Below, in pieces: positions 1 to 64,000 of a stretch of DNA of 64,000 nt. A program made the position numbers and the translations under genes. The stretch spans positions 62,001 through 126,000 of the forward strand of contig NZ_QGDT01000005.1 in NCBI RefSeq assembly GCF_003149085.1, given 5' to 3'. This stretch comes from Dyadobacter jejuensis (lineage in GTDB: Bacteria > Bacteroidota > Bacteroidia > Cytophagales > Spirosomataceae). Positions within the stretch are counted from its first letter, which is position 1. Each line of letters begins with the position of its first letter. The notes below the pieces were generated by a model that saw nothing but the letters and a program-made list of their open reading frames with translations, made no database searches and had not been told where the DNA came from.

Positions 1-1155
1 AAGAATCCTGAGGTATGGAAAAAGACCATTTTTATCCTTACTTACGACGAAAACGATGGGTATTTCGACCATATTCCACCCGTAGGAACCCCTAATCCCA
101 AGGATCCCGCTACGGGGCTGGTTTCGGAATCTCTGGATATTTCGGCCGAATATGTAAAGAAGGGGCTGACCTCCCGCGAAAACAGTATTGGATTGGGCTT
201 CCGAGTTCCGATGATGGTGGTGTCGCCTTGGTCGCGGGGAGGATATGTTAATTCACAGGTATTCGACCATACCTCTTCCATCCAGTTTCTGGAGCATTTC
301 TTAAGCCATAAAACGGGTGAGAAAATTTATGAAGATAATATTTCTTCCTGGCGTAGGAGTATCTGTGGGGACCTGACATCGGTATTTCGCCCCTATAACG
401 GGGAACCTACCCCACTGCCCACAGCCATAGACCGCATCCCGTTTATAGAAGGGATTCATAAGGCCCAATTTGCAAGAGTCGCCGACGATTTTATCCAGTT
501 CGACCAGCAGATGATCGCCAAGGTCGATCAATACCTACCTCAGCAGGAAAAAGGGATCAAGGCCGCCAATACCATTCCCTATGAAGCCTATGCCCATGGC
601 TCACTGGATCAGGGACAGGCATTCGCACTGAATTTTACTGCGGGTAAACAAGTATTCGGAGAGGCCTCGAGTGGAATAGGGTATTATGTATATGCGCCCG
701 AAGGTAAAACCTGGACGTTCACTGCGGCTGCCGGCGACACCATTAACTATCAGTGGCCCTTGGCCAACTTCGCCAACGGGCAGTACGACCTTAAGGTGCA
801 TAGTGCTAATGGTTTCTTTAGGCATTATCGGGGCAATGCCCAAGATCCGGGTATACGGGTAGAGCTCCTGTATGGCCAGAAAGGGGACGCTAAATTAAGG
901 GTCCTACGTACCTCCAGTAACGATGCTATGGAAGTGCTGATAAGGGATAACTCCTATGGTCAAAAGCCAGTTAAGAAGATATTGGCTAAGAACGAAGGCG
1001 AATTGATGATCCCTGTCGATCTTAAGGCGAGCCATAGTTGGTACGATCTTACGCTGACCGTCGAAGGTTATGCGGACTATAGCCAACAGTTTGCAGGCCA
1101 TGTGGAACATGCCAAAGAAAGCTTCACCGATCCGTTGATGGGGCGGATGCTGTAA
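1..1155 (+). CDS. Phosphocholine-specific phospholipase C, C-terminal part (5' end outside window)
   Basis: This reading frame is open from base 1, so the start codon lies before the window; 384 residues are present. The first residues contain the TYDENDGYFDHIPP stretch, which is the metal-binding end of the alkaline-phosphatase-like catalytic domain of non-haemolytic phospholipase C. The last ~200 residues look like the two small beta-sandwich repeats (DUF756 type) that close this family: one from about residue 190 (PYEAYAHGSL, FRHYRGN) and one ending near YDLTLTVEGY. The enzyme is expected to be exported and to release phosphocholine or phosphate from phospholipids; this is family knowledge, not shown here. 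A strong hairpin follows the stop, so it is probably the last gene of its transcript. Family call is firm; exact substrate is not. Confidence 0.88.
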   Translation, partial: KNPEVWKKTIFILTYDENDGYFDHIPPVGTPNPKDPATGLVSESLDISAEYVKKGLTSRENSIGLGFRVPMMVVSPWSRGGYVNSQVFDHTSSIQFLEHFLSHKTGEKIYEDNISSWRRSICGDLTSVFRPYNGEPTPLPTAIDRIPFIEGIHKAQFARVADDFIQFDQQMIAKVDQYLPQQEKGIKAANTIPYEAYAHGSLDQGQAFALNFTAGKQVFGEASSGIGYYVYAPEGKTWTFTAAAGDTINYQWPLANFANGQYDLKVHSANGFFRHYRGNAQDPGIRVELLYGQKGDAKLRVLRTSSNDAMEVLIRDNSYGQKPVKKILAKNEGELMIPVDLKASHSWYDLTLTVEGYADYSQQFAGHVEHAKESFTDPLMGRML

Positions 1156-1158
1156 AAT

Positions 1159-1197
1159 TAAAAGGGACGCTTCCACACGATGGAGACGTCCCTTTTA
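1159..1197 (+). terminator. Hairpin terminator after phospholipase C gene
   Basis: Perfect 11-bp arms (taaaagggacg at 1159-1169 and its complement at 1187-1197) start four bases after the phospholipase C stop codon. The arms end in an A/T run on both sides, so it can act in both directions. Confidence 0.75.
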
Positions 1198-1231
1198 CGG
1201 TATGGTGGCCGAATAGTAACCCGGTGCCAAA

Positions 1232-1449
1232 CAGGCCTTTTGGCGGTTGGCACCACCTCAAGTACTCCTAGTGCGCTTAACGACCGGTCTTGGTCATCCA
1301 TTCTAGCTGCTTCCATTCCTTTACTTCGTCATTTTTCTGGATTTTACCGGGGGGGCTACGGCCTTCGTTCATGTATTTTTTCATTAAGGCTTATAGTCGG
1401 CTGTCAGTTCTTTTACCTTGGCAGGGATGCTGGCTTTGCTACTTCGCCA
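1232..1449 (-). pseudogene. Remnant of a second sulfatase 3' end (duplicate of 2361-2530)
   Basis: From about 1255 to 1445 the sequence is nearly identical to the 3' end and downstream flank of the intact sulfatase at 2383-3933, in the same (minus) orientation; weaker similarity reaches back to about 1232. Read on the minus strand it encodes the same carboxy end (KIQKNDEVKEWKQLEWMTK). About 11 extra bases near 1387-1398 break the frame, and further upstream the similarity stops near 1449. No start or catalytic part is left. An 8-bp hairpin (1223-1230 with 1247-1254) could be the old terminator. The copy is clearly dead, and its divergence from the intact one (several substitutions) suggests the duplication is not recent. 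Confidence 0.85.
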
Positions 1450-1552
1450 TATATTTGATAAGTCTTAATTTTAAAATCATCAGTGGCTTCCCAATTTGGT
1501 AATTTTATCATTTTTTTTCCCCTATGAACAATCCAAAGATTTGCTTAAATTC

Positions 1553-1568
1553 GTATCCAAGTAGATAC
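1553..1568. promoter_or_regulatory. Candidate toxin-antitoxin operator (inverted repeat)
   Basis: gtatc-N6-gatac lies 8-23 bases before the toxin ATG at 1576. Type II antitoxins usually repress their own promoter through such short palindromes. The position fits; binding is inference. Confidence 0.4.
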
Positions 1569-1575
1569 AGGTTTT

Positions 1576-1875
1576 ATGTACTTCATTGAGAAAACCATTG
1601 AATTTGACAAATGGCTAAAAAAGTTAAAAGACTTTAAAGCCAAAGCGAAAATATTGTTCAGAATTCAAAAAATAGAAACTGACGATCATTTTGGCGATTG
1701 TAAAACAGTTGGCGACGGAATTCTGGAAATACGAATAAATTTTGCGAAAGGTTATAGGGTTTACATCAAGGAAAAGGAGGGGAAAGTTATAGTGCTTTTA
1801 GTAGGGGGAGACAAATCAACTCAACAAAAGGACATTCTGAAAGCGAAACAGATTTGGAAAAATTTAAACAAATAA
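1576..1875 (+). CDS. RelE/ParE-superfamily toxin, HigB-like addiction module killer protein
   Basis: A 99-residue protein with the compact RelE/ParE layout: an N-terminal helical part (FDKWLKKLKDFKAKAKILFRIQKI), then the strand region ILEIRINFAKGYRVYIKEK, and the end VLLVGGDKSTQQKDILKAKQIWKNL. The GYRVYI and LLVGGDKSTQ segments are the recognisable marks of the 'addiction module killer' subfamily. Members cut mRNA at the ribosome. The antitoxin gene begins three bases after this stop, so the pair is co-transcribed and probably translationally coupled in the toxin-first order typical of higBA. Base composition is visibly more A/T-rich than the flanking sulfatase and phospholipase genes, which fits gene transfer. 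Toxin activity is inferred. Confidence 0.85.
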   Translation: MYFIEKTIEFDKWLKKLKDFKAKAKILFRIQKIETDDHFGDCKTVGDGILEIRINFAKGYRVYIKEKEGKVIVLLVGGDKSTQQKDILKAKQIWKNLNK

Positions 1876-1878
1876 AAA

Positions 1879-2181
1879 ATGGGAACTTCAAGATTCGAGA
1901 TAGCAGATTATTTGGATGATAAGGAAATGATTGCGGAATATCTCAATACTGTTTTGGAAGAAGGCAATCATTCAGATATAATTAATGCCATCGGACATAT
2001 AGCTAAAGCTATCGGAATGACAAAGATTGCGGAAGAAACGGGTTTAAGCAGACCTAGTTTGTACAAAGCTTTATCTGCTGAAGCGAAACCTCAATTTGGA
2101 ACAATTATGAAAGTACTGAAAGCAATTGGAGGACAACTACAAATAAGATCAACAGCTGGCAGTGAAATATCACAGCACTAA
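1879..2181 (+). CDS. HigA-like antitoxin (addiction module antidote protein)
   Basis: A 100-residue protein. The N-terminal part (RFEIADYLDDKEMIAEYLNTVLEEG) and the helix-turn-helix around residues 45-75 (IGMTKIAEETGLSRPSLYKALS) match the antidote family that partners killer proteins of the gene just upstream. It should bind and neutralise the toxin and repress the operon. The gene starts three bases after the toxin stop; its ribosome-binding region lies inside the toxin 3' end. The C-terminal tail (QIRSTAGSEISQH) is short and unlikely to hold another domain. The pair sits alone between the phospholipase gene and PUL 1. Confidence 0.85.
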   Translation: MGTSRFEIADYLDDKEMIAEYLNTVLEEGNHSDIINAIGHIAKAIGMTKIAEETGLSRPSLYKALSAEAKPQFGTIMKVLKAIGGQLQIRSTAGSEISQH

Positions 2182-2287
2182 TCGAGTAGACATCCCCTGT
2201 CAGTAAAGCCTACGATGCGCCTCTGTATCCACTCCACCTTTGTTGCCCGTTCTGGATGTTCTATGTAGGGTCTTTTTATAAAATTAT

Positions 2288-2329
2288 TCGGTTCCTGTCC
2301 GAGGAGCATAATCCTAGGACAGGAACCGA
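2288..2329. terminator. Bidirectional hairpin between antitoxin and sulfatase
   Basis: Perfect 13-bp arms at 2288-2300 (core cggttcctgtcc) and 2317-2329. It lies 54 bases past the 3' end of the minus-strand sulfatase and about 107 bases past the plus-strand antitoxin, so it can stop both transcripts. Confidence 0.75.
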
Positions 2330-2382
2330 TGGTTATATGAGCCTTTTGACAGCAGGTATTACCTCAAGTACTTCTGGAGCGC

Positions 2383-3933
2383 TTAACGACCGGTCTTGGT
2401 CATCCATTCTAGCTGCTTCCATTCCTTTACTTCGTCATTTTTCTGGATTTTACCGGGGGTGCTACGGCCTTCGTTAATGTATTTTTTCATTAAGGCTTCC
2501 AGTTCCTTTACCTTGGCGGGGTTGCTGGCATAGAGGTTATTCTCTTCTGCTGGATCCTTATCGAGGTCAAATAGTTGATAGGGGGGGAGTCCGTCCAATT
2601 CCTTGGCTGACTTGGGGGAGGTCCACCCACCCGAGCCTGGCCATAGTACTAGCTTCCACTGGTCTTTCCGTATTGCGAAGCGACCGTCTATAGAATGGTG
2701 CACGGTGGCTTCTCTGGAGGCCTTTGCATTTTTGGGGTCCTTCAATATATTCAAAAAACTATAACTGTCTTCACCCATGGTATCGTCCATTTTATAGCCA
2801 GTTATTTCGGCCGCCGTGGCGAAGAAGTCGGTGGTGCAGATCGTCTGGGTCGATTTTGTTCCTGCAGGTACTTGCTTAGGCCATTTGACCACGAAGGGCA
2901 CCCGGTGGCCTCCTTCATAGATATCGGCCTTATGCCCTCTGTAGATATAGCTAGGATCATGAGAAACCCTGGCTAGTTCATTGAAATTAGCCTTTGGGGA
3001 GCATCCGTTGTCGCTAGTAAAAATGATGAGGGTATTGTCGCTGATGCCCTTTTCTTTCAATACCGCTTCGATCTGCCCCACCACGTCGTCTACCTGTAAC
3101 ACGAAGTCGCCATAAAAGTTGGTATTGCTCTTACCGAGAAACTCGGTAGTCGGCAAAATAGGGGTATGGGGGGCTGGCAAGGCAAAGTAGAGGAAGAAGG
3201 GCTTTTCATTGCTTGCGTTTTTATTGATAAACGCGATGGATTTGTCGGTAACATGTTGCAATACCTCGGCATGTACAAAGTCGGGGCTTGTCACTCCCTT
3301 CCTCCAGAAACCCTTATCTTCAACGGATATGGTGGTGTCGGTGGGTAGTGCCGTAGCCTTTCCATTTTCTACATATACATAAGGGGCCATGTCGAGCGAT
3401 CCTGAAAAGCCATAGGAATAGTCGAAACCTATGTCGTTGGGGCCAGAGGTAAGTGCTTGGGAATAGTCTACTTCTGGATGTGCATTCAGGTCGTCCAAAT
3501 TCTTTTTAAAGGGCTTTAGGGCCCAGTCCCAGCCTAGGTGCCATTTGCCTACAAATGCGGTAGTGTATCCTTTATCGTGGAGCACCTTGGCGACGGTGGT
3601 CCTTTCGGGGGTGATCAGCGACTTTGAAAAACCACTCAATACGCCATTTTTAAGATGCGTTCGCCAATTGTACCGGCCCGTCAGTATGCTGTAGCGGGTA
3701 GGGGTGCATACGGCAGAACTGGTATGGGCATCGGTAAAAATCATCCCGTCTTGGCTCAGCTTATCGATATGAACCGTGTTTAGTTTCGACTGCGCATTAA
3801 AGGCTGACACATCGCCTATTCCCAGGTCGTCGGCCAAAATATAAATAATATTCGGGGCTTTGTTGTTTTGCGCAAATGCGGTTAGTTGCATCGAGAATAG
3901 ACAAACCGCAAGTAAAAAATTCTTGGATTTCAT
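2383..3933 (-). CDS. Secreted type I sulfatase (S1 family)
   Basis: 516 residues with a signal peptide ending near AFAQ (residues 18-21). The N-terminal metal motif IIYILADDLGIGD (D35, D36) and the formylglycine signature C76-T-P-T-R80, followed by SILTGRY, place it in sulfatase family S1. VGKWHLG near residue 130 and the IIFTSDNG segment near residue 305 are further active-site stretches. The Cys-type motif needs conversion to formylglycine by a maturase (FGE or anSME), which is not in this window. It hydrolyses sulfate esters in the periplasm or at the cell surface; the sugar position attacked cannot be read from sequence. It is the last gene of PUL 1, 22 bases after the preceding sulfatase. 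Its 3' end has a decayed duplicate at 1232-1449. Confidence 0.93.
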   Translation of the reverse strand: MKSKNFLLAVCLFSMQLTAFAQNNKAPNIIYILADDLGIGDVSAFNAQSKLNTVHIDKLSQDGMIFTDAHTSSAVCTPTRYSILTGRYNWRTHLKNGVLSGFSKSLITPERTTVAKVLHDKGYTTAFVGKWHLGWDWALKPFKKNLDDLNAHPEVDYSQALTSGPNDIGFDYSYGFSGSLDMAPYVYVENGKATALPTDTTISVEDKGFWRKGVTSPDFVHAEVLQHVTDKSIAFINKNASNEKPFFLYFALPAPHTPILPTTEFLGKSNTNFYGDFVLQVDDVVGQIEAVLKEKGISDNTLIIFTSDNGCSPKANFNELARVSHDPSYIYRGHKADIYEGGHRVPFVVKWPKQVPAGTKSTQTICTTDFFATAAEITGYKMDDTMGEDSYSFLNILKDPKNAKASREATVHHSIDGRFAIRKDQWKLVLWPGSGGWTSPKSAKELDGLPPYQLFDLDKDPAEENNLYASNPAKVKELEALMKKYINEGRSTPGKIQKNDEVKEWKQLEWMTKTGR

Positions 3934-3955
3934 AGGTACTTATTCAAATTTTAAA

Positions 3956-5272
3956 TTAGGATTTCATTGGTATGGCCGACTTCTCTTTCTCCCAGGTAGC
4001 CAGTTGTTCCGAGAGCTTTTTGGATTCTTTAGGGAATTTATCGAATAAGTTATTCTTCTCCGACGGGTCGATGCTGAGGTCAAAAAGTTGGTATTGATTT
4101 TTTACCCTAACTAGTTTCCATTTACCCTCTCTAATGGCGGCAGCGTTGCTGTAGGCCCAAAAAACGGGCCGGGGTTTAAATATATTTGTTTTGCCCCGAA
4201 GCACACTACTGAAATCTCGGCCTTCCAGCTTCACTTCTTTCGGTATCTTGGTATTCGTTAAGGCCGCCAGGGTTGGGTAAATGTCCATGGTGAGGAGCAA
4301 TTCTTGGCTCATTTGGCTCTGAATTACCCCTTTCCAATAGGCTATGGCCGGGATCCTATGTCCACCTTCCCATACTTGTCCTTTATATCCTTTATAGGGG
4401 GAATTGGAGCCCGTTTGATTGGCACCGTTGTCGGAGAGGAACAGAACGAGGGTGTTTTCGGCCAGACCATGTTGCTCTAAGGACTCTATTATTTTGCCAA
4501 TACCCTCATCCATAATACGGATCATTTCACCGTACACTTTCTTTTTGTCGGAGATGGGCTCCGGCTTGTAGGACGGGTCTCCGGTGCGTTCGGGTCTCGA
4601 ATCCCTTATTTGATAGGGGCCATGAGGAGCTTCATGAGCCACATATAAGAAGAAAGGATGATCCTTATTTTCTCTAATAAAATCCAAGGAATGGTGGGTG
4701 ATCAGGTCGGTGCTATATCCCTTCTCATCCATTTTCTCGGTATTGAGCCACCAGTCGAAATAGTTTTCCTGGTCATAATGCGTTAGATAGTCGACATTTC
4801 CACTGGTAAACCCCCTGAATATATCGAATCCTTGATTGACGGGAGAGTAGGTGGTATCATATCCCAAATGCCACTTGCCCACGATGCCCGTTCTATAATC
4901 CTGTTTTTTTAATAGCTCTGAAATCAATAGTTCTTTAAGGTCTAAGCCGACATCCCGGTGGTCTTTGGCGGTGATCACCCCAGAGATACCCGTTGTTTGG
5001 GGGTACTTTCCGGTGAGTAAGGAGGCCCTGGTAGGGCTGCAAACGACCCCATTGGAGTGGAAATCCATAAACTGTATTCCCTGTTTGGCGAGCTTATCAA
5101 TATTTGGCGTGAGGTGAGTTGTACTGCCATAGCAGGCCAAGTCACCATAGCCGAGGTCGTCGGCCATGATCACGATAATATTAGGTTTAGAGTCGGCTTT
5201 ACTGTCCGCTAAGGCGAGGCCACGACTCGCTAAGAGTAGCATGCAAATGAAAAAATTTGCTTTGTTCATCAT
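3956..5272 (-). CDS. Secreted type I sulfatase (S1 family)
   Basis: 438 residues, signal peptide ending around residues 20-22 (RGLALAD). The metal motif is IIVIMADDLGYGD; the catalytic signature is C78-S-P-T-R82 followed by ASLLTGKYP. Also visible are VGKWHLGYD, HEAPHGPY and VLFLSDNGANQ, all standard S1 positions. It resembles the arylsulfatase A / N-acetylgalactosamine-sulfatase branch, but substrate is open. It lies 12 bases after susD and 22 bases before the second sulfatase, inside the PUL 1 operon, so it is expected to be induced with SusC/SusD through the FecI/FecR pair. Confidence 0.93.
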   Translation of the reverse strand: MMNKANFFICMLLLASRGLALADSKADSKPNIIVIMADDLGYGDLACYGSTTHLTPNIDKLAKQGIQFMDFHSNGVVCSPTRASLLTGKYPQTTGISGVITAKDHRDVGLDLKELLISELLKKQDYRTGIVGKWHLGYDTTYSPVNQGFDIFRGFTSGNVDYLTHYDQENYFDWWLNTEKMDEKGYSTDLITHHSLDFIRENKDHPFFLYVAHEAPHGPYQIRDSRPERTGDPSYKPEPISDKKKVYGEMIRIMDEGIGKIIESLEQHGLAENTLVLFLSDNGANQTGSNSPYKGYKGQVWEGGHRIPAIAYWKGVIQSQMSQELLLTMDIYPTLAALTNTKIPKEVKLEGRDFSSVLRGKTNIFKPRPVFWAYSNAAAIREGKWKLVRVKNQYQLFDLSIDPSEKNNLFDKFPKESKKLSEQLATWEKEKSAIPMKS

Positions 5273-5284
5273 TTTGTTAAAAAA

Positions 5285-6775
5285 TTAATACCCTGAATTT
5301 TGTTCACCCAAGTTAGCATTATTTACGAATTCAATTGATGGGATGGGGTTCAAATAATAGGGTTTTTGAGTAATGGGGTGCGTGATTACTTTATGATTAG
5401 GGAAGGTTAACCCTATATAATCCATTTGAATTTGGACGGCTGGCTCCAAGATGCCCCAACGGTTTAGGTCAAAATATCGCTTGGCTTCAAAGGCTAATTC
5501 AATACGGCGTTCTTTTCTGAGTGCGTCACGGAACGCCGCTTGGTCGGGTAGGTCGGCCGCTGTCAGAGCGGTTAATCCGGCGTTGACACGTGTTTTGTTG
5601 AGCAGGTCGAATGCCTCCCCATCGGCCTCATAGCCCACCTCATTTAAGGCTTCGGCCCTGGAAAGCACGATTTCTGCAAACCTAATCAAGGGGTAATTCC
5701 AGGTACTAAGTCCACGGGGGTCGCTGGTGTTATAGTATTTATTGACGAAATAAAGGCTTCCTTTTGGCTTAGAGGGGTCTATAAAATTGGTCAGACCATA
5801 ATTTTGAACCAAGGTAGCCTTTCTCGAATCATTCGCTTCGAACACCTGCATAAATCCATTTCCTGAGGAAAGACTACCTCCTTTTCCGTCCAGGTTATCG
5901 TCGGTAGGCATGATGGCCGCCAAGCCACCGAAGTCTGGAGGGGAGTTGGTATTGCTAAGACCGGTGGTGGTGGCAGCGGCCACTCCTCCATATTGTACTT
6001 CGAAATACACCTGTTTTCCATTTTCCTGACTGCCATTGAAATTGTCGGCATAGTTGCTCAAAAGCACTCCAGTACCCATCAGATCGGCTGAATGGGTGAT
6101 TACGGAATCCCAGTTTTCTAATTCCAGAGCCACCAAAACCATCAGCGCTTTTGCGGTATGCGAATTGGCCATACCCGCCTGATTTCCGTTTTTGATGGTG
6201 TTGTCGGCAGGTAGCAACTGTATGGCATCGGTCAAGTCGGTATTGATCTGCTCATATACCTGTTGTATGCTGGCCCTTGGTTTCTCAGAATCCTCCCTGC
6301 TCACAATTTCGGAGAGGATAAGAGGAACTCCCCCATATAAACGTACCAGATTGAAATAGTAAAACGCACGTAAGAATTTGGCCTGGCCAATAAGGCTGTT
6401 TTTTAAGGCGTCACTGGTAAAGTTGTCAAAACTTTCTATTCTATTCAGGATGGTATTGGTTCGGGTAATACCTGAATAATGATCGGCCCATATGGTTTGA
6501 ATACCGCCATGGGTTTTGTCAATAATAAAAATATCGGGTTCCACTTCCTTACGCCAGATCCAGCCATCGTCACTGCCCAGGTCGGCAACTCGTAGTAGCT
6601 CTCCTTTGTAGATGCCCTGAAGGGGCTGGTAGGCACCATTGACGGCGGTAATAATGCCATTTTCATTCGAAAAAAGTTGGTCTAAGGCTATTTGCCCTTG
6701 AGGGTCTGGAGACAGGATGCTGTCGCAGCTCCCTAACATACCTACCATTATAAGGCTATAAATATATTTTTTCAT
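5285..6775 (-). CDS. SusD/RagB-family glycan-binding lipoprotein (PUL 1)
   Basis: 496 residues. It has a short lipoprotein signal with the lipidated Cys at residue 17 (MLGSC). Typical SusD helices are present: AKFLRAFYYFNLVRLYGGVP near residue 130, YPLIRFAEIVLSRAEALNE in the C-terminal third, and the closing RKERRIELAFEAKRYFDLNRWG. SusD proteins sit as lids on the SusC barrel at the outer membrane and bind oligosaccharide. The gene follows susC by 11 bases and precedes the sulfatases by 12 bases, which argues for one transcript. Ligand is not predictable here. Confidence 0.94.
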   Translation of the reverse strand: MKKYIYSLIMVGMLGSCDSILSPDPQGQIALDQLFSNENGIITAVNGAYQPLQGIYKGELLRVADLGSDDGWIWRKEVEPDIFIIDKTHGGIQTIWADHYSGITRTNTILNRIESFDNFTSDALKNSLIGQAKFLRAFYYFNLVRLYGGVPLILSEIVSREDSEKPRASIQQVYEQINTDLTDAIQLLPADNTIKNGNQAGMANSHTAKALMVLVALELENWDSVITHSADLMGTGVLLSNYADNFNGSQENGKQVYFEVQYGGVAAATTTGLSNTNSPPDFGGLAAIMPTDDNLDGKGGSLSSGNGFMQVFEANDSRKATLVQNYGLTNFIDPSKPKGSLYFVNKYYNTSDPRGLSTWNYPLIRFAEIVLSRAEALNEVGYEADGEAFDLLNKTRVNAGLTALTAADLPDQAAFRDALRKERRIELAFEAKRYFDLNRWGILEPAVQIQMDYIGLTFPNHKVITHPITQKPYYLNPIPSIEFVNNANLGEQNSGY

Positions 6776-6786
6776 GATGATGCGAT

Positions 6787-9700
6787 TTAGAAGTTGGCTT
6801 TAATACTCATTGAAAACAATCGGGTAAGGGGGTAAGGGGTATAATCGATACCAGCAGATAGTAGGCTAGTGCGGCTAGATGCCTCCGGGTCCAGACCGGT
6901 ATACTTCGTGAAAGTAAGCAGGTTGGTTCCCGATAGGGCTATTTGCGCTCCTTCGAGGGCTACCCCATTGAGCCATGTGGATGGCAACTTATAAGTAATG
7001 CTTACATTTTTTACCCGAAGAAAATCAGCATTCTCCAGGAACCTTGTAGACACTAAAGTCGCCAACGTAGTGGTATTACCTCCTTGCGAAGGGCGGGGTA
7101 CCGAATTGCTAGGGTTGTCCACAGTCCAAAAGTCATTGACTTCGGCAAAATTTTGGACGAATGGAACAGATCGGGAGAACAAGTTACGGGCGGTATTGTA
7201 GAGTTTGTTTCCAACCGAATAGTTCAAGAAAACCGAAAGGCTAAAGGGACCATAGGAAAGGGTATTGTCAATACCACCGAAGAGTTTTGGATGTGGGTTG
7301 CCCACGTCAATTTTGTCGCCTTCGTCGAAGATCCCATTGCCATTGGTGTCGGTGTATTTGGGGTCACCTGGCACGGCATTGGCCCATTTTTTGGCCTCTT
7401 CCTCTTCTCCTAACTGCCATATGCCCGCAAACTCATACATATAGAAAGCACCTACCGGATGTCCTGAACGGGTCAGGTTGGTGGGCTGATTGGAAAGGGG
7501 GATTAGTTCGCCTGGGATGGTGAGGGGGTTGCCAATGGAGTTGGTCCCTATGTCGAGTACCTTGTTTTTGTTATAGGTAATGTTAAAATCGGTATCCCAG
7601 CTGAAATTCTTTCTACGGACATTCCGAGTCGTGATGGCAAATTCTACTCCCGTATTTTTCAAAGAACCGATGTTGAGGATTGGGTTTACGTCAACTCCGG
7701 CTGTAAGGGCTATTGGCGTTGCTACGAGCAGGTCTTGCGATCGTTTGTCATAAAAATCGATGGTTGAATTGATCCGCCCTCCAAACATGGAGAAGTCCAC
7801 ACCAAAATCTAGTTGTTTGGCCGTTTCCCATTTCAGATTGGGGTTGCCAATATTTTGAGGCGCATTTCCGATGGTCAGGGTATTGCCCGACACATAGGTG
7901 GCGGCAACGGCCCGAGTAATAAATGCGAAGTTTCCAATGTTCTGATTCCCAGTAAGACCATATGATGCTCTAAGTTTTACATCGTGGAAAAGTCGGGAAT
8001 TTTTCATAAAATCCTCTTCAGATAGTCTCCATGCAAAGGAGGCCGATGGGAATGTACCGAACTTGTTTTCAGGACCAAAACGCGACGAGCCATCGCGGCG
8101 TACCGTAGCCGTCACCAAATATTTGCCCTTATAACCATAGTTCACACGTAAGAATCCAGAGGCCAAGCCTGGTACGATGGTCGTACCGGTGCCTATAAAG
8201 CTTGTCTGGTTCGACAGTTGATTCAAGGCATTGTCGATGGTACCCCTTCCGGTAATACTATTCGATTTGTTATAAAACTGTTGAAGGGAAACTCCCCCAA
8301 CGGCATTGATAGCGTGTTCGTTAATATTCTTGTTATAGGTCAAGAAAGCGTCGGTTACCCAGTTGATTTGTTTATCGCTACCCTCGGTGGTGATACCCTC
8401 CGGACGGTTATAGATCCCTACCTGATACACGGGCAAATAGGTAAAGTCGGCCCCATTGACCACATCGGCTCCTGCATTGGCCGATAGCTTTAAGCTTGGT
8501 GCCAGTTGGAAATCGAATTTTACATTCCCCAATAGCCGTGTCACGTTGCTTTCGCGGGTGGGCAGGAGCAAGTCTACCAGTGGATTTTCGTTGGCTCCAA
8601 AAAATGGGGCAGAAGTGGTGTTGGTGGCCGATAGATTGCCAAATTCGTCGTAAGGGACGGTATAAGAATGTTGGTATACGAGGCCTCTATAGCCTGCGGC
8701 TCCCCAGCTGTCGTTGTTCTGGATGTTCTGGTCCTGGTAACTACCCGACAAATTGGAGGTAATCGTCAGCCAATCATTGACTTTACTCTGCAGATTAAGG
8801 CGCAGCGACCAGGATTGCAGGTCAGTTTTGGCCAAAACACCCTTTCTGTTTAGGTAAGAAACCGAGCCGGAATAAATATTTTTCTCACTACCCCCGCTGA
8901 ATCCCAGGTTATAGTTTTGTCTAAATCCCGTTCTGGTACCTAGTTTTTGCCAGTCGGTATCGGTTTGCCATACCGGATTGGTGGGGTCGTTGTATACGCT
9001 AAGGTCTCTATTGGCATTTTTAAATCCTTCCAAAAACAGGAGTCGTTGCTCCTCTGTGGACATGACGTCATAGCGCTTGGTGATTTCTTCAAATCCGAGA
9101 TCGGTATTAAACGAAAAGCGGGTCTTGCCTGCTTTCCCCTGTTTGGTGGTGATGATGATCACCCCATTGGCCGCCCGGGCGCCGTAAATGGCCGTTGCCG
9201 ACGCATCTTTAAGGATGTCCATGGAAGCGATATCCTGCGGATTGATGGTCGAAAAATTGGTGCTGAATAAGGGGACGCCGTCCACTACGATGAGCGGGTC
9301 GTTATTTCCGGTAACCGACCCGGTACCACGAATGGAAATATTAAACTTCCCACTCAAATCGCCCCCCGACTGCCGTACCTGTACGCCGCCCGATCGGCCC
9401 TGAAGGGCGTCGTTAAATCCTGTAACCGGCCGGCTTTGAATTTTCTCCTCCGATATAGAAGATACGGCCCCGGTTACGTCACTCTTTTTCTGTGTTCCGT
9501 ATCCAACCACTACCAGCTCTTCCAGCGATTTGTCGTCTGGCAGAAGGGTAATTGCTAAGGTAGTTCGGTTGCCTACCACTATTTCTTTCGATAGAAAACC
9601 AACATAGGAAAACACCAAGATGGCTTCCGTATTGGGCACCTGAATGGTAAATGCGCCGTTTGCCTGGGATATGACGCCTTGGGTGGTGCCTTTAAGGGCA

Positions 9701-10200
9701 ATGTTGACACCAGGTAGTCCTTCTCCCTGATCGTCGGTAACGGTGCCTTTAATCTCGATATCCTGAATCTCTATCACTGGTTGGGCAGTCATGGAAACAT
9801 GCTCTGTTACTGTGCCTTGAGGAGACTTCATTTTCGGCACATTTGGTGCCTTCGTAACGATGAGGTAGGTGTTCTTTTTTAGTTTCTTAAAGGTAAGATT
9901 GGTAGTGCTCAGGATACTTTGAAGATTTTCCTCAATTGATTTTTTGTAATCAATTAGGTCTGTTTTAATAAAAACTTTCTCCAAATTTTTATCTGCAAAT
10001 AGTAAATCGGTATTAAAATGCTCACTAAGCACCATCAGCGCTTCCTGTAAGGCTATGGTAGCCGGTTGCGGTTTGGGACTTTGCTGGGTGGGGTAAGCCA
10101 CCATAGAAATAGACTGCTGAGCGTATCCCATCTGGCTCATAGAGGCCAAGAGCACGGACACAGCTATCGCACGCCAACTCGTACACAGTTGAATTTTCAT
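6787..10200 (-). CDS. SusC/RagA-family TonB-linked outer-membrane transporter with STN domain (PUL 1)
   Basis: 1137 residues. After a signal peptide (ends near MGYAQ) comes an STN signalling domain (about 45-115, with LLFADKNLEKVFI), a carboxypeptidase-regulatory-like domain (about 148-230, GLPGVNIALKGTT), the SusC plug signature (EELVVVGYGTQKKSDVTGAV) and a 22-strand barrel ending in F. It imports oligosaccharides across the outer membrane with SusD. The STN domain normally touches the FecR anti-sigma factor in the periplasm, and fecR lies only 19 bases upstream, so transport and gene induction are probably linked in this operon. Confidence 0.95.
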   Translation of the reverse strand: MKIQLCTSWRAIAVSVLLASMSQMGYAQQSISMVAYPTQQSPKPQPATIALQEALMVLSEHFNTDLLFADKNLEKVFIKTDLIDYKKSIEENLQSILSTTNLTFKKLKKNTYLIVTKAPNVPKMKSPQGTVTEHVSMTAQPVIEIQDIEIKGTVTDDQGEGLPGVNIALKGTTQGVISQANGAFTIQVPNTEAILVFSYVGFLSKEIVVGNRTTLAITLLPDDKSLEELVVVGYGTQKKSDVTGAVSSISEEKIQSRPVTGFNDALQGRSGGVQVRQSGGDLSGKFNISIRGTGSVTGNNDPLIVVDGVPLFSTNFSTINPQDIASMDILKDASATAIYGARAANGVIIITTKQGKAGKTRFSFNTDLGFEEITKRYDVMSTEEQRLLFLEGFKNANRDLSVYNDPTNPVWQTDTDWQKLGTRTGFRQNYNLGFSGGSEKNIYSGSVSYLNRKGVLAKTDLQSWSLRLNLQSKVNDWLTITSNLSGSYQDQNIQNNDSWGAAGYRGLVYQHSYTVPYDEFGNLSATNTTSAPFFGANENPLVDLLLPTRESNVTRLLGNVKFDFQLAPSLKLSANAGADVVNGADFTYLPVYQVGIYNRPEGITTEGSDKQINWVTDAFLTYNKNINEHAINAVGGVSLQQFYNKSNSITGRGTIDNALNQLSNQTSFIGTGTTIVPGLASGFLRVNYGYKGKYLVTATVRRDGSSRFGPENKFGTFPSASFAWRLSEEDFMKNSRLFHDVKLRASYGLTGNQNIGNFAFITRAVAATYVSGNTLTIGNAPQNIGNPNLKWETAKQLDFGVDFSMFGGRINSTIDFYDKRSQDLLVATPIALTAGVDVNPILNIGSLKNTGVEFAITTRNVRRKNFSWDTDFNITYNKNKVLDIGTNSIGNPLTIPGELIPLSNQPTNLTRSGHPVGAFYMYEFAGIWQLGEEEEAKKWANAVPGDPKYTDTNGNGIFDEGDKIDVGNPHPKLFGGIDNTLSYGPFSLSVFLNYSVGNKLYNTARNLFSRSVPFVQNFAEVNDFWTVDNPSNSVPRPSQGGNTTTLATLVSTRFLENADFLRVKNVSITYKLPSTWLNGVALEGAQIALSGTNLLTFTKYTGLDPEASSRTSLLSAGIDYTPYPLTRLFSMSIKANF

Positions 10201-10219
10201 ATGACAAAAGGTTTAGAAA

Positions 10220-11260
10220 TTAAAGGTTTCGTTTAGATATAATAATCTGCTTGTCTTTTTTTATGATATTGAGATCCAGTAAGTTACTGATGAGGTCCAG
10301 GAGTTCATCGTCGCTATGGGCTGTAAATGCTCCTGAGATGGTAAGGTCTAAAAGGTCTTTGTTGTCAATCTTGGTGTCTATTCCATAATTGTCTTCTAGT
10401 ATATAGCTAAGTTCTAGCAAGGTAGTTTTTTCAAAAATAAAGCGGTGGTCCTTCCATTTAGAATGGACTTCAGGGTGGGCTAAATGTTGAATGGCCTCGT
10501 TATTGGCATTATCCAAGGTTACTTTGTCCCCTGGTTTTAGGGTGATGGTTTTTTTTGTGTTTTCTTTTTCAACATTCATCCGAACCATCCCCTTATTCAA
10601 GACGACCTTAGATCCTCTTTCTCGAGCAAAAACGGTAAACTCGGTTCCTAGAACCTCTACATCGAACTGTTTGGATGTTTCTACAATAAACTTTTGGTTG
10701 GATTGAGTATGTGTCACCGAAAAATCGGCCTCACCCATCAGAAATACCTTTCGCGAATGTTCCCCAAAGCCCCATCGCGGAACTCGAAGCAGAGAGTTAC
10801 CATTCAAGGTAACCTGGCTACCGTCGGAAAGAGTAAGTGACTTTATTTCTCCTGCCGTCGTTTGGTAGGTCTTGTAAAGCCAAAAAGAGGTTGTTTGGAA
10901 GGCCAGGAACCCAAGCAGAAGAACCGTCGACGCTGCCACCAGCCAGGTAGCGAAACTGTGGCGCTGCCATATTGCAGCGGAATGGTTAGGCTGTACGGGA
11001 GTATCCTCATGGAACGAAGCAGGGGCGGAATGGATGCGCGCATAGTACTTTTCTACTGCGGCATCGAGGCCTGCCGTGTATTCCGGATACAGCTGTTCGT
11101 ATTCATCTAGCCAAGTATAAAATAATTCTTGGTTGTTTAGGTCCGTGGCCCATTCGTCTATCATCTGTTTCTGGAGGAAGGAAGTCCTACCAGAAAAGTG
11201 CTTGAAAATTAATTCCTTAGTTATATTGGTCTGCATGGGGATGGTCGATAGGTTGGTCAA
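10220..11260 (-). CDS. FecR-family anti-sigma factor
   Basis: 346 residues. The N-terminal ~100 residues are cytoplasmic, followed by one membrane segment (about 104-125, WLVAASTVLLLGFLAF). The periplasmic FecR domain (about 135-235) shows LTLSDGSQVTLNGNSLLRVP and FDVEVLGTEFTVFARE. A C-terminal domain of the DUF4974 type follows (HRFIFEKTTLLELSYILEDNYG). FecR holds and activates the ECF sigma factor in response to the STN domain of the transporter. The true start may be Met9 (11236) because residues 1-8 are unlike the family. The gene is between the sigma factor gene and susC, all on the minus strand. Confidence 0.93.
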   Translation of the reverse strand: MTNLSTIPMQTNITKELIFKHFSGRTSFLQKQMIDEWATDLNNQELFYTWLDEYEQLYPEYTAGLDAAVEKYYARIHSAPASFHEDTPVQPNHSAAIWQRHSFATWLVAASTVLLLGFLAFQTTSFWLYKTYQTTAGEIKSLTLSDGSQVTLNGNSLLRVPRWGFGEHSRKVFLMGEADFSVTHTQSNQKFIVETSKQFDVEVLGTEFTVFARERGSKVVLNKGMVRMNVEKENTKKTITLKPGDKVTLDNANNEAIQHLAHPEVHSKWKDHRFIFEKTTLLELSYILEDNYGIDTKIDNKDLLDLTISGAFTAHSDDELLDLISNLLDLNIIKKDKQIIISKRNL

Positions 11261-11290
11261 TGGGGAGCTTTTGAATCGGTGGACGTTCTA

Positions 11291-11872
11291 TTACGAAACG
11301 GAAAGAACCAAAAGCAGAAACCATTTTTCTTTTAACAAGGCTCGTATTAACTTATTCGCCCGGTATAGCTGTACCTCCACGGTCTTAACCGAAAGGTTGA
11401 GCTCATCTGCAATTTCTTGATAACGCATGCCTTCGAAGCGGTTCATCAGGTATATCCTTCGTCGGTTGATCGGCAAGGTACTCACGGCGTTTTGAACGTC
11501 TTGGTACAGTTCCTCAAACTGACTGATACTTTCAGGTGTTTCTATCTCCGAGTGCTCCATATGGGCCGGTGCTGGTTCATAGATCGACTCACTACGGCGC
11601 ATTTCTGTTTTAAGGTGACTATAGCAATTGTTTCTTACGGAACGATAGAGGTAGAATCGGTAGGAGTTGGTAATGCGTTCGTATATTTTCCCCTTATAGA
11701 ACTCAAAAAATATTTCGGATACCAAGTCTTCGGCTATCACTTTGGACCCTACATACTTGATGGCATGGCTGCATAAGGGTTGAAAATAACGGCGGTAGAG
11801 GAGCTCTACCCCTTTTTCAGGATTGGTCTCAAATACATTTTTAATGAAGAGCTCATCATGGAATTCGCCCAT
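11291..11872 (-). CDS. ECF RNA polymerase sigma factor (FecI-like)
   Basis: Start chosen at the ATG at 11872 (MGEFHDELF), 193 residues; the frame stays open to an ATG at 11959 but the extra 29 residues are not family-like. Sigma region 2 is seen in YFQPLCSHAIKYVGSKVIAE followed by DLVSEIFFEFY, and region 4 in LPINRRRIYLMNRFEGMRY followed by QEIADELNLSVKTVEVQLYRA. It belongs to the Bacteroidota FecI-like group that pairs with FecR and STN-SusC. It probably directs its own operon (11872 down to 2383), since no other gap long enough for a promoter lies between the six genes. Confidence 0.92.
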   Translation of the reverse strand: MGEFHDELFIKNVFETNPEKGVELLYRRYFQPLCSHAIKYVGSKVIAEDLVSEIFFEFYKGKIYERITNSYRFYLYRSVRNNCYSHLKTEMRRSESIYEPAPAHMEHSEIETPESISQFEELYQDVQNAVSTLPINRRRIYLMNRFEGMRYQEIADELNLSVKTVEVQLYRANKLIRALLKEKWFLLLVLSVS

Positions 11873-11959
11873 CGTCGCCCTATTCCGTGCCTCTGGCGCA
11901 GTACGGCCAAGGCCTTTACTGGGGTTTTCATAAGGAATTCTGTCGGTTGTCTGGCCCAT

Positions 11960-12256
11960 GCTATATCACTTCGTTCTAGTATTATTTACACCTCATTACA
12001 GTTAAGACCCCATCGAACTGTTTTTCACTTACGCGTTTTGTATTTTATTTTAAATAAATATAAAAATCTGCATAGTGGACTGCTGGGACATGAGGCAATA
12101 GGTAGCCATATATGCCTATTTATGGGCAAAGCTAGTCCGTCTCCCCCGCCGAGGGGTATGGATTTATGTAGTACATGGCCAGGTCGTGTATCTATCAGCG
12201 GCGCTCACCTAATGGCTGATGCCTCCTTTATAAGACCAATAGGGGAGGCTGTGGGC
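11960..12256. other. Gap upstream of the PUL 1 sigma factor
   Basis: No gene is visible. This 297-base gap holds the expected promoter of the sigma-factor operon (A/T-rich around 12030-12075). It also holds the 3' flank of the MarC gene, where a weak 6-bp inverted repeat (gcctcc / ggaggc, about 12219-12248) could be a terminator. No clear -7/-33 box was identified. Confidence 0.4.
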
Positions 12257-12814
12257 TTAGGGGAATGATATCTTAATTCCTTCTATGATCATGCTTGTCC
12301 CAATTATGGCGATAATAAGACCCATGATTTTCCCTATGACCGAAATTACGTTCTCACCAATTTTTTCTACGATAATTTCACTTAGGCTTAAGGTGATATA
12401 TGTCAATAGGCACATCAGTCCGATAATGAGCATGACTATTCCAATATGAATATAACTGCTGTCGGGTACGAAATTCATAGCCGTTACGATGGTGCCCGGC
12501 CCTGCCAGTATGGGGATCGCTAAAGGGGACACGGCAATGTTTTCATCAAAATTGGTGGTTTTTGAGTGTTTGACATACGACTCTTTGGATTGAAGCTTTT
12601 CAAAGCCCACATAAAAAATGAGCAGTCCTCCGGTTATCTTGAAAGCAGGGATCGTGATGCCAAATAATTGGAAAATGAACTTGCCTAGCACTACAAAGGT
12701 GCAGACAATGATAAATGCAATCATCACTGCTCTTTTGTTAATTCTCTGCTTGGTTTGTTCATCGGCCCCTTCTACCAAGGAAATGAATAGGGGCAAATTT
12801 GATACGGGGTTCAT
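12257..12814 (-). CDS. MarC/UPF0056-family integral membrane protein; start uncertain
   Basis: 185 residues from the first ATG, with about five or six membrane segments (VMIAFIIVCTFVVLGKFIF, FKITGGLLIFYVGF, and the C-terminal IMGLIIAIIGTSMII). The motifs NPVSNLPLF and SPLAIPILAGPGTIV are hallmarks of the MarC family, whose role is unsettled. In relatives the NP(I/V)xNLP motif is preceded by about 12-20 residues of the first helix. Here the in-frame sequence upstream reads LPFQLPYSLVFFAI, which looks like that helix, but it contains no ATG before a TAA. Either a non-ATG start is used or the 5' end is damaged; a run of eight T lies in that stretch. A 13-bp perfect palindrome (atggccaggccat, 12947-12959) lies further upstream. 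Confidence 0.85.
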   Translation of the reverse strand: MNPVSNLPLFISLVEGADEQTKQRINKRAVMIAFIIVCTFVVLGKFIFQLFGITIPAFKITGGLLIFYVGFEKLQSKESYVKHSKTTNFDENIAVSPLAIPILAGPGTIVTAMNFVPDSSYIHIGIVMLIIGLMCLLTYITLSLSEIIVEKIGENVISVIGKIMGLIIAIIGTSMIIEGIKISFP

Positions 12815-13023
12815 TATTGCAAAAAAAACCAGTGAATACGGTAATTGAAAAGGTAATTAGGTTTGCATGCTTTTGTAATCCAAGTTTTTTAACTGTTTTT
12901 CGGTAAAAGAAGGGGCTTATCTTCTTATTTTCCTAATCGTCATTAAATGGCCAGGCCATCTGAGGCAGCTATTGGCAGGCTTGTGATATTACAAAATTAG
13001 GAGCCAAATGGTGGTTGAAGCGG

Positions 13024-14034
13024 TTATTTCATTTCAAAACGTCTTAGATAAGCTACTCCCTTTCTTACTGTCATCGATATACCCCATCCCGGTACCGACT
13101 GAGCCTTATTGCCGCTTTCTAAATGGGGCCGGTAGAGTCCTGGAGCCTTAGGGATATCCTTTAGGTCGTGGTGAAGGCTCCTAAAATGGAGCCCATCTGA
13201 TGCATGGTTAATGGTAGCGTCAATAGAGGCTAAGGACGAAATTCCTTTTTGCTCCTTCCAGACCAACACCTCATGGCTATTATCTAATATAGGCGAAGGG
13301 TTCTTGATAAAAGGACCTGTCGGCCTATTGGCAAAGGCGACGCCCATTTTGGTGCGTGCCGGGCCTTGGGTGCCATCTACGATCGACCGACCTTTATAGT
13401 ATAGCCATATTTTATCATTCTCAACGAGTAAGCTGGCGTCGTCGATCCGGTAGCTGTCAAAGTTTTCTGCTTCACTGGAGATCCTCAATACCGGGTTTTC
13501 ACTAGCCCTTACAAAGGGGCCGTCGGGCCTATCAGCCACAGCCACACCTATGGCGGTAAAGTCATTTATGGAATTGTTCTCAAACTCCTTCATGGTATTT
13601 CCTGGCGTTGGTTTCACTCCAGTATAATACAAATAGTACCGCCCCTTATAGGCCAATATATTGGGTGTGAATACGGAGTGGCTGTCGAACGCTCCCTCCT
13701 CACCCAGGCCTAGAGCCATTCCCTGTTCGGTCCAGGTGTGGCCTTCGTCTTCGGAAGTGGCATACCAGATGGTACCCCAATAGCCCGAGGTTACCGGGGT
13801 ATCCATACGAGTATACCAGATATAGTATTTGTTTCCCACCTTGATGATATCACTATTATCGCGTCGGTTATAGGTGGAGTCCATTCCGATCCCGTTAATG
13901 TCTTGATACTCGAATTGAACCATCCGACGGCTAGGGCTCGAAATGCTGTTTTTGGAGGACTGACAAGAAAAAACCAGAAGAGCTATACACCATCCAAACC
14001 TTGCGATTGCTTTATTTTGAATTCTTATTTTCAT
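13024..14034 (-). CDS. Five-bladed beta-propeller glycosidase, GH117-like lipoprotein
   Basis: 336 residues with a lipoprotein signal (LLVFSC, Cys24). The N-terminal blade reads RDNSDIIKVGNKYYIWYTR, then GYWGTIWYATSEDEGHTWTE, AFDSHSVFTPNILAYKGRYY and, later, FDSYRIDDASLLVENDKIWL. These resemble family GH117, whose members remove 3,6-anhydro-L-galactose from the non-reducing end of agar-type oligosaccharides, more than classical GH43. The Asp in RDNSD and the Asp in FDSYRIDD are candidate acid/base residues. The gene lies 101 bases after a sulfatase on the same strand, which fits processing of a sulfated galactan. A GH43/GH32-like specificity cannot be excluded. Confidence 0.72.
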   Translation of the reverse strand: MKIRIQNKAIARFGWCIALLVFSCQSSKNSISSPSRRMVQFEYQDINGIGMDSTYNRRDNSDIIKVGNKYYIWYTRMDTPVTSGYWGTIWYATSEDEGHTWTEQGMALGLGEEGAFDSHSVFTPNILAYKGRYYLYYTGVKPTPGNTMKEFENNSINDFTAIGVAVADRPDGPFVRASENPVLRISSEAENFDSYRIDDASLLVENDKIWLYYKGRSIVDGTQGPARTKMGVAFANRPTGPFIKNPSPILDNSHEVLVWKEQKGISSLASIDATINHASDGLHFRSLHHDLKDIPKAPGLYRPHLESGNKAQSVPGWGISMTVRKGVAYLRRFEMK

Positions 14035-14135
14035 GAATATTTCTTAAATGTAGTAGATCGTCTGAGGAATAAAATTGAGGTGTATTTTCACTTTCTGCAA
14101 GGTTCCGTTGACGATTTTAGAATGCTTTTCGTCCG

Positions 14136-15521
14136 CTAATTGGCCGTGTTGGGCTCCGGCATTTCTGCTTTAACCCGGGCCTGCCAGGCTTCGAGCTTCA
14201 GCAGCAGGTCTTTGGTCTTATTTGTTTCGGTTGCCTGGAGGTTTTTGGTTTCGCCTACATCTTCTTTAAGGTTGAATAAGTATAATTCCTCAGACTCGAA
14301 ATCTTTGATTAGCTTCCAGTCGCCTTCGCGAATCGCAGCGGCCATGGCCAGCTCTGTGCCGCTGCGGTGATGGGGGAAGTGCCAGTACAACGGTTGGCGG
14401 GCCGTGGTACGCTCTCCACTAAGGATGGGCCATAGACTTTGGCCCTCCAATTGCCCTTCTTTGGGTAGGGGTATTTGGGCTGCCTCTAATAAGGTCGGGA
14501 AAAAATCGACGGTGGTAACGGGCTCATGACTTATTTGTTCCGCGGAAATATGGTTGGTCCAGGAAATGATCAACGGAACCCTAATCCCTCCCTCGTATAG
14601 AGATCCTTTTCGCTCTCGAAGGGGTGGGTTTTCTTGAAGACCCCCATTGTCAGAATAAAAAATGATGATGGTGTCGTCCATTAATTTCAGTTCTTTCAAT
14701 TTTCCTACGACTTTCCCAACGGCTTGGTCTAGCTTTTCGATCATCGCATAATATTTATTACCCTTATATTTGGCTACGGTGGCTTCCGGGGCTTGCATAG
14801 GGGTGTGAACCGTGTAGGTGGATAGATCTAGGAAGAAGGGGCGGTCTTTGTGTCGGACTATAAAACGGACGGCCTCATCACCAAGGCGATCGGTGAGGTA
14901 TTCGCCAGCAGGGCCATCGGGGAGGGTACCGTTTTTGTAGGGCGAAAAGTAACTTGCCGGTTGGCCATAGGCACAGCCCCCTATATTGCTGTCAAAACCA
15001 TACTTGTCGGGAAGTAGGTCGGGGTTGATTATCCCGTCGTTGCTTTGTGCCGATCCATCACCTGCCAAATGCCATTTTCCTATAAAGCCTGTAGCATAGC
15101 CATTCCTTTGAAGCAGCTGGGCGATGGTCGTCTCTTGGGAATCCAGCCGATCCACAAAATAAGCTTCCTTAAGTTTCTGCCCTTTGTTGAATTTGTCCAA
15201 ATAGGTCTGCATGCCCATGCCGGGAATATGGCAAGTAAGTTTTAAGGCTGCCGGCGATTTGCCCGTTAGCAGACTGGCCCTGGTGGGGGAACATACTGGG
15301 GCCGCCGCATAGGCATTGGTAAAGGCCATTCCATTTTTGGCTAATAGATCTATGTTAGGAGTGGATATCCCCGGCTTTTTCCCCAGATAGCCAACATCCG
15401 CATAGCCCAAATCGTCGGCTAAGATGAGAACGATATTGGGTTGGCTGGCCCTTGAGCCTTGAGCCATAACGTTGGATAAGCTTCCAATAATAAATCCAAT
15501 TATGATAAATATTTTTTGCAT
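14136..15521 (-). CDS. Secreted type I sulfatase (S1 family)
   Basis: 461 residues, signal peptide ending near residue 20 (NVMAQG). Metal motif IVLILADDLGYADVG; catalytic signature C77-S-P-T-R81 with ASLLTGKSP. FIGKWHLAGD, YTVHTPMQAP and IIFYSDNGGLQ are further active-site stretches. It is probably the first gene of a two-gene transcript with the GH117-like gene. It is separated from PUL 1 by the MarC gene and has no SusC/SusD of its own, so it may serve the same glycan as the neighbouring PULs. Confidence 0.92.
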   Translation of the reverse strand: MQKIFIIIGFIIGSLSNVMAQGSRASQPNIVLILADDLGYADVGYLGKKPGISTPNIDLLAKNGMAFTNAYAAAPVCSPTRASLLTGKSPAALKLTCHIPGMGMQTYLDKFNKGQKLKEAYFVDRLDSQETTIAQLLQRNGYATGFIGKWHLAGDGSAQSNDGIINPDLLPDKYGFDSNIGGCAYGQPASYFSPYKNGTLPDGPAGEYLTDRLGDEAVRFIVRHKDRPFFLDLSTYTVHTPMQAPEATVAKYKGNKYYAMIEKLDQAVGKVVGKLKELKLMDDTIIIFYSDNGGLQENPPLRERKGSLYEGGIRVPLIISWTNHISAEQISHEPVTTVDFFPTLLEAAQIPLPKEGQLEGQSLWPILSGERTTARQPLYWHFPHHRSGTELAMAAAIREGDWKLIKDFESEELYLFNLKEDVGETKNLQATETNKTKDLLLKLEAWQARVKAEMPEPNTAN

Positions 15522-15868
15522 ACCGTATGGTTGAATTATCGTAGTGTAATAGTTTCGTGTAAAATCGCCTTGAAACTTTAAAGACGTAGGGAATGGCAGA
15601 AGCCATGAAATGGAAATGGCTCATTGTACTTTACAAAACTACGGGATTTGCGGGTTTTATTTATCTCAAAATGGGGCCAGTATTGTGTCGCAGCTTGGTG
15701 AACCATCCATCTGAAGAGAGATAGCCTACAGCCGATAGCGGAGCTGGTATCCAATAAAAAGAGCCATTGAAAAAACCTTTTGGGGTTTTCTCAATGGCTC
15801 CTGAGTGGCTCGACTAGCTAAGCGTTGTCAGACTTTATTATGATTCAAGATTTTTAGGCTTTCGCTGA
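15522..15868. other. 347-base gap between the sulfatase/GH117 pair and the DUF2490 operon
   Basis: No coding sequence is visible. It holds the terminator of the upstream operon (15761-15800) and, between about 15522 and 15700, the expected promoter of the sulfatase/GH117 pair; no clear box was recognised. Confidence 0.5.
15761..15800 (-). terminator. Intrinsic terminator of the CotH/VTC/DUF2490 operon
   Basis: 17-bp arms with one mismatch (gagccattgaaaaaacc at 15761-15777, partner at 15784-15800), loop of six. On the minus strand the stem is followed by a run of T, the classic intrinsic-terminator form, 69 bases past the DUF2490 stop. Confidence 0.85.
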
Positions 15869-16549
15869 TCAATGTTTTTTCGATTTGTTCTCTTTGAGTT
15901 TTAACTTATACCCAATATTAAAAACTAAAGGATCGCTTTCGCCTGTTCCTCCAATGGCTCGATCCTGGAATACCGATAAGTCGATAGAATTCCTTTTGGT
16001 TAAAGATATATCCACACCCGTTTTGTATCGTACCTGATCGAACCCTGTCCCAATTAAATAGAAGACATCGGCAGAGACATAGGGGGAGAAACTACTTTTA
16101 TTTTTGTAGCTAAACTCGAATTTATGCCTAAAATAACTACCAGTGGTAGTCAGCCCTGATTCATCGTCTTTAAACTGATGCTGATAGCGGAAGCGGTAAT
16201 CGAATTTTAACCAGTCGGTGATTTTATGGTCGAATTTAACATTCCCGTAGAATCGGTGGTAGGATCGGTAGTAATAATCGGTATCGGAATCATTGAGCTT
16301 CCTCTTGCCAAAATAACGGTAATTGACACTGGCTTCCAGGTATTTGGTGAACTTATACTCTAGGCCTGCCTCTCCCAAATAGGACTGCAATACACTCACG
16401 TTGTCGCTGAAGCGGGTCTGCCCACTAGCCGAAATAGAAAATCTGGAATTTAATTTTTTTTCAACTGTGGCGCCAGTCCATAGGCCCACGCCTTGCCCAT
16501 GCACCATACCGGTGATCAACAGCAAAATTAGAAGCTTATAATGTTTCAT
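15869..16549 (-). CDS. DUF2490-type outer-membrane beta-barrel protein
   Basis: 226 residues with a signal peptide (MKHYKLLILLLITGMVHGQ). The rest is made of alternating short amphipathic strands (SASGQTRFSDNV, LEASVNYRYFGKR, FKYRFRYQHQF-like segments, FEFSYKNKSSFSPYVSADVF), typical of a small outer-membrane barrel of the DUF2490 family. Its start overlaps the stop of the DUF4956 gene by four bases (ATGA), so the two are translationally coupled. Function is unknown. As the last gene of the CotH/VTC/DUF4956 operon it may form the outer-membrane part of that system; this is inference. Confidence 0.8.
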   Translation of the reverse strand: MKHYKLLILLLITGMVHGQGVGLWTGATVEKKLNSRFSISASGQTRFSDNVSVLQSYLGEAGLEYKFTKYLEASVNYRYFGKRKLNDSDTDYYYRSYHRFYGNVKFDHKITDWLKFDYRFRYQHQFKDDESGLTTTGSYFRHKFEFSYKNKSSFSPYVSADVFYLIGTGFDQVRYKTGVDISLTKRNSIDLSVFQDRAIGGTGESDPLVFNIGYKLKLKENKSKKH

Positions 16550-17211
16550 AGGACAGTGGTTTTGTATGAATGAACTTCTTCGTCTATGGCCTGCGACTGG
16601 GTAGGATAATAGTAAATGGTCATTTTGGTGGCGTCCTTCAGGAAATCGATATCCTCAATCTCTACCCGATGTACCTCCAGTCCGGTACGTTCCCTAAGGT
16701 CCTGTATCAGGGCCTCACGCTGCTGGGGGCGGATCAGATGGATGTTCTCATAGATAATGGACTTTCCTCTTTCTTTTTTCATGAGCCAATTGCCCTCCAG
16801 AAGGTGGGTTACCACCAAGATAATGGCACAGAAAAAGCTAAGCTCGTCCCAGCCTCCTTTGCTAATGGCTGAGATAAGCCCAATAGCGATTACCAAAAAC
16901 AGGTAAGTCATATCCTTGGCCGAAATTCCTTCTGTACGGTACCGGAGCATGGAGAATACGGCAAACAGACCAAAGGCGGCACCCATCGACATCTCCACTT
17001 TGTTTAACAAATAGGTGATCATAAATATCACCATGTTGAAGACGAAGAAGGTGATGAACAGATCGGTTCGCTTATAATTTTTATAATATATAAAGCGTAC
17101 CAGGATAAATACAGAGGCGAAGTTAATACTCATGCGAAGTATAAACTTTAGGGATATTTTATCCAGTAAGTCAAATGAACTGAGGGCGTCGGTGAGATGG
17201 AATAGGGACAT
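16546..17211 (-). CDS. DUF4956 integral membrane protein
   Basis: 221 residues with about four membrane segments in the first 140 residues (INFASVFILVRFIYYKNY, LFITFFVFNMVIFMITYLL, GAAFGLFAVFSML, MTYLFLVIAIGLISAI). A soluble C-terminal domain of about 75 residues follows (IIYENIHLIRPQQREALIQD). RYRTEGISAKDMTYLF is the best-conserved stretch in DUF4956 proteins. This family is repeatedly found beside VTC-domain and CotH genes. The 5' end overlaps the VTC gene by 41 bases in another frame; the long start is favoured because the first 25 residues look native (LLDKISLKFILRMSINF). The role is unknown; a partner of the VTC enzyme in the inner membrane is plausible. Confidence 0.85.
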   Translation of the reverse strand: MSLFHLTDALSSFDLLDKISLKFILRMSINFASVFILVRFIYYKNYKRTDLFITFFVFNMVIFMITYLLNKVEMSMGAAFGLFAVFSMLRYRTEGISAKDMTYLFLVIAIGLISAISKGGWDELSFFCAIILVVTHLLEGNWLMKKERGKSIIYENIHLIRPQQREALIQDLRERTGLEVHRVEIEDIDFLKDATKMTIYYYPTQSQAIDEEVHSYKTTVL

Positions 17212-17986
17212 GAATATTGGTATTTATTTTGTTGAGGAAATTAACTTTAGACTTGAAGCGGTTGGTTTTTACCTGGTCTTTGATGCTGACGACCCCTAAG
17301 CAATACTTACTGAGGCCACCACTTTTGTACCGCATCTGGTGCATGAGTTCCAGGAAAGGGGATACCGATTTCTTCTTCTCTTGCTTCACCTCTATAATGG
17401 CCAAGTGGTCATAACTTTTTTGTCGGTTTCCCGACTTGAACTTGAGATCGAGGTCGATGGTAATTCTTTCAGCGGAATGCTTGCTAACCAAGGTCAACCG
17501 GGAGTAATACACCCAGAGGCAGGGTTTAAAGTCGGACGGATCGAGGGTCGTACTCGATTTTAAAAAGGATTGCCCTTTAGGCCCAATTTCTTCCGTTTGG
17601 CTGATGGGCTCGGTTACCCGAGTCTTGACGGTACGCCCCTTGTTATTCTTGACCTTAATCTCGAAAAAGGAGGTGTTCGTGTCCACATAATTCCGGTACC
17701 GTAATTTACAGCGATTCAGACGTCCCGAATGGTGGCTATGATAAAGGTCCATATTGGGCGTGTCAAAATACAAGGTTTCATAATCGAATATGGTTAAGCC
17801 CTTCATCGTTAGGACCCTATAGTCATTTTGGACACGCTCGAAGATGTCGAGAAGGTTTTCCACGGGCATAGTGAACTTTATCTCTGCCCGATCCATTAGT
17901 TTTACCGACTCCATTTCAGCTAGTGAAATGGGGTAGAAACCAGACAGCTGCTCGACAATATTGGAATATACTTTTGAGGTTAGCAT
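17171..17986 (-). CDS. VTC-domain (polyphosphate polymerase-like) protein
   Basis: 271 residues, no signal peptide. The VTC fold is recognisable from KFTMPVENLLDIFERVQNDY, FDYETLYFDTPNMDLYHSHH, RLNRCKLRYRNY, FFEIKVKNNKGRTVKTR and, near the end, AIIEVKQEKK. These Lys/Arg/Glu-rich strands form the tunnel that binds ATP and polyphosphate in yeast Vtc4. Whether the bacterial domain makes polyphosphate is not shown by sequence. The gene starts five bases after the CotH gene and overlaps the DUF4956 gene by 41 bases, so these three are tightly coupled. Confidence 0.87.
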   Translation of the reverse strand: MLTSKVYSNIVEQLSGFYPISLAEMESVKLMDRAEIKFTMPVENLLDIFERVQNDYRVLTMKGLTIFDYETLYFDTPNMDLYHSHHSGRLNRCKLRYRNYVDTNTSFFEIKVKNNKGRTVKTRVTEPISQTEEIGPKGQSFLKSSTTLDPSDFKPCLWVYYSRLTLVSKHSAERITIDLDLKFKSGNRQKSYDHLAIIEVKQEKKKSVSPFLELMHQMRYKSGGLSKYCLGVVSIKDQVKTNRFKSKVNFLNKINTNIHVPIPSHRRPQFI

Positions 17987-17991
17987 GGCGC

Positions 17992-19419
17992 TTATTTTAA
18001 AAAGGTTTCTACTGCGGTATTTCTAGTCACTACATGGGTTTTTAAGTTACTTAGTTCCGTCTCAAAGGCGGCGGCACTACTTAGGTTAGAATATCTACTT
18101 TGTTCAGGCTCGCTTCCTGTCACATAAGGTTGAATTAGGTTATGGTATTTGTCGAATAATGCGCTCATAGTGGCAGGGACAAAAACATTCTCCTTAAATT
18201 CTTGGACATACGTTTTGTATTGGCTGTAGTACACGGCGTCGTCGGCTATATAACGGAGTAGGGGCCAGGTAGATGTCACTTCGGTCATGCTCAATGATAC
18301 CGCCGACCGACCACTTCCTGCGTTACCCCCTCCGCCGGGTCCGGTTGGAGCTTGGCTTGTGGTGGTAACCGTCATCGATTCGTTGAAATCCCAAGGGATC
18401 CAGGTTAGCTTATTGACGGGGGCATTGTACAGGTAGTGATTATGCGCCATGGCACCATATACATCCCAGTTTACGATGGTGTTGTTGACGGCTAGGTACT
18501 TCAGGAAATGGTCTACATTGAAGGTGCTTTCCAAATTGGCCCGCCATTCTGCTGCATTGGAGGTCCGGTTAGATGCGTTAAGGGCCGTAATAAAGGCTTG
18601 TACATCGCTATAGTCAGATTCTGTTTCGTTGTTTTTCTTCTCAAATTCCGATTGGGTGAAGGTCCTAAAATATGATTCAGGCTTATAGATATTCCCATCG
18701 TCTTCTCCAAACTGATCGGCTACCATTGAGTCGTCTATTACCTCTACCATGGTATAAACCCCACAGTATTTGCTCCCGGAGCCAAAATTGATATAAACCT
18801 TGTAAAAGGCCGTCCTAGCTGCTGGTACACCGGCTGCCCTGAAAATATCTGAGGCCGCTTTCTCTCTGATCAGCGAATTGTCGTTATAGGCAGGGGACAT
18901 CGACAGTTCTTTGAACCCATACAGCCGCTGATTTTTGATGGCTGGATAGTCGTCTTCATATTTATCCATATGTAGCCTAAAGGGGAGCTTGTATATCCCC
19001 GATTTCCAAATGGAAGAAAGACTGGAATTTCCCTTTAGGCGAAAGCCGACATGATTCCAGACCTTGCCGTTGAAGGTTACCGTCGTGGCCACGTATCCAG
19101 GATCCTCATCGGTGCTGGTAGTTCCTCCAGGGGCCCCTCCTGAACTCCCAAAAGATCCCATTCCGATCGAGACCATATTGGCTTGTATGGCCGACCAGTC
19201 GCCCGACGTCATGGTGATTTCCAGAGTATTGACCGATTCTTGAGGAAATATGACTTCATAGTTGGGCTCCACCTCGTTGCTATGCGTTTCGGTGGTCCAG
19301 TCAGCGTTGTCTTCAATGGGATCATCTACCACCACGTCGGTCGAAGGCGACACTTTGCAGGAAGTTAGGGCAATGGTAATTGCGATAAAAAGCTGTAAAA
19401 AGGAAATTGGAGCTTTCAT
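17992..19419 (-). CDS. CotH-family kinase-like lipoprotein (1)
   Basis: 475 residues; lipoprotein signal with Cys21 (IALTSC). CotH landmarks: VGFRLKGNSSL at 124-134, LYGFKELSMSPAYNDNSLIR at 166-185, KYCGVYTMVEVIDD at 217-230, NIYKPE at 243-248 and the metal-binding IPWDFNESM at 341-349. CotH proteins are atypical kinases that phosphorylate secreted or surface proteins. A glycine-rich stretch (GSSGGAPGGT) sits near residue 91. It is a close paralogue of the CotH gene upstream (19575-21080) and starts 155 bases after it, enough room for a second promoter; direct repeats lie in that gap. Confidence 0.9.
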   Translation of the reverse strand: MKAPISFLQLFIAITIALTSCKVSPSTDVVVDDPIEDNADWTTETHSNEVEPNYEVIFPQESVNTLEITMTSGDWSAIQANMVSIGMGSFGSSGGAPGGTTSTDEDPGYVATTVTFNGKVWNHVGFRLKGNSSLSSIWKSGIYKLPFRLHMDKYEDDYPAIKNQRLYGFKELSMSPAYNDNSLIREKAASDIFRAAGVPAARTAFYKVYINFGSGSKYCGVYTMVEVIDDSMVADQFGEDDGNIYKPESYFRTFTQSEFEKKNNETESDYSDVQAFITALNASNRTSNAAEWRANLESTFNVDHFLKYLAVNNTIVNWDVYGAMAHNHYLYNAPVNKLTWIPWDFNESMTVTTTSQAPTGPGGGGNAGSGRSAVSLSMTEVTSTWPLLRYIADDAVYYSQYKTYVQEFKENVFVPATMSALFDKYHNLIQPYVTGSEPEQSRYSNLSSAAAFETELSNLKTHVVTRNTAVETFLK

Positions 19420-19510
19420 AATTAGAAAATTTATAGTTATTGGTGTCTGAAAGCATGGGTTAATTGCTTCTATAGAGTATTTCGCTGAATTTGAGCTATT
19501 TGTTACAGTG

Positions 19511-19541
19511 TGTCGATAAATTAATAGAATCTGTCGATAAA
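19511..19541. promoter_or_regulatory. 21-bp-spaced direct repeat, candidate LytTR site upstream of CotH 1
   Basis: tgtcgataaa occurs at 19511-19520 and again, identical, at 19532-19541: a start-to-start distance of 21 bases, two helical turns. LytTR regulators bind direct repeats with this kind of spacing, and a LytTR gene lies at 22407. The specific sequence is not a known consensus, so the link is inference. Confidence 0.4.
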
Positions 19542-19574
19542 AACCCCATTTTAAAGGAGTTCGTCAGCGGTCCG

Positions 19575-21080
19575 TTATTGCATAAATGTTTTCAAGGCCT
19601 CTTTCTGCCTCGTCTTTACATGTTGCTTTAGCTCCTTAAGTTCTGCTTTGAATTCTTTATAGCCAGTCATCTGGCTATAGGGGCTTTTTTCTTCTTTGGC
19701 CGCACTGTCTAAGAGCCGATAATAACGGTCGAAGATGGTGCTCATGCGTTCAGGAGTAAACAGGGTCTGGGCAAATTCGGTAACATAGGCCCTATATCGG
19801 GCGTAGTAGGTTGGATCTTCGGCCATATGCCTAATGAGGGGCCATTGAGTTCCCACCGTTTTCAATTCAAGGTCTACCCCCTGCTTACCCCGTCCTGGGG
19901 CGTTAGCCATTCCGGCTGCACCAGGTCTTGTTCCGGCCGTTCCAGCCATGGCTGGTCGTGGTCCTGGAGGTCCTGGCCTATTGGGTTGGCCTTGGGTGGG
20001 AGGGGCCATGCCTTCTTTTTGGGTGCTCATCGCCTCGTTTTGATCCCAAGGAATCCAGTTGAGTTGTCCATTTTGTGCCTGATATAAATAATAGTTGTGT
20101 GCCATGGCACCATAAGAATCCCAAGAGACCATTAGGGTGTTCATAGCCAGCCATTTTAAAAAGCCATCTACATTTAAGGCTTGTTCCATTTCTTGGCGCC
20201 ATCTTACGGGTTCTGTGGTGCGGTAAGGCGCATTCAGGAACGTGATGAATTGCTCCACATCGGAGAAGTCGGCCTTCTTTTTATTATTTTTCTTTTCAAA
20301 TTGGGAAGCGGTGAAGGAAGCAAAAGTGGACTCTGGTTTGTAAATATTACCGTCGTCCTCTCCAAATTGATTTTTTATCATGGTGTCATCGACCACCTCC
20401 ACAATCGTATAAACTCCACAGTATTGAGTGTCATCTCCGAAGTCGATGTATACTTTACAAAAAGATGTTTGAGCAGCAGGTACACCGGCGGCTCTAAATA
20501 AATCGGAAGCCACCTTTTCGCGGATCAGGGAAGGGTCATTAAAAGCTGGCGACAAAGACAGTTCCTGAAAACCATGAAGGGATTGTTTGTCGTATTTCTT
20601 AAAATTGAGCCTAAAGGGTAATTTGTAAATACCCCTTGCCCAAGAAGTCATCAGGCTCGAATTTCCTTTTAAGCGGAATCCTACTTGGTTTAACGATAGT
20701 CCATTAAAATCTATGTCGACAGGTACATAGATCGGGTCTTCAGCCATGGCTCCTGAAGGCCCCCCACCTGGCAGCATTCCCTGAGGACCTCCCGGCGGAG
20801 GCCCCTGCCGGTTGCCACCGGGCACAGGGCTTACGTTGGAGCCTTGCTGGGCCGACCTAGCTCCGAAGGTGCCAAATTTTTCCTGCATATTGTCGTTGAT
20901 GGCATCCCAATTGGATTGGTCGACCTTGATATGCAGCGTATTGATCTTTTCATCGTTAAATACGAGACTATATTGAGGGGGCTCAAGCACTTCTTGTTCC
21001 GAATGATCGATTTGGCCCATAACCAGTGAACTTAACACCAGTAGTGTAGCCGATAGTAGGAGTTTTGTTTTTTTAGACAT
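19575..21080 (-). CDS. CotH-family kinase-like secreted protein (2) with Pro/Gly-rich insertions
   Basis: Start chosen at the ATG at 21080 (MSKKTKLLLSATLLVLSSL), which begins a clear signal peptide; 501 residues. It has the same CotH landmarks as its neighbour: VGFRLKGNSSLMTSW, LHGFQELSLSPAFNDPSLIR, YCGVYTIVEVVDD, GNIYKPES and LNWIPWDQNEAM. Here the metal motif is PWDQN instead of PWDFN. Two low-complexity insertions rich in Gly, Pro and Met stand out: one before the LKGNSS motif (RQGPPPGGPQGMLPGGGP) and one after PWDQN (QPNRPGPPGPRPAMAG and following). It is the first gene of the operon, divergent from the LytS-like gene. Confidence 0.9.
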   Translation of the reverse strand: MSKKTKLLLSATLLVLSSLVMGQIDHSEQEVLEPPQYSLVFNDEKINTLHIKVDQSNWDAINDNMQEKFGTFGARSAQQGSNVSPVPGGNRQGPPPGGPQGMLPGGGPSGAMAEDPIYVPVDIDFNGLSLNQVGFRLKGNSSLMTSWARGIYKLPFRLNFKKYDKQSLHGFQELSLSPAFNDPSLIREKVASDLFRAAGVPAAQTSFCKVYIDFGDDTQYCGVYTIVEVVDDTMIKNQFGEDDGNIYKPESTFASFTASQFEKKNNKKKADFSDVEQFITFLNAPYRTTEPVRWRQEMEQALNVDGFLKWLAMNTLMVSWDSYGAMAHNYYLYQAQNGQLNWIPWDQNEAMSTQKEGMAPPTQGQPNRPGPPGPRPAMAGTAGTRPGAAGMANAPGRGKQGVDLELKTVGTQWPLIRHMAEDPTYYARYRAYVTEFAQTLFTPERMSTIFDRYYRLLDSAAKEEKSPYSQMTGYKEFKAELKELKQHVKTRQKEALKTFMQ

Positions 21081-21313
21081 CTTAAACGTATCTTGGTGAA
21101 TCTGGTGGCCAAGGTATACGATTATTTTGGGGACATCTAGCACCTGTAGACACTGGGGCCAATTGTGTAGATGAATAGCTAAAATGGCTCCAGGGAGCCA
21201 AAAAGCCACTTTTTGGTAAAATTGACTATCCCTCTACACATTCCCTATGAATATATACACTTTGCAGAAATAGGATGGAAATGCGATACTTTTGGTTTAA
21301 AAAATAAGCATAT
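21081..21313. promoter_or_regulatory. Divergent promoter region between CotH 2 and LytS-like kinase
   Basis: A 233-base gap serving both directions. It contains a direct repeat tgtaga at 21145-21150 and 21166-21171, again 21 bases start to start, like the pair at 19511/19532. Two adjacent small inverted repeats follow: tggctcc/ggagcca (21185-21191, 21194-21200) and ccaaaaa/tttttgg (21198-21204, 21210-21216). A tacactttg element near 21260, about 50 bases before the kinase ATG, is close to the Bacteroidota -7 box (TAnnTTTG) but has three bases in the gap. Confidence 0.45.
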
Positions 21314-22414
21314 ATGAAATATTTCGAACGTTATCTGCTGCTATTAGGGATGTTGGTTTTCCTGCTATCTCCATTCCTTCTTTCCCCTTTTTCAGTCTTT
21401 GAAGCCTTCCAATACCCACAATACCAAAATGTGCTTTTGGCCAAAATAGTCATCAATGTACTCCTTATAGGAGTCTTTATTTTTAACCTCAAGGTTTTGA
21501 CTCCACGCTTGTTAGACAATAAGCGTGCGGTAGAATTTGCCTTCGTATTACTGGCTTTGCTCGTCTGCTTTTTAGTTGTCGACACTTTTTTGATGCGCCA
21601 GGTGCAAAGTCCATTTCCTGGCCCTGGGCTAGGCAATGGACCTATTGGAGAGCCACGCCCACCCCGGCCTAGGCCCGACGGGGGTATATGGGGAGGACTG
21701 GTTAACTTTCCGCAACTGATCGGCAACCTTATTCTATTCCTAGTCATCGTGTTGTCGAGTTCTATCCTTGTTCTGCTCAGGGAAAGGTTGCGCGAAGAGG
21801 ATTTAAGAAAACAGATTCTATATGAAAAAGTAAAAGCAGAACTCTCGGTTCTGAAGTTGCAAATAAGCCCACATTTTTTGTTTAACACCCTCAATAACAT
21901 CCGGTATTTGGCTAGGAGAAAATCCGATAAAACCGAAGAAGCCGTGGTGGAACTGGCGCAGTTGCTCCGCTATATGATTTACCAAGTCAACGACGATCGG
22001 GTACCTTTATCAAAGGAAATAGAGTATTTGCAACGTTATATAAAATTGCAGCAAATGCGGCTCCAAGCTCATACCCAGGTGCATTTTAAGTTTGCTGGAA
22101 ACGCCGAACGTCATAGTATCGAGCCTTTGCTATTTATCCCCTTCGTCGAAAATGCCTTTAAATATGGCGTTCATGCCCATGAAGCCTCAAACATCACCAT
22201 AGAGCTCACGGTGAGCGATACGGAACTACATTTTCTTTGTGAGAATAGCACATTTGGAGGTGCGGTACTGCCCGAATTAGGAGCTTCCGGTGTGGGAATT
22301 GCGAATGTTAAAAAAAGACTTCAACTTTACTACCCCCATCGGCATCGGCTTAGCCTTAGCGAGCTCGATGGGAAGTATGGTGTAGACCTTACCCTTCAAT
22401 TGACCCATGGATAA
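21314..22414 (+). CDS. LytS-type sensor histidine kinase
   Basis: 366 residues with four membrane segments (about 8-28, 40-60, 72-92, 130-155). Then comes the His_kinase domain with the phospho-acceptor in LQISPHFLFNTLNNIRYL (His187) and the ATP-binding N-box EPLLFIPFVENAFKYGV. The loop between segments 3 and 4 (about 100-128) is a Pro/Gly run (FPGPGLGNGP, PRPPRPRPDGG), unusual for this class and similar in composition to the insertions of the CotH protein encoded divergently. The stop overlaps the start of the response-regulator gene by eight bases, so the two are coupled. Confidence 0.93.
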   Translation: MKYFERYLLLLGMLVFLLSPFLLSPFSVFEAFQYPQYQNVLLAKIVINVLLIGVFIFNLKVLTPRLLDNKRAVEFAFVLLALLVCFLVVDTFLMRQVQSPFPGPGLGNGPIGEPRPPRPRPDGGIWGGLVNFPQLIGNLILFLVIVLSSSILVLLRERLREEDLRKQILYEKVKAELSVLKLQISPHFLFNTLNNIRYLARRKSDKTEEAVVELAQLLRYMIYQVNDDRVPLSKEIEYLQRYIKLQQMRLQAHTQVHFKFAGNAERHSIEPLLFIPFVENAFKYGVHAHEASNITIELTVSDTELHFLCENSTFGGAVLPELGASGVGIANVKKRLQLYYPHRHRLSLSELDGKYGVDLTLQLTHG

Positions 22415-23111
22415 AATAAAATGCATTGCTATTGACGACGAGCCCTTCGCTCTCGAATTGATAAGTGAAGATATTCAGCGATTAGATTTTCTTGAACTTG
22501 TGGGTTCCTTTCCGGGGCCCGATGCCGCCGGCAACCTGCTCAAAGAAGGGGAGGTCGACCTTATCTTCCTCGATATTCAGATGCCCACCATCACCGGAAT
22601 AGAGTTCTTGAAGTCGACGCCTGTTCATCCCATGGTCATTCTGACGACCGCTTACGAGCAATATGCACTAGATGGTTTCGAGCTCAATGTAGTGGACTAT
22701 CTCGTAAAACCCATTCCTTTTACTCGTTTTCAGCAAGCTGCCGAACGGGCTTTAAATCTGTTTCAATTGAACAAGCTGGCCAGTACTCAGCAGCCACTTC
22801 CACCCATCTATGTGAATACCCAATACCAAAAAGTAAAGATCGCTCAAGAGGATATCAGCTATGTTGAAGGTATGAAAGACTATGTCAAGATATATATCGA
22901 GAACCAGTCGGAGCCTATACTCACCCGTATGAACTTAAAAAAGATGGAGTCCCTGTTGTCCCCAGAGCGGTTTTGTCGGGTTCATAATTCCTTTGTGGTC
23001 CCCTTAGAGAAAATCACAAGCTCCTTACGGTCCAAGCTATTCCTAGGTTCGGTAGAAATCCCGATCGGGGAGAAGTTTGCCGAGCATTTTAGAGAAAGGT
23101 ATCAGCAGTAG
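22407..23111 (+). CDS. LytTR-family response regulator
   Basis: 234 residues. The receiver domain (1-120) has the acidic pair AIDDEP and the phosphorylation site Asp56 in LIFLDIQMP, then TTAYEQYALDGFELNVVDYL and the KP loop. The LytTR DNA-binding domain (about 130-232) contains YVEGMKDYVKIY, KKMESLLSPERFCRVHNSFVV and IPIGEKFAEHF. It partners the kinase gene that overlaps its start. Its likely targets are its own promoter region and the divergent CotH operon, where 21-bp-spaced direct repeats are seen. Confidence 0.94.
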   Translation: MDKIKCIAIDDEPFALELISEDIQRLDFLELVGSFPGPDAAGNLLKEGEVDLIFLDIQMPTITGIEFLKSTPVHPMVILTTAYEQYALDGFELNVVDYLVKPIPFTRFQQAAERALNLFQLNKLASTQQPLPPIYVNTQYQKVKIAQEDISYVEGMKDYVKIYIENQSEPILTRMNLKKMESLLSPERFCRVHNSFVVPLEKITSSLRSKLFLGSVEIPIGEKFAEHFRERYQQ

Positions 23112-23819
23112 GAGGGGAAGGGGGGGATTCACCGTGGCATGTGGCCCCAGCATACTCATAGCCCGACAGATCCCATACCGACCCCACTCCAAGGTGGATA
23201 ATCAGCGCGAAAACTACATAACTAAAACTGCTAACTACCAAGGCAGGAATAATGGCTCTATAATATTCTACCGCATGTTTGTGATGAAGAATCTCTAGTG
23301 CAAACAGACTTCCCCCCAGAGAGCCCCAAACAGGGCCGTAAACCCTGAGGCCATTCCGGCCATAGTCATCGATCTCATTTCTTCCCCCTTTAGACGTAAT
23401 ATCCGGCCAAACCAGGTGCCGGTTGATCCCATAACCTGTACCAGCGGGGCTTCTGGTCCTGGGCTCCCACCCGAGGCGACACAGAGAAGGGAGGAGCGTA
23501 TCATCGATGTGTAGTTTTTGGGCTCTAGCTTCCCCTTAGAGAAGTGAATAGTATTGACCATGAGGTGAATCTCGCCTATGAAGTGGATCGCCAGGCCAGC
23601 CAATAGTCCGCTTTAGGGCCATTAACGGGATGACTTGCCAGCCAACATATAAACAAAAAACTCGAGAACGATCCAATAGGTACTTGTAATAGCTCCCCCT
23701 ATGATCCCCAGAAGTGCCCACAGTAAGAAGGTTCTACTAAAAACGAAAGGGTTGAAATGGATCGGTTGGTCTAATAAGTTGGTAAAGGTGATAAGCTTCC
23801 TTTTATTATAAACAGTCAC
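23112..23819 (-). pseudogene. Decayed ClC-type chloride channel gene
   Basis: Read from an ATG at 23819, the minus strand encodes MTVYNKRKLITFTNLLDQ and the first membrane segment of a ClC channel (LLWALLGIIGGAITSTYW), then hits two in-frame stops near 23615-23625. The same frame continues with GLLAGLAIHFIGEIHL and the filter-like SGGSPGPEAPLVQV. After GFTALFGALWG a one-base frame shift is needed to follow SLFALEILHHKHAVEYYRAI and the rest to about SGYEYAG. Similarity ends there, right against the LytTR stop; the C-terminal half or more is missing. With at least two stops, one shift and a 3' truncation, it is not functional. Confidence 0.85.
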
Positions 23820-24114
23820 TGGATTGGCTACAAGGTGAAATTAAAATCTGGGCTAGGTTTGCTCGGTGACCTATGAGCGCACCAATATGCAGTACTACTT
23901 AAACCCAATTTTATTTAAGAATATTTACAAAGTGACTCAGGGTGTTTCACTTGGTTTGAGTCTTGATAGGTTATCCTAGGCTTTTGGAAATCTAACCCTT
24001 TCTAAGAGGACTTTAATATGGATGTGCCGGTTGCAAACGGTACTGACTTATTGAGCAATTATTGGAAAATTGGTACAAGTAATGATTAACTGGTTTTGAT
24101 CACTTAAATATTGT
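23820..24114. other. Upstream region of PUL 2
   Basis: No gene is visible. A short inverted repeat (aagtga / tcactt, about 23929-23951) and A/T-rich sequence precede susC. The promoter of PUL 2 must lie here but no convincing -7/-33 pair was found. Confidence 0.35.
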
Positions 24115-27100
24115 ATGATGAAGAGACATTTATGGACTGCCCCATTATGGGTGCTCATGCTCGTTTTATGCCTGATCCCTTGGGATTCGAAGGCGCAAAT
24201 TTTGGCTTTTTCCCAGCAAGTAAACAAGGAACAGCCTGCTACGGTCAGAAAACCGCTCATTGGACTGCTGGAACAGCTGAAAGAGTATTATAAAGTAGAA
24301 ATTCTTTTTGAAGCCAAAACCGTCGAAGGGATATATTCCAATAGTGCTGGTATCAACAAGAAGCAAGACCTGGAAAGCAACCTGAAGGCTGCTTTATGGC
24401 CGTTGGGGTTGAATTTTAAGAAGATTAATGATCATTCCTATATCATTATTAAGGGGCAAAGTCAGAAGAGCAAAAGAGCTGAAGCCCCAGCAACGGGCCT
24501 ACAAGGGGGAAACCCATCGCCACCAGTACCCGATAAGGTACTTCAAACGATTACGGGTCAGGTGTTGGATGAGGAAAATCTACCCTTGCCGGGAGTTAGC
24601 GTGGTGCTTAAGGGAACGACTATCGGAACGACCACCGATTCGGACGGGCGTTTTAGTATTGAGGTTAGTAATCCTGGCGAGGTAATCAGCTTTTCGTTCG
24701 TGGGTTTTAAGTCCCAGGAAGTTACGGTGGGTTCACGAACACAATTGTCGGTCGTGCTTGAACCCAACCTGAGTGTTCTGGACGAGATCATTGTGGTAGG
24801 CTACGGCACCAAAAAGAAGGAAGAAGTGACCGGTGCCATAGCGCAAGTAAGTGGAGAGGCCCTAACCAGCCGTCCTGTCACCAAAGTAGGGCAAGCCCTG
24901 CAAGGCCTTATACCTAACTTGAATGTGACCAATCCAGACGGAAATCCCAATGCCAATCCTACTTTTAATGTCCGTGGTACCACCTCACTGAGTGGAGGAA
25001 GTGCCTTGGTGTTGGTCGACGGTATCCAAATGGACATGAATTTGCTGAACCCTGCTGATATTGAAAGTATTACAGTGTTGAAAGATGCGGCCTCGGCGGC
25101 CATCTATGGTGCTAGGGGGGCATTTGGAGTAATATTGGTTACTACCAAAAAAGGCTCGGTGAATAAGAAGGCCCAAATCAGTTATTCGGGCAGTATTCAG
25201 TTCAATAAGCCCACTTATCTGCCCGACTTATTGAGTACAACCGAATTTTTGGAGTCTCAGAATGTGGCGCAGTTTAATGTCAATGGCGGTCAGAAATACA
25301 GTGATGATCAGATCAAATGGGTGCAGGATTATATAGACGACCCTATCAATAACCCCAGTTACCATATTCTGCCTAATGGGAAGATATTTTGGAATTACCC
25401 CAATAATGTAATCGAAAATATGGTACAGCCCTGGGCGCCAGGACATAACCATACGGTCAATGTGACGGGTGGAAATGCAAAAACATCCTACTATTTCTCT
25501 GGGGCCTTCCTCAAGCAGGATGGGCTCTTCAAAACTTCTACGGATGTTTTTAAACGGTATAACTTCACCAGCAATGTCAGTTCGCAAATAACCGATTGGT
25601 TTAAGTTAGGAGCTAAGGTGAACTATGCTGCTACCGGCTACGACGAACCTCATAAATACCCTAACAAAGGTTCGGACTGGTGGGAGCAAATGACCCGAGG
25701 GGAGCCCCAGGTGCTTTTCCCGCAGTTTACCCCCGCCGACTCCCCAGTAGGAGCAGGTATTGCAACCGAAAATTTTGCGAATTTCTTGCAGAGTGGGTCT
25801 AGAAAGATCGATAATGCGACCACGGGCATTTATAGTGTGGATGCGGAAGTGTTTCCATTGAAGGGACTCAAGGTAAATGCTAACTTTTCGTATACCTCCA
25901 AAAGACAGAACATCAAGGAAAATCAAGTGGCCTTCCCCTACATTAGAGACACTTGGATTCCTCAAATATCGGGAACTTCTCCTTCCTTCGTCCAAAGAAA
26001 TTTTAATTCCTCGGATTATTTTGCCGGAAATATTTATGCGGACTATGGCCATGTAATTAATAATAAGCATACCTTCTCGGCCTTGGTGGGTTATAACCAG
26101 GAATGGTTTAATGGCCTGGGTACGGTAGTTAAAAAACAGGATTTGATAAGTAGTGGGGTGCCCGTGCTCAACTTGGCGACGGGCCTGCTCACCACCGACG
26201 ACAGTGAAACCTCCTGGGCGATCAGAGGAGTGTTTGCCCGTCTCAATTACGACTATATGGGCAAATACCTGATTGAGTTCAATAGTCGTTACGATGGGAC
26301 TTCTCGTTTCCCTCAGGGCCGTCGATTTGGGTATTTTCCATCGGTTTCGGCCGGGTGGCGCGTCAGCAAGGAGCGGTTTATGGAACCTTTGCAAAAGATT
26401 TTACCAGAGTTGAAGCTACGGGCTTCTTATGGTAGTTTAGGAAACCAACTGGTATCGAGCAATTTTCCCTATATTTCTTTGTTTGGTATCAACAACCAGG
26501 TACCCTATATCCTAGGCGATGCCCTGCCCTTAGGAATTACGGCGCCTGGTCTAGTTAGCCCGGGCCTTACCTGGGAAAAAGTGTCTACCCTCGACTTCGG
26601 GGCCGATGCCAATTTACTAGGGAAGCTCAATCTAGGTTTTGACTGGTATAAACGAACCACTTCAGGAATGCTGGTCGCAGGCGATAAACTGCCTGCCGTT
26701 TTGGGTACCGATGTCCCACAGAGAAATGGGGCCGAGCTGGAAACTACTGGTTTTGAATTTAGTATAAAATGGTCGGACCAGCTTAAAAATAATCTGAGGT
26801 ATGATGTAGGGGTGGTATTGTCCAATTACAAAGCCATCATCACCAGGTTTGATAATAATCCCAATCTATTGATTGGAAACAACTATGTAGGTAGAGACGT
26901 AAATGAAATCTGGGGCTTCGAAACGGTAGGGATTTTCCAACAGTCCAGCGACGTGGCCAGTGCTGCTAACCAAGATCAACTGGGTAATTCGGGCAAGTGG
27001 GGGGCTGGAGATATTCAGTATAAAGATTTGAACGGAGACAATGTCATTTCCCGAGGGGCCAATACCGTTACCGATCCCGGCGACCAAAAAATAATAGGGA

Positions 27101-27594
27101 ATGCAACGCCTCAATACCAATTTGGTATTACGGGTAACCTGGAGTGGAAAGGTGTCGACCTTGCCCTGTTATTGCAGGGAGTAGGAAAGCGGGATTATAT
27201 ACCTACTGGAAATTACTTCTGGGGGGCTATTAATAACGGAGGGGCCGTAGGAACTAAGGAGGTATATCGGAATTCGTGGACCCCCGAACGACCCGATGCC
27301 TATTATCCCATCTACAAGTCGGGGTCCGGCTATAATATCCAAGCCCAAACGAGGTATATGCAGAATTCGGCCTATATCAGGCTCAAGAATATCGCCTTGG
27401 GGTATTCCTTTCCAACGAAGTTGACGACCCCCATCGGATTGAATAAAGCCAGAGTCTACTTTTCGGGTCAAAATCTATGGGAATTTACCCAGCTAAAGGG
27501 AAATTTTGACCCCGAGGTCATTGGCAATGGAGGATTGGGGATCTTCTATCCCTTGCAAAGAGTGGTGTCGTTTGGTATCCAATTAACTTTTTAA
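24115..27594 (+). CDS. SusC/RagA-family TonB-linked outer-membrane transporter with STN domain (PUL 2)
   Basis: 1159 residues. Signal peptide to about residue 28 (WDSKAQ), STN domain (about 40-115; VEILFEAKTVEGIYSNSAG), carboxypeptidase-regulatory-like domain (about 140-220; LPLPGVSVVLKGTT), plug signature (VGYGTKKKEEVTGAIAQV) and barrel ending in QLTF. Import of oligosaccharides together with the SusD encoded 13 bases downstream is expected. The STN domain implies control by a FecI/FecR pair, but none lies next to this gene; the only pair in the window belongs to PUL 1. Confidence 0.95.
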   Translation: MMKRHLWTAPLWVLMLVLCLIPWDSKAQILAFSQQVNKEQPATVRKPLIGLLEQLKEYYKVEILFEAKTVEGIYSNSAGINKKQDLESNLKAALWPLGLNFKKINDHSYIIIKGQSQKSKRAEAPATGLQGGNPSPPVPDKVLQTITGQVLDEENLPLPGVSVVLKGTTIGTTTDSDGRFSIEVSNPGEVISFSFVGFKSQEVTVGSRTQLSVVLEPNLSVLDEIIVVGYGTKKKEEVTGAIAQVSGEALTSRPVTKVGQALQGLIPNLNVTNPDGNPNANPTFNVRGTTSLSGGSALVLVDGIQMDMNLLNPADIESITVLKDAASAAIYGARGAFGVILVTTKKGSVNKKAQISYSGSIQFNKPTYLPDLLSTTEFLESQNVAQFNVNGGQKYSDDQIKWVQDYIDDPINNPSYHILPNGKIFWNYPNNVIENMVQPWAPGHNHTVNVTGGNAKTSYYFSGAFLKQDGLFKTSTDVFKRYNFTSNVSSQITDWFKLGAKVNYAATGYDEPHKYPNKGSDWWEQMTRGEPQVLFPQFTPADSPVGAGIATENFANFLQSGSRKIDNATTGIYSVDAEVFPLKGLKVNANFSYTSKRQNIKENQVAFPYIRDTWIPQISGTSPSFVQRNFNSSDYFAGNIYADYGHVINNKHTFSALVGYNQEWFNGLGTVVKKQDLISSGVPVLNLATGLLTTDDSETSWAIRGVFARLNYDYMGKYLIEFNSRYDGTSRFPQGRRFGYFPSVSAGWRVSKERFMEPLQKILPELKLRASYGSLGNQLVSSNFPYISLFGINNQVPYILGDALPLGITAPGLVSPGLTWEKVSTLDFGADANLLGKLNLGFDWYKRTTSGMLVAGDKLPAVLGTDVPQRNGAELETTGFEFSIKWSDQLKNNLRYDVGVVLSNYKAIITRFDNNPNLLIGNNYVGRDVNEIWGFETVGIFQQSSDVASAANQDQLGNSGKWGAGDIQYKDLNGDNVISRGANTVTDPGDQKIIGNATPQYQFGITGNLEWKGVDLALLLQGVGKRDYIPTGNYFWGAINNGGAVGTKEVYRNSWTPERPDAYYPIYKSGSGYNIQAQTRYMQNSAYIRLKNIALGYSFPTKLTTPIGLNKARVYFSGQNLWEFTQLKGNFDPEVIGNGGLGIFYPLQRVVSFGIQLTF

Positions 27595-27607
27595 TTAGAC
27601 AACAACT

Positions 27608-29302
27608 ATGAATAGTAAAATAATAAAAGTCTCGTTAGTTGCGTCGATCTTATTTACGGCGGCTTGTTCCGACGATTTTTTGAATCGTTATCCAACCGAT
27701 TCACTCAATGAAGAGAATTTTTGGCATAATGAAAATGAGCTAAAACAATATGCCAACGATTTCTATCGGGTATATACTGGGCATGGTACCGCCACAGGCT
27801 GGAGCCCGATCATCACCGGCGACAACCAAAGCGACAATATGGTGCCACTTGACTTTAATCTGGTAGCAGCTGGTAAGAATATCGTTCCCACCTCGGGAGG
27901 AGGGTGGAGCTGGACCGTGATCCGGTCCTGCAATTATTTTTTGCAACGCTATAATCAAACGCCTATCAGCAAAGAATTGAAAGATAAATATGCAGGAGAA
28001 GTTCGTTTTTTTAAGGTGTTGGATTACTTTGAAAAAGTGAAGGATTTTGGCGATGTTCCCTGGCTTTCCAAGGATCTGGATTTGGATTCGGAAGAGCTCT
28101 ATGCTCCTAGGGATAGCAGGGTGTTGGTGATGGACTCCGTGTTGGCCAATATCGATGCCGCCATTCTGACCCTGCCCGATAAGGCCACCGCTGAGCCAGG
28201 TCGTATTAATAAGGATATCGCATTGATGTTAAAATCCCGTATCTGTTTGTACGAAGGCACTTATCGTAAGTATCGTAATATAGAAGGTAGCCAGAAGTTC
28301 TTGACAGAGGCCGCTAGTGCCTCAGGAAGGCTGATTTCGGAAGGGCACTACCAAATTCACAATACTGGCAATCCTGACGAAGACTATGCATCTCTTTTTA
28401 ATTCCCTCGATCTGAGTGGTAATAAGGAGATGATCCTATACAAAGCCTATATTACGGGCTTACTAGGGACGGCCACAGTATGGAACTTACAGAATAATAA
28501 CTTCAACACGAGTGCTTCCAAGTCCTTGGTAGAGTCCTATTTGTGTGCCGACGGGAAGCCTATTTCTCAGAGTGAGCTTTATAAAGGCGACGATTCTATA
28601 CTAGATGAAATGGCCAACCGGGATCCACGCTTAAAACAGACCATCACTTATCCTGGGACTGGGATTCAAGAATCATCAAAGATTCCTGCCATTTCTGGAT
28701 CGGGGATTAGCGGGGTAGGTATTGTTCCTACTGGTTACCAGATCCAAAAGTACTGGGTAGAAGATCAGCAGGAGTATGTAAGGATACAAAATGGTATTCT
28801 GGATGCACCCACCTATCGATATGCCGAGGTGCTGCTTATACATGCCGAGGCGTATGCCGAACTCGGGACTGCCACTCAGTCTATCATCGATAAGACCATC
28901 AATTTGCTTAGAAACAGGGCCGGAATGCCCCATATGGTGGTGTCGGAATTGATAAAAGATGCTCAATCCGACTTTCCTGGGCTTGGCGTATTGCTCGATG
29001 AGATCCGACGCGAAAGACGGGTAGAACTGGCCATAGAGGCCTTGCGATACGATGACTTGGTACGCTGGAAGGCGGGTTCATTACTCAATAAACCGGTGTT
29101 GGGGATGAAGTTTATCCAGTCGGTATATCCGAAAGCCGTGGTGGGAAACAGTATATTTGTTAATGACCAGGGCTTTATTCTACCATATGGCAAGTCGCTG
29201 CCCTCCGGAAGGTCTTACGATGAGAATAAGAACTATTTGTTGCCCCTGCCTTTGGATGAGCTGGCTTTGAATCCTAATCTGGAACAAAACCCTGGGTGGT
29301 AG
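27608..29302 (+). CDS. SusD/RagB-family lipoprotein (PUL 2)
   Basis: 564 residues, lipoprotein signal with Cys20 (LFTAAC). SusD landmarks: FLNRYPTDSLNEENFWHNEN after the Cys, RFFKVLDYFEKVKDFGDVPW near residue 130, TYRYAEVLLIHAEAYAELG and RRERRVELAIEALRYDDLVR. It should bind the glycan at the cell surface and cap the SusC barrel. The gene begins 13 bases after susC. A strong hairpin lies about 100 bases after its stop, before the sulfatases. Confidence 0.94.
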   Translation: MNSKIIKVSLVASILFTAACSDDFLNRYPTDSLNEENFWHNENELKQYANDFYRVYTGHGTATGWSPIITGDNQSDNMVPLDFNLVAAGKNIVPTSGGGWSWTVIRSCNYFLQRYNQTPISKELKDKYAGEVRFFKVLDYFEKVKDFGDVPWLSKDLDLDSEELYAPRDSRVLVMDSVLANIDAAILTLPDKATAEPGRINKDIALMLKSRICLYEGTYRKYRNIEGSQKFLTEAASASGRLISEGHYQIHNTGNPDEDYASLFNSLDLSGNKEMILYKAYITGLLGTATVWNLQNNNFNTSASKSLVESYLCADGKPISQSELYKGDDSILDEMANRDPRLKQTITYPGTGIQESSKIPAISGSGISGVGIVPTGYQIQKYWVEDQQEYVRIQNGILDAPTYRYAEVLLIHAEAYAELGTATQSIIDKTINLLRNRAGMPHMVVSELIKDAQSDFPGLGVLLDEIRRERRVELAIEALRYDDLVRWKAGSLLNKPVLGMKFIQSVYPKAVVGNSIFVNDQGFILPYGKSLPSGRSYDENKNYLLPLPLDELALNPNLEQNPGW

Positions 29303-29399
29303 CGAATATTAACCGTCTTTTTACTTGGAGACGACCAGCTAATAAGGTCATTATGAAGGTCTTTTATTCGTGATTTGAAAAATAATTTTCACCTGCAAG

Positions 29400-29431
29400 G
29401 TACTTCTGTTGATAACCATCAACAGAAGTAC
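29400..29431 (+). terminator. Strong hairpin inside PUL 2, between susD and the sulfatases
   Basis: Perfect 14-bp arms gtacttctgttgat (29400-29413) and complement (29418-29431) with a four-base loop, followed by a short T run near 29440. It ends 27 bases before the sulfatase ATG. It may be a full or partial terminator that lowers sulfatase expression relative to SusC/SusD, or an RNA-stabilising 3' end. Confidence 0.7.
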
Positions 29432-29458
29432 TAGCTGCAATTTTTATAGTAAACAGAT

Positions 29459-30919
29459 ATGAATTACAAAAAAACGATGATTTTAAGATGGGTAGTGGCC
29501 CTATCCTTTTTGACCGGTACGTTGGCCATGGCAGCTGAGCAGGGCGACCAACCCAAGAAAGGTAAACCCAATATCATTTTTATTTTTACAGACGATCAGC
29601 GGTACAATACCATTCATGCCCTTGGGGGAAGTCAGGTGATTACCCCTCATTTGGACGGATTGGTCAATAACGGAACCACCTTTACGCATGCTTATAATAT
29701 GGGCGCCTGGGGAGGTGCAGTATGTGTTACCAGTCGTGCGATGCTGATCACCGGCATGTCGGTATGGGATGTCCAGGAGGAGGAAAAGGATTATTCGAGT
29801 CTACTGGGAAAGAAAGGGTTTTGGCCCCAACAAATGAAACTAGCTGGCTACGATACGTATATGACCGGTAAGTGGCATATCAAACAGAACCCTAAAGATA
29901 TATTCGATCGGGTGGAACATGTGCGCCCTGGAATGCCCAACCAAACTCCTCAGGGGTATAATAGGCCGCTTTCGCCAGCCGATACCACTTGGCAGCCATG
30001 GGACCAGCAGTACGAGGGCTTTTGGAAAGGAGGCACACACTGGACTCAGGTGGTGGCCGACGACGCGGTGGGATATATCGATCAGGCTTCCAAAAAGGAC
30101 GAGCCGTTTTTTATGTATCTAGCCTTCAATTCCCCCCATGATCCCCGCCAGGCTCCTAAGCGCTGGGTGGACCGTTACCCTGTTCAAGATATCGAATTGC
30201 CAACTAGCTACCTCGATGAATATCCATTTAAAGAAGAGATGGGCGCAGGCAAAGGGTTAAGAGATGAAAAATTGGCACCTTTTCCTAGAACCCCTTACTC
30301 CGTAAAGAAAAATATCCAAGAATATTATGCCAGTATCTCCTATACCGACGAACAAATTGGTAGGATCTTGGAAGCTCTTAAAAAAAGTGGAAAAATGGAT
30401 AACACCTATATTTTCTTCACCGCCGACCACGGCTTAGCCGTAGGGCATCATGGCCTGATGGGCAAGCAAAGTATGTTCGATCACAGCATGCGTCCACCTC
30501 TGATCGTGGCCGGTCCTGACATCCCCAAAGGGGAAAAGCGCAGTCAGGATGTTTATTTACAGGACATTATGGCTTCGGCCTATGAACTGGCCGGAATCAA
30601 AAAACCGGAACACGTTTATTTTAACAGCCTTTTGCCCATGGTTAAAGACAAAAATAAGCCGAGTAGCTATAAGAGTATTTATGGGTGCTATACCATGGAA
30701 CAACGCATGGTAAGAACACCCAAATACAAAATGATCGTTTACCCGAAGGCCAACAAGATATTGCTTTTTGATATGGTAAAGGACCCCGAAGAGCTTCATG
30801 ATATTGCGGGGGATCCGGCTAATAAGGCGATACTAAAATCGATGAAAGCCAAGTTGATTCAGCAACAAAAGGAAATGAATGATAAGCTGGACCTAACGGC
30901 ATACTTAAGCAAAATATAA
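29459..30919 (+). CDS. Secreted sulfatase with atypical CVTSR active-site motif
   Basis: 486 residues, signal peptide ending near MAAEQ (about residue 26). The metal motif is IIFIFTDDQRYN. The catalytic signature reads C89-V-T-S-R93 (GGAVCVTSRAMLITGMS), so the usual Pro or Ala at the third position of CxPxR is Thr. Other stretches are normal: TGKWHIKQN, FNSPHDPRQAP and IFFTADHGLAVGHHG. The DDQR and DHGLAVG forms suggest the iduronate/choline-sulfatase-like branch of S1 rather than the ARSA-like branch. Whether the Cys is still converted to formylglycine is uncertain. The gene follows the hairpin at 29400 and is 24 bases ahead of the next sulfatase. Confidence 0.9.
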   Translation: MNYKKTMILRWVVALSFLTGTLAMAAEQGDQPKKGKPNIIFIFTDDQRYNTIHALGGSQVITPHLDGLVNNGTTFTHAYNMGAWGGAVCVTSRAMLITGMSVWDVQEEEKDYSSLLGKKGFWPQQMKLAGYDTYMTGKWHIKQNPKDIFDRVEHVRPGMPNQTPQGYNRPLSPADTTWQPWDQQYEGFWKGGTHWTQVVADDAVGYIDQASKKDEPFFMYLAFNSPHDPRQAPKRWVDRYPVQDIELPTSYLDEYPFKEEMGAGKGLRDEKLAPFPRTPYSVKKNIQEYYASISYTDEQIGRILEALKKSGKMDNTYIFFTADHGLAVGHHGLMGKQSMFDHSMRPPLIVAGPDIPKGEKRSQDVYLQDIMASAYELAGIKKPEHVYFNSLLPMVKDKNKPSSYKSIYGCYTMEQRMVRTPKYKMIVYPKANKILLFDMVKDPEELHDIAGDPANKAILKSMKAKLIQQQKEMNDKLDLTAYLSKI

Positions 30920-30943
30920 GTCAGTATAAAACGGGAAAACCTA

Positions 30944-32317
30944 ATGAATTTAAGACGAACATTTTCGCTTTTATTTTTCTTTCTCTGGATGGTTGGGGGG
31001 CACTACGCCTTCGCTCAACAACCGAATATCATCTTTATTTTTGCCGATGACTGGGGCTATGGCGATTTGGGATGCTATGGTAACCAGGAGGTGGCTACGC
31101 CCAATCTGGACCGTCTCGCCTCTCAAGGAACCAGGTATACACAGTTTCATGTAACGAGTGGGGTATGCTCTCCCAGCAGGAGTTCGGTTCTGACGGGCCA
31201 TTTTCCGGCCCAACATCATATCCATGGTCATTTTGCAGGAAATGCCGTGAACGCCCGGCGTAATATGCCCAATTGGCTCGATGAGACCTTGCCCGTGTAC
31301 CTGCCTAGGCAGATGCAGCAAGCGGGATATACGACTGCCCATATTGGCAAATGGCACCTAGGGGGAGGGGGAAAGCCTCATGGAGACCCCACGGCTCCAG
31401 AACCTAAGGTGTATGGTTACCACGAGACCAGAGTCTGGAACGGTAACGGCCCCACTTGGAAGGGCGATCAGCTTTGGCCCACCACCCGGTACATGGACGA
31501 TGATACCGTATGGATCCAAAATTCGAGCCGAATAGCGGTGGATGCTACCATCGACTTTTTGGACCGACATAAAGGGAAATCACCGATGTTTGTGAATTTA
31601 TGGCTGAAAGACCCACATACTCCATTGGCCCCCACCGATGAGCAGCGTAAGCCGTATAAAGGGCTGGAACCCGATAAGGAGACTTATTACGCCGTATTGA
31701 CCGATGCCGACCATCATATAGGTCGACTGATGGAGGCCCTCACCGCTATGGGCCTGGACGACAATACCCTCGTGATATTTAGTAGTGACAATGGCCCGGC
31801 CAATTATGCCCCGGCTCGTCTAGCAGGGTCTACGGCCGGCTTGAAGGGACGGAAAGCCGATATCTTTGAGGGGGGAGTGAACGTGCCTTTGATGATGCGC
31901 TGGCCTGGGCATATTGCCAAAGCCGTGGTCGACAGTCAAACCGTGCTTTCGACTGTCGACTTATTACCTACCTTCGTGGAACTAGCCGGAGGAACACTCC
32001 CTGCAGGCTATGAGCCCGATGGAGAAACCTTCGCCGGTCTGTTTGATAAAAGGCCATTTACAAGGACGAAACCGTTGTTTTGGGAATGGCGCTTCCCATA
32101 TCTTGGGAGTGACCCGTATCGGCAGGATAGCTGGGCTACTTTGGCCGTCAGAGCTGGGAGCTGGAAACTGTTGGCCAATAAAAATAGGACCAGAATTGAA
32201 CTCTATGACCTCACAACCGATCCATTTGAAAAGAAAAATAGGGCTAAAAGCAAGCCCAGTGTGGTTTCTAGCCTGTTAAGCCAGTGGGACGGTTGGAAGG
32301 CCAATTTGCCCGAATAA
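30944..32317 (+). CDS. Secreted type I sulfatase (S1 family)
   Basis: 457 residues with a signal peptide ending near YAFAQ (residue 25). Metal motif IIFIFADDWGYGDLG; catalytic signature C75-S-P-S-R79 followed by SSVLTGHFP; then IGKWHLGGGG, WLKDPHTPLAP and VIFSSDNGPAN. The overall form is close to the N-acetylgalactosamine-6-sulfatase/ARSA-like branch, but the substrate here is unknown. It is the last gene of PUL 2 and is followed by a hairpin terminator at 32416-32460. Confidence 0.93.
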   Translation: MNLRRTFSLLFFFLWMVGGHYAFAQQPNIIFIFADDWGYGDLGCYGNQEVATPNLDRLASQGTRYTQFHVTSGVCSPSRSSVLTGHFPAQHHIHGHFAGNAVNARRNMPNWLDETLPVYLPRQMQQAGYTTAHIGKWHLGGGGKPHGDPTAPEPKVYGYHETRVWNGNGPTWKGDQLWPTTRYMDDDTVWIQNSSRIAVDATIDFLDRHKGKSPMFVNLWLKDPHTPLAPTDEQRKPYKGLEPDKETYYAVLTDADHHIGRLMEALTAMGLDDNTLVIFSSDNGPANYAPARLAGSTAGLKGRKADIFEGGVNVPLMMRWPGHIAKAVVDSQTVLSTVDLLPTFVELAGGTLPAGYEPDGETFAGLFDKRPFTRTKPLFWEWRFPYLGSDPYRQDSWATLAVRAGSWKLLANKNRTRIELYDLTTDPFEKKNRAKSKPSVVSSLLSQWDGWKANLPE

Positions 32318-32415
32318 GCACAAGAGTGCTCTGAGTCCTAACGTTGAAGTGCCTGTGAAGCCATAGGGGCATTACTGACTCAGCATGCCGTGTTTTGGAA
32401 CCCCGACTGTGCTTC

Positions 32416-32460
32416 GAGCGGTATGGTTAGGAATCGTCTATACGAATAACCATACCGCTC
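32416..32460 (+). terminator. Terminator hairpin after PUL 2
   Basis: Perfect 14-bp arms gagcggtatggtta (32416-32429) and complement (32447-32460), with an extra inner tcgt/acga pairing in the loop. It lies about 100 bases after the last sulfatase. Confidence 0.7.
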
Positions 32461-32978
32461 CTATGCTATAGGTCCCATAGCCCTCGATAAAGTGGTTGTT
32501 TAGAAGTTATGGCCTATGCATGGTAAGATGATACCGATAGGGCCTGGTTAAACTATAGTTTCTGGAAATTATATAATCTTATCTTATTATTTGTTTAATT
32601 TTTTCATCGGTATAAGGTGTTTATAATCAGGTTATTAGGAAATTATTTAGAATTTAATTAAAATTTTTAGGGAAATAACCCAAAATAGAAAATCATTTGA
32701 TTATTATTGTAACTTTAATGGTGATGATATATTGCCTGAGTACCCTCGTCGATTTGGCTGGGCCTTTATTTTCGATTTAGCGTGGTTGGAGGAAGGTGTA
32801 ATCTGTATGAATATTTTCTGGAATGAGGCGGATGGGACCAAGGCAATTATAGGAAGTAAGCGCCTAGCAGATCAAGCCGAGAAGGGCCCTTATGCATAGC
32901 GTGAAGTAGTAGAATTTTACCAAAATTATTTATTTTTAAAGTATCTAGCTTAGGCTTTAGTTTCGATTTCGCATTTAC

Positions 32979-32990
32979 GGTAACGTTACC
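32979..32990. promoter_or_regulatory. LacI-type palindrome upstream of PUL 3
   Basis: ggtaacgttacc is a perfect 12-bp palindrome with a central CG, the usual shape of LacI/PurR-family operators. It lies about 250 bases before the susC ATG. The ten bases cggtaacgtt recur at 45935-45944 upstream of another TonB-type receptor gene. Confidence 0.4.
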
Positions 32991-33143
32991 ATAGTATGGT
33001 GGAGGTGGTTTTTTGGTGAAAATTGGTAGCAGCAGGTTTTTTAGTTTTAAGGTATAGTAAGAATACATAATGTAGGCTGTTGCATGAAGGATTACCTGTG
33101 GCTTGTCGATTTGAGTTGACCAATTGGGAGCCAGTCTAGTTTA

Positions 33144-33160
33144 ACGGAAATTATTTCCGT
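33144..33160. promoter_or_regulatory. Inverted repeat upstream of PUL 3 susC
   Basis: acggaaat-t-atttccgt: 8-bp arms around one base, 78 bases before the susC start. The size and position fit a regulator site near the promoter; the regulator is unknown. Confidence 0.4.
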
Positions 33161-33238
33161 AGTCATATCACCATCTAGGATGATGGTCAGGGATGGTATG
33201 TGCCAAAAAAATAATAAATCCATACTCACCAATGAATA

Positions 33239-36200
33239 ATGATGCAAAAAAAACTACCACAACTTATCGGGACTTTGTCCCGACAACTGATGCTGGGTAC
33301 CTTGTTACAGGGCATGTTCATAGGCCTGTTGTCGGCAGACGACGGCAGGGCCAGAGCCGAAAGTATTGAAAATCGATTTGCCAATATTGAAAGTTCTCGG
33401 ACGAAGCAGGTCAAAGCGAATAGTCCAATAGAAACTGGCGATAAGGCCAGTCGTAGGCCTATTACCCATTCAACAAATAGCGCAAGGAACCTTTCGGCTA
33501 CCAATGTCGACATTCAGGTGACGGGGAAGGTCACCGACGAAAAAGGAGATGGGTTGCCAGGAGTGAGTATCGTTGAAAAGGGTACACCTAATGGTACCAC
33601 CACCAACGTCGAAGGAGAATTTAGCATGAAGGTGGCTGGTGAAGCTTCCGTTCTTTCCCTAAGTTTTATTGGTTACGTATCCCAGGAAGTGACGATTGGC
33701 AGCCAAACTAGCCTGATGGTAAAAATGTTGCCAGAGGACAAATCCTTGGAGGAGCTTGTGGTGATCGGGTACGGTACGCAGAAAAAAGTGAATATGACCG
33801 GGGCCGTGTCGTCGGTAAAGATCGACGATAAGATAACGAGCCGTTCTTTGTCCAATGTATCCTCGGGTCTTTCGGGCTTAGTTCCTGGATTGGCCGTGAG
33901 CCAAAACACCGGCATGGCCGGCCGAAATGGAGCTTCCTTGGTGATTAGAGGGCTAGGCACCGTCAACGATGCAGGCCCCTTGGTGGTGGTAGATGGGATG
34001 CCCGATGTAGATATCAATCGTTTAAATATGAACGATATAGAGAGTGTGTCCGTGCTTAAAGATGCCACATCTTCATCGGTGTACGGTTCTAGAGCCGCCA
34101 ATGGGGTCATCCTCATTACCACCAAATCGGGGAGGGGGCAGGAAAAGGCCACCATCAATTTCTCGGCCAACTATGCCGCCCAGGTTCCTACCAAAGGGTT
34201 TTCGTTCCTGGCCGATTATCCCAGGGCACTCACGATACATCAGCGCGCTGCTGCAGTGAACACCTTGCCGTCCAATTACTTGTTTAAGAATGGAACCATA
34301 GATCAGTGGATGGCCCTGGGCATGTTAGACCCTTTGGCCTATCCCAACACCAACTGGTGGGATATCATTACCCGCACGGGGTCCCTGCAGAATTACAATC
34401 TTTCGGCATCCGGTGGGAGCGACAAGTCGAACTTCTTCTTGTCGATCGGCATGATGAATGAAAAAGGAATCCAAATCAATAACGATTTTAAGCGGTATAA
34501 TGCCCGTTTCAATTACGACTATAAAATCCGTAAAAATATCAACACCGGAATCAAGTTCAACGGTAACTGGTCCAAATTTACGTATGCTCTGGAAGATGGC
34601 TTTACCGACGACGACCCCCTCAACACGGCTGGTTTTGATATGCAAGCCGCTATAGCAGGGATTACCCCATACGATCCGATATCGGGTAGGTTTGGAGGGG
34701 TGATGGCCTATAATGAGGACTTGCAAGCCTATAATCCTTATACCGTATATATCAATAACCTTAATCGTCAAAATCGGCAGGAGGCCAATACCAGCATGTA
34801 CCTGGACTGGGAGCCTGTAAATGGGCTAGTGGCCAGAGTCGACTATGCCTTGAATTACTACAATCAGTTCCGGTATAGAGCCGACACCCCCAACCAAGCC
34901 TATAACTTCCAGACCATGACCGATGGGAGCCGGGTATATGTTGGGACCAATGCGGGCATCAGCAATTTTACGGATACAGGTTATAAGACCATGCTAAATG
35001 CCCGGTTGAATTATACCAAAACTTTGGGTACGAATCATCACTTCAATGCTCTCTTCGTATATAGTGAAGAGTATTGGTACGATCGTTACCAGGCCTCGAG
35101 TAGAAACGACCGCCTTTACCCAACGCTATCGGAGATCGATGCGGCCTTGACCGACATACAGACTACCGGTGGGAATTCCTCTGCCGAAGGACTAAGATCA
35201 TATATTGGTAGGCTCAATTATGCCGCTTTCGATAAGTATTTGGTGGAGCTGAATTTCCGTTCCGATGGTTCTTCCAAGTTTTCGACAGGGAGTCAGTTTG
35301 GTTTTTTCCCCTCAGCGGCTCTGGGTTGGAGGTTTACTGAGGAAAAATTTATATCGCAGTTTACCGGGAACTTCCTGACCAATGGTAAAATTAGGGCTTC
35401 CTATGGGGGCCTTGGGAACAACTCGGGGGTCAACCGATACGAGCAACAGGAAACGCTAGGGGCTCAAAATTATATGTTGGGAGGTACCATCGTGAAGGGT
35501 TTCGTCAATAGTAAGCTGGTGAACCAATCCTTGTCATGGGAAACGACCAATGTATTTAATTTAGGGGTCGATTTAGGGTTTTTAAACAATCGACTCACTG
35601 CTGAGATGGACTATTACGACCGGCTAACCAAGGGCATGAACCGCCCCTCGGACATGTCGTTGCTCTTGACAGGAGCTTATGAAGCACCAAGGAAAAATAT
35701 AGGGAATATGCGCAATAAAGGGGTTGAAATGACTTTGTCGTGGAGAGATCGTTATCGTCAGGTTAATTATGGCTTCGTGCTGAATGCGTCCTATAATAAA
35801 ACTAAACTGGAGTCCTGGAATGAGTTTTTAAATAAGGGCTATACTTTTGTAAATATGCCTTATCACTTCCTGTATACCTACCAGGATGCGGGAATTGCTC
35901 AAACATGGGATGACGTATATAATGCGACTCCTCAGGGGGCTAGTCCGGGGGATATCCTTCGCAAGGACGTGAATGGTGATGGAAAGATCGATAGCAACGA
36001 CAAGGTCGCCGATCCTAATATCCAGCGTGACCGGCCCACTACCAATTTTTCTTTGATCGGGAATATGTCATGGAGGGGTTTCGATTTGAACGTGCTGATG
36101 GCTGGCGCCGCGGGAAGGAAGGATTATTGGTTAAATAATTACAATAAGGTCAATATCCCTACCCAGCGCTACGCTTCTTCGGAAATTCACTGGAACAATA

Positions 36201-36505
36201 CCTGGACGGTGGAGAATCGGGATGCCCTTTTACCTCGGTTGGGTGGCAATGCCAATCAGGAAGAAACGACTTTCTATCTCGATGACCTATCTTATCTAAG
36301 GCTAAAAAACATTCAGATAGGATATAACCTTCCGTCGGCCTGGATGAAAGCCATAGGGTTAAGTAATTTTAGGATATATGCTTCTTCGGAAAACCTAGCC
36401 ACTTTCACCAAATACCGTGGCTTAGATCCCGAAAAAGGAGGGAATAGGAGCGATGCCTATCCTTTGAATAAGACATATTCCCTGGGGATCAATATTGGCC
36501 TTTAA
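33239..36505 (+). CDS. SusC/RagA-family TonB-linked outer-membrane transporter without STN domain (PUL 3)
   Basis: 1088 residues. The N-terminus (about 1-95) is a weak signal region followed by a polar linker and has no STN domain, unlike the two other SusC proteins here. A carboxypeptidase-regulatory-like domain follows (about 95-175; GLPGVSIVEKGTPNGTT), then the plug signature (EELVVIGYGTQKKVNMTGAV) and the barrel, ending in SLGINIGL. Import of a glycan with the SusD encoded six bases downstream is expected. Without STN, induction must use something other than FecI/FecR. The start could be the first or second Met (33239 or 33242). Confidence 0.94.
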   Translation: MMQKKLPQLIGTLSRQLMLGTLLQGMFIGLLSADDGRARAESIENRFANIESSRTKQVKANSPIETGDKASRRPITHSTNSARNLSATNVDIQVTGKVTDEKGDGLPGVSIVEKGTPNGTTTNVEGEFSMKVAGEASVLSLSFIGYVSQEVTIGSQTSLMVKMLPEDKSLEELVVIGYGTQKKVNMTGAVSSVKIDDKITSRSLSNVSSGLSGLVPGLAVSQNTGMAGRNGASLVIRGLGTVNDAGPLVVVDGMPDVDINRLNMNDIESVSVLKDATSSSVYGSRAANGVILITTKSGRGQEKATINFSANYAAQVPTKGFSFLADYPRALTIHQRAAAVNTLPSNYLFKNGTIDQWMALGMLDPLAYPNTNWWDIITRTGSLQNYNLSASGGSDKSNFFLSIGMMNEKGIQINNDFKRYNARFNYDYKIRKNINTGIKFNGNWSKFTYALEDGFTDDDPLNTAGFDMQAAIAGITPYDPISGRFGGVMAYNEDLQAYNPYTVYINNLNRQNRQEANTSMYLDWEPVNGLVARVDYALNYYNQFRYRADTPNQAYNFQTMTDGSRVYVGTNAGISNFTDTGYKTMLNARLNYTKTLGTNHHFNALFVYSEEYWYDRYQASSRNDRLYPTLSEIDAALTDIQTTGGNSSAEGLRSYIGRLNYAAFDKYLVELNFRSDGSSKFSTGSQFGFFPSAALGWRFTEEKFISQFTGNFLTNGKIRASYGGLGNNSGVNRYEQQETLGAQNYMLGGTIVKGFVNSKLVNQSLSWETTNVFNLGVDLGFLNNRLTAEMDYYDRLTKGMNRPSDMSLLLTGAYEAPRKNIGNMRNKGVEMTLSWRDRYRQVNYGFVLNASYNKTKLESWNEFLNKGYTFVNMPYHFLYTYQDAGIAQTWDDVYNATPQGASPGDILRKDVNGDGKIDSNDKVADPNIQRDRPTTNFSLIGNMSWRGFDLNVLMAGAAGRKDYWLNNYNKVNIPTQRYASSEIHWNNTWTVENRDALLPRLGGNANQEETTFYLDDLSYLRLKNIQIGYNLPSAWMKAIGLSNFRIYASSENLATFTKYRGLDPEKGGNRSDAYPLNKTYSLGINIGL

Positions 36506-36511
36506 CTTGAA

Positions 36512-38359
36512 ATGAAAATGAAAAATATCAGTATTAAGATTTTAGGGTCACTCGTTTTGGTAGCGATGCTGTTGGGGCTCAACGCCTGTACGAGCGATCT
36601 GCTAGAGCAGCAACCCACCACCGAACTGGGAGCCAATGCCTTTTGGAAAACAGAAGCCGACGCCAGTTTCGCCTTACAAGGGGCCTATGCCTCTATCCGG
36701 CCGTTATTTGACCGGGATTATTATCTTGAAGGTCATGGAGAGTATGTCCGGGCTCGCGGTACCAGCGCCACTAATGGGAACCTTTCTAAGGGCGATGCTT
36801 ACCATGGTGGTGACTACAACCCAACAGGTTATGGTGATAATTTCGATAAAATGTTCCGGTATCTATACGGAGGGGTGAACCGTACCAATTATGTCATCGA
36901 AAACGTGAATAGGATGTTGGCAACTGCAGCTCCTGGTTCGGTGGCCAATCTGGAGACTATATTGGGAGAGGCCAAGTTACTCCGTGGGATGGTATACTTC
37001 AGGCTGATCTCTATGTGGGGTGATGTGCCTTATATTTACCAAGTCGTCAACGACAACTCAGAGGTAGCCAGCCTGGCGCGTATGCCGATAGCGCAGGTAA
37101 AAGACTCTATCATGGCCGATTTCGATTATGCCTTCGAAAAACTTCCTGTGAAGTCGACGGTGGCAGGTAGAGCGGCAAAGCCCGCAGCCTTGGCCTTTAG
37201 AGGGAAATTGCAACTCTACTGGGCGAGTTGGAACAAGTTTGGATGGCCTGAGTTGGATACTTTTAAGCCCGATGCTAATGAAGCTACCAAGGCCTATAAG
37301 GCCGCTGCTGACGATTTTAACAAGGTGATTACCGAGTATGGCCTTAACTTGTACAAAAATGGTGAGCCCGGAGAGATCGACTCCGTAGGGCAGGCCGATA
37401 AGCTTCCAAATTATTATTATCTGTTTACACCTTTGGCCAACGGGGATCCCGAAATTATCATGGGCTTTACCCATGGTGGTACCGGTACGGGACAGGGAGA
37501 AGAACTAATGCGTGATGTAGCGGGAAGGTCCCATGAGGGGTCTCAATGCTGGGTTTCTCCTCGGTATGAAATCGCCGATCGGTACCAATCGACCCTAACC
37601 GGAGACTTTGCCCCAAAATTGATTCCTATGAATCCGGCCACTGCTGGTGCACGTACGGCGGCCAATTCGGCCTTGAACCCGGCAAGCTATAAGAACCGCG
37701 ACTATCGGATGAAATCTTCCATAATGTGGGACTATGAAATGAGTGTAGGGATGATCTCTCTTAAATCGACCGGATGGGTGCCTTTCGTTTATAAAACATG
37801 GAACCAGCCCATTACGATCAATGGAGTGAAATATACCACCTATAATACCGATGGAAGCAATTCCGGTTACGTTTTCCGGAAGTTTTTGAGGAACTACGCC
37901 GGGCAAGGACGTAGTGATGGAGACTATACTTATCCGGTAATGCGCCTAGCCGACGTGTTCCTGATGTATGCTGAAGCGACCAATGCCGTAAATGGTCCGC
38001 AGGCCGACGCCATTGCTTTGGTGAATCGGGTGCGGCATAGAGGCAATCTGCCGGCTCTATCTTCAGACAAAACAGCCAATGCGACCGCTTTTTTTAATGC
38101 CATCGAACAAGAACGTATTATTGAGCTTCTGGGAGAGGGACAAAGGGGCTTCGACTTGCGGCGGTGGAGAGCGCTGGAGCGAGTGTGGGGTGCCCCCTAT
38201 TCCGAAGGGGTATGGCGTATAGACTCGCATGGGGCTAATATTAGTAGGTATTATCAAAACGCCTCAGAAAGAGAATATCAGCAAAATTATATTTTCCGAA
38301 TTCCCCCAGGGGAACGGGATAGAAATCCTAACCTTACCCAAAATACTCCTTGGTTGTAA
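36512..38359 (+). CDS. SusD/RagB-family lipoprotein (PUL 3)
   Basis: 615 residues, lipoprotein signal with Cys26 (LGLNAC). SusD features: LLEQQPTTELGANAFWKTEA after the Cys, EAKLLRGMVYFRLISMWGDV near residue 155, YPVMRLADVFLMYAEATNAV and EQERIIELLGEGQRGFDLRR. At 615 residues it is longer than the two other SusD proteins here. The start is at 36512 with a second in-frame ATG at 36518. It is tightly linked to susC (six bases) and followed by two small lipoprotein genes. Confidence 0.94.
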   Translation: MKMKNISIKILGSLVLVAMLLGLNACTSDLLEQQPTTELGANAFWKTEADASFALQGAYASIRPLFDRDYYLEGHGEYVRARGTSATNGNLSKGDAYHGGDYNPTGYGDNFDKMFRYLYGGVNRTNYVIENVNRMLATAAPGSVANLETILGEAKLLRGMVYFRLISMWGDVPYIYQVVNDNSEVASLARMPIAQVKDSIMADFDYAFEKLPVKSTVAGRAAKPAALAFRGKLQLYWASWNKFGWPELDTFKPDANEATKAYKAAADDFNKVITEYGLNLYKNGEPGEIDSVGQADKLPNYYYLFTPLANGDPEIIMGFTHGGTGTGQGEELMRDVAGRSHEGSQCWVSPRYEIADRYQSTLTGDFAPKLIPMNPATAGARTAANSALNPASYKNRDYRMKSSIMWDYEMSVGMISLKSTGWVPFVYKTWNQPITINGVKYTTYNTDGSNSGYVFRKFLRNYAGQGRSDGDYTYPVMRLADVFLMYAEATNAVNGPQADAIALVNRVRHRGNLPALSSDKTANATAFFNAIEQERIIELLGEGQRGFDLRRWRALERVWGAPYSEGVWRIDSHGANISRYYQNASEREYQQNYIFRIPPGERDRNPNLTQNTPWL

Positions 38360-38394
38360 GATAAGTCGACTTTTTAGAGCAAAATAATATCAAG

Positions 38395-38802
38395 ATGAAA
38401 AATATAACCAACATTATTAGTTCCTTTTTCCTGCTGTCGCTCCTGTTTTTGGGGTGTAAGGAAGACTATCCCGTCGATGAAGATGGCCTGCTCATCACCA
38501 CTCGAACAGATTGTTATGTGAGTAACTTTGAACTTTTGGGTTCCGATTTTCAAACGGTGCGGACTAAGAATCCGGCTATCGATACCATCGCCCAGACCAT
38601 CGACGTGGAAGTGTTTTATGGTACCGACCTCAAAAACCTATATCCACAGTTCTCGCTGGTCACCGATGCAAAGCTAGATCCTAAAATTACCGGCAAGGTC
38701 GATTTTTCGGATTTGACCAAACCAAAGGTATATACAGTGGTGTCCGGTAACCGGCAAATCCGGAAAGACTATACGGTTAAAATAACGGTTCAAAAACCTT
38801 AA
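38395..38802 (+). CDS. Small surface lipoprotein of PUL 3 (possible glycan-binding protein)
   Basis: 135 residues with a lipoprotein signal (LLFLGC, Cys21) followed by KEDYPVDEDG, an acidic run that resembles surface-export signals of Bacteroidota lipoproteins. The remaining ~100 residues look like one immunoglobulin-like beta-sandwich (IDTIAQTIDVEVFYGTDLKN to KDYTVKITVQ), as in DUF5018-type domains of surface glycan-binding proteins. No catalytic motif is visible. It lies 35 bases after susD and eight bases before the next lipoprotein gene. Role is inferred from position. Confidence 0.65.
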   Translation: MKNITNIISSFFLLSLLFLGCKEDYPVDEDGLLITTRTDCYVSNFELLGSDFQTVRTKNPAIDTIAQTIDVEVFYGTDLKNLYPQFSLVTDAKLDPKITGKVDFSDLTKPKVYTVVSGNRQIRKDYTVKITVQKP

Positions 38803-38810
38803 AACTTGAA

Positions 38811-39797
38811 ATGATGAATCTAAAATATAAATATTTAGCAGCCTTGCTCATTCCCTTACTGACGATGGTATGGAGTTGTAAGGAAGAGGATGGCCTGACG
38901 GTGGTTCCTAAAAATGAGTTCCAAAACGACTGTATCAAAAGGAGTCTGGGGCCTAACGTAGTAGGCTTGGACATAGAATTCGCCTATGCAATGGCCATTC
39001 CCAAGAGCTTGGGGAAAATCGTGTCGGCAGAAGTAGTGGCTAGCGTGGCCGGTGCTGAGGCAACCTATCTCGAAAACAAGTCCTACTATACCAATGGAAG
39101 TGGACAGGATATTGGTATTACCATCGGAAATAAGTCGGTAAATGCGGACGGGAAAACTTCCGTGACTTTTACAACCGATACTACGGCAGCCACCTTGCGG
39201 TATTTTTATAGAATACCTGCGAGTGCTAAGGGTAAGGAGATATCGTTCGTATTCTCAGCCACAGCTAGCAACGGCACCACCGTCTCTTATAACATGGGGC
39301 CATATAAAGTTGCTACTATGGATATGGTGCTCGATTTGCCCGTAAAGGATAGTTCGGCCGCTTATATATCCATTGAAGACATGGCCGTATATGGTCCCGC
39401 CCAGGCGGCTACCAACGCCAGTAAAATCGACCTGGTATATTTATATCGGTCTATTCCTAACGTGGTGTTTGGCCATGGTTTGGTAGCTCCGTCTAGTACG
39501 ACTTACTTGCCCAATATTACCCTGCCGGCAGGGGTCAATCGCTCGGCCAAAGTCAATAAGGTATGGGCCCTAAGAGATTTGCACCTGGCCAGGTTACAAT
39601 ATGGTATTTATATCGACGATTTGGATTTCCAAACCCTCGATATCAATACCGCCCCCGACTATGCCATTAACCTTAAAGCCGAGTCGGGAGTATGGGTAGA
39701 AACCGCCGATGGGAAGTACCGGGCTTATATCTATATCAACTCGGTCAATAATACCGGAAAAAGTGCGACCATCAGTATTAAGAGATATACCCTATAA
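38811..39797 (+). CDS. Lipoprotein of PUL 3, DUF4466-like (tentative)
   Basis: 328 residues, lipoprotein signal with Cys23 (TMVWSC) and the same KEE-rich start as its neighbour. The body is all beta in appearance (IVSAEVVASVAGAEATYLEN, KTSVTFTTDTTAATLRYFYR, GVWVETADGKYRAYIYINSV). It resembles DUF4466-type proteins encoded next to SusD, but this assignment is from memory of the pattern only. A function as surface glycan-binding protein fits its place as the last gene of the SusCD operon. A bidirectional terminator follows directly. Confidence 0.6.
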   Translation: MMNLKYKYLAALLIPLLTMVWSCKEEDGLTVVPKNEFQNDCIKRSLGPNVVGLDIEFAYAMAIPKSLGKIVSAEVVASVAGAEATYLENKSYYTNGSGQDIGITIGNKSVNADGKTSVTFTTDTTAATLRYFYRIPASAKGKEISFVFSATASNGTTVSYNMGPYKVATMDMVLDLPVKDSSAAYISIEDMAVYGPAQAATNASKIDLVYLYRSIPNVVFGHGLVAPSSTTYLPNITLPAGVNRSAKVNKVWALRDLHLARLQYGIYIDDLDFQTLDINTAPDYAINLKAESGVWVETADGKYRAYIYINSVNNTGKSATISIKRYTL

Positions 39798-39813
39798 TAG
39801 GGGATGAGGTCCC

Positions 39814-39845
39814 ATAGACGCCCTGTTTTTTAGCAGGGCGTCTAT
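39814..39845. terminator. Bidirectional terminator between PUL 3 and GH16 gene
   Basis: Perfect 12-bp arms atagacgccctg (39814-39825) and complement (39834-39845). It lies between two convergent genes; the right arm overlaps the stop codon of the GH16 gene. Confidence 0.85.
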
Positions 39846-40720
39846 TCTAACTTCCAGGTTCTTACCCATTCGTACTGAGTGGTACGTTGCTCCCAGCTAC
39901 CACTTTCCACTAAGCCGCCATCGGCAGGGATGGGGTTCCAGTCGTAAGTTTCTATGGCCATATGCAAGTAAGCGGGCATATCCCAGGACACGGTAGGGTT
40001 TAAAGAATAGGCATATTTCCCATCCAAGTAAAAGCGAATTTCTTCAGGCGATTTCCACCAAGCACCATATACATAAAACCTTTCATGGTTTTTTGTTTCA
40101 GGAACGATCATGTCCTGAACCCTTTCACTTTTAGGGTGGCAGGTCGTTTCGCGGTGAATGGCATTGGCATGGAAGATCTGGTCCCAGTTTTTCGCCCAGG
40201 AATCCGTCTTTTCTGTAGTTCGTCCCACACATTCCTGAATGTCGAGTTCGAGCTTTTTGTCGCAGTCGTATTTGGACATAAGCCAAAAAGTGGAGGACAT
40301 GACGGTGCTGTTGGCCTTCATTTTACATTCGTAATACCAACCTACCTGTCCGGCATTGAGGGCCCTTACAATGCCCCCCTGGTGAGTGAATTTCTTGCCA
40401 TTCTTCATCACCTCTTGGTCCAGTTTGCCCACGGTGACGTTAAGTTTTCCATCTTTTACTACCACATTGCTGTCCTTAAAAAGTCCAGGAGGACGTCCAT
40501 CCCAGGTCCATCCATTGCCTATAGGCTCACTCTGCCATTTCTGTAAGTTGAGCTCCGAGCCGTCAAATTCGTCGGAAAGGGATGCTACCGGACTCCATGT
40601 CTTATCGGCCGGTTTGGGGTCGTTATTGGCTATAAAGTAGGGCTGCTGAGCTTGTACGGCCTCTTTGCTGGCGCACGAAAATAGCAGAAGTGCTATGAGT
40701 GAATATTCGAGTTTGATCAT
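39842..40720 (-). CDS. GH16-family glycoside hydrolase lipoprotein (agarase/porphyranase-like)
   Basis: Start chosen at the ATG at 40720 (MIKLEYSLIALLLFSC), which begins a lipoprotein signal with Cys16; 292 residues. The GH16 catalytic motif is E158-L-D160-I-Q-E163, nucleophile and acid/base around the middle Asp, in the ExDxxE spacing of agarases, porphyranases and carrageenases. GWTWDGRPPGLFKDSNVVVK near 71-90 and GWYYECKMKANSTVMSSTFW are typical of the marine galactanase branch. It should cut internal beta-linkages of an algal galactan at the cell surface. The gene faces PUL 3 and shares its terminator. The exact subfamily is not settled. Confidence 0.88.
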   Translation of the reverse strand: MIKLEYSLIALLLFSCASKEAVQAQQPYFIANNDPKPADKTWSPVASLSDEFDGSELNLQKWQSEPIGNGWTWDGRPPGLFKDSNVVVKDGKLNVTVGKLDQEVMKNGKKFTHQGGIVRALNAGQVGWYYECKMKANSTVMSSTFWLMSKYDCDKKLELDIQECVGRTTEKTDSWAKNWDQIFHANAIHRETTCHPKSERVQDMIVPETKNHERFYVYGAWWKSPEEIRFYLDGKYAYSLNPTVSWDMPAYLHMAIETYDWNPIPADGGLVESGSWEQRTTQYEWVRTWKLE

Positions 40721-41243
40721 GATAGATGGTGAGAAATTGTTCACAACAAAGCTCAATTTTTAATTGAAATAGTATTATTAGTGTTTCAGCAAAGAGTGGT
40801 ATCAATTTGGCATATTTAAGTATATGGAGCCATAGGTTTATAAAAGTAGGGAAAGCTTAAAATGATTAATCGAGGATTTCGATCATTGGGGTTACCGGTA
40901 CTTTTATACTAGAAAAGCCTGAAAAGTACCATTAATGACCGTAAAAGTCACATATTATTCAAGGTTTTCGATCTATTTTTATATTTCATCTCGATATTGT
41001 ACTCGATGTTGCTCTCTGGCCGTCAGATCAGCCAGATGGGCCTGAGTCTGCGCATGGGGGTATGGCCACACCGATAATAATAAAATTCCCTCGGGCTAAG
41101 AAGGTAAAAGGCTATGCGAAGGACTTCATTTGTTTGTAATGAAATGGTAGGGCAACACGATGTATAATATAGTTGATGGCAAAATCTATTCACTAACCCC
41201 AATCCGACGCGAGGGACTCCCCGGCGGAGGCAAAATTTATTCT
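40721..41243. other. Divergent gap between GH16 and heparinase II/III genes
   Basis: About 520 bases without a gene. It must hold two divergent promoters. A 12-bp imperfect tandem repeat (ctcgatattgta, ctcgatgttgct; 40990-41013) is the only structured element noticed. Confidence 0.45.
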
Positions 41244-43112
41244 ATGAAAAATAAACTATTCCTAACCTTAACTTTTATTGGTTTACTTGCCGCAGTAGCC
41301 TTTGAATCCGCAGCGCAGACTCAAGTGCTTTCTACTATGGAGCAGACACACCCTCGATTACTATTATTGAAGGGTGAAGAGAAGCAGCTGCTCCAGAATA
41401 TTGAAAAGAACCCAGGCTGGAATAAGCTGCATCTGGCCATACTGACCGAGTGCGACCAACTCTTAGACCAGCCGCCCGTAGAGCGTATTCAAATAGGAAA
41501 AAGACTACTCGACAAATCACGGGAGGCCTTACGCCGTATCTTTCAGTTGTCCTATGCCTACCGTACTACTGGAAAGGTTCAGTATTTTAAACGTGCCGAA
41601 AAGGAAATGTTGGCGATTTCGGCCTTTGAGGATTGGAATCCTAGCCATTTTTTGGACGTGGCCGAAATGACCATGGCGCTGGCCATAGGATACGACTGGC
41701 TGTATGATCCGCTTTCGGCTGAGAGTAAGTCGCTTATCAAAAGGGCCATCATCGAAAAAGGTATTGAGCCTTCCTTTGAAAATAAATACAATGGGTTTTT
41801 AAAGGCGCAACATAATTGGAACCAGGTATGCAATGCCGGAATGACCTTCGGTGCATTGGCCATTGCAGAAGATGAACCAGCCTTGGCCGAAAAAGTGATC
41901 CAACGGTCAGTAAAGTCTATTCCATTGGCGATCGATCATTCCTATAAGCCCGATGGAGCTTATCCCGAAGGATTTAGCTATTGGGGCTATGGAACAAGTT
42001 TCAATGTCCTATTTAATAGTGCGATGGAAAAGGCCATAGGGACCGATTTTGGACTGTCGGAGCTGCCGGGCTATTTAAAAACTGCCGGGTTTATGCAACA
42101 TATCGTAGGACCGACAGGCCTGGCTTATAACTGGGGAGATAGCGGACTCAAGGAAGGGCTTACTCCCGCCATGTTCTGGTTTGCTTCCAAGACCGACGAC
42201 CCTACCTTGTTATGGAGCCAGATGGAACATTTGGAGAACGCCTCTTCGCGCTTAGTAAGTAACCGCATCTTGCCAGCCGCCCTTATTTGGGGAGCACATT
42301 ATCAGTCTAGTAAGGTAAAGGCCCCTAAGGAATTGCTCTGGACAGGGCAGGGGCCAAGTCCTGTAGCCTATATGCGGACGTCCTGGACCGACCCCGATGC
42401 CATTTTCGTAGGTTTTAAAACCGGCTCTCCTTCAGTCAATCATGCCCATATGGATGTAGGATCCTTTGTGGTGGATGCACAGGGCGAACGCTGGGCGATG
42501 GATTTTGGAAGCCAAGGTTACAACTCTTTAGAGTCCAAAGGGGTAGATTTATGGAACAGGAGTCAAAACTCGCAACGCTGGGAGGTGTTCCGATATAATA
42601 ATATGGCTCATAACACCCTCACTTTTAACGATTCCCTGCAACGGGTAAAAGGGTATGCCAAAATAGATGGGGTATCATCTAAAGCAAGCAATTTATTTGC
42701 CATTTCCGATCTGTCAGACTTATATACTGGACAGGTGCAATCGGCCAAAAGAGGAGTCGCTATCGTAAATAAGAAAGCGGTGAAAATTCAGGATGAAATC
42801 ACCACGGGTGCCAAAGCGGCAGGCTTGCGCTGGAATATGCTGACGGCAGCCGAAGCCAAAATAGTAAACAATCATACTATAGAATTGACTCAGAACGGCA
42901 AGAAAATGTTCTTGCGGTTCGATGCCAACCATCCTATAGAACTGCAAACCTGGAGTACCAAACCGACCCATAGCTATGATGCTGAAAATCCTGGGACCAT
43001 ATTCGTAGGGTTTACAACTACCGTACCGGCTCAGTCCACCCTCCAGGTCTCTGCCGTATTGAGTGAAAAAATAGTAAAAACCACAAAGGCTAGCCTAGCC
43101 GACTGGAAATAA
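41244..43112 (+). CDS. Heparinase II/III-family polysaccharide lyase
   Basis: Start chosen at 41244 (MKNKLFLTLTFIGLLAAVAF), a clear signal peptide; the frame is open from 41160 but those 28 codons look non-coding. 622 residues. The first half is an alpha/alpha toroid (HPRLLLLKGEEKQLLQNIEK, YDWLYDPLSAESKSLIKRAI, NWNQVCNAGMTFGALAIAED); the second half is the beta-sheet heparinase II/III domain with NHAHMDVGSFVVDAQGERWA and NMAHNTLTFND. Asn/His residues in QHNWNQVCN and His in SVNHAHMD are likely catalytic. Such lyases cleave uronic-acid-containing glycans; the glycan is unknown. It may belong with PUL 3 although transcribed separately. Confidence 0.85.
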   Translation: MKNKLFLTLTFIGLLAAVAFESAAQTQVLSTMEQTHPRLLLLKGEEKQLLQNIEKNPGWNKLHLAILTECDQLLDQPPVERIQIGKRLLDKSREALRRIFQLSYAYRTTGKVQYFKRAEKEMLAISAFEDWNPSHFLDVAEMTMALAIGYDWLYDPLSAESKSLIKRAIIEKGIEPSFENKYNGFLKAQHNWNQVCNAGMTFGALAIAEDEPALAEKVIQRSVKSIPLAIDHSYKPDGAYPEGFSYWGYGTSFNVLFNSAMEKAIGTDFGLSELPGYLKTAGFMQHIVGPTGLAYNWGDSGLKEGLTPAMFWFASKTDDPTLLWSQMEHLENASSRLVSNRILPAALIWGAHYQSSKVKAPKELLWTGQGPSPVAYMRTSWTDPDAIFVGFKTGSPSVNHAHMDVGSFVVDAQGERWAMDFGSQGYNSLESKGVDLWNRSQNSQRWEVFRYNNMAHNTLTFNDSLQRVKGYAKIDGVSSKASNLFAISDLSDLYTGQVQSAKRGVAIVNKKAVKIQDEITTGAKAAGLRWNMLTAAEAKIVNNHTIELTQNGKKMFLRFDANHPIELQTWSTKPTHSYDAENPGTIFVGFTTTVPAQSTLQVSAVLSEKIVKTTKASLADWK

Positions 43113-43130
43113 ATTGGAGTAAAACCTAAT

Positions 43131-43173
43131 TCTACCAAAGGCAGGCTTACCGGCTAAGTTGGCCTTTGGTAGA
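43131..43173. terminator. Bidirectional terminator between lyase and receptor genes
   Basis: Perfect 12-bp arms tctaccaaaggc (43131-43142) and complement (43162-43173). The right arm lies in the last codons of the convergent receptor gene. Confidence 0.8.
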
Positions 43174-45879
43174 GTCAGGAAAGCGACGAATATTATAAGT
43201 GAACGTGAGCAGAAAATAGCGTTGAAGAACGTTGGACTGCGTGTCTTGGACGTAGGTGTCGGCTATGTTTCGTTTGATGCTCACGTTTTGTTTTAGCAGG
43301 TCAAATACGTTGAGGCTAATCTCTCCCCTTCTGTTGGCAAAGAGTTTTTTGCCCAATGTCATATTCCAAATCATATAATTGGTATTATACCCAGCCGACA
43401 ATCCGGTATTGATGGTATGGATGAGATCGGTACGATACACCAAGCCTTTCCAGAGGATCCACGTGAGGCGGAGTCGGGTATTCTGATTAAAAGAGTTGTT
43501 ATGGGTATTGCGCAACGACCTTTTAACCATGCTATACCCCGAACGGGTCGACACCTGAAAGTCGACAAACTCGCTAATGTTGCTACTCACACTCGTACCA
43601 AGCCTAAAGTTAGAGGTGTAGGTCATATTCCGTATGGAGTCGATCAGGCTGGGGAGTTGGCTGTGGCTTACCGAAGTGTTGAAGCTTACCTTGGATTTGA
43701 TCCAGTTGATAGGCTGCCCGTAATTGACGTAGGTGCTAATGTTCCAATACCCGTTGAGGTTGACGGGCATGGAGAGTTGCGAGCCCGTCTGCAAGGTGTC
43801 CGTCTCCGTTAAGGCAATTGGGCTTCGGGCCGTAAAGGTGCTGTTCGTCTGATAATTTGGGATTATAGACGACTGGATCATGGCAAAAAAGGTGCTGTTC
43901 TTATCCGGATTTTGAGTCTTGTACTTGGCCTGTATTTTGTTGTTGGTCGACTGTACCAAATTGGGGTTTCCGGTTCTTACGTACAAAGGGTTATAAATAT
44001 TATAGACCTGCTGCAGCTCATTGATAGACGGGGCGTCGGTAGAGGTTCGGTAGTCGAGCTGTAGGTTTCGGGTTTTGGAGAATCTGTATTCTATCTTGGC
44101 GGAGGGTAGTACGTTGTCAAAAGTCCGGCTTAATGCGTAATCGGTAGGGAAAATTTGGTTGTTGACCAGCTTGGCACTTTGGTATTGCCCTGCTACCTGT
44201 ATTCTTAGTTTTTCCTTGCGATACTGATACGACCATTCGGTCTTTTGGGTCAAGTACTCGCTCTTAAAAGTATTGCTTAGTCCGGTATTAAGGATGGTAT
44301 ACTCCTGGTCTACTTCTTGGTAGTCGAGCAGGCGTTTGTCGGAGTCGTCGACCCGGTTGCCCCTTTCGTGGCTCAGCTGCATGCGTCCATTGCTCCCTAT
44401 GGGCTCTGAATACGACAAATCCACTTCCCAGGAGTAGCCTGATTTGTCGAATTTGGTAAGCTGGTTCAGCGTTTTGTTCTTGTCGGGTGTTCTGAAGTAT
44501 ACATTGTCCGACTCACGCGTACCCTGGTAGTCGTTGATGCGGTAGGCATTGGTCATGCGGAAAGAAAGGCTTCTTCCTGGCTTCGAAAATCGATGACTAT
44601 AAATTACCGAGTTGCTGATGCTGACGTTATTTCCATTGCCAATCGATTTGTTTTCCGTTTCGTTGAGCGCGGAGTTTAGGTTATTGGTTTGTCCTGTAAA
44701 ATACGAGTAGTCGTCGTTATTAGTGAAATTCAAATTGGGGCGAAAAAGTATTCTGTTTCTTTCATTGATCTTAAAATCGATGCGCATATTGGCCTGGTGT
44801 ATTCGGTCTTTGTCGATCCGGGTGCTTTGCTCCTGATAGGTCCTGCCGGAATCGGCTGGGTTTACAAAATTCCGAAACTTGGTTTGTAGGGCAGTATTAT
44901 GCCTTTGTGTGTAAGTGTAGCTACCGCTGGCTTCTATTTTTTCTGACCATTTTCCAGAATAGTTGACCCCGAAGGAATTCGTCGTCATTACGCCGGTATT
45001 GGGCTTGTCGTCGCCTTGGCTACTTTGGCCCGTTTGATAGGTGGTGGTATTGACGTTATTGGTAAGTCCCGTAAAGGTTAGTCGGAGGTCGTTATCGAAT
45101 ACATTGACACTGGCCCCTGCGGCATACCTTTGGTTGGAGCCATAGCCAGCGGATGCTTTTCCAAATTGGCCATTTCGGCGGTTGGGCTTCGTAACGATAT
45201 TGATGGTTTTCTGTCGCTGACCATCGTCGAATCCACTCATCTCCGATTTATCACTTTGCTTGTCGTAAAGTTCAATGCTTGCGATTACTTCGGCCGGAAG
45301 GTTCTGAAGGGCCTTGGCCACATCGGCCCCGAAGTATTGTTTGCCATCGACTAATATTTGCTGTATGTCTTCGCCCTGAGCTTGCACTTTACCATTTTCC
45401 ATGGTGATGCCCGGGAGTTTTTCGATTAGCTCCTGAGCGGAGGCGTCGGCGGTGGTCTTAAACGCATCGGCATTATACGCTGTGGTGTCCCCATTTTGAG
45501 CTCCTGCCGACACCTGGCCTACTATCTTTACCTCCGCCAACTCATTGGATTCCTCCTCCAAGAAAAGGTCCAATACCTGATTTTGGCCATTGATCAGAAG
45601 CAAATCTTTAGTGATCGTTTTGAAACCTATAAAACTAGCTTTTAATGTATAAGCGCCTGCGGGGATTTGTCCTATCCTATATTTGCCCGCCTCATTGGCC
45701 ATGGTGCCTTGATCTATATTCTCTACGGCTTCCTTCTGCAAGGTGATGATGGCCCCGGGCAAGGCTGTGGTATCGCTTGCATTGTGTACCACCCCTTCGA
45801 GGATAATACCTTGTGAATGTCCCCATAGAGACATAAAAACGAATACAATGACAATTGCGGGGGTATAGGTTTTTGCCAT
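43147..45879 (-). CDS. TonB-dependent-receptor-like outer-membrane protein (outer membrane beta-barrel family)
   Basis: 910 residues. A signal peptide (ends near GHSQG) is followed by a carboxypeptidase-regulatory-like domain (about 27-110; TALPGAIITLQKEA, AGAYTLKASFIGFKTI), a plug with LIEKLPGITMENGKVQAQGE and ILVDGKQYFGADVAKALQNL, and a large barrel. This is the non-SusC class of receptor common in Bacteroidota that often lacks a partner lipoprotein; no SusD is adjacent. The substrate may be a peptide, metal complex or glycan. Its neighbour on the same strand is a LytTR/LytS pair 169 bases upstream, possibly its regulator. Confidence 0.9.
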   Translation of the reverse strand: MAKTYTPAIVIVFVFMSLWGHSQGIILEGVVHNASDTTALPGAIITLQKEAVENIDQGTMANEAGKYRIGQIPAGAYTLKASFIGFKTITKDLLLINGQNQVLDLFLEEESNELAEVKIVGQVSAGAQNGDTTAYNADAFKTTADASAQELIEKLPGITMENGKVQAQGEDIQQILVDGKQYFGADVAKALQNLPAEVIASIELYDKQSDKSEMSGFDDGQRQKTINIVTKPNRRNGQFGKASAGYGSNQRYAAGASVNVFDNDLRLTFTGLTNNVNTTTYQTGQSSQGDDKPNTGVMTTNSFGVNYSGKWSEKIEASGSYTYTQRHNTALQTKFRNFVNPADSGRTYQEQSTRIDKDRIHQANMRIDFKINERNRILFRPNLNFTNNDDYSYFTGQTNNLNSALNETENKSIGNGNNVSISNSVIYSHRFSKPGRSLSFRMTNAYRINDYQGTRESDNVYFRTPDKNKTLNQLTKFDKSGYSWEVDLSYSEPIGSNGRMQLSHERGNRVDDSDKRLLDYQEVDQEYTILNTGLSNTFKSEYLTQKTEWSYQYRKEKLRIQVAGQYQSAKLVNNQIFPTDYALSRTFDNVLPSAKIEYRFSKTRNLQLDYRTSTDAPSINELQQVYNIYNPLYVRTGNPNLVQSTNNKIQAKYKTQNPDKNSTFFAMIQSSIIPNYQTNSTFTARSPIALTETDTLQTGSQLSMPVNLNGYWNISTYVNYGQPINWIKSKVSFNTSVSHSQLPSLIDSIRNMTYTSNFRLGTSVSSNISEFVDFQVSTRSGYSMVKRSLRNTHNNSFNQNTRLRLTWILWKGLVYRTDLIHTINTGLSAGYNTNYMIWNMTLGKKLFANRRGEISLNVFDLLKQNVSIKRNIADTYVQDTQSNVLQRYFLLTFTYNIRRFPDSTKGQLSR

Positions 45880-46048
45880 ATTTATGCTGCGACTATATTT
45901 AGGAGCTTCCCGTCGGGAAGACTGTTAGGGGGATCGGTAACGTTTCATATAAATATAACAGTACCTGTCCGGCCCTGAAATAGAATGACGACGAACCGGA
46001 ACAATTTCGCTCTCTAGGCCGATTTTCTCCAACCCAACTGGTAGGGTG
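45880..46048. promoter_or_regulatory. Promoter region of the receptor gene with two operator-like elements
   Basis: A 15-base palindrome cttccc-gtc-gggaag lies at 45906-45920. At 45935-45944 stands cggtaacgtt, identical in ten bases to the palindromic element at 32978-32987. Both are within 70 bases of the receptor ATG. Confidence 0.4.
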
Positions 46049-46789
46049 CTAATGGTCGAGCCAAGCTTTAAAAGCCGGTGTGCGCTCCCCACTCACTACT
46101 ATATCCTCCCCACTGGGTGGGTTTAATGCTACTTTCAGCCTTCCCTTGAAGTAAGGACGTATGTCCTTGATGGCATCGATATGAACGATATACTTGCGAC
46201 TAATTCTAAAAAAGATATCAGGATCCAAGCTTGTCTCGATCTCTTCCAAAGAGAAATCGATGGGGAATTTGGACTGATCCGCACAAACCAGAAAACTAAT
46301 TTTTTCTTCAGAGAAAAAGTAGGCGACTTCCTGTGCTTTGACAGTCTTAATTTGAAGCCCATTCTTGACCAAGAAACGAGATTTGAAGTTTGTCGGAGGG
46401 GTACTCAGCGAACTTGCCTGACGTAGGAAGGTCTGCTGCATCTCCTCGAGTTTCTGAAAACTTTTTACTAACTGTCCATACTTTACCGGCTTGAGCAAAT
46501 AGGCGACGCTACTGACTCCAAAAGCCTCCAGAGCATATTGCTCATGAGAGGTGGTGAAAATAATAGGACAGCTTACCACCACAGCTTCAAATATTTCGAA
46601 GCAGAGCCCATCCGATAGCTGGATGTCTACAAAGGCGAGGTCGGGCATGGGATGGTGATTAAACCACACGATGGCCTGTTCTACGGACGACAACCGCGCC
46701 AATATTTCAAGTGACGCGTCAAACTGTTCTATCAAGCCCTGTAAGCGATCGGCAGCTAGGGCTTCATCCTCTATGATAATGATGGTCAT
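46049..46789 (-). CDS. LytTR-family response regulator
   Basis: 246 residues. The receiver domain has IIIEDEA at the start, Asp55 in LAFVDIQLSD and the TTSHEQYALEAFGVSSVAYL stretch with LLKP. A linker (about 125-150) leads to the LytTR domain (KTVKAQEVAYFFSEEKISF, IETSLDPDIFFRISRKYIVH, KGRLKVALNPPSGEDIVVSG). The gene lies three bases after the kinase gene, so the pair is one unit. Possible targets are the receptor gene downstream and the triple-repeat protein upstream. Confidence 0.93.
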   Translation of the reverse strand: MTIIIIEDEALAADRLQGLIEQFDASLEILARLSSVEQAIVWFNHHPMPDLAFVDIQLSDGLCFEIFEAVVVSCPIIFTTSHEQYALEAFGVSSVAYLLKPVKYGQLVKSFQKLEEMQQTFLRQASSLSTPPTNFKSRFLVKNGLQIKTVKAQEVAYFFSEEKISFLVCADQSKFPIDFSLEEIETSLDPDIFFRISRKYIVHIDAIKDIRPYFKGRLKVALNPPSGEDIVVSGERTPAFKAWLDH

Positions 46790-46792
46790 GTA

Positions 46793-47800
46793 CTAGGAAG
46801 GTGTGATGAGGGGTAGTTTTACTGTAAAATATTGGCTGTCCTCCAAAATTTCTATGGGGAGGTTGGCCAATAACTCGTAACGTTTGGCTAGATTCTTAAG
46901 GCCTGATTCGGCACTATATATCCCTTTTTTTCGGAGCTGAAGGTTATTCGTTACGGTCAATTTCCCCTCCTTATCCGTGAATATCTGTACGATTAATGGG
47001 GCCGCCTCCGTGGCCTTATTATGTTTCATTGCATTTTCTACTAAGGTTTGTAAGGCTAGGGGAGGGATAAGATGGCTGTGGAATTCGGTCTTGATATCCA
47101 TCTGGATTTGTAGCTGGTCCACAAATCGGATTTTGAGCATAAATATATAGGAGTCGATAAACTCCATTTCTGTGGCCAGTTCAATAAGCTCCTGATTGTT
47201 GGTACTGAGGACGTAACGATAGACGTCGGAAAAGCTTTCTAGAAATTTTTGAGCTAGGTCAGGGTTTTTATCGATTAGTGAGGATAATACGTTAAGGTTG
47301 TTGAAAAGGAAGTGGGGAGAAACATGGCTCTTTAATGACTCAAACTGGGCCTTGATATTTTGGCTTTGTAGCTCCTTGGAATAGCTGAAGTTTTTTTTCC
47401 AACGCATCATAAAGTATATGCCAAACTGGATAGAAAGTATCGGGATAATCAGAATCAGTCCATATACATTGAGTACAATAAGCTGCTGCTGGTCGGGTGG
47501 GAAGCCTAGAACCTGGTTTTTAATGATATAATAGCTCAAATTGACACATAGCAAGGAGTAAATCGTACTCAGGAAAATCTGGATATAGAACCGTCGGGTA
47601 TCATAGTCGGCCCAAGGGTAATGCCTATTGAGCCAAATTGAAATAAAGCGGTTGCCTAGCCAGAGTAGTAATATCACCCCAATGATCCAAAATAACCCTA
47701 CCAAATAGAGGGTGGGTACTGTGGCTGTGGCCGTTAGCACTACCAACAAGATGAAAATCAAAGTGGCAATGAGGATCAGAAGGTTGCGGATCTTTTTCAA
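46793..47800 (-). CDS. LytS-type sensor histidine kinase
   Basis: 335 residues with four membrane segments (about 6-26, 29-49, 72-92, 108-131) and almost no extracytoplasmic domain. His163 in LKSHVSPHFLFNNLNVLSSL is the phospho-acceptor and PLALQTLVENAMKHNK the ATP-binding N-box. The short loops suggest it senses something in or close to the membrane. It is directly followed by its response-regulator gene and preceded by the secreted triple-repeat protein gene (40 bases), which makes a signal-modulating role of that protein possible. Confidence 0.93.
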   Translation of the reverse strand: MKKIRNLLILIATLIFILLVVLTATATVPTLYLVGLFWIIGVILLLWLGNRFISIWLNRHYPWADYDTRRFYIQIFLSTIYSLLCVNLSYYIIKNQVLGFPPDQQQLIVLNVYGLILIIPILSIQFGIYFMMRWKKNFSYSKELQSQNIKAQFESLKSHVSPHFLFNNLNVLSSLIDKNPDLAQKFLESFSDVYRYVLSTNNQELIELATEMEFIDSYIFMLKIRFVDQLQIQMDIKTEFHSHLIPPLALQTLVENAMKHNKATEAAPLIVQIFTDKEGKLTVTNNLQLRKKGIYSAESGLKNLAKRYELLANLPIEILEDSQYFTVKLPLITPS

Positions 47801-47840
47801 TATTAATGACAGCCTAAGTGGGTGAGAGTCGAATTGGAGC

Positions 47841-49124
47841 TTATTTAAACTGAACTGTTTTTACCTGATTCCAAGGGACATATTTTGGTTTTTCTTGGTC
47901 ATTCCATATCAATAGTCCCCAATTCTTATCATTCACGTCGTTCTGTCCGCCTAGCAGTACCTTTGCCCCATTTCTTAAGGAAATTAATGATTGTTTTTCG
48001 TTTTTACGTTCCACGGTACGGATGTTTCCAAAAGGGATGAGGTAGTTAAGGCCATTCTTGTACCCCTCCAAAATGTCGCTATTCCACTGCTCGTCGAGGT
48101 CGTAAACGATACGGCCTTGATACCTCGAGCCTGTAAGGGTGGTTACGGTGGCCATTAGCTTGGTGCTAGGCCTGAAATCCCGATATCCGTACAGTTGGCT
48201 TGTATAGGCCTTGTGGCTTAATTCTAATTCAATGAAGTCCTTCCATTTTACTTTTATCGCGCCCATATTTCGAGAGAAAATGGTAAGGCCATGGTTGCTG
48301 GAACCTACGTCGTCGGTACCCCACAACAGCAGCTTTGATCCTGACCGAAGGGTGACTTCCGAGCTGTTGTCATCCTTTTTTAGGATATGATTTATCTGCC
48401 AAAAGGGGATCTTATGGGTTTTCTCCTGATCCTTGCCATCTAGCTTTGTGGAGGTCATCGTTTCGTCTTGGTCCCATTTTATGTAGCCAGTTAGCGTGCC
48501 ATATTTGGATTTTACAGTGCCAAATAAGGGCCGTACTGCCGTGCTTAAAGCATGGCTTGGGGTGGCAGTAAACTCGATTTTACTAACCTTGGACCATCCT
48601 ATCCTTTGCCATTTTCCGGAAGGGTCGGCCAGGTGCAAGTTGCTCCCAATATCCCTGAATTTGTCGCTGCCCTCCACCGCAATGGAACTCCCATTTTTAA
48701 GTCTTAACTCGGCTTTCTTACCCTCTTTGGTGGTAATAGTTGCGATATCTCCAAATCTACAACTAAACCGGTTGGTGCGGGAGGGATACTTGTTCTCCCA
48801 GATTTGCATAAAACCCCATTCTATTTTCTCCTTTTTTTCATCATCACTGAGCTTTTTTATCTCACTGCTTTTGAGGAAGGTCAAAGAAGGGTTGTCTTTA
48901 CGAATGGATACAAAAATGTCTTCCCAAAATAATTGCCTATTTTGCCATTGAATAATTCCGGTTTTGGTACCCCCGTCCTTTAGGGTTATGGTGCCGTATA
49001 TGAGACCTTGAAAGGAATGACCCCATGCGAAACTAGAAGAAAACAGCAATAGAATCCCAACTGTGCTTGTCAATAAATTGCACCATATCGGTTTTCTTTT
49101 GAATGGATATATTGTTTTTGCCAT
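47841..49124 (-). CDS. Secreted protein of unknown function with three internal repeats
   Basis: 427 residues, signal peptide ending near SFAWGHS. I recognise no family. The mature protein is built of three copies of a ~100-residue unit, at about 38-187 (expanded by an insertion), 198-305 and 322-427. Each copy reads: a start like GTITLKDGGTKTGIIQW or GYIKWDQDE or GRIVYDLDE, then IPFxxI, an LRxGxxLxLxG strand (TLRSGSKLLLWGTDDV; SLRNGAKVLLGGQNDV), a Gly-Leu strand (NHGLTIF; NWGLLIW) and a closing WxxxxxxxF. The pattern suggests small beta-barrels. It lies 40 bases before the LytS-like gene and is probably co-transcribed with it. Confidence 0.75.
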   Translation of the reverse strand: MAKTIYPFKRKPIWCNLLTSTVGILLLFSSSFAWGHSFQGLIYGTITLKDGGTKTGIIQWQNRQLFWEDIFVSIRKDNPSLTFLKSSEIKKLSDDEKKEKIEWGFMQIWENKYPSRTNRFSCRFGDIATITTKEGKKAELRLKNGSSIAVEGSDKFRDIGSNLHLADPSGKWQRIGWSKVSKIEFTATPSHALSTAVRPLFGTVKSKYGTLTGYIKWDQDETMTSTKLDGKDQEKTHKIPFWQINHILKKDDNSSEVTLRSGSKLLLWGTDDVGSSNHGLTIFSRNMGAIKVKWKDFIELELSHKAYTSQLYGYRDFRPSTKLMATVTTLTGSRYQGRIVYDLDEQWNSDILEGYKNGLNYLIPFGNIRTVERKNEKQSLISLRNGAKVLLGGQNDVNDKNWGLLIWNDQEKPKYVPWNQVKTVQFK

Positions 49125-49339
49125 CGGCTCTTTTCAAAGGTAAAGCTGCCCAAGTTAGCTACTTTATGTTAGACCTAAAATGGAATATTAGCCCAATTGG
49201 GATATGCGAGGCCCTAAGTGGAGTTTAAACTTACCTAATTGGCATGCGATTTATGCGGTAGGAAAGATTAACTTTATAGAAATGGCTCTAGCAATTGGCC
49301 TTAGAAAATGCCCAATTTAATTTGATAAATCGTTATAGT

Positions 49340-49918
49340 ATGAACACAATCATCAATCATTCCCTACCCAAAGCCTATGCGGCCATAGAAAAAGAAACCC
49401 AAAAATCGGGCTTCACCATGGCATCCGATACGATGGCCTGCTCTTTTTTAAGAACCATGGCCGCTACTAAGCCTGGAGGATCGTTTCTGGAGTTGGGTAC
49501 GGGATCAGGACTGTCCACCTCTTGGATCCTCGACGGAATGGACGAGCATTCGACGATGATCTCCGTGGATTATGACGGAGAATTACTCAGTATTGCCAAC
49601 AAATTTCTAGGGAACGACAGCCGGTTAACACTGACCCTTGCCGACGGAGAGGAATGGATCAAGACACATCCTAATCTTGAGTTTGACTTTATATTTGCCG
49701 ATACTTGGCATGGGAAATATTTACTTTTGGATGAGGTGCTCCAAATGCTTCGGCCGGGGGGACTCTACCTCGTAGATGACATGTTGCCACAGTCCAACTG
49801 GCCCGAAGGGCATTTAGAAAAAGCTACCAATTTGGTGAAATATCTTGAAAGACGAGAAGATTTGGTTCTTACGAAGCTTAATTGGTCGTCAGGGTTGATC
49901 GTCGCAGCCAAAAAATAG
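49340..49918 (+). CDS. Class I SAM-dependent methyltransferase (O-methyltransferase-like)
   Basis: Start chosen at the ATG at 49340 (MNTIINHSLPKAYAAIEKET); the frame is open to 49295 but without family features. 192 residues. SAM-binding motif I is FLELGTGSGLSTSWIL, followed by ISVDYDGELLSIA (acidic end of strand 2), LADGEEWI, DFIFADTWHGKY and LRPGGLYLVDDML. This is the O-methyltransferase/MTase_24 type. The substrate cannot be told. It stands alone, with a 215-base gap upstream and 269 bases downstream. Confidence 0.85.
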   Translation: MNTIINHSLPKAYAAIEKETQKSGFTMASDTMACSFLRTMAATKPGGSFLELGTGSGLSTSWILDGMDEHSTMISVDYDGELLSIANKFLGNDSRLTLTLADGEEWIKTHPNLEFDFIFADTWHGKYLLLDEVLQMLRPGGLYLVDDMLPQSNWPEGHLEKATNLVKYLERREDLVLTKLNWSSGLIVAAKK

Positions 49919-50187
49919 TGGCCCAAAGCCCTTTTGCCCGCTGTTTAGGAGTGGTTTTACGCCACCGTACGAGCCTCCAGCCGGTCGGGAAACCCATTCC
50001 AAATGTCTAGAGGAAGGGTTGTAAATCATGAAAACTTTATCCAGTTTTTGCAAGTATGCTAGGCCCATTTCGATATATATATGATTGCATCCCGCCCCAT
50101 TCTCCTAATTAATAGCCATTACTAGGGGATAATAACGGAAATCGAGTCTATATTGGTAATATCCTCAATATGTTTGCCATTTATTAT

Positions 50188-52947
50188 ATGAAATCCATCG
50201 CATTTTTCCTGCTCCTACTTTCTCATTTTTCGATTGCTAAAGATTTTTACGTCTCCCCGCAAGGTAAAGATACCCATGCAGGTACCACTTCCGATAATCC
50301 CTTAGCCTCCTTGGCCCAAGCCTTGGAACGGAGTAAGGGGGTCTTAGCTACAGAAAGTGTACATATTTACTTAATGCCTGGGAGTCATTATGTTAGTGAG
50401 GCGCTAGTGTTGGATCGGGCCTATGCTTCGGGAAGTGGGCATCAGCTGGTGATTGAGGGTATAGGCGAAAATGTAGTTGTAAAAGGCTCGGCATTATTGA
50501 AAAACCTTGTCTGGCGCACTTATAGGGGGGAAGTTAAGGTGGCAGCTATCCCTTCAGACCTTCGTTTCGATCAATTATTTGTCAATGAGGCCCTGCAGGT
50601 AAAGGCTAGGTTCCCGAACTACGACTATGCCAATCCATGGCGGGGCGGCCTTGGCTACCAACTGGCCAGCGATGGAGGGGATAGGCGCTACGACAGCTGG
50701 ATGGGCGTAGATTCTACAGTATTTTCGCAAAAAGTATGGGAAAACCCCGAAACAGGAATTGTTCATGCCTTTCAGAGCCACAACTGGGGCAATATGCAAT
50801 ATAAGATCCTAAGTAGGGATCGGACCAAACACCAACTAAAACTCGGAGATGGGGGTTGGCAACTGCAGCGGATGTATGGAATAGGAAAGGGAACTCCTTT
50901 TTTTATTGAGAACATATTCGAAGAGTTAGATGCCCCCGGGGAGTGGTTCTACGACGAGCGGCAACATTTATTATACTATTGGCCCCCTGCCGGCCTCGAC
51001 CTACACGATGCGCTGGTGGAAGTGCCCGTTGTGAAGGATATCATTCAAATAAAGGGCACTCCCGAGCAGCCAGTGAAGAATATTCACCTAAAAAACATCC
51101 GTTTTACGCAAGCAAAAACCACGTTTATGGATGCTTACGAACCGCTCGCCAGAGGCGACTGGTCCATTCATCGTGGAGGGGCTATCTTTATGGAAGGAGC
51201 AGAAGACTGTGTGATCGATGCCTGTGATTTTGACGATTTGGGGGGTAACGCCGTATTTATGAGTGGTTATAATCGGAATAATATGGTCAGAAACGCCCAG
51301 TTTTCAAACCTGGGCGAGAGTGCCGTTTGTTTCGTTGGTAAGCCCTCCGCCGTGCGTTTTTACCAAACTTGGGATGATGCAGAGATTCATCATAAGGACT
51401 GGGAAAAGATGAGACAGGGGATGGATCTGGGAAGGGGTCCTAAGTCGCCCGACTATCCCGAAAATTGTGTGGTAGAAAATGCTATCATCCATGATATTGG
51501 TTTGTTAGGAAAACAAACCGCCGGGGTGTTTATCTCCATGAGTCATCACATACGGGCCAGCCATGTCAGCATTTATAATACCCCTCGTGCAGGAATATGC
51601 ATTAACGATGGTACCTGGGGCGGCCATATTATAGAACATTGCGATATCTGGGAGACGGTCAAAGAAACCGGCGAGCATGGTCCTTTCAACTCTTGGGGCC
51701 GAGAACGTCAATGGAAACAAGGTTCCGGAGGTATGATCAAAGACTATGTCCTGCTCGACGCCATCGATCCTGTAATTATTAGAAATAACCGAATTTCCAA
51801 TTTCAGAAAGACCATCAGTGCCGGAAACTGGACCATCGACCTGGATGATGGATCGAGCAATTATGAGATTTATAATAACTTGAGCCTAGGGTCTACCCTT
51901 AAGATGAGGGATGGCTATTTTCGTAAAGCATATAATAACATTATGGTGAGCCCTGTGCCATTAGGCTGGCATGTGTGGCCCGAAGAATCGGGCGATCGCT
52001 TTACCAATAATATCGTGGTAATAGCTGGGAAAGTACCCGGTAAGGAAGTGCCTACCCAACATTTTATTGGTCCCGCCCGTATGCCCCAGGAAGGTCGATG
52101 GGGAGATATTCACGATCAGAATGTCTATTGGAATGCCAATACCGATAAGGCACTGGTATATGGGGATGTTACCTTTGAAAACTGGCAGTCCCAAGGGTAT
52201 GATCAGCATTCCAAACTCGCTAATCCCTCTTTTGTAAATCCTGGAAAAATGGATTTTAGAGTACAGGAGCATTCTCCAGCCATTGGTTTGGGTTTTAAAA
52301 ATTTTCCTATGGACCAATTTGGCCATACCATGACCAAAATTGGCCCTTTCTGGAAGGAGTTTACGGGGACGCTGCAGATTAGCCTCACGGCCGATAAGCG
52401 AGGGGAGAAAGTCTATTATACTACCGACGGAAGCCAACCCTCTACCGGCTCTCAGTTATATACTCAGCCCTTTACCATCCATGAAAGTAGCCTCATTAAG
52501 GCTGCGACGGTCGATTCACAAGGGAAGAGGGTAGGGCCTATTCAAGCTGAATTCTACACCAAAGTCGATCGGGTCAAATATCCTTCTTGGTATCAGACCC
52601 TCTTGTCTGGGAAAACCGACTGGGATTTTGAAAGCTATAAATTCCCCCAAACCAATAAACATATCGATGGCCTAGAGCTAATCAATATCCAGGAAGTTCC
52701 CGACCTGATAGATGCCTCTGGAGGGTATGCCACGGGGTGTTTTGTGGCCTCTATCGATACACTGGGCGGGGAACACTGGCGCAAAGCGGGCCTAAGACCT
52801 CATATGATTGTACAAGGCATGGGCACGGAGTCGATAATAAGTACCGATGACTTCGAGGCGGCTCTAAAAAAATATGCGGGCCAAAAGGTATCCGTAAAAA
52901 CTGTATATGCTTATGAAAATCAGGTGTTCGAGGTACAGTTAAAGTAA
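50188..52947 (+). CDS. Secreted beta-helix glycosidase-like protein (GH141-like) with chitobiase-type and PDZ-like C-terminal domains
   Basis: Start chosen at 50188 (MKSIAFFLLLLSHFSIAKDF), a clear signal peptide; an upstream ATG at 50170 adds six residues. 919 residues. YVSPQGKDTHAGTTSDNPLA opens a right-handed parallel beta-helix; FDQLFVNEALQVKARFPNYD is a stretch typical of the GH141-type enzymes. Helical coils continue to about residue 700 (NIHLKNIRFTQAK, GGAIFMEGAEDCVIDACDF, NFRKTISAGNWTIDLDDGSS). Next comes a chitobiase-C-like domain (VYYTTDGSQPSTGSQLYTQP) and finally about 85 residues with PDZ character (KAGLRPHMIVQGMGTESIIS, FEAALKKYAGQKVSVKTVYA). It probably acts on a side-chain sugar such as fucose. 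Confidence 0.8.
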   Translation: MKSIAFFLLLLSHFSIAKDFYVSPQGKDTHAGTTSDNPLASLAQALERSKGVLATESVHIYLMPGSHYVSEALVLDRAYASGSGHQLVIEGIGENVVVKGSALLKNLVWRTYRGEVKVAAIPSDLRFDQLFVNEALQVKARFPNYDYANPWRGGLGYQLASDGGDRRYDSWMGVDSTVFSQKVWENPETGIVHAFQSHNWGNMQYKILSRDRTKHQLKLGDGGWQLQRMYGIGKGTPFFIENIFEELDAPGEWFYDERQHLLYYWPPAGLDLHDALVEVPVVKDIIQIKGTPEQPVKNIHLKNIRFTQAKTTFMDAYEPLARGDWSIHRGGAIFMEGAEDCVIDACDFDDLGGNAVFMSGYNRNNMVRNAQFSNLGESAVCFVGKPSAVRFYQTWDDAEIHHKDWEKMRQGMDLGRGPKSPDYPENCVVENAIIHDIGLLGKQTAGVFISMSHHIRASHVSIYNTPRAGICINDGTWGGHIIEHCDIWETVKETGEHGPFNSWGRERQWKQGSGGMIKDYVLLDAIDPVIIRNNRISNFRKTISAGNWTIDLDDGSSNYEIYNNLSLGSTLKMRDGYFRKAYNNIMVSPVPLGWHVWPEESGDRFTNNIVVIAGKVPGKEVPTQHFIGPARMPQEGRWGDIHDQNVYWNANTDKALVYGDVTFENWQSQGYDQHSKLANPSFVNPGKMDFRVQEHSPAIGLGFKNFPMDQFGHTMTKIGPFWKEFTGTLQISLTADKRGEKVYYTTDGSQPSTGSQLYTQPFTIHESSLIKAATVDSQGKRVGPIQAEFYTKVDRVKYPSWYQTLLSGKTDWDFESYKFPQTNKHIDGLELINIQEVPDLIDASGGYATGCFVASIDTLGGEHWRKAGLRPHMIVQGMGTESIISTDDFEAALKKYAGQKVSVKTVYAYENQVFEVQLK

Positions 52948-53369
52948 GTCTAGCATCGCTTCCATTAAGTTCTATTCCAATTTCCATTCTTCTAAAAGAC
53001 CCTTTATCCGAAGGGGTATTGTATATTGCATTAAATTAATGTAACCGTGTATATACAAAACACGATATTTACTTAAAAATGGCCATTGTAACCGTTTTAA
53101 GGACGTTTGGTGATATAGTTATTGCCCGACCTAAAGTATAATATTTTGTTATAGTTCATAACTTATAATGATTTTTTGGGCAAGCGTCGAGGAGGCAACT
53201 TTGCATCAGCAATAAGCTGTAATCCTTAACAACAATTGGTATATGATACTTGCCATCCAAGCCAACATTCGGGCAGGTCCTCCAAGGGTATGGACCGAAG
53301 TAGAATTTGTATTATTGAAACCCTTAGAAGCCCATCTTTATGAAGAATCCTATCGGAATCATCCGTTTG
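52948..53369. promoter_or_regulatory. Upstream region of the sulfur-related operon
   Basis: About 420 bases without a credible gene. It holds palindromes cattaa-a-ttaatg (53029-53041) and tgtatataca (53049-53058). A possible Bacteroidota promoter lies at about 53171-53203: ttttttgg, 16 bases, then caactttgc, which differs from TAnnTTTG by one base. The operon start would be about 130 bases downstream. Confidence 0.35.
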
Positions 53370-54374
53370 ATGAAGAATACCCTCATAGGCCTTTTGGTAG
53401 CCCTGGCCTGTACGTTTTTGCTGGTGATCAGCCTCATGATTTTTCCGAGCCTTAGTGAGCGGACCAACCGGGCTACGGCGGCGGTCACTCCCTTATACAA
53501 ACCGCCTCAGGCCCAAGTAGCGAAGGAACCCTGGACGGCTCCAGATACTGCCACCATTCCTAAGACTGAGCAGGGCGATAGGATCCGCTATGGGCGAGAG
53601 TTGATCGTCCATACCTCCGAGTACCTAGGTCCCAATGGTAGCGTGAAGGCGCTCAGTAATGGAATGAATTGTCAGAACTGCCATTTGGAAGCTGGGTCGA
53701 AGATCTTGGGCAATAATTTTGCTGCCGTGTACAGTACCTATCCTAAGTTTAGGTCGCGTTCTGGATTGACAGAGTCGGTGATCAAGCGGATCTCCGATTG
53801 TTTTGAAAGAAGCCTCAATGGTGTCAAGCCCGATAGTAGTAGCCGGGAGATGCAAGCCATGGTCGCCTACATGAAGTGGGTGGGCCAAAATACGCCGAAA
53901 GGGGTGCGGCCAGAGGGCACGGGATTGGTAAAGTTAGCCTATCTCGATCGGGCGGCCGACCCCAAGGCTGGAGAGGAGATTTATGCCCTGAAATGTGCCA
54001 GTTGTCATGGTGCGAACGGGGAAGGAGTTTTTAATGCTAATAAAACGGCCTATCAGTTCCCTCCCCTGTGGGGTAAGCATAGCTATAACGACGGCGCTGG
54101 ACTGTATAAGCTCTCCTCGTTTGCCGGCTATGTGGTCAATAACATGCCCTTTGGGGCAAGCTATAAGTCTCGAATGCTCACCGAGGAGGAGGCATGGGAC
54201 CTGGCTGCCTATGTAAATGCTCAGCCCCGGCCCCATAAGGACCAAACTGCCGATTGGGTAGATCCATCTAAGAAGCCAATAGACTTTCCTTTTGCCCCTT
54301 ATACGGATTCCTTTACGGAGCAGCAGCATAAGTTTGGACCCTTTGCTGAAATTGCCAAGGTCCATGGAAAATAG
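53370..54374 (+). CDS. tsdA: Dihaem c-type cytochrome, thiosulfate dehydrogenase (TsdA)-like
   Basis: Start chosen at 53370 (MKNTLIGLLVALACTFLLVI), a hydrophobic export signal or anchor; an in-frame ATG at 53340 adds ten residues. 334 residues. Two haem sites are visible: CQNCH at 101-105 and CASCH at 209-213 of this start. Between them, NFAAVYSTYPKFRSRSG, RISDCFERSLNG and MVAYMKWVGQNT match the TsdA pattern closely. TsdA oxidises thiosulfate to tetrathionate or the reverse in the periplasm. The gene heads a three-gene set with a DsrE protein and a ModA-like binding protein. Direction of reaction and electron acceptor are unknown. The symbol is a family-level suggestion. Confidence 0.78.
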   Translation: MKNTLIGLLVALACTFLLVISLMIFPSLSERTNRATAAVTPLYKPPQAQVAKEPWTAPDTATIPKTEQGDRIRYGRELIVHTSEYLGPNGSVKALSNGMNCQNCHLEAGSKILGNNFAAVYSTYPKFRSRSGLTESVIKRISDCFERSLNGVKPDSSSREMQAMVAYMKWVGQNTPKGVRPEGTGLVKLAYLDRAADPKAGEEIYALKCASCHGANGEGVFNANKTAYQFPPLWGKHSYNDGAGLYKLSSFAGYVVNNMPFGASYKSRMLTEEEAWDLAAYVNAQPRPHKDQTADWVDPSKKPIDFPFAPYTDSFTEQQHKFGPFAEIAKVHGK

Positions 54375-54410
54375 TTGTCATTCAATCTTTTAACAATTAA
54401 TTATTATCCT

Positions 54411-54887
54411 ATGAAATATCGTATGAAATATCGTATTAAAATGTCAAAAATAGCCCTGTTGCTTATTTCCTTGTTTGTTTCGTTAGATGCGCTGGCGCAG
54501 CATCAAACGACAGACTTCCATGGAGCCGTTGCCGAGCTCGATAGTTATAAGGTGGTCTTTCAACTGAACAGTGGCGACGATAAAGTGATCAAAGGAACGA
54601 TGCGGAATATTTTAAATTCTTTAGAGGATCCGCGGCTCAAAGGGAAGCTCCAGGTCGAACTGGTGGTGCATAGTGGCGGAGTGGTGGTATTTAGGAAGGA
54701 CCATCCCTATGAGGCTCAACTGAAGGCCTTACAAGCCAAAGGGGTGATACTGGCCGAATGTGAAAATACGATCCGCGAAAAAAATATAAGTAAAGATCAG
54801 CTATTCGATTTTATCTCTTATGTGCCCAGTGGCAATGGGGAGATTATCATTCGTCAACAACAAGGCTGGGCGATTGTCCATCCATAA
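54411..54887 (+). CDS. DsrE-family protein, exported
   Basis: Start ambiguous: ATG at 54411, 54423 or 54441 are in frame because atgaaatatcgt is duplicated in tandem (54411-54434). From 54411 the protein has 158 residues with a signal peptide (ISLFVSLDALAQ). The DsrE fold is seen in YKVVFQLNSGDDKVIKGTMR, GKLQVELVVHSGGVVVF and LQAKGVILAECENTIREKNI, then DFISYVPSGNGEIIIRQQQG. The single Cys in AECEN sits at the position of the conserved Cys in related exported DsrE proteins. DsrE-like proteins carry or bind sulfur or act in sulfur relay. It follows the TsdA-like gene after 36 bases and precedes the ModA-like gene by 26. Confidence 0.82.
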   Translation: MKYRMKYRIKMSKIALLLISLFVSLDALAQHQTTDFHGAVAELDSYKVVFQLNSGDDKVIKGTMRNILNSLEDPRLKGKLQVELVVHSGGVVVFRKDHPYEAQLKALQAKGVILAECENTIREKNISKDQLFDFISYVPSGNGEIIIRQQQGWAIVHP

Positions 54888-54913
54888 TTCAAGGTTTTAA
54901 ATAGCAACATATC

Positions 54914-55831
54914 ATGAAAAATATAATTCTTAGTCTGGTACTTTTGTTTAGTTTATTACATACGGCAGGGGCACAAAACGACCCTCATGCCTTCGACCCA
55001 CCATGGAACAAGCCTTGGAACGATGGACTTTCCTTTACGGTTGCGGGGGTCGATAATGTTCCGGACCTCTACGGAGATATATCCGATCCCGAATTGGTGG
55101 TCTTTTTTGCCGGAAATCAGTTTATGGTTATCGACGATCTGCTGGTGGCATTCAAAAAGGCTTATCCTAGTTATACCCGAATCTTCGCCGAAACCTTACC
55201 CCCCGGTATATTGGCACAGCAAATAGATCATGGGGCCCTTACCATGGGGAATATGCGCATTACCCTAACTCCCGACGTCTACACGGCGGGGAAGGCCAGA
55301 ATTTTGGAGCAGGAAAAGCGCTTTAGCCGGCGAGAGGTATACGCCAAAAATCAGCTTGCAATCATGGTACGAAAGGGTAACCCAAAGAATATTAAAGGGC
55401 TGGCCGATCTGAGTCGCAACGATGTGTTGGTGACCATGCCCAATCCAGAGTGGGAAGGCATAGGTAAGAAAATAGAAGATGCCTATCGAAAGGTAGGGGG
55501 GGGAGCCCTTCGAAAAAAGATCATGGAAGAAAAAGTGGATGACCATACTACCTTTCTAACTACGATCCACCATCGGCAGACCCCCATGCGCCTATTGTAT
55601 GGAGCATCGGAGGCCGGGCCAGTATGGTATACGGAGGCTTATTATCAGCAAATGCTGCACCATCCCGTCGAAATGGTGAAGCTTAGTGAGCAGGAGAATA
55701 TAGGAGCGGAGTATATGGCCGGACAGCTAAAAGATGCCCCGCACCCTCAAGCTGCGCATGACTTTATGGACTTTTTAGTGAGTCATGAGGCCAAGGCCAT
55801 TTACAAGCATTACGGATTTATAACCGATTAA
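54914..55831 (+). CDS. Periplasmic ModA-like substrate-binding protein
   Basis: 305 residues with a signal peptide (LLFSLLHTAGAQN). VVFFAGNQFMVIDDLLVAFK at the start, LTMGNMRITLTPDVYTAG, LAIMVRKGNPKNIKGLADLS and VLVTMPNPEWEGIGKKIEDA follow the layout of molybdate-type binding proteins; HDFMDFLVSHEAKAIYKHYG is the usual C-terminal helix. No ABC permease or ATPase gene lies nearby, so it may be an orphan receptor for an oxyanion. A sulfur oxyanion rather than molybdate is possible given the upstream TsdA- and DsrE-like genes; that is inference from context. Confidence 0.75.
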   Translation: MKNIILSLVLLFSLLHTAGAQNDPHAFDPPWNKPWNDGLSFTVAGVDNVPDLYGDISDPELVVFFAGNQFMVIDDLLVAFKKAYPSYTRIFAETLPPGILAQQIDHGALTMGNMRITLTPDVYTAGKARILEQEKRFSRREVYAKNQLAIMVRKGNPKNIKGLADLSRNDVLVTMPNPEWEGIGKKIEDAYRKVGGGALRKKIMEEKVDDHTTFLTTIHHRQTPMRLLYGASEAGPVWYTEAYYQQMLHHPVEMVKLSEQENIGAEYMAGQLKDAPHPQAAHDFMDFLVSHEAKAIYKHYGFITD

Positions 55832-55852
55832 CGTTTCCTTTTTAATATTGAT

Positions 55853-55882
55853 GAGGTAGGTCGTATTTCTTCGGCCTACCTC
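55853..55882. terminator. Terminator after the sulfur-related operon
   Basis: 11-bp arms with one G-T pair (gaggtaggtcg at 55853-55863, partner 55872-55882), 22 bases after the ModA-like stop and 48 bases before the end of the convergent VOC gene. Confidence 0.7.
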
Positions 55883-55929
55883 TTGTTGGTATAGGCTTAG
55901 CCGATGCGGCCTCTGCGCGTCATCTGCCT

Positions 55930-56370
55930 TTATGCCTTTCCGGTGAACTTGGGGTCGAAATCGACCATCCATTGTATTCCGAATTTGTCCTTGAATAGTC
56001 CAAAATAGGAACCCCATGGACTGTCGGATATGGGCACTTCTACTTCTCCTCCCGCCGACAGGCCCGTAAAGAGCTGGTCGGCTTCTGCTTTACTTTCGGC
56101 ACTTATAGAGACGGTATATCGATTACCCTCTCGTGTTTTTTGTCCCTGGCTTTCCAAAAAATCGGTCGCCATAAGCACATTGGCTGGGCCAATGGGTAGG
56201 GCAATGTGCATGATTTTATTGGCGTCGCTTTCGGATAGTGGGTGCTGTGGATCGGGCATGTCGCCAAATCGGACCACGGTTGCCAGTTCACCCCCGAATA
56301 CCGATTTATAGAATTCGAAAGCCTCTTCGGCATTGCCGTTGAAATTGAGGTATGGATTAATAAGGGCCAT
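55930..56370 (-). CDS. VOC-superfamily protein (PhnB/glyoxalase-like) 1
   Basis: Start chosen at the ATG at 56370 (MALINPYLNFNGNAEEAFEF); 146 residues. The longer open frame up to 56571 overlaps the neighbouring VOC gene and is not needed. AEEAFEFYKSVFGGEL, IMHIALPIGPANVLMATDF, GNRYTVSISAESKAEADQLF and GSYFGLFKDKFGIQWMVDFD are typical of PhnB-type (3-demethylubiquinone methyltransferase-like) VOC proteins. Such proteins have unknown substrates. The gene is 11 bases after another VOC gene on the same strand. Confidence 0.85.
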   Translation of the reverse strand: MALINPYLNFNGNAEEAFEFYKSVFGGELATVVRFGDMPDPQHPLSESDANKIMHIALPIGPANVLMATDFLESQGQKTREGNRYTVSISAESKAEADQLFTGLSAGGEVEVPISDSPWGSYFGLFKDKFGIQWMVDFDPKFTGKA

Positions 56371-56381
56371 ATTTGAAATGT

Positions 56382-56804
56382 TTAAGCGTTCAATAAAGCA
56401 TTTATTTCGAATTTGCTCATTTGCATCATAGCATCCAGTGCCTTTGGGGCCTTTTCTGGATCGTTCATTAGCTCTGCTAAGATACTGGGGACGACTTGCC
56501 AGGAGACCCCATATTGGTCGTCGAGCCAGCCGCAGGCGTTGTATTTTCCTCCTTCTCCCAGTCTTTCCCAATAATGGTCAATTTCTTCCTGGGTGTCGCA
56601 GGTGACAACATAGGAATTGGCGGGAGAGAACTTATACTGAGGGCCCCCATTGAGGGCCATAAACCTGGTTCCGTTCAGCTCAAAAATAACCACCATAGGG
56701 TTTTCAGCAATGATTCGGGAATTTTCAAAAATGGCGCAATAATGCGCTGCTGCCGCCTTGGCCTGTCCGTCAAACCATAAGCAGGGGGAAAGAGGATGTG
56801 TCAT
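56382..56804 (-). CDS. VOC-superfamily protein (PhnB/glyoxalase-like) 2
   Basis: 140 residues. CLWFDGQAKAAAAHYCAIFE, VVIFELNGTRFMALNGGPQY, FSPANSYVVTCDTQEEIDHY and CGWLDDQYGVSWQVVPSILA are the signature stretches of the same PhnB-like class. Tandem VOC genes of this kind are frequent in Bacteroidota and usually form small housekeeping or detoxification operons. Function is not known. Confidence 0.85.
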   Translation of the reverse strand: MTHPLSPCLWFDGQAKAAAAHYCAIFENSRIIAENPMVVIFELNGTRFMALNGGPQYKFSPANSYVVTCDTQEEIDHYWERLGEGGKYNACGWLDDQYGVSWQVVPSILAELMNDPEKAPKALDAMMQMSKFEINALLNA

Positions 56805-56889
56805 TCGTGTAAAAAGTGTTTATATCCTATACCTAAGAATAGGAATAATGTAAGGTATAATCTTCTAAAACTGGGTCAATTCAATCAAT

Positions 56890-57459
56890 TTATTCATCGA
56901 TTGGTAAAGGTGGTCCCACCACTTGCATGTCATTCTCAGAAAAAATCGCTGCTATTTCTTCGGGGCCAGGGATATGATCCAAGGCAGCCATGGTGACGAA
57001 AAAATTCTCCAGCTTCCCTGCTGGCTGCATGATAACGTTCATTTTTCCTTTGGCCGATACCTGGGTCCAGGCATGGGGTACTTGCCGGGGTAAGAATATA
57101 CTGTCGCCCGTCGATAGGTGGTAGGTATCTTCACCTACTTTAAACTTATAGGAACCTTCTAACACATAAAAGATTTCGTCCTGGGTATGGTGAATATGTA
57201 ATGGTGTTCCTTTACCAGGTGATAGGGAGGTTTGTTCAAAAATGGCCAACTCCCCATTGGTGTCGGAGCCCGATACTTTCACATCGAGGATATTGGCATT
57301 GACCCCCTTCAGTTGGATGTGTCCGTGTATCCTCCCTTCCCCATTGGAGATTTTGAATCCTTTACCTTCAGTAAAGTCATTTCTTGATACCCGCGAGAAA
57401 CCCAAAAATGGGGAAGCAAGGGAGGATAAGAAATAGGTGAAAAATAAGCTTCGGTTCAT
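56890..57459 (-). CDS. Cupin-domain protein with N-terminal signal-like segment
   Basis: Start chosen at the ATG at 57459 (MNRSLFFTYFLSSLASPFLG); 189 residues. The cupin core lies at about 75-140: GTPLHIHHTQDEIFYVLEG (metal-binding His, His, Glu), then YHLSTGDSIFLPRQVPHAW (second His). This resembles quercetinase-like cupins, but the reaction is unknown. The start codon overlaps the stop of a 44-codon frame upstream (ATGA), so it is likely translated by coupling to that broken gene. Confidence 0.85.
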   Translation of the reverse strand: MNRSLFFTYFLSSLASPFLGFSRVSRNDFTEGKGFKISNGEGRIHGHIQLKGVNANILDVKVSGSDTNGELAIFEQTSLSPGKGTPLHIHHTQDEIFYVLEGSYKFKVGEDTYHLSTGDSIFLPRQVPHAWTQVSAKGKMNVIMQPAGKLENFFVTMAALDHIPGPEEIAAIFSENDMQVVGPPLPIDE

Positions 57460-57590
57460 GATGTTGATGAGGTTACCTGTCCCCAATCCATCCATGCTTT
57501 CATTCCTTCGGCCATTTGCTCTTTGGTCATATGGGCATTTTGCTTCCAAGTGTCGGCCGGAGCGTGGTATAGTACGATGAATGTTTTCAT
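57456..57590 (-). pseudogene. Truncated YciI-like gene (44 residues)
   Basis: The frame from 57590 encodes MKTFIVLYHAPADTWKQNAH and continues to GMKAWMDWGQVTSSTS before a TGA. This matches the first ~40 residues of YciI/DGPF-type proteins of about 110-120 residues (typical MKTFxVxYHAPAD...AGMExWMxW), after which the family sequence stops. The tail VTSSTS is not family-like. It appears to be what remains after a deletion that joined the gene to the cupin gene, with which it shares an ATGA overlap. It could still serve as a leader for cupin translation. Confidence 0.65.
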
Positions 57591-57894
57591 AATAAGAATC
57601 ATTTTAGTGATATGAAAAATACAAAATATACCATTGAAAAGAAAGTTTTCTCCCTTTTTTAAAATTTTTAGCGCGTAGCCCTATCCCAGGGGCTATTCCA
57701 GCCTTGGTTAATACGGGATGGGTGGGGATTCTGCCAGGGTGAAATCCCCGCAAAATTGGGGGTTAAAACGTGGAAAACACCCTCCATAGCATTGCTTGAG
57801 CCGATTTACCTTTACGACTGATTTCAGCGGGACCATTGGGCCCTATTTGTAAAATCCATTCTGTATAAAACCTCACCTTAAATGTCTCAGCACT
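57591..57894. other. 304-base divergent gap
   Basis: No gene is visible. It separates the minus-strand YciI/cupin group from the plus-strand lipoprotein gene. A weak 7-bp inverted repeat (ggggatt / aatcccc, about 57726-57750) is the only structure noticed. Confidence 0.4.
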
Positions 57895-59256
57895 ATGAAA
57901 AATGTTGTTTACCTCCTGTTTCTAATGAGTATAATAATGGCTTGTAAAAAGGATAGAAATCCGGTAATCGAAACCATTGACGATCCTAACTCTACAGAGC
58001 TGCTTACCGATACGCTTTCCACCAAGCACATCGAGTATTTGGATAGCCTTCAATCGGCAACCGTGCTGTTGGACAGCATGCTATTGCCCAATGGGATGAC
58101 CATAAAAGAATTTAGGGAATATATGGAAAACAACAAACGAACCAATAACAGAGTACAAGCAGAAAATGGCCCGCAATTGATCAAGAACAAAATTATCATG
58201 GATATGTTGTTGAAGGGGTATGAACTGAATACGAGAAGTAGCTTCGTGAAGCCCGACGAATCGACGAGTAGTAATCCTTATCGGCCGGCTCAGCCTAACG
58301 GAATTGCTTATGGCTACGGGAATAAAGACTACAGCAAAAGGGTAAATCCGGCGGGTCCATGTTTCGAAGAGGTGTATGGACTGGATTGTTCGGGCTACCT
58401 CCAACAACTCGTTTTCAATGCCGGACTTACTGCGTTCCCAAGTGGAACCAGCGATATACAAGGTTCGGAGGCGACGTGGAATGCGATGTTCGAAAAAGAT
58501 GAAAAATACAAGGACTTAAAGATGAAGGACTTCGGTCACCTAGCTATTAAGGATTTACAAACCGGCGATATCATCGTTTGGAATGGGCATATCGGGATGA
58601 TAGGAGGCAGTGGTGCGGGGTCATTCGTGTTGAATTCCAATGGATCGGCGGCACTCTCTTGCCTAGACCCTAATTCGGGGGTTCCCGATTATAACTGCAT
58701 CAGAAAAGAGCAGGAAAAGAATAGGGGCTTAGGGAGAGGTCCCCGAATCGTGCCCATTACCGATGCACAGAGTAATTCTTGGTTTGGGAAAAATTACAGA
58801 ATACTGAGAATAACCACCCGAATTGAAGGCAATTGGAAGATCCTCGGGCGCTGCACAGGAAGCTCCTATGATGCCATAGATTTTAATATCGTGATTAAGT
58901 CTGATTTGAATCAAAATGATACGGACATTAAATATACGGTTTCAAGCCAGGGGCTTGATTATGATGGGACCCCCTATAGCTTATCCATAGAAGGGGTGTA
59001 TGACTCAGAGAAAAATATACTGAAAGGGGATATGACTTTCACTTTTGCAGATGATACAGAATATCGGAGAGTCGACCGTTTTGAAATCGCCCTTAAGACG
59101 GATGACACCGGTTTTCATCAAACCACCAAAGTGGTGAATAATGGTGGATGCGATATTGATTTACGTTTTGTAAATCTGCAAAATGAAAACCTGAGGACCT
59201 TTGTCCCATTTAAAAATCAGGTGAAAAGCACCGGCCTGCTTTCCAAATCGATTTAA
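57895..59256 (+). CDS. Lipoprotein with NlpC/P60-like cysteine peptidase domain
   Basis: 453 residues; lipoprotein signal with Cys17 (IIMACKK). Residues 130-270 show a papain-like NlpC/P60 arrangement: GLDCSGYLQQLVFNAGL (catalytic Cys165) and GDIIVWNGHIGMIGG (His232). The last ~130 residues are beta-rich (YTVSSQGLDYDGTPYSLSIE, GDMTFTFADDTEYRRVDRFE) and unrecognised. Such enzymes usually cut peptidoglycan stem peptides or other amide bonds in the envelope. The gene stands alone and is followed by a strong bidirectional terminator. Confidence 0.78.
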   Translation: MKNVVYLLFLMSIIMACKKDRNPVIETIDDPNSTELLTDTLSTKHIEYLDSLQSATVLLDSMLLPNGMTIKEFREYMENNKRTNNRVQAENGPQLIKNKIIMDMLLKGYELNTRSSFVKPDESTSSNPYRPAQPNGIAYGYGNKDYSKRVNPAGPCFEEVYGLDCSGYLQQLVFNAGLTAFPSGTSDIQGSEATWNAMFEKDEKYKDLKMKDFGHLAIKDLQTGDIIVWNGHIGMIGGSGAGSFVLNSNGSAALSCLDPNSGVPDYNCIRKEQEKNRGLGRGPRIVPITDAQSNSWFGKNYRILRITTRIEGNWKILGRCTGSSYDAIDFNIVIKSDLNQNDTDIKYTVSSQGLDYDGTPYSLSIEGVYDSEKNILKGDMTFTFADDTEYRRVDRFEIALKTDDTGFHQTTKVVNNGGCDIDLRFVNLQNENLRTFVPFKNQVKSTGLLSKSI

Positions 59257-59322
59257 ATTTTTCTTCGACGATACTAATAAATGGTAAGAGCCCAGCTGAA
59301 GATTTTGGGTAAAACCATGGGG

Positions 59323-59362
59323 GCGATGAATGGCTTGGGACCTTCCTCAAGCCATTCATCGC
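59323..59362. terminator. Bidirectional terminator
   Basis: Perfect 15-bp arms gcgatgaatggcttg (59323-59337) and complement (59348-59362), between the convergent lipoprotein and membrane-protein genes. Confidence 0.85.
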
Positions 59363-59403
59363 TCATTCTAGGATAGATCGGTAGACCGCTAAATAGAAGT
59401 AGT

Positions 59404-59892
59404 TTACAGCGTTTGGATAGAGATTTTATACTGGTTCATTCGCCGGAGGGCCCACAGATCGGTCAATAATAGAAATAAGCCCATCAAGGCGAAACCTGTG
59501 GCAATACCCTTGGAATACGGTGCCGCTAGCACTAACCGAGAAGCGACTCCGGCCAGTAAAACTAGCCCCCACGTTAGTTGAATTTTGGTATGATTGTTCT
59601 TTTCGGCAAGCATCCTTTGCTTTTCCCTCTTGAGGGTCTCCCCACTGGCTTTTTGATAGGCCGCTAATAGTTGCTGTTCTAGCTGTGGCCGATTTTTTAT
59701 GGTAAAACCCCCGTAAAACAATAGGATAAGGGATAGTAGAGCCATAGGTAAGGCCATACCCTGATAAAATAATTGTGGAAGCATCCACAAAATAAAAGAC
59801 GCAACTGCCATAAAACAACCAAGCAGGACCAGCCATTTGGCATCTTGTATGGTCTGTTGGATCCAATTTCTTACTATCGATCTAAAATTCAA
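59404..59892 (-). CDS. Small membrane protein of unknown function
   Basis: 162 residues with four predicted membrane segments: WLVLLGCFMAVASFILWMLP, MALPMALLSLILLFYGGFTI, LTWGLVLLAGVASRLVLAAP and GIATGFALMGLFLLLTDLWA. A charged helix with KRMLAEKNNHTKIQ lies in the middle loop. I do not recognise a named family. No neighbours on this strand suggest a role. Confidence 0.7.
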   Translation of the reverse strand: MNFRSIVRNWIQQTIQDAKWLVLLGCFMAVASFILWMLPQLFYQGMALPMALLSLILLFYGGFTIKNRPQLEQQLLAAYQKASGETLKREKQRMLAEKNNHTKIQLTWGLVLLAGVASRLVLAAPYSKGIATGFALMGLFLLLTDLWALRRMNQYKISIQTL

Positions 59893-60304
59893 GGGTATGT
59901 TATGTTGTTTTCTTTTCTAAACCCCAAAAATACTCAATAAATGTGGGTAGTGGAAAATTGGACCTAACTTTCGGCGACTTATGATGGCGCATTAGTCCCT
60001 TACAGGCATAGTGTTGAAACCCTGTTTTTCCCCATAACGACCTGCTATTTTACCTGCGGAAAAGGACCTATCTCGATTGTTTTATTATTTCCGATAGGGG
60101 TTGAGAGGGCTTGAGTTGTATTATGAAATAGGGGATGGGCAGCGTAATTGAGGCAATTGGTTCTCGCTACATTAAAGCCGAAATAAATACGTTTCAATAC
60201 GCCAATTCGTTACTCTGGCATAATAATTTTTCTCCAACTCCGTGGTGGTCTATCGAACGAAGATGGCGACTATAGGAAACTTAAAATCATCGATAAACTA
60301 GCTT
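59893..60304. other. 412-base divergent gap
   Basis: No gene, strong repeat or palindrome was noticed. It must contain the promoters of the small membrane protein gene and of the SYLF gene. Confidence 0.45.
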
Positions 60305-60985
60305 ATGTGGATTAAAAAATCAGGAATCGGTTTCATGTTTATGGCTCTGTCTGTCTTTATAAGCCAGGCTGCCATGGCTCAAGACAAGGAGAATGAAAAA
60401 ATCAAAGCTTCCATTGAAGTATTGGATAGTTTTGGTGAGATGGAGGAGAATATTCCTTCTCAATTATTGTCCATTTCGCAGGGGATTATCATCGTGCCCA
60501 AGATGATCAATGCCGGTCTGATGATCGGTGGAAAACGGGGTAAGGGCATTGCTATGATCAAAAATGAGGATGGTAGCTGGAGTGATCCCATATTTGTTAC
60601 CATCACTGGCGGTAGCGTAGGAGCTCAAATTGGGGTTCAAGCTACCGATCTTATTCTGGTATTTAAGAATAGCAAAACTTTAAGAGAGATCGGAAAGGGC
60701 AGTTTTACTCTAGGGGGTGACCTGTCGGTAGCGGCCGGTCCGGTGGGGCGTAGCTCTTCGGCCCAAACCGACTATAAATTGGAAGCGGAAGTGTATTCTT
60801 ATTCCCGAAGCAAAGGTTTGTTTGCGGGGATTACGCTAAATGGTGCCGTGCTGGCAGTAGATGCCAAAGCGGATGAAGCATTTTATGGTACTACTTCCGA
60901 CGCCCATACCATTCTTACATCCTCTAACAGCGACTCCGCATTATTGGTTGATTTGAAAGAAAGACTTCAAGGCCTGAACCAATAA
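60305..60985 (+). CDS. SYLF-domain (Ysc84-like) lipid-binding protein
   Basis: 226 residues with a signal peptide (VFISQAAMAQD). The SYLF domain fills the mature protein: IPSQLLSISQGIIIVPKMIN, AGLMIGGKRGKGIAMIKNED, GSVGAQIGVQATDLILVFKN, FTLGGDLSVAAGPVGRSSSA and YSYSRSKGLFAGITLNGAVL. This is the bacterial exported form of the phosphoinositide-binding SYLF/Ysc84 domain; its role in bacteria is unclear. It stands alone and ends at a long hairpin. Confidence 0.92.
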   Translation: MWIKKSGIGFMFMALSVFISQAAMAQDKENEKIKASIEVLDSFGEMEENIPSQLLSISQGIIIVPKMINAGLMIGGKRGKGIAMIKNEDGSWSDPIFVTITGGSVGAQIGVQATDLILVFKNSKTLREIGKGSFTLGGDLSVAAGPVGRSSSAQTDYKLEAEVYSYSRSKGLFAGITLNGAVLAVDAKADEAFYGTTSDAHTILTSSNSDSALLVDLKERLQGLNQ

Positions 60986-61006
60986 GTGGTGCAGGGACGG
61001 GCAAAG

Positions 61007-61050
61007 GTCGTTTTGGGTGGTAGGGAGTTAACGCTACGACCCAAAACGAC
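61007..61050. terminator. Bidirectional terminator after SYLF gene
   Basis: Perfect 12-bp arms gtcgttttgggt (61007-61018) and complement (61039-61050), with further pairing of gtag/ctac inside. It lies between the convergent SYLF and LacI-type genes. Confidence 0.8.
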
Positions 61051-61105
61051 AACAGGTATTAATATGGTTACAGCAGCATCGACCCGCCTTGAAGTTTACC
61101 CGTCA

Positions 61106-62278
61106 TCACCTAGGGGCTTGAGCCCTTAGGGAGGAGGCCCTAACGATTAGCTCGGTGTCAAGTTTTACGAACTGGTCGGTAGGGCCCGATGCTTCATTCG
61201 CCAATAGGGCAAGGATTTTTTTTGCCGCCAATCTCCCTATTTCTTTGGTAGGCTGTGCTACCGTCGTAAGGCCCGGCTCTATATAGGCCGATCTGGGGTC
61301 ATTACTATATCCTACGACCCCTAGTTCTGCTGGAACCCTGATTCCTTTGGCTCTCGCCGCCAGGATAATTTGAATGGCCGACGGGTCGTTGATGGCAAAT
61401 ATGGCATCAGGAGGCTCGGCCATATCCAAAAAATGTTGTGCATATATTTTGGCCGTTTCATCACTGAGGTCGGTATGCAGGATCAATTCGTTCAGCACGG
61501 GCAAGCCGTTCCTGGAGAGGGCGTCGATATATCCTCGTAACCGCTCTTGGCTCAGGGTTAAGTTTCGGGGGCCAGCCATATGTGCAATCCGCCGATATCC
61601 TTGGCCTATAAGGTGCTCTACCGCTGCAACTGCTCCTTGGTAGTCGTCGATTACTATTCTTTGTGCCATGATTTCTTCGGCATAGCGATTGAAAAATACC
61701 ATAGGGATTTCTCTTTTCTCAAAGGCCTTAAAATGCTCGTAATGATTGGTTTCCTTGGTCATCGAAACGATGAGGCCATCGATGCGACTGGCCAATAGGG
61801 TGGCGGTATTGGAGATTTCATCAGCGTACGATTCATTGGACTGCATAATAATCATCCTATAGCCGGCTTTGGTGAGTATTTCTTGAGCACCGATGATGAC
61901 CGTCGGGAAAAATACATGATTGAATTCTGGTACGAGCATGCCGATGATGCGGCTTTGACTCTTGACAAGGTCATAGGCTACCTGGTTGGGTTGGTAGTCC
62001 ATTTGCTGTGCCATTTGAATAATGGCTTTTTTGGTGTCCTCATTTACGTCGGGATGGTCGTGAAGTGCCCTGGAAACGGTTGAATTGGCCACTCCTAGCG
62101 CCCTAGCAATGTCTTTGATGGTGGTAGGGCGGCTCTTCCTGCTCGTCGGCGATGGCTTTAAAGTGCCTCCCAAGGTGAAATGGAAAGAGCAATCCTTACA
62201 ATAGTATCTTTGCTGTCCTCGTAAAAATCCAGCCTTAAGGATGGCCTCTACGCGATTACATTTTAAACATTTGATCAT
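61106..62278 (-). CDS. LacI-family transcription regulator with N-terminal transposase-like zinc ribbon
   Basis: 390 residues. Residues 1-35 form a C4 zinc ribbon, C4-x2-C7 and C27-x2-C30 (FLRGQQRYYCKDCSFHF), of the kind found at the start of IS1/InsA-type transposases. Residues 52-118 are the LacI helix-turn-helix and hinge (TTIKDIARALGVANSTVSRA, KKAIIQMAQQMDYQPNQVAY). From about 120 the periplasmic-binding-like sensor domain follows (IIGMLVPEFNHVFFPTVIIG, RIAHMAGPRNLTLSQERLRG, VVGYSNDPRSAYIEPGLTTV). It should repress or activate a sugar gene in response to a small ligand, most likely the divergent SSS transporter. The start at 62278 is supported because the ribbon lies directly after the Met. 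Confidence 0.92.
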   Translation of the reverse strand: MIKCLKCNRVEAILKAGFLRGQQRYYCKDCSFHFTLGGTLKPSPTSRKSRPTTIKDIARALGVANSTVSRALHDHPDVNEDTKKAIIQMAQQMDYQPNQVAYDLVKSQSRIIGMLVPEFNHVFFPTVIIGAQEILTKAGYRMIIMQSNESYADEISNTATLLASRIDGLIVSMTKETNHYEHFKAFEKREIPMVFFNRYAEEIMAQRIVIDDYQGAVAAVEHLIGQGYRRIAHMAGPRNLTLSQERLRGYIDALSRNGLPVLNELILHTDLSDETAKIYAQHFLDMAEPPDAIFAINDPSAIQIILAARAKGIRVPAELGVVGYSNDPRSAYIEPGLTTVAQPTKEIGRLAAKKILALLANEASGPTDQFVKLDTELIVRASSLRAQAPR

Positions 62279-62497
62279 GGCTTTTGGCTCTCTACAAATT
62301 TAAGAGTTCGTGAGTCTCTTTTCGCTTCCGCATATAGGCTAGGGGGCCTAAAAGTAAAGGTTCCATAGCATGGCGATAAATTGGAATATTTCGGGTTGTT
62401 TTAAGTCGGAGATATTTAGAGTTGCTCAGGGCTGTTGACCCTAAAATCAATTACGATTCAAGATAGGTAAAATTAAAACCTATCGCAACTCGTACCG

Positions 62498-62507
62498 CAA
62501 ACGTTTG
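62498..62507. promoter_or_regulatory. LacI/PurR-type operator between the regulator and the transporter
   Basis: caaacgtttg (in gcaaacgtttgt) is a 10-bp palindrome with a central CG, close to the PurR/CcpA-type operator core. It lies in the 482-base gap between the divergent LacI-type gene (ATG at 62278) and the SSS gene (62761); nothing else in this gap looks coding. Confidence 0.55.
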
Positions 62508-62760
62508 TGATAGAAATAGAACTGTCCGTTGACAAAATTTTACATTTTGGCTATCTATTATTCTATTTTCTGGCTATAGCTTCACAGAGATAACTCCTAG
62601 GTCGAAGGCCAAAATGATGGGCCTAAGAGGAAGATGTTGGCCCTAATTGGATTTTTTGAATAAAATACCCTGTGGTATTTCATTCAGAAGCTATCCGCCT
62701 AGAGGCTGGTTGGTCTATCGAGAAATATGGCCTGTCAAATGGCCAAAAATATATTAATTC

Positions 62761-64000
62761 ATGAGCCCCTTAGACTACCTCGTTATTGTTATTTTTTCGG
62801 TGATTATTTTGGTTTCGGGCTTATCGTTCAAAAACAGCGGGACGGACATGAAATCGTACTTTGCCGCGGGAGGTGAGGTGCCATGGCCGATTAGCAGTCT
62901 ATCCCTGTTTATGAGTTTTTTTTCGGCGGGTACTTTTGTGGTATGGGGCTCTATTGCCTATCAGTTAGGCGTGGTGGCTATTAGCATCCAGCTCACCATG
63001 TGTGTGGCGGGCTTGCTGGTAGGCGCCTTTATAGCGGGTCGATGGAAGCGGTCCGGAGCGCTTACGGCGGCGCAGTTTATTAAGGAGAGACTGGGGGCTA
63101 AGGCTCAGCAATTTTATACCTACATCATTCTATTCTTGTCGCTGGCATATACAGGAGCCTTCTTATATCCTGTGGCCAAATTGGTGCATGTTTCCACGGA
63201 TATTTCAATCCATTTATCGATCATCGTTTTAGGCTTGCTAGTGATCGCCTATACGGTAGTAGGAGGGCTTTGGGCGGTTATTATCACCGACGTGCTGCAA
63301 TTTGTGATACTTACAGCGGCGGTTTTGATTGTAGTTTTTTTGTCATTGAAGGATATTGGGCCCGTCGATGCATTCTTAGCGTCGGCGCCAGAGCATTTTT
63401 TTAGTCCAACCGCCGGGGAGTACTCCATGACCTTTATTCTGGGTTTTATGATCTATAATCTGATTTTTATTGGAGGAAACTGGGCCTATGTTCAGCGTTA
63501 TACATCGGTAAAGGACGAAAAATCGTCCAGAAAGGTGGGGTATTTATTCGGTATGTTGTATCTGGTTAGTCCGTTTATATGGATGTTACCTCCGATGATC
63601 TACCGCATTACCAACCCCGGATTAAGTGGGTTAGAGAATGAAGGAGCCTATTTATTGGCCTGTAAGGAAGTGCTTCCAGTGGGGATGCTAGGACTGATGC
63701 TGGGCGGTATGATCTTTGCTACGGCGAGCTCGGTCAATACGACCCTCAATATGGCGGCAGCAATACTTACCAACGATGTTTTTAAGCCCATGCGTCCAGG
63801 TGCTACAGAGCAGGATTTGATGCGGTTCGCTAAGTTGGCAACCTTATTTTTTGGGCTTGCGACCATCTGTGTGGCGCTGCTCGTTCCGGCTGCGGGAGGT
63901 ATTGTGGAAGTAGTCCTTACCGTGGGGGCTGTAACGGGCTGTTCCTTATATGGACCTCCTATATGGGCACTTTTTTCGAAACGGCAGTCGGGAAGGTCCA
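62761..64000 (+). CDS. Sodium:solute symporter (SSS family), cut by window end
   Basis: The frame is open from the ATG at 62761 to the window end (413 codons), so the C-terminus is missing. Membrane segments are plain: LDYLVIVIFSVIILVSGLSF, then SYFAAGGEVPWPISSLSLFM and SFFSAGTFVVWGSIAYQLGV, AYTVVGGLWAVIITDVLQFV, and GLMLGGMIFATASSVNTTLN. The AAGG, GGLWAVxxTDxxQ and F(A)TAS-S motifs are standard for sugar- and organic-acid-type SSS carriers. Sugar import with Na+ is the likely role. It is divergent from the LacI-type gene with an operator-like palindrome between them. Confidence 0.92.
   Translation, partial: MSPLDYLVIVIFSVIILVSGLSFKNSGTDMKSYFAAGGEVPWPISSLSLFMSFFSAGTFVVWGSIAYQLGVVAISIQLTMCVAGLLVGAFIAGRWKRSGALTAAQFIKERLGAKAQQFYTYIILFLSLAYTGAFLYPVAKLVHVSTDISIHLSIIVLGLLVIAYTVVGGLWAVIITDVLQFVILTAAVLIVVFLSLKDIGPVDAFLASAPEHFFSPTAGEYSMTFILGFMIYNLIFIGGNWAYVQRYTSVKDEKSSRKVGYLFGMLYLVSPFIWMLPPMIYRITNPGLSGLENEGAYLLACKEVLPVGMLGLMLGGMIFATASSVNTTLNMAAAILTNDVFKPMRPGATEQDLMRFAKLATLFFGLATICVALLVPAAGGIVEVVLTVGAVTGCSLYGPPIWALFSKRQSGRS

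What the first reader, a model, noticed from the sequence alone, without database searches (positions are those of the whole stretch)
15869..23111. CotH x2 / VTC / DUF4956 / DUF2490 operon with a divergent LytS-LytTR pair
Two CotH kinase-like surface proteins, a VTC polyphosphate-polymerase-like domain, a DUF4956 membrane protein and a small outer-membrane barrel are joined by overlaps of 41 and 4 bases and gaps of 5 bases, which implies one co-made system across both membranes. CotH, VTC and DUF4956 genes are known to cluster, but the combined function is not established. A reasonable hypothesis is phosphate or polyphosphate transfer to surface proteins, controlled by the divergent sensor kinase.
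Basis: partly seen in the sequence, partly recalled or inferred. Interest (0 to 1): 0.72.

Follow-up and report, generated by a model that had tools for sequence, protein, structure and literature searches.

The report
Likely polyphosphate synthesis and export operon
A Bacteroidota bacterium carries a conserved gene set that looks built to make a chain of phosphates inside the cell and pass it across both membranes to surface kinases, which, if true, would explain how some bacteria could put polyphosphate on their surface.

Summary
In detail: seven genes at 15869-23111 encode DUF2490, DUF4956, VTC, two CotH proteins and a divergent LytS-LytTR pair. The core is not chance. In 121 genomes of the family, VTC over cut-off occurs only where DUF4956 does (45 of 52 against 0 of 69), and 54 of 56 VTC matches lie within 1 kb of one. 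The VTC tunnel residues are near-invariant in 123 distinct proteins. New here: the outer-membrane slot holds DUF2490 in 43 of 54 Bacteroidota loci, an unrelated OprO/OprP-type porin in 11 of 12 Gammaproteobacteria, and neither barrel in 9 of 9 Chloroflexota. Three alphaproteobacterial plasmids add a phytase-like gene, one of them also a phosphate transporter. DUF2490 is predicted with high confidence as a barrel whose conserved Arg/Lys residues probably face the lumen. The LytS-LytTR pair is a lineage-specific addition (10 of 141 loci), but the only two exact copies of its deduced repeat in the genome lie here. Best reading: cytosolic polyphosphate (or oligophosphate) synthesis coupled to transport across both membranes, with exported CotH kinases acting outside. 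Polyphosphate as the CotH phosphate donor is untested. Direction of flow is unproven; no activity was measured.

The parts
15869..16549 (-). DUF2490 protein: predicted outer-membrane beta-barrel with a probably basic lumen; last gene of the operon
   Evidence: Pfam E 1.9e-25; AF2 pLDDT 92.8, 11 strands called; 13 of 14 conserved strand K/R on the hydrophilic face; barrel matches including KdgM
16546..17211 (-). DUF4956 protein: five predicted membrane helices plus a C-terminal ferredoxin-like domain; putative inner-membrane conduit or anchor
   Evidence: Pfam E 1.2e-53; AF2 pLDDT 85.9; no PDB match at E <= 0.001; R90 invariant and R92 at least 90% in the family alignment; of the two only R92 is invariant in the cross-phylum alignment
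17171..17986 (-). VTC-type triphosphate-tunnel domain: putative polyphosphate polymerase, cytosolic
   Evidence: Pfam E 9.3e-29; weak profile matches to Vtc2/3/4 chains; tunnel residues near-invariant in 123 sequences
17992..19419 (-). CotH kinase, lipoprotein type (lipobox LTSC, by eye)
   Evidence: Pfam E 2.3e-65; profile match to PDB 5jd9 CotH E 1e-14, catalytic Asp conserved as D319 and D344
19575..21080 (-). CotH kinase, secreted type (signal peptide without lipobox, by eye), next to the LytS gene
   Evidence: Pfam E 3e-65 on the longer ORF 19575-21209; LytS-adjacent CotH proteins inspected in relatives mostly lack a lipobox, exception L049
21145..21171 (+). Direct repeat TGTAGA-N15-TGTAGA, probable LytTR site
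   Evidence: Exact match, none in 100 shuffles of the window; 21-bp spacing enriched
21233..21259 (-). Second direct repeat, opposite strand, towards CotH
21314..22414 (+). LytS-type sensor histidine kinase, divergent
   Evidence: Pfam His_kinase E 1.3e-25; neighbourhood linkage
22407..23111 (+). LytTR-family response regulator
   Evidence: Pfam Response_reg and LytTR

Best explanation
A trans-envelope phosphate-polymer machine, most likely polyphosphate synthesis coupled to export. (1) The VTC tunnel enzyme makes polyphosphate, or a shorter oligophosphate, from ATP in the cytosol (inferred from conserved catalytic residues). (2) DUF4956, encoded in overlap with it, anchors it and passes the chain through the inner membrane, as the membrane helices of the eukaryotic VTC complex do (inferred). 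(3) A basic-lined outer-membrane barrel (DUF2490 here, an OprO/OprP-type porin in Gammaproteobacteria) lets the polyanion cross the outer membrane (barrel predicted, transport inferred). (4) Two exported CotH kinases phosphorylate envelope or surface substrates at this site; polyphosphate may be their donor (speculative). (5) In this lineage a divergent LytS-LytTR pair controls the operon through two repeats in the shared promoter region (site enrichment shown, binding inferred).
For: VTC over cut-off found only with DUF4956 (45 of 52 against 0 of 69 genomes; 54 of 56 matches within 1 kb). Tunnel residues in 119-123 of 123 distinct VTC proteins, including the equivalents of Vtc4 R264 and R266 (those two and E426 were replaced to inactivate Vtc4 in PMC9911596, passages read). 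Barrel slot: DUF2490 in 43 of 54 Bacteroidota, Porin_O_P in 11 of 12 Gammaproteobacteria, neither in 9 of 9 Chloroflexota; the gamma barrels match Porin O of the PDB at E 5.6e-48. Phosphate neighbours: a phytase-like gene after DUF4956-VTC in three alphaproteobacterial plasmids, and in one of them a PiT transporter (E 1.7e-106). DUF2490 barrel with 13 of 14 conserved strand K/R on the hydrophilic face. The genome already has two PPK1-family matches, so storage alone would not need VTC. CotH catalytic Asp pair invariant in 23 of 23. Two exact LytTR-like repeats in the whole genome, both here.
Against: No biochemical data and no complex prediction. OprP/OprO are described as uptake channels for phosphate or pyrophosphate (PMC9769906, passages read), so flow could be inward. 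No periplasmic bridge was identified. DUF4956 occurs without VTC over cut-off in 7 of 52 genomes (one of them, G010, has a VTC fragment at a contig end); there it can be followed by a TonB-type barrel (L069, L077; Pfam OMP_b-brl_3) or lie directly after CotH (L070), so it is not only a VTC partner. DUF4956 has no detectable relative in the PDB. 11 of 54 Bacteroidota and one of 12 gammaproteobacterial loci lack the expected adjacent barrel match. The match of VTC to solved Vtc chains is weak (E 0.005-0.05). The two-component pair is near DUF4956 in only 14 of 141 loci.
Confidence: 0.45

Rival explanations
1. Phosphate or polyphosphate uptake and trapping: the barrel or porin and partner transporters bring in phosphate or short polyphosphate, and VTC-DUF4956 stores it as polymer at the inner membrane. 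CotH has a separate role.
For: OprO/OprP are uptake channels (PMC9769906, passages read); PiT and phytase-like genes follow DUF4956-VTC in alphaproteobacterial plasmids; an acid phosphatase (opposite strand) and phn genes lie nearby in Deinococcus QL22; one of 104 operon neighbours matches PBP_like_2, a binding-protein family (which one was not identified).
Against: Exported CotH kinases are frequent partners (10 of 12 Gammaproteobacteria); two PPK1-family matches could already serve storage in this genome. I made no dedicated search for phosphate importers around the Bacteroidota and gammaproteobacterial operons.
Confidence: 0.25
2. Accessory module of exopolysaccharide production: CotH, VTC and DUF4956 modify or regulate a surface glycan, as could be the case for the pelDEADAFG-linked set.
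For: CotH, polyphosphate polymerase and DUF4956 genes are contiguous with pel genes in streptococci, clostridia and bifidobacteria (PMC7112168, passages read); two of 104 operon neighbours are dTDP-rhamnose epimerases and one a Cthe_2159 carbohydrate-binding protein.
Against: The nine window proteins scanned hold no glycosyltransferase over cut-off, and none is among the 25 families shown of 78 found in the 104 neighbours (53 families unseen); phosphate-type porins and a phosphate transporter are not explained.
Confidence: 0.12
3. The bacterial VTC domain is not a polymerase but another tunnel enzyme (a tripolyphosphatase or a nucleotide-dependent enzyme), and CotH uses exported ATP.
For: The wider tunnel-enzyme superfamily has typically phosphatase functions (PMC8233210, abstract in the search listing); the match to solved Vtc2/3/4 chains is weak (E 0.005-0.05).
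Against: Pfam VTC match far over cut-off and conservation of the residues used to inactivate Vtc4; partnership with a membrane protein and, in Gammaproteobacteria, a phosphate-type porin.
Confidence: 0.13

Closest known systems
Eukaryotic VTC complex (Vtc1/Vtc3/Vtc4)
   Same: VTC tunnel domain with the basic tunnel residues; a multi-helix membrane part that could take the product; conserved arginines near the predicted cytosolic side of the membrane protein, compare the basic TM1 channel of Vtc (PMC9911596, passages read)
   Different: No SPX domain and no other Pfam domain in the VTC protein; the membrane part is a separate protein, DUF4956, with no Pfam match to another family; adds an outer-membrane barrel and exported kinases
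CotH-PPP-DUF4956(-DUF4832) accessory genes of pelDEADAFG (PMC7112168)
   Same: CotH, polyphosphate polymerase and DUF4956 in one cluster
   Different: No pel genes or DUF4832 among the nine window proteins scanned; outer-membrane barrel and LytS-LytTR instead
CotH spore-coat kinase of Bacillus
   Same: Profile match (5jd9, E 1e-14) and both catalytic Asp (D228, D251; PMC7821199, passages read)
   Different: Exported lipoprotein and secreted forms with Gly/Pro-rich inserts; substrate unknown
OprO/OprP phosphate porins of Pseudomonas
   Same: Relatives fill the barrel slot of the gammaproteobacterial version of the operon
   Different: DUF2490, in this window, is a different and shorter barrel; resemblance is in operon position and conserved basic residues only

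Membership tests
VTC-type polyphosphate polymerase | VTC domain over curated cut-off | tested here: met
   E 9.3e-29, 101.1 bits against cut-off 23
VTC-type polyphosphate polymerase | Basic tunnel and catalytic residues (K200, R264, R266, K281, E426, K458 of Vtc4) | tested here: met
   K37, R96, R98, K111 align to Vtc4 chain 3g3q (numbering offset 185 fits R264/R266 named in PMC9911596); E199 and K227 assigned by order and motif only (Vtc4 numbers K200, K281, K458 are recalled); conserved in 119-123 of 123
VTC-type polyphosphate polymerase | SPX domain | tested here: not met
   Only the VTC domain matched in Pfam
VTC-type polyphosphate polymerase | Polyphosphate synthesis from ATP | not testable with these tools
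   needs enzyme assay
CotH kinase | Catalytic Asp228 and Asp251 | tested here: met
   D319 and D344 invariant in 23 of 23; roles of D228/D251 from PMC7821199 (passages read)
CotH kinase | Protein kinase activity | not testable with these tools
   needs assay
Pel-associated CotH-PPP-DUF4956 set | Contiguous pelDEADAFG and DUF4832 | tested here: not met
   Nine window proteins scanned: the neighbours downstream are a sulfatase and a GH43-type protein, no DUF4832
LytS-LytTR two-component system | His_kinase sensor plus receiver-LytTR regulator in tandem | tested here: met
LytS-LytTR two-component system | Paired direct repeats in the target promoter | tested here: met
   two exact repeats in the genome, both in 21081-21313; binding not tested; that LytTR sites are such repeats is recalled
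MgtC family (considered for DUF4956) | Profile similarity to MgtC | tested here: not met
   hhalign probability 0.5% and 0.2%

The most novel reading that the evidence does not exclude
A bacterial counterpart of the VTC complex spanning two membranes: VTC-DUF4956 polymerises phosphate and threads it through the inner membrane, a basic barrel passes it through the outer membrane, and the exported polyphosphate is the energy-rich phosphate donor for CotH kinases that have no ATP outside the cell.
Probability: 0.14. Interest if true: 0.92.

Novelty: new variant of a known kind. Interest (0 to 1): 0.64.

Why it matters
How bacteria put polyphosphate on the cell surface, and how exported kinases get their phosphate without ATP, are open questions as far as I know (recalled, not searched). 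This operon offers named parts for both: a polymerase, an inner-membrane partner, an outer-membrane barrel and exported kinases, here under a local regulator, with relatives in named cultured species such as Runella aurantiaca and Larkinella humicola. The exchange of two unrelated barrels in the same operon position, one of them of a phosphate-channel family, makes a phosphate-polymer transport function directly testable in lab strains.

Tried and rejected
DUF4956 as a MgtC-family protein: a resemblance by eye (Gly-rich helix, ferredoxin-like tail); profile comparison gave 0.5% and 0.2% probability; rejected.

VTC-DUF4956 fusion proteins: long ORFs in L125, L159 and L053 looked like fusions. 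Reading L125 and L159 suggested that the N-terminal part is a wrong-frame reading over an overlapping VTC gene; L053 was taken to be the same from its overlapping ORFs. My overlap filter hid VTC there, so the counts were redone without it.

Solved relatives of DUF4956: none by sequence below E 0.4 or by fold at E <= 0.001.

Repeat search: the first genome pattern was mis-spaced by one base and missed the window's own sites; repeated, where up to one mismatch gave seven places against one for the backwards-read control. Four of the five one-mismatch places lie inside ORFs and one just before an SDR-like ORF (by eye), so no other target is claimed. The half-site was chosen by eye from the same sequences and the shuffles keep only base content, so its significance is overstated somewhat. 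Three of seven loci (L039, L054, L062) show no 21-bp pair at one mismatch per half-site, and L049 gives three of the eight pairs. L044 and L050 were dropped before the count as near-duplicates of L039. With two mismatches allowed the window holds two matches (both exact) against 0.66 expected, reached by 18 of 100 shuffles.

Limits on counts: 52 regions were fetched for the 64 DUF4956 match places, some cut by contig ends and L060 by my own coordinates. Porin_O_P counts a match anywhere in the locus; the listed positions are directly downstream of DUF4956. Of 144 operon neighbours listed, 104 were aligned and scanned; the porins, near-duplicates and some others were left out. Of the 31 LytS relatives, 20 were fetched, nine judged, two (G069, G080) not examined.
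Full report
OBSERVATION. Overlaps of 4 and 41 bases and the 5-base gap are right; the two CotH genes are 155 bases apart; the upstream CotH probably starts at 21080.

HOST. The window lies in contig C5 of a 5.76 Mb genome. None of the nine other same-genus genomes in the sample has DUF4956, so the operon is patchy within the genus. Of the 45 other DUF2490 sequences aligned, the closest (73%) is from Dyadobacter tibetensis, whose locus L149 has the same two CotH types and the divergent pair.

NOT CHANCE. In 121 genomes of the family, DUF4956 is in 52 and VTC over cut-off in 45, all of them among the 52 (Fisher p 3.7e-26; related genomes are not independent). 54 of 56 VTC matches lie within 1 kb of a DUF4956 match; of the other two one is a contig-end fragment and one is below cut-off. 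CotH (94 of 121) and DUF2490 (116 of 121) are common families, so their evidence is position: within 4 kb in 25 of 53 and within 800 bp in 39 of 53 family loci including the window, all on the same strand. Both CotH matches of the window's genome are in this operon. Among 14 control genomes VTC and DUF4956 ring in the same three (Bacteroides ihuae, Corynebacterium glutamicum, Methanosarcina acetivorans).

ACROSS PHYLA. Seventeen plasmid records hold DUF4956. Of the eight opened, Deinococcus taeanensis has CotH-VTC-DUF4956; Nitratireductor has DUF4956-VTC-PiT transporter-phytase-like; Shinella and Aminobacter have DUF4956-VTC-phytase-like; Deinococcus QL22 has VTC-DUF4956 near an acid phosphatase and phn genes; Pseudoalteromonas has CotH and VTC remnants, DUF4956 and a Porin_O_P gene; two actinobacterial records came without gene tables, but both hold a VTC match downstream of DUF4956. 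In the 80 GTDB loci, a VTC match lies within 300 bp in 52 of 54 Bacteroidota, 11 of 12 Gammaproteobacteria (the twelfth, L111, is cut by its contig start) and 9 of 9 Chloroflexota; every such VTC is on the DUF4956 strand. The barrel slot is what matters: DUF2490 within 800 bp in 43, 0 and 0; Porin_O_P in 0, 11 and 0. The gamma barrels match Pfam Porin_O_P at E 3e-39 to 2e-47 (two, and the Pseudoalteromonas one, tested) and Porin O of the PDB at 5.6e-48 (11-sequence profile). By title six of the nine Chloroflexota loci are Anaerolineae or Anaerolineaceae, one Aggregatilineales, two only Chloroflexi; such bacteria are held to have one membrane (recalled). A slot filled by unrelated barrels in two diderm groups and by neither in the third fits an outer-membrane function for the same product; other kinds of barrel were not searched for, and the single Delongbacteria locus has a different barrel-like gene there (L163). 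OprP and OprO pass phosphate and pyrophosphate (PMC9769906, passages read), though porin-like proteins of this kind can have other roles (ExtI, PMC5877670, abstract in the search listing only).

PARTS. VTC: aligned to Vtc4 chain 3g3q, window K37, R96, R98 and K111 fall on chain residues 15, 79, 81 and 96 (my count), which with an offset of 185 are K200, R264, R266 and K281. R264, R266 and E426 were replaced to inactivate Vtc4 in PMC9911596 (passages read). In 123 distinct VTC proteins K37 is K in 119, R96 is R in 123, R98 in 122, K111 is K in 123, R163 is R in 123, D178 is D in 123, E199 is E in 122, K227 is K in 123; E199 as E426 is by order and motif. DUF4956: five predicted membrane helices and a C-terminal ferredoxin-like domain, pLDDT 85.9. 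By the positive-inside rule the C-terminus and R90/R92 would lie on the cytosolic side (inference). R92 is invariant also in the cross-phylum alignment, R90 is not. DUF2490: barrel, pLDDT 92.8, 11 strands called (an even number would be expected); 13 of 14 conserved K/R positions within strands are on the hydrophilic face (facing the lumen is inferred, and the residues themselves help define that face). Fold matches are barrels, with KdgM (TM 0.55 by target, 0.44 by query) and BrkA (0.50-0.53) among the size-matched ones. CotH: profile match to 5jd9 at 1e-14; D319 and D344 fall on the catalytic Asp pair and are invariant in 23 of 23 (PMC7821199, passages read). In the window one CotH is lipoprotein-like and next to VTC, the other has a plain signal peptide and is next to LytS. 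The LytS-adjacent CotH of L039, L044, L050, L054, L062, L149, L180, L182, L183 and L184 also lack a lipobox by eye; L049, with a single CotH, is lipoprotein-like.

REGULATION. The pair is not general: both genes lie near DUF4956 in 14 of 141 loci, divergent upstream in 10. But the 31 best full-length non-self relatives of the LytS protein in the family (E <= 1.8e-71) sit beside CotH (within 2.2 kb) in 13 genomes, in G094, G066 and G110 on a contig other than that of DUF4956, and beside a DUF2490 gene in three more (G027, G085, G102). Those DUF2490 proteins are 68-73% identical to an operon DUF2490 (L049), and in G027 and G102 the DUF4956 operon itself has no adjacent DUF2490 match (L055, L056). 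Four others sit beside TonB-type barrel genes with Gly/Pro-rich starts (two checked in Pfam: OMP_b-brl_3) and two beside Peptidase_S41 genes; the rest are other, unplaced or unexamined. The shared promoter region holds TGTAGA repeats 21 bp apart: 8 pairs in seven loci against 0.23 expected and at most 4 in 500 shuffles, seen in four of the seven. The extended repeat occurs exactly twice in the 5.76 Mb genome, both here, one per strand. So in this lineage the pair looks like a dedicated local regulator.

MECHANISM. The most economical reading is cytosolic polyphosphate synthesis coupled to passage through DUF4956 and then the barrel, with CotH kinases outside. Shown: gene linkage, residue conservation, barrel replacement, predicted folds, repeat sites. 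Inferred: product identity, direction, conduit role of DUF4956, substrate and donor of CotH. The strongest rival is uptake and trapping of phosphate. The genome holds two PPK1-family matches, which weakens a pure storage role. DUF4956 without VTC, followed by an OMP_b-brl_3 barrel (L069, L077), shows that the membrane protein has other settings too.

KNOWN OR NEW. The CotH-polyphosphate polymerase-DUF4956 cluster is in print as a pel accessory set whose role was left open (PMC7112168, passages read); VTC-domain and CotH genes are also reported together in Clostridium perfringens (PMC2879425, passages read; PMC11677781, search listing only). The word DUF4956 occurs in three papers of the library. 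I found no paper on the barrel association or an export model; searches, in a library without most subscription journals or preprints.

OPERON NEIGHBOURS. In 104 co-directional neighbours of the GTDB loci the commonest Pfam matches are type IX secretion tails and fn3_3 (11 each); one neighbour matches PBP_like_2; no glycosyltransferase is among the 25 of 78 families shown. Two uncharacterised exported families recur: an approximately 160-190 aa protein with YD-like repeats (13 of 52 family loci, 33 of 80 GTDB loci) and an approximately 140 aa lipoprotein (0 of 52, 31 of 80); neither is in the window near DUF4956.

CHANGES AFTER CHECK.

Noticed in passing
L092:6603-7172 and relatives: Exported 160-190 aa protein with YD-like repeats near DUF4956, often just before VTC, in 13 of 52 family and 33 of 80 GTDB loci; absent from the window.
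   Followed up: partly
L092:6172-6591 and relatives: Approximately 140 aa lipoprotein with an acidic YIIYGDD stretch near DUF4956 in 31 of 80 GTDB loci, 18 with and 13 without CotH.
   Followed up: partly
L177, L179, L188, L189: Relatives of the window's LytS gene diverge from TonB-type barrel genes whose start is Gly/Pro-rich, reminiscent of the Gly/Pro-rich insert in CotH (L177 and L188 are OMP_b-brl_3).
   Followed up: partly
L069:7052-9673, L077:10374-12479: DUF4956 without VTC is followed directly by an OMP_b-brl_3 TonB-type barrel, the same family that stands beside some LytS relatives.
   Followed up: partly
L059, L066, L074, L081: A second VTC-DUF4956 pair without adjacent DUF2490 in genus g32 (Runella aurantiaca's genus); in L059 it lies downstream of a Clp-type AAA protein gene.
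   Followed up: no
L084:8303-9588: Pseudoalteromonas plasmid copy with only remnants of CotH and VTC before an intact DUF4956 and Porin_O_P gene.
   Followed up: partly
window 13024-15521: Sulfatase and GH43-type genes downstream on the same strand, separated from DUF2490 by about 350 bases; probably a separate carbohydrate locus.
   Followed up: no
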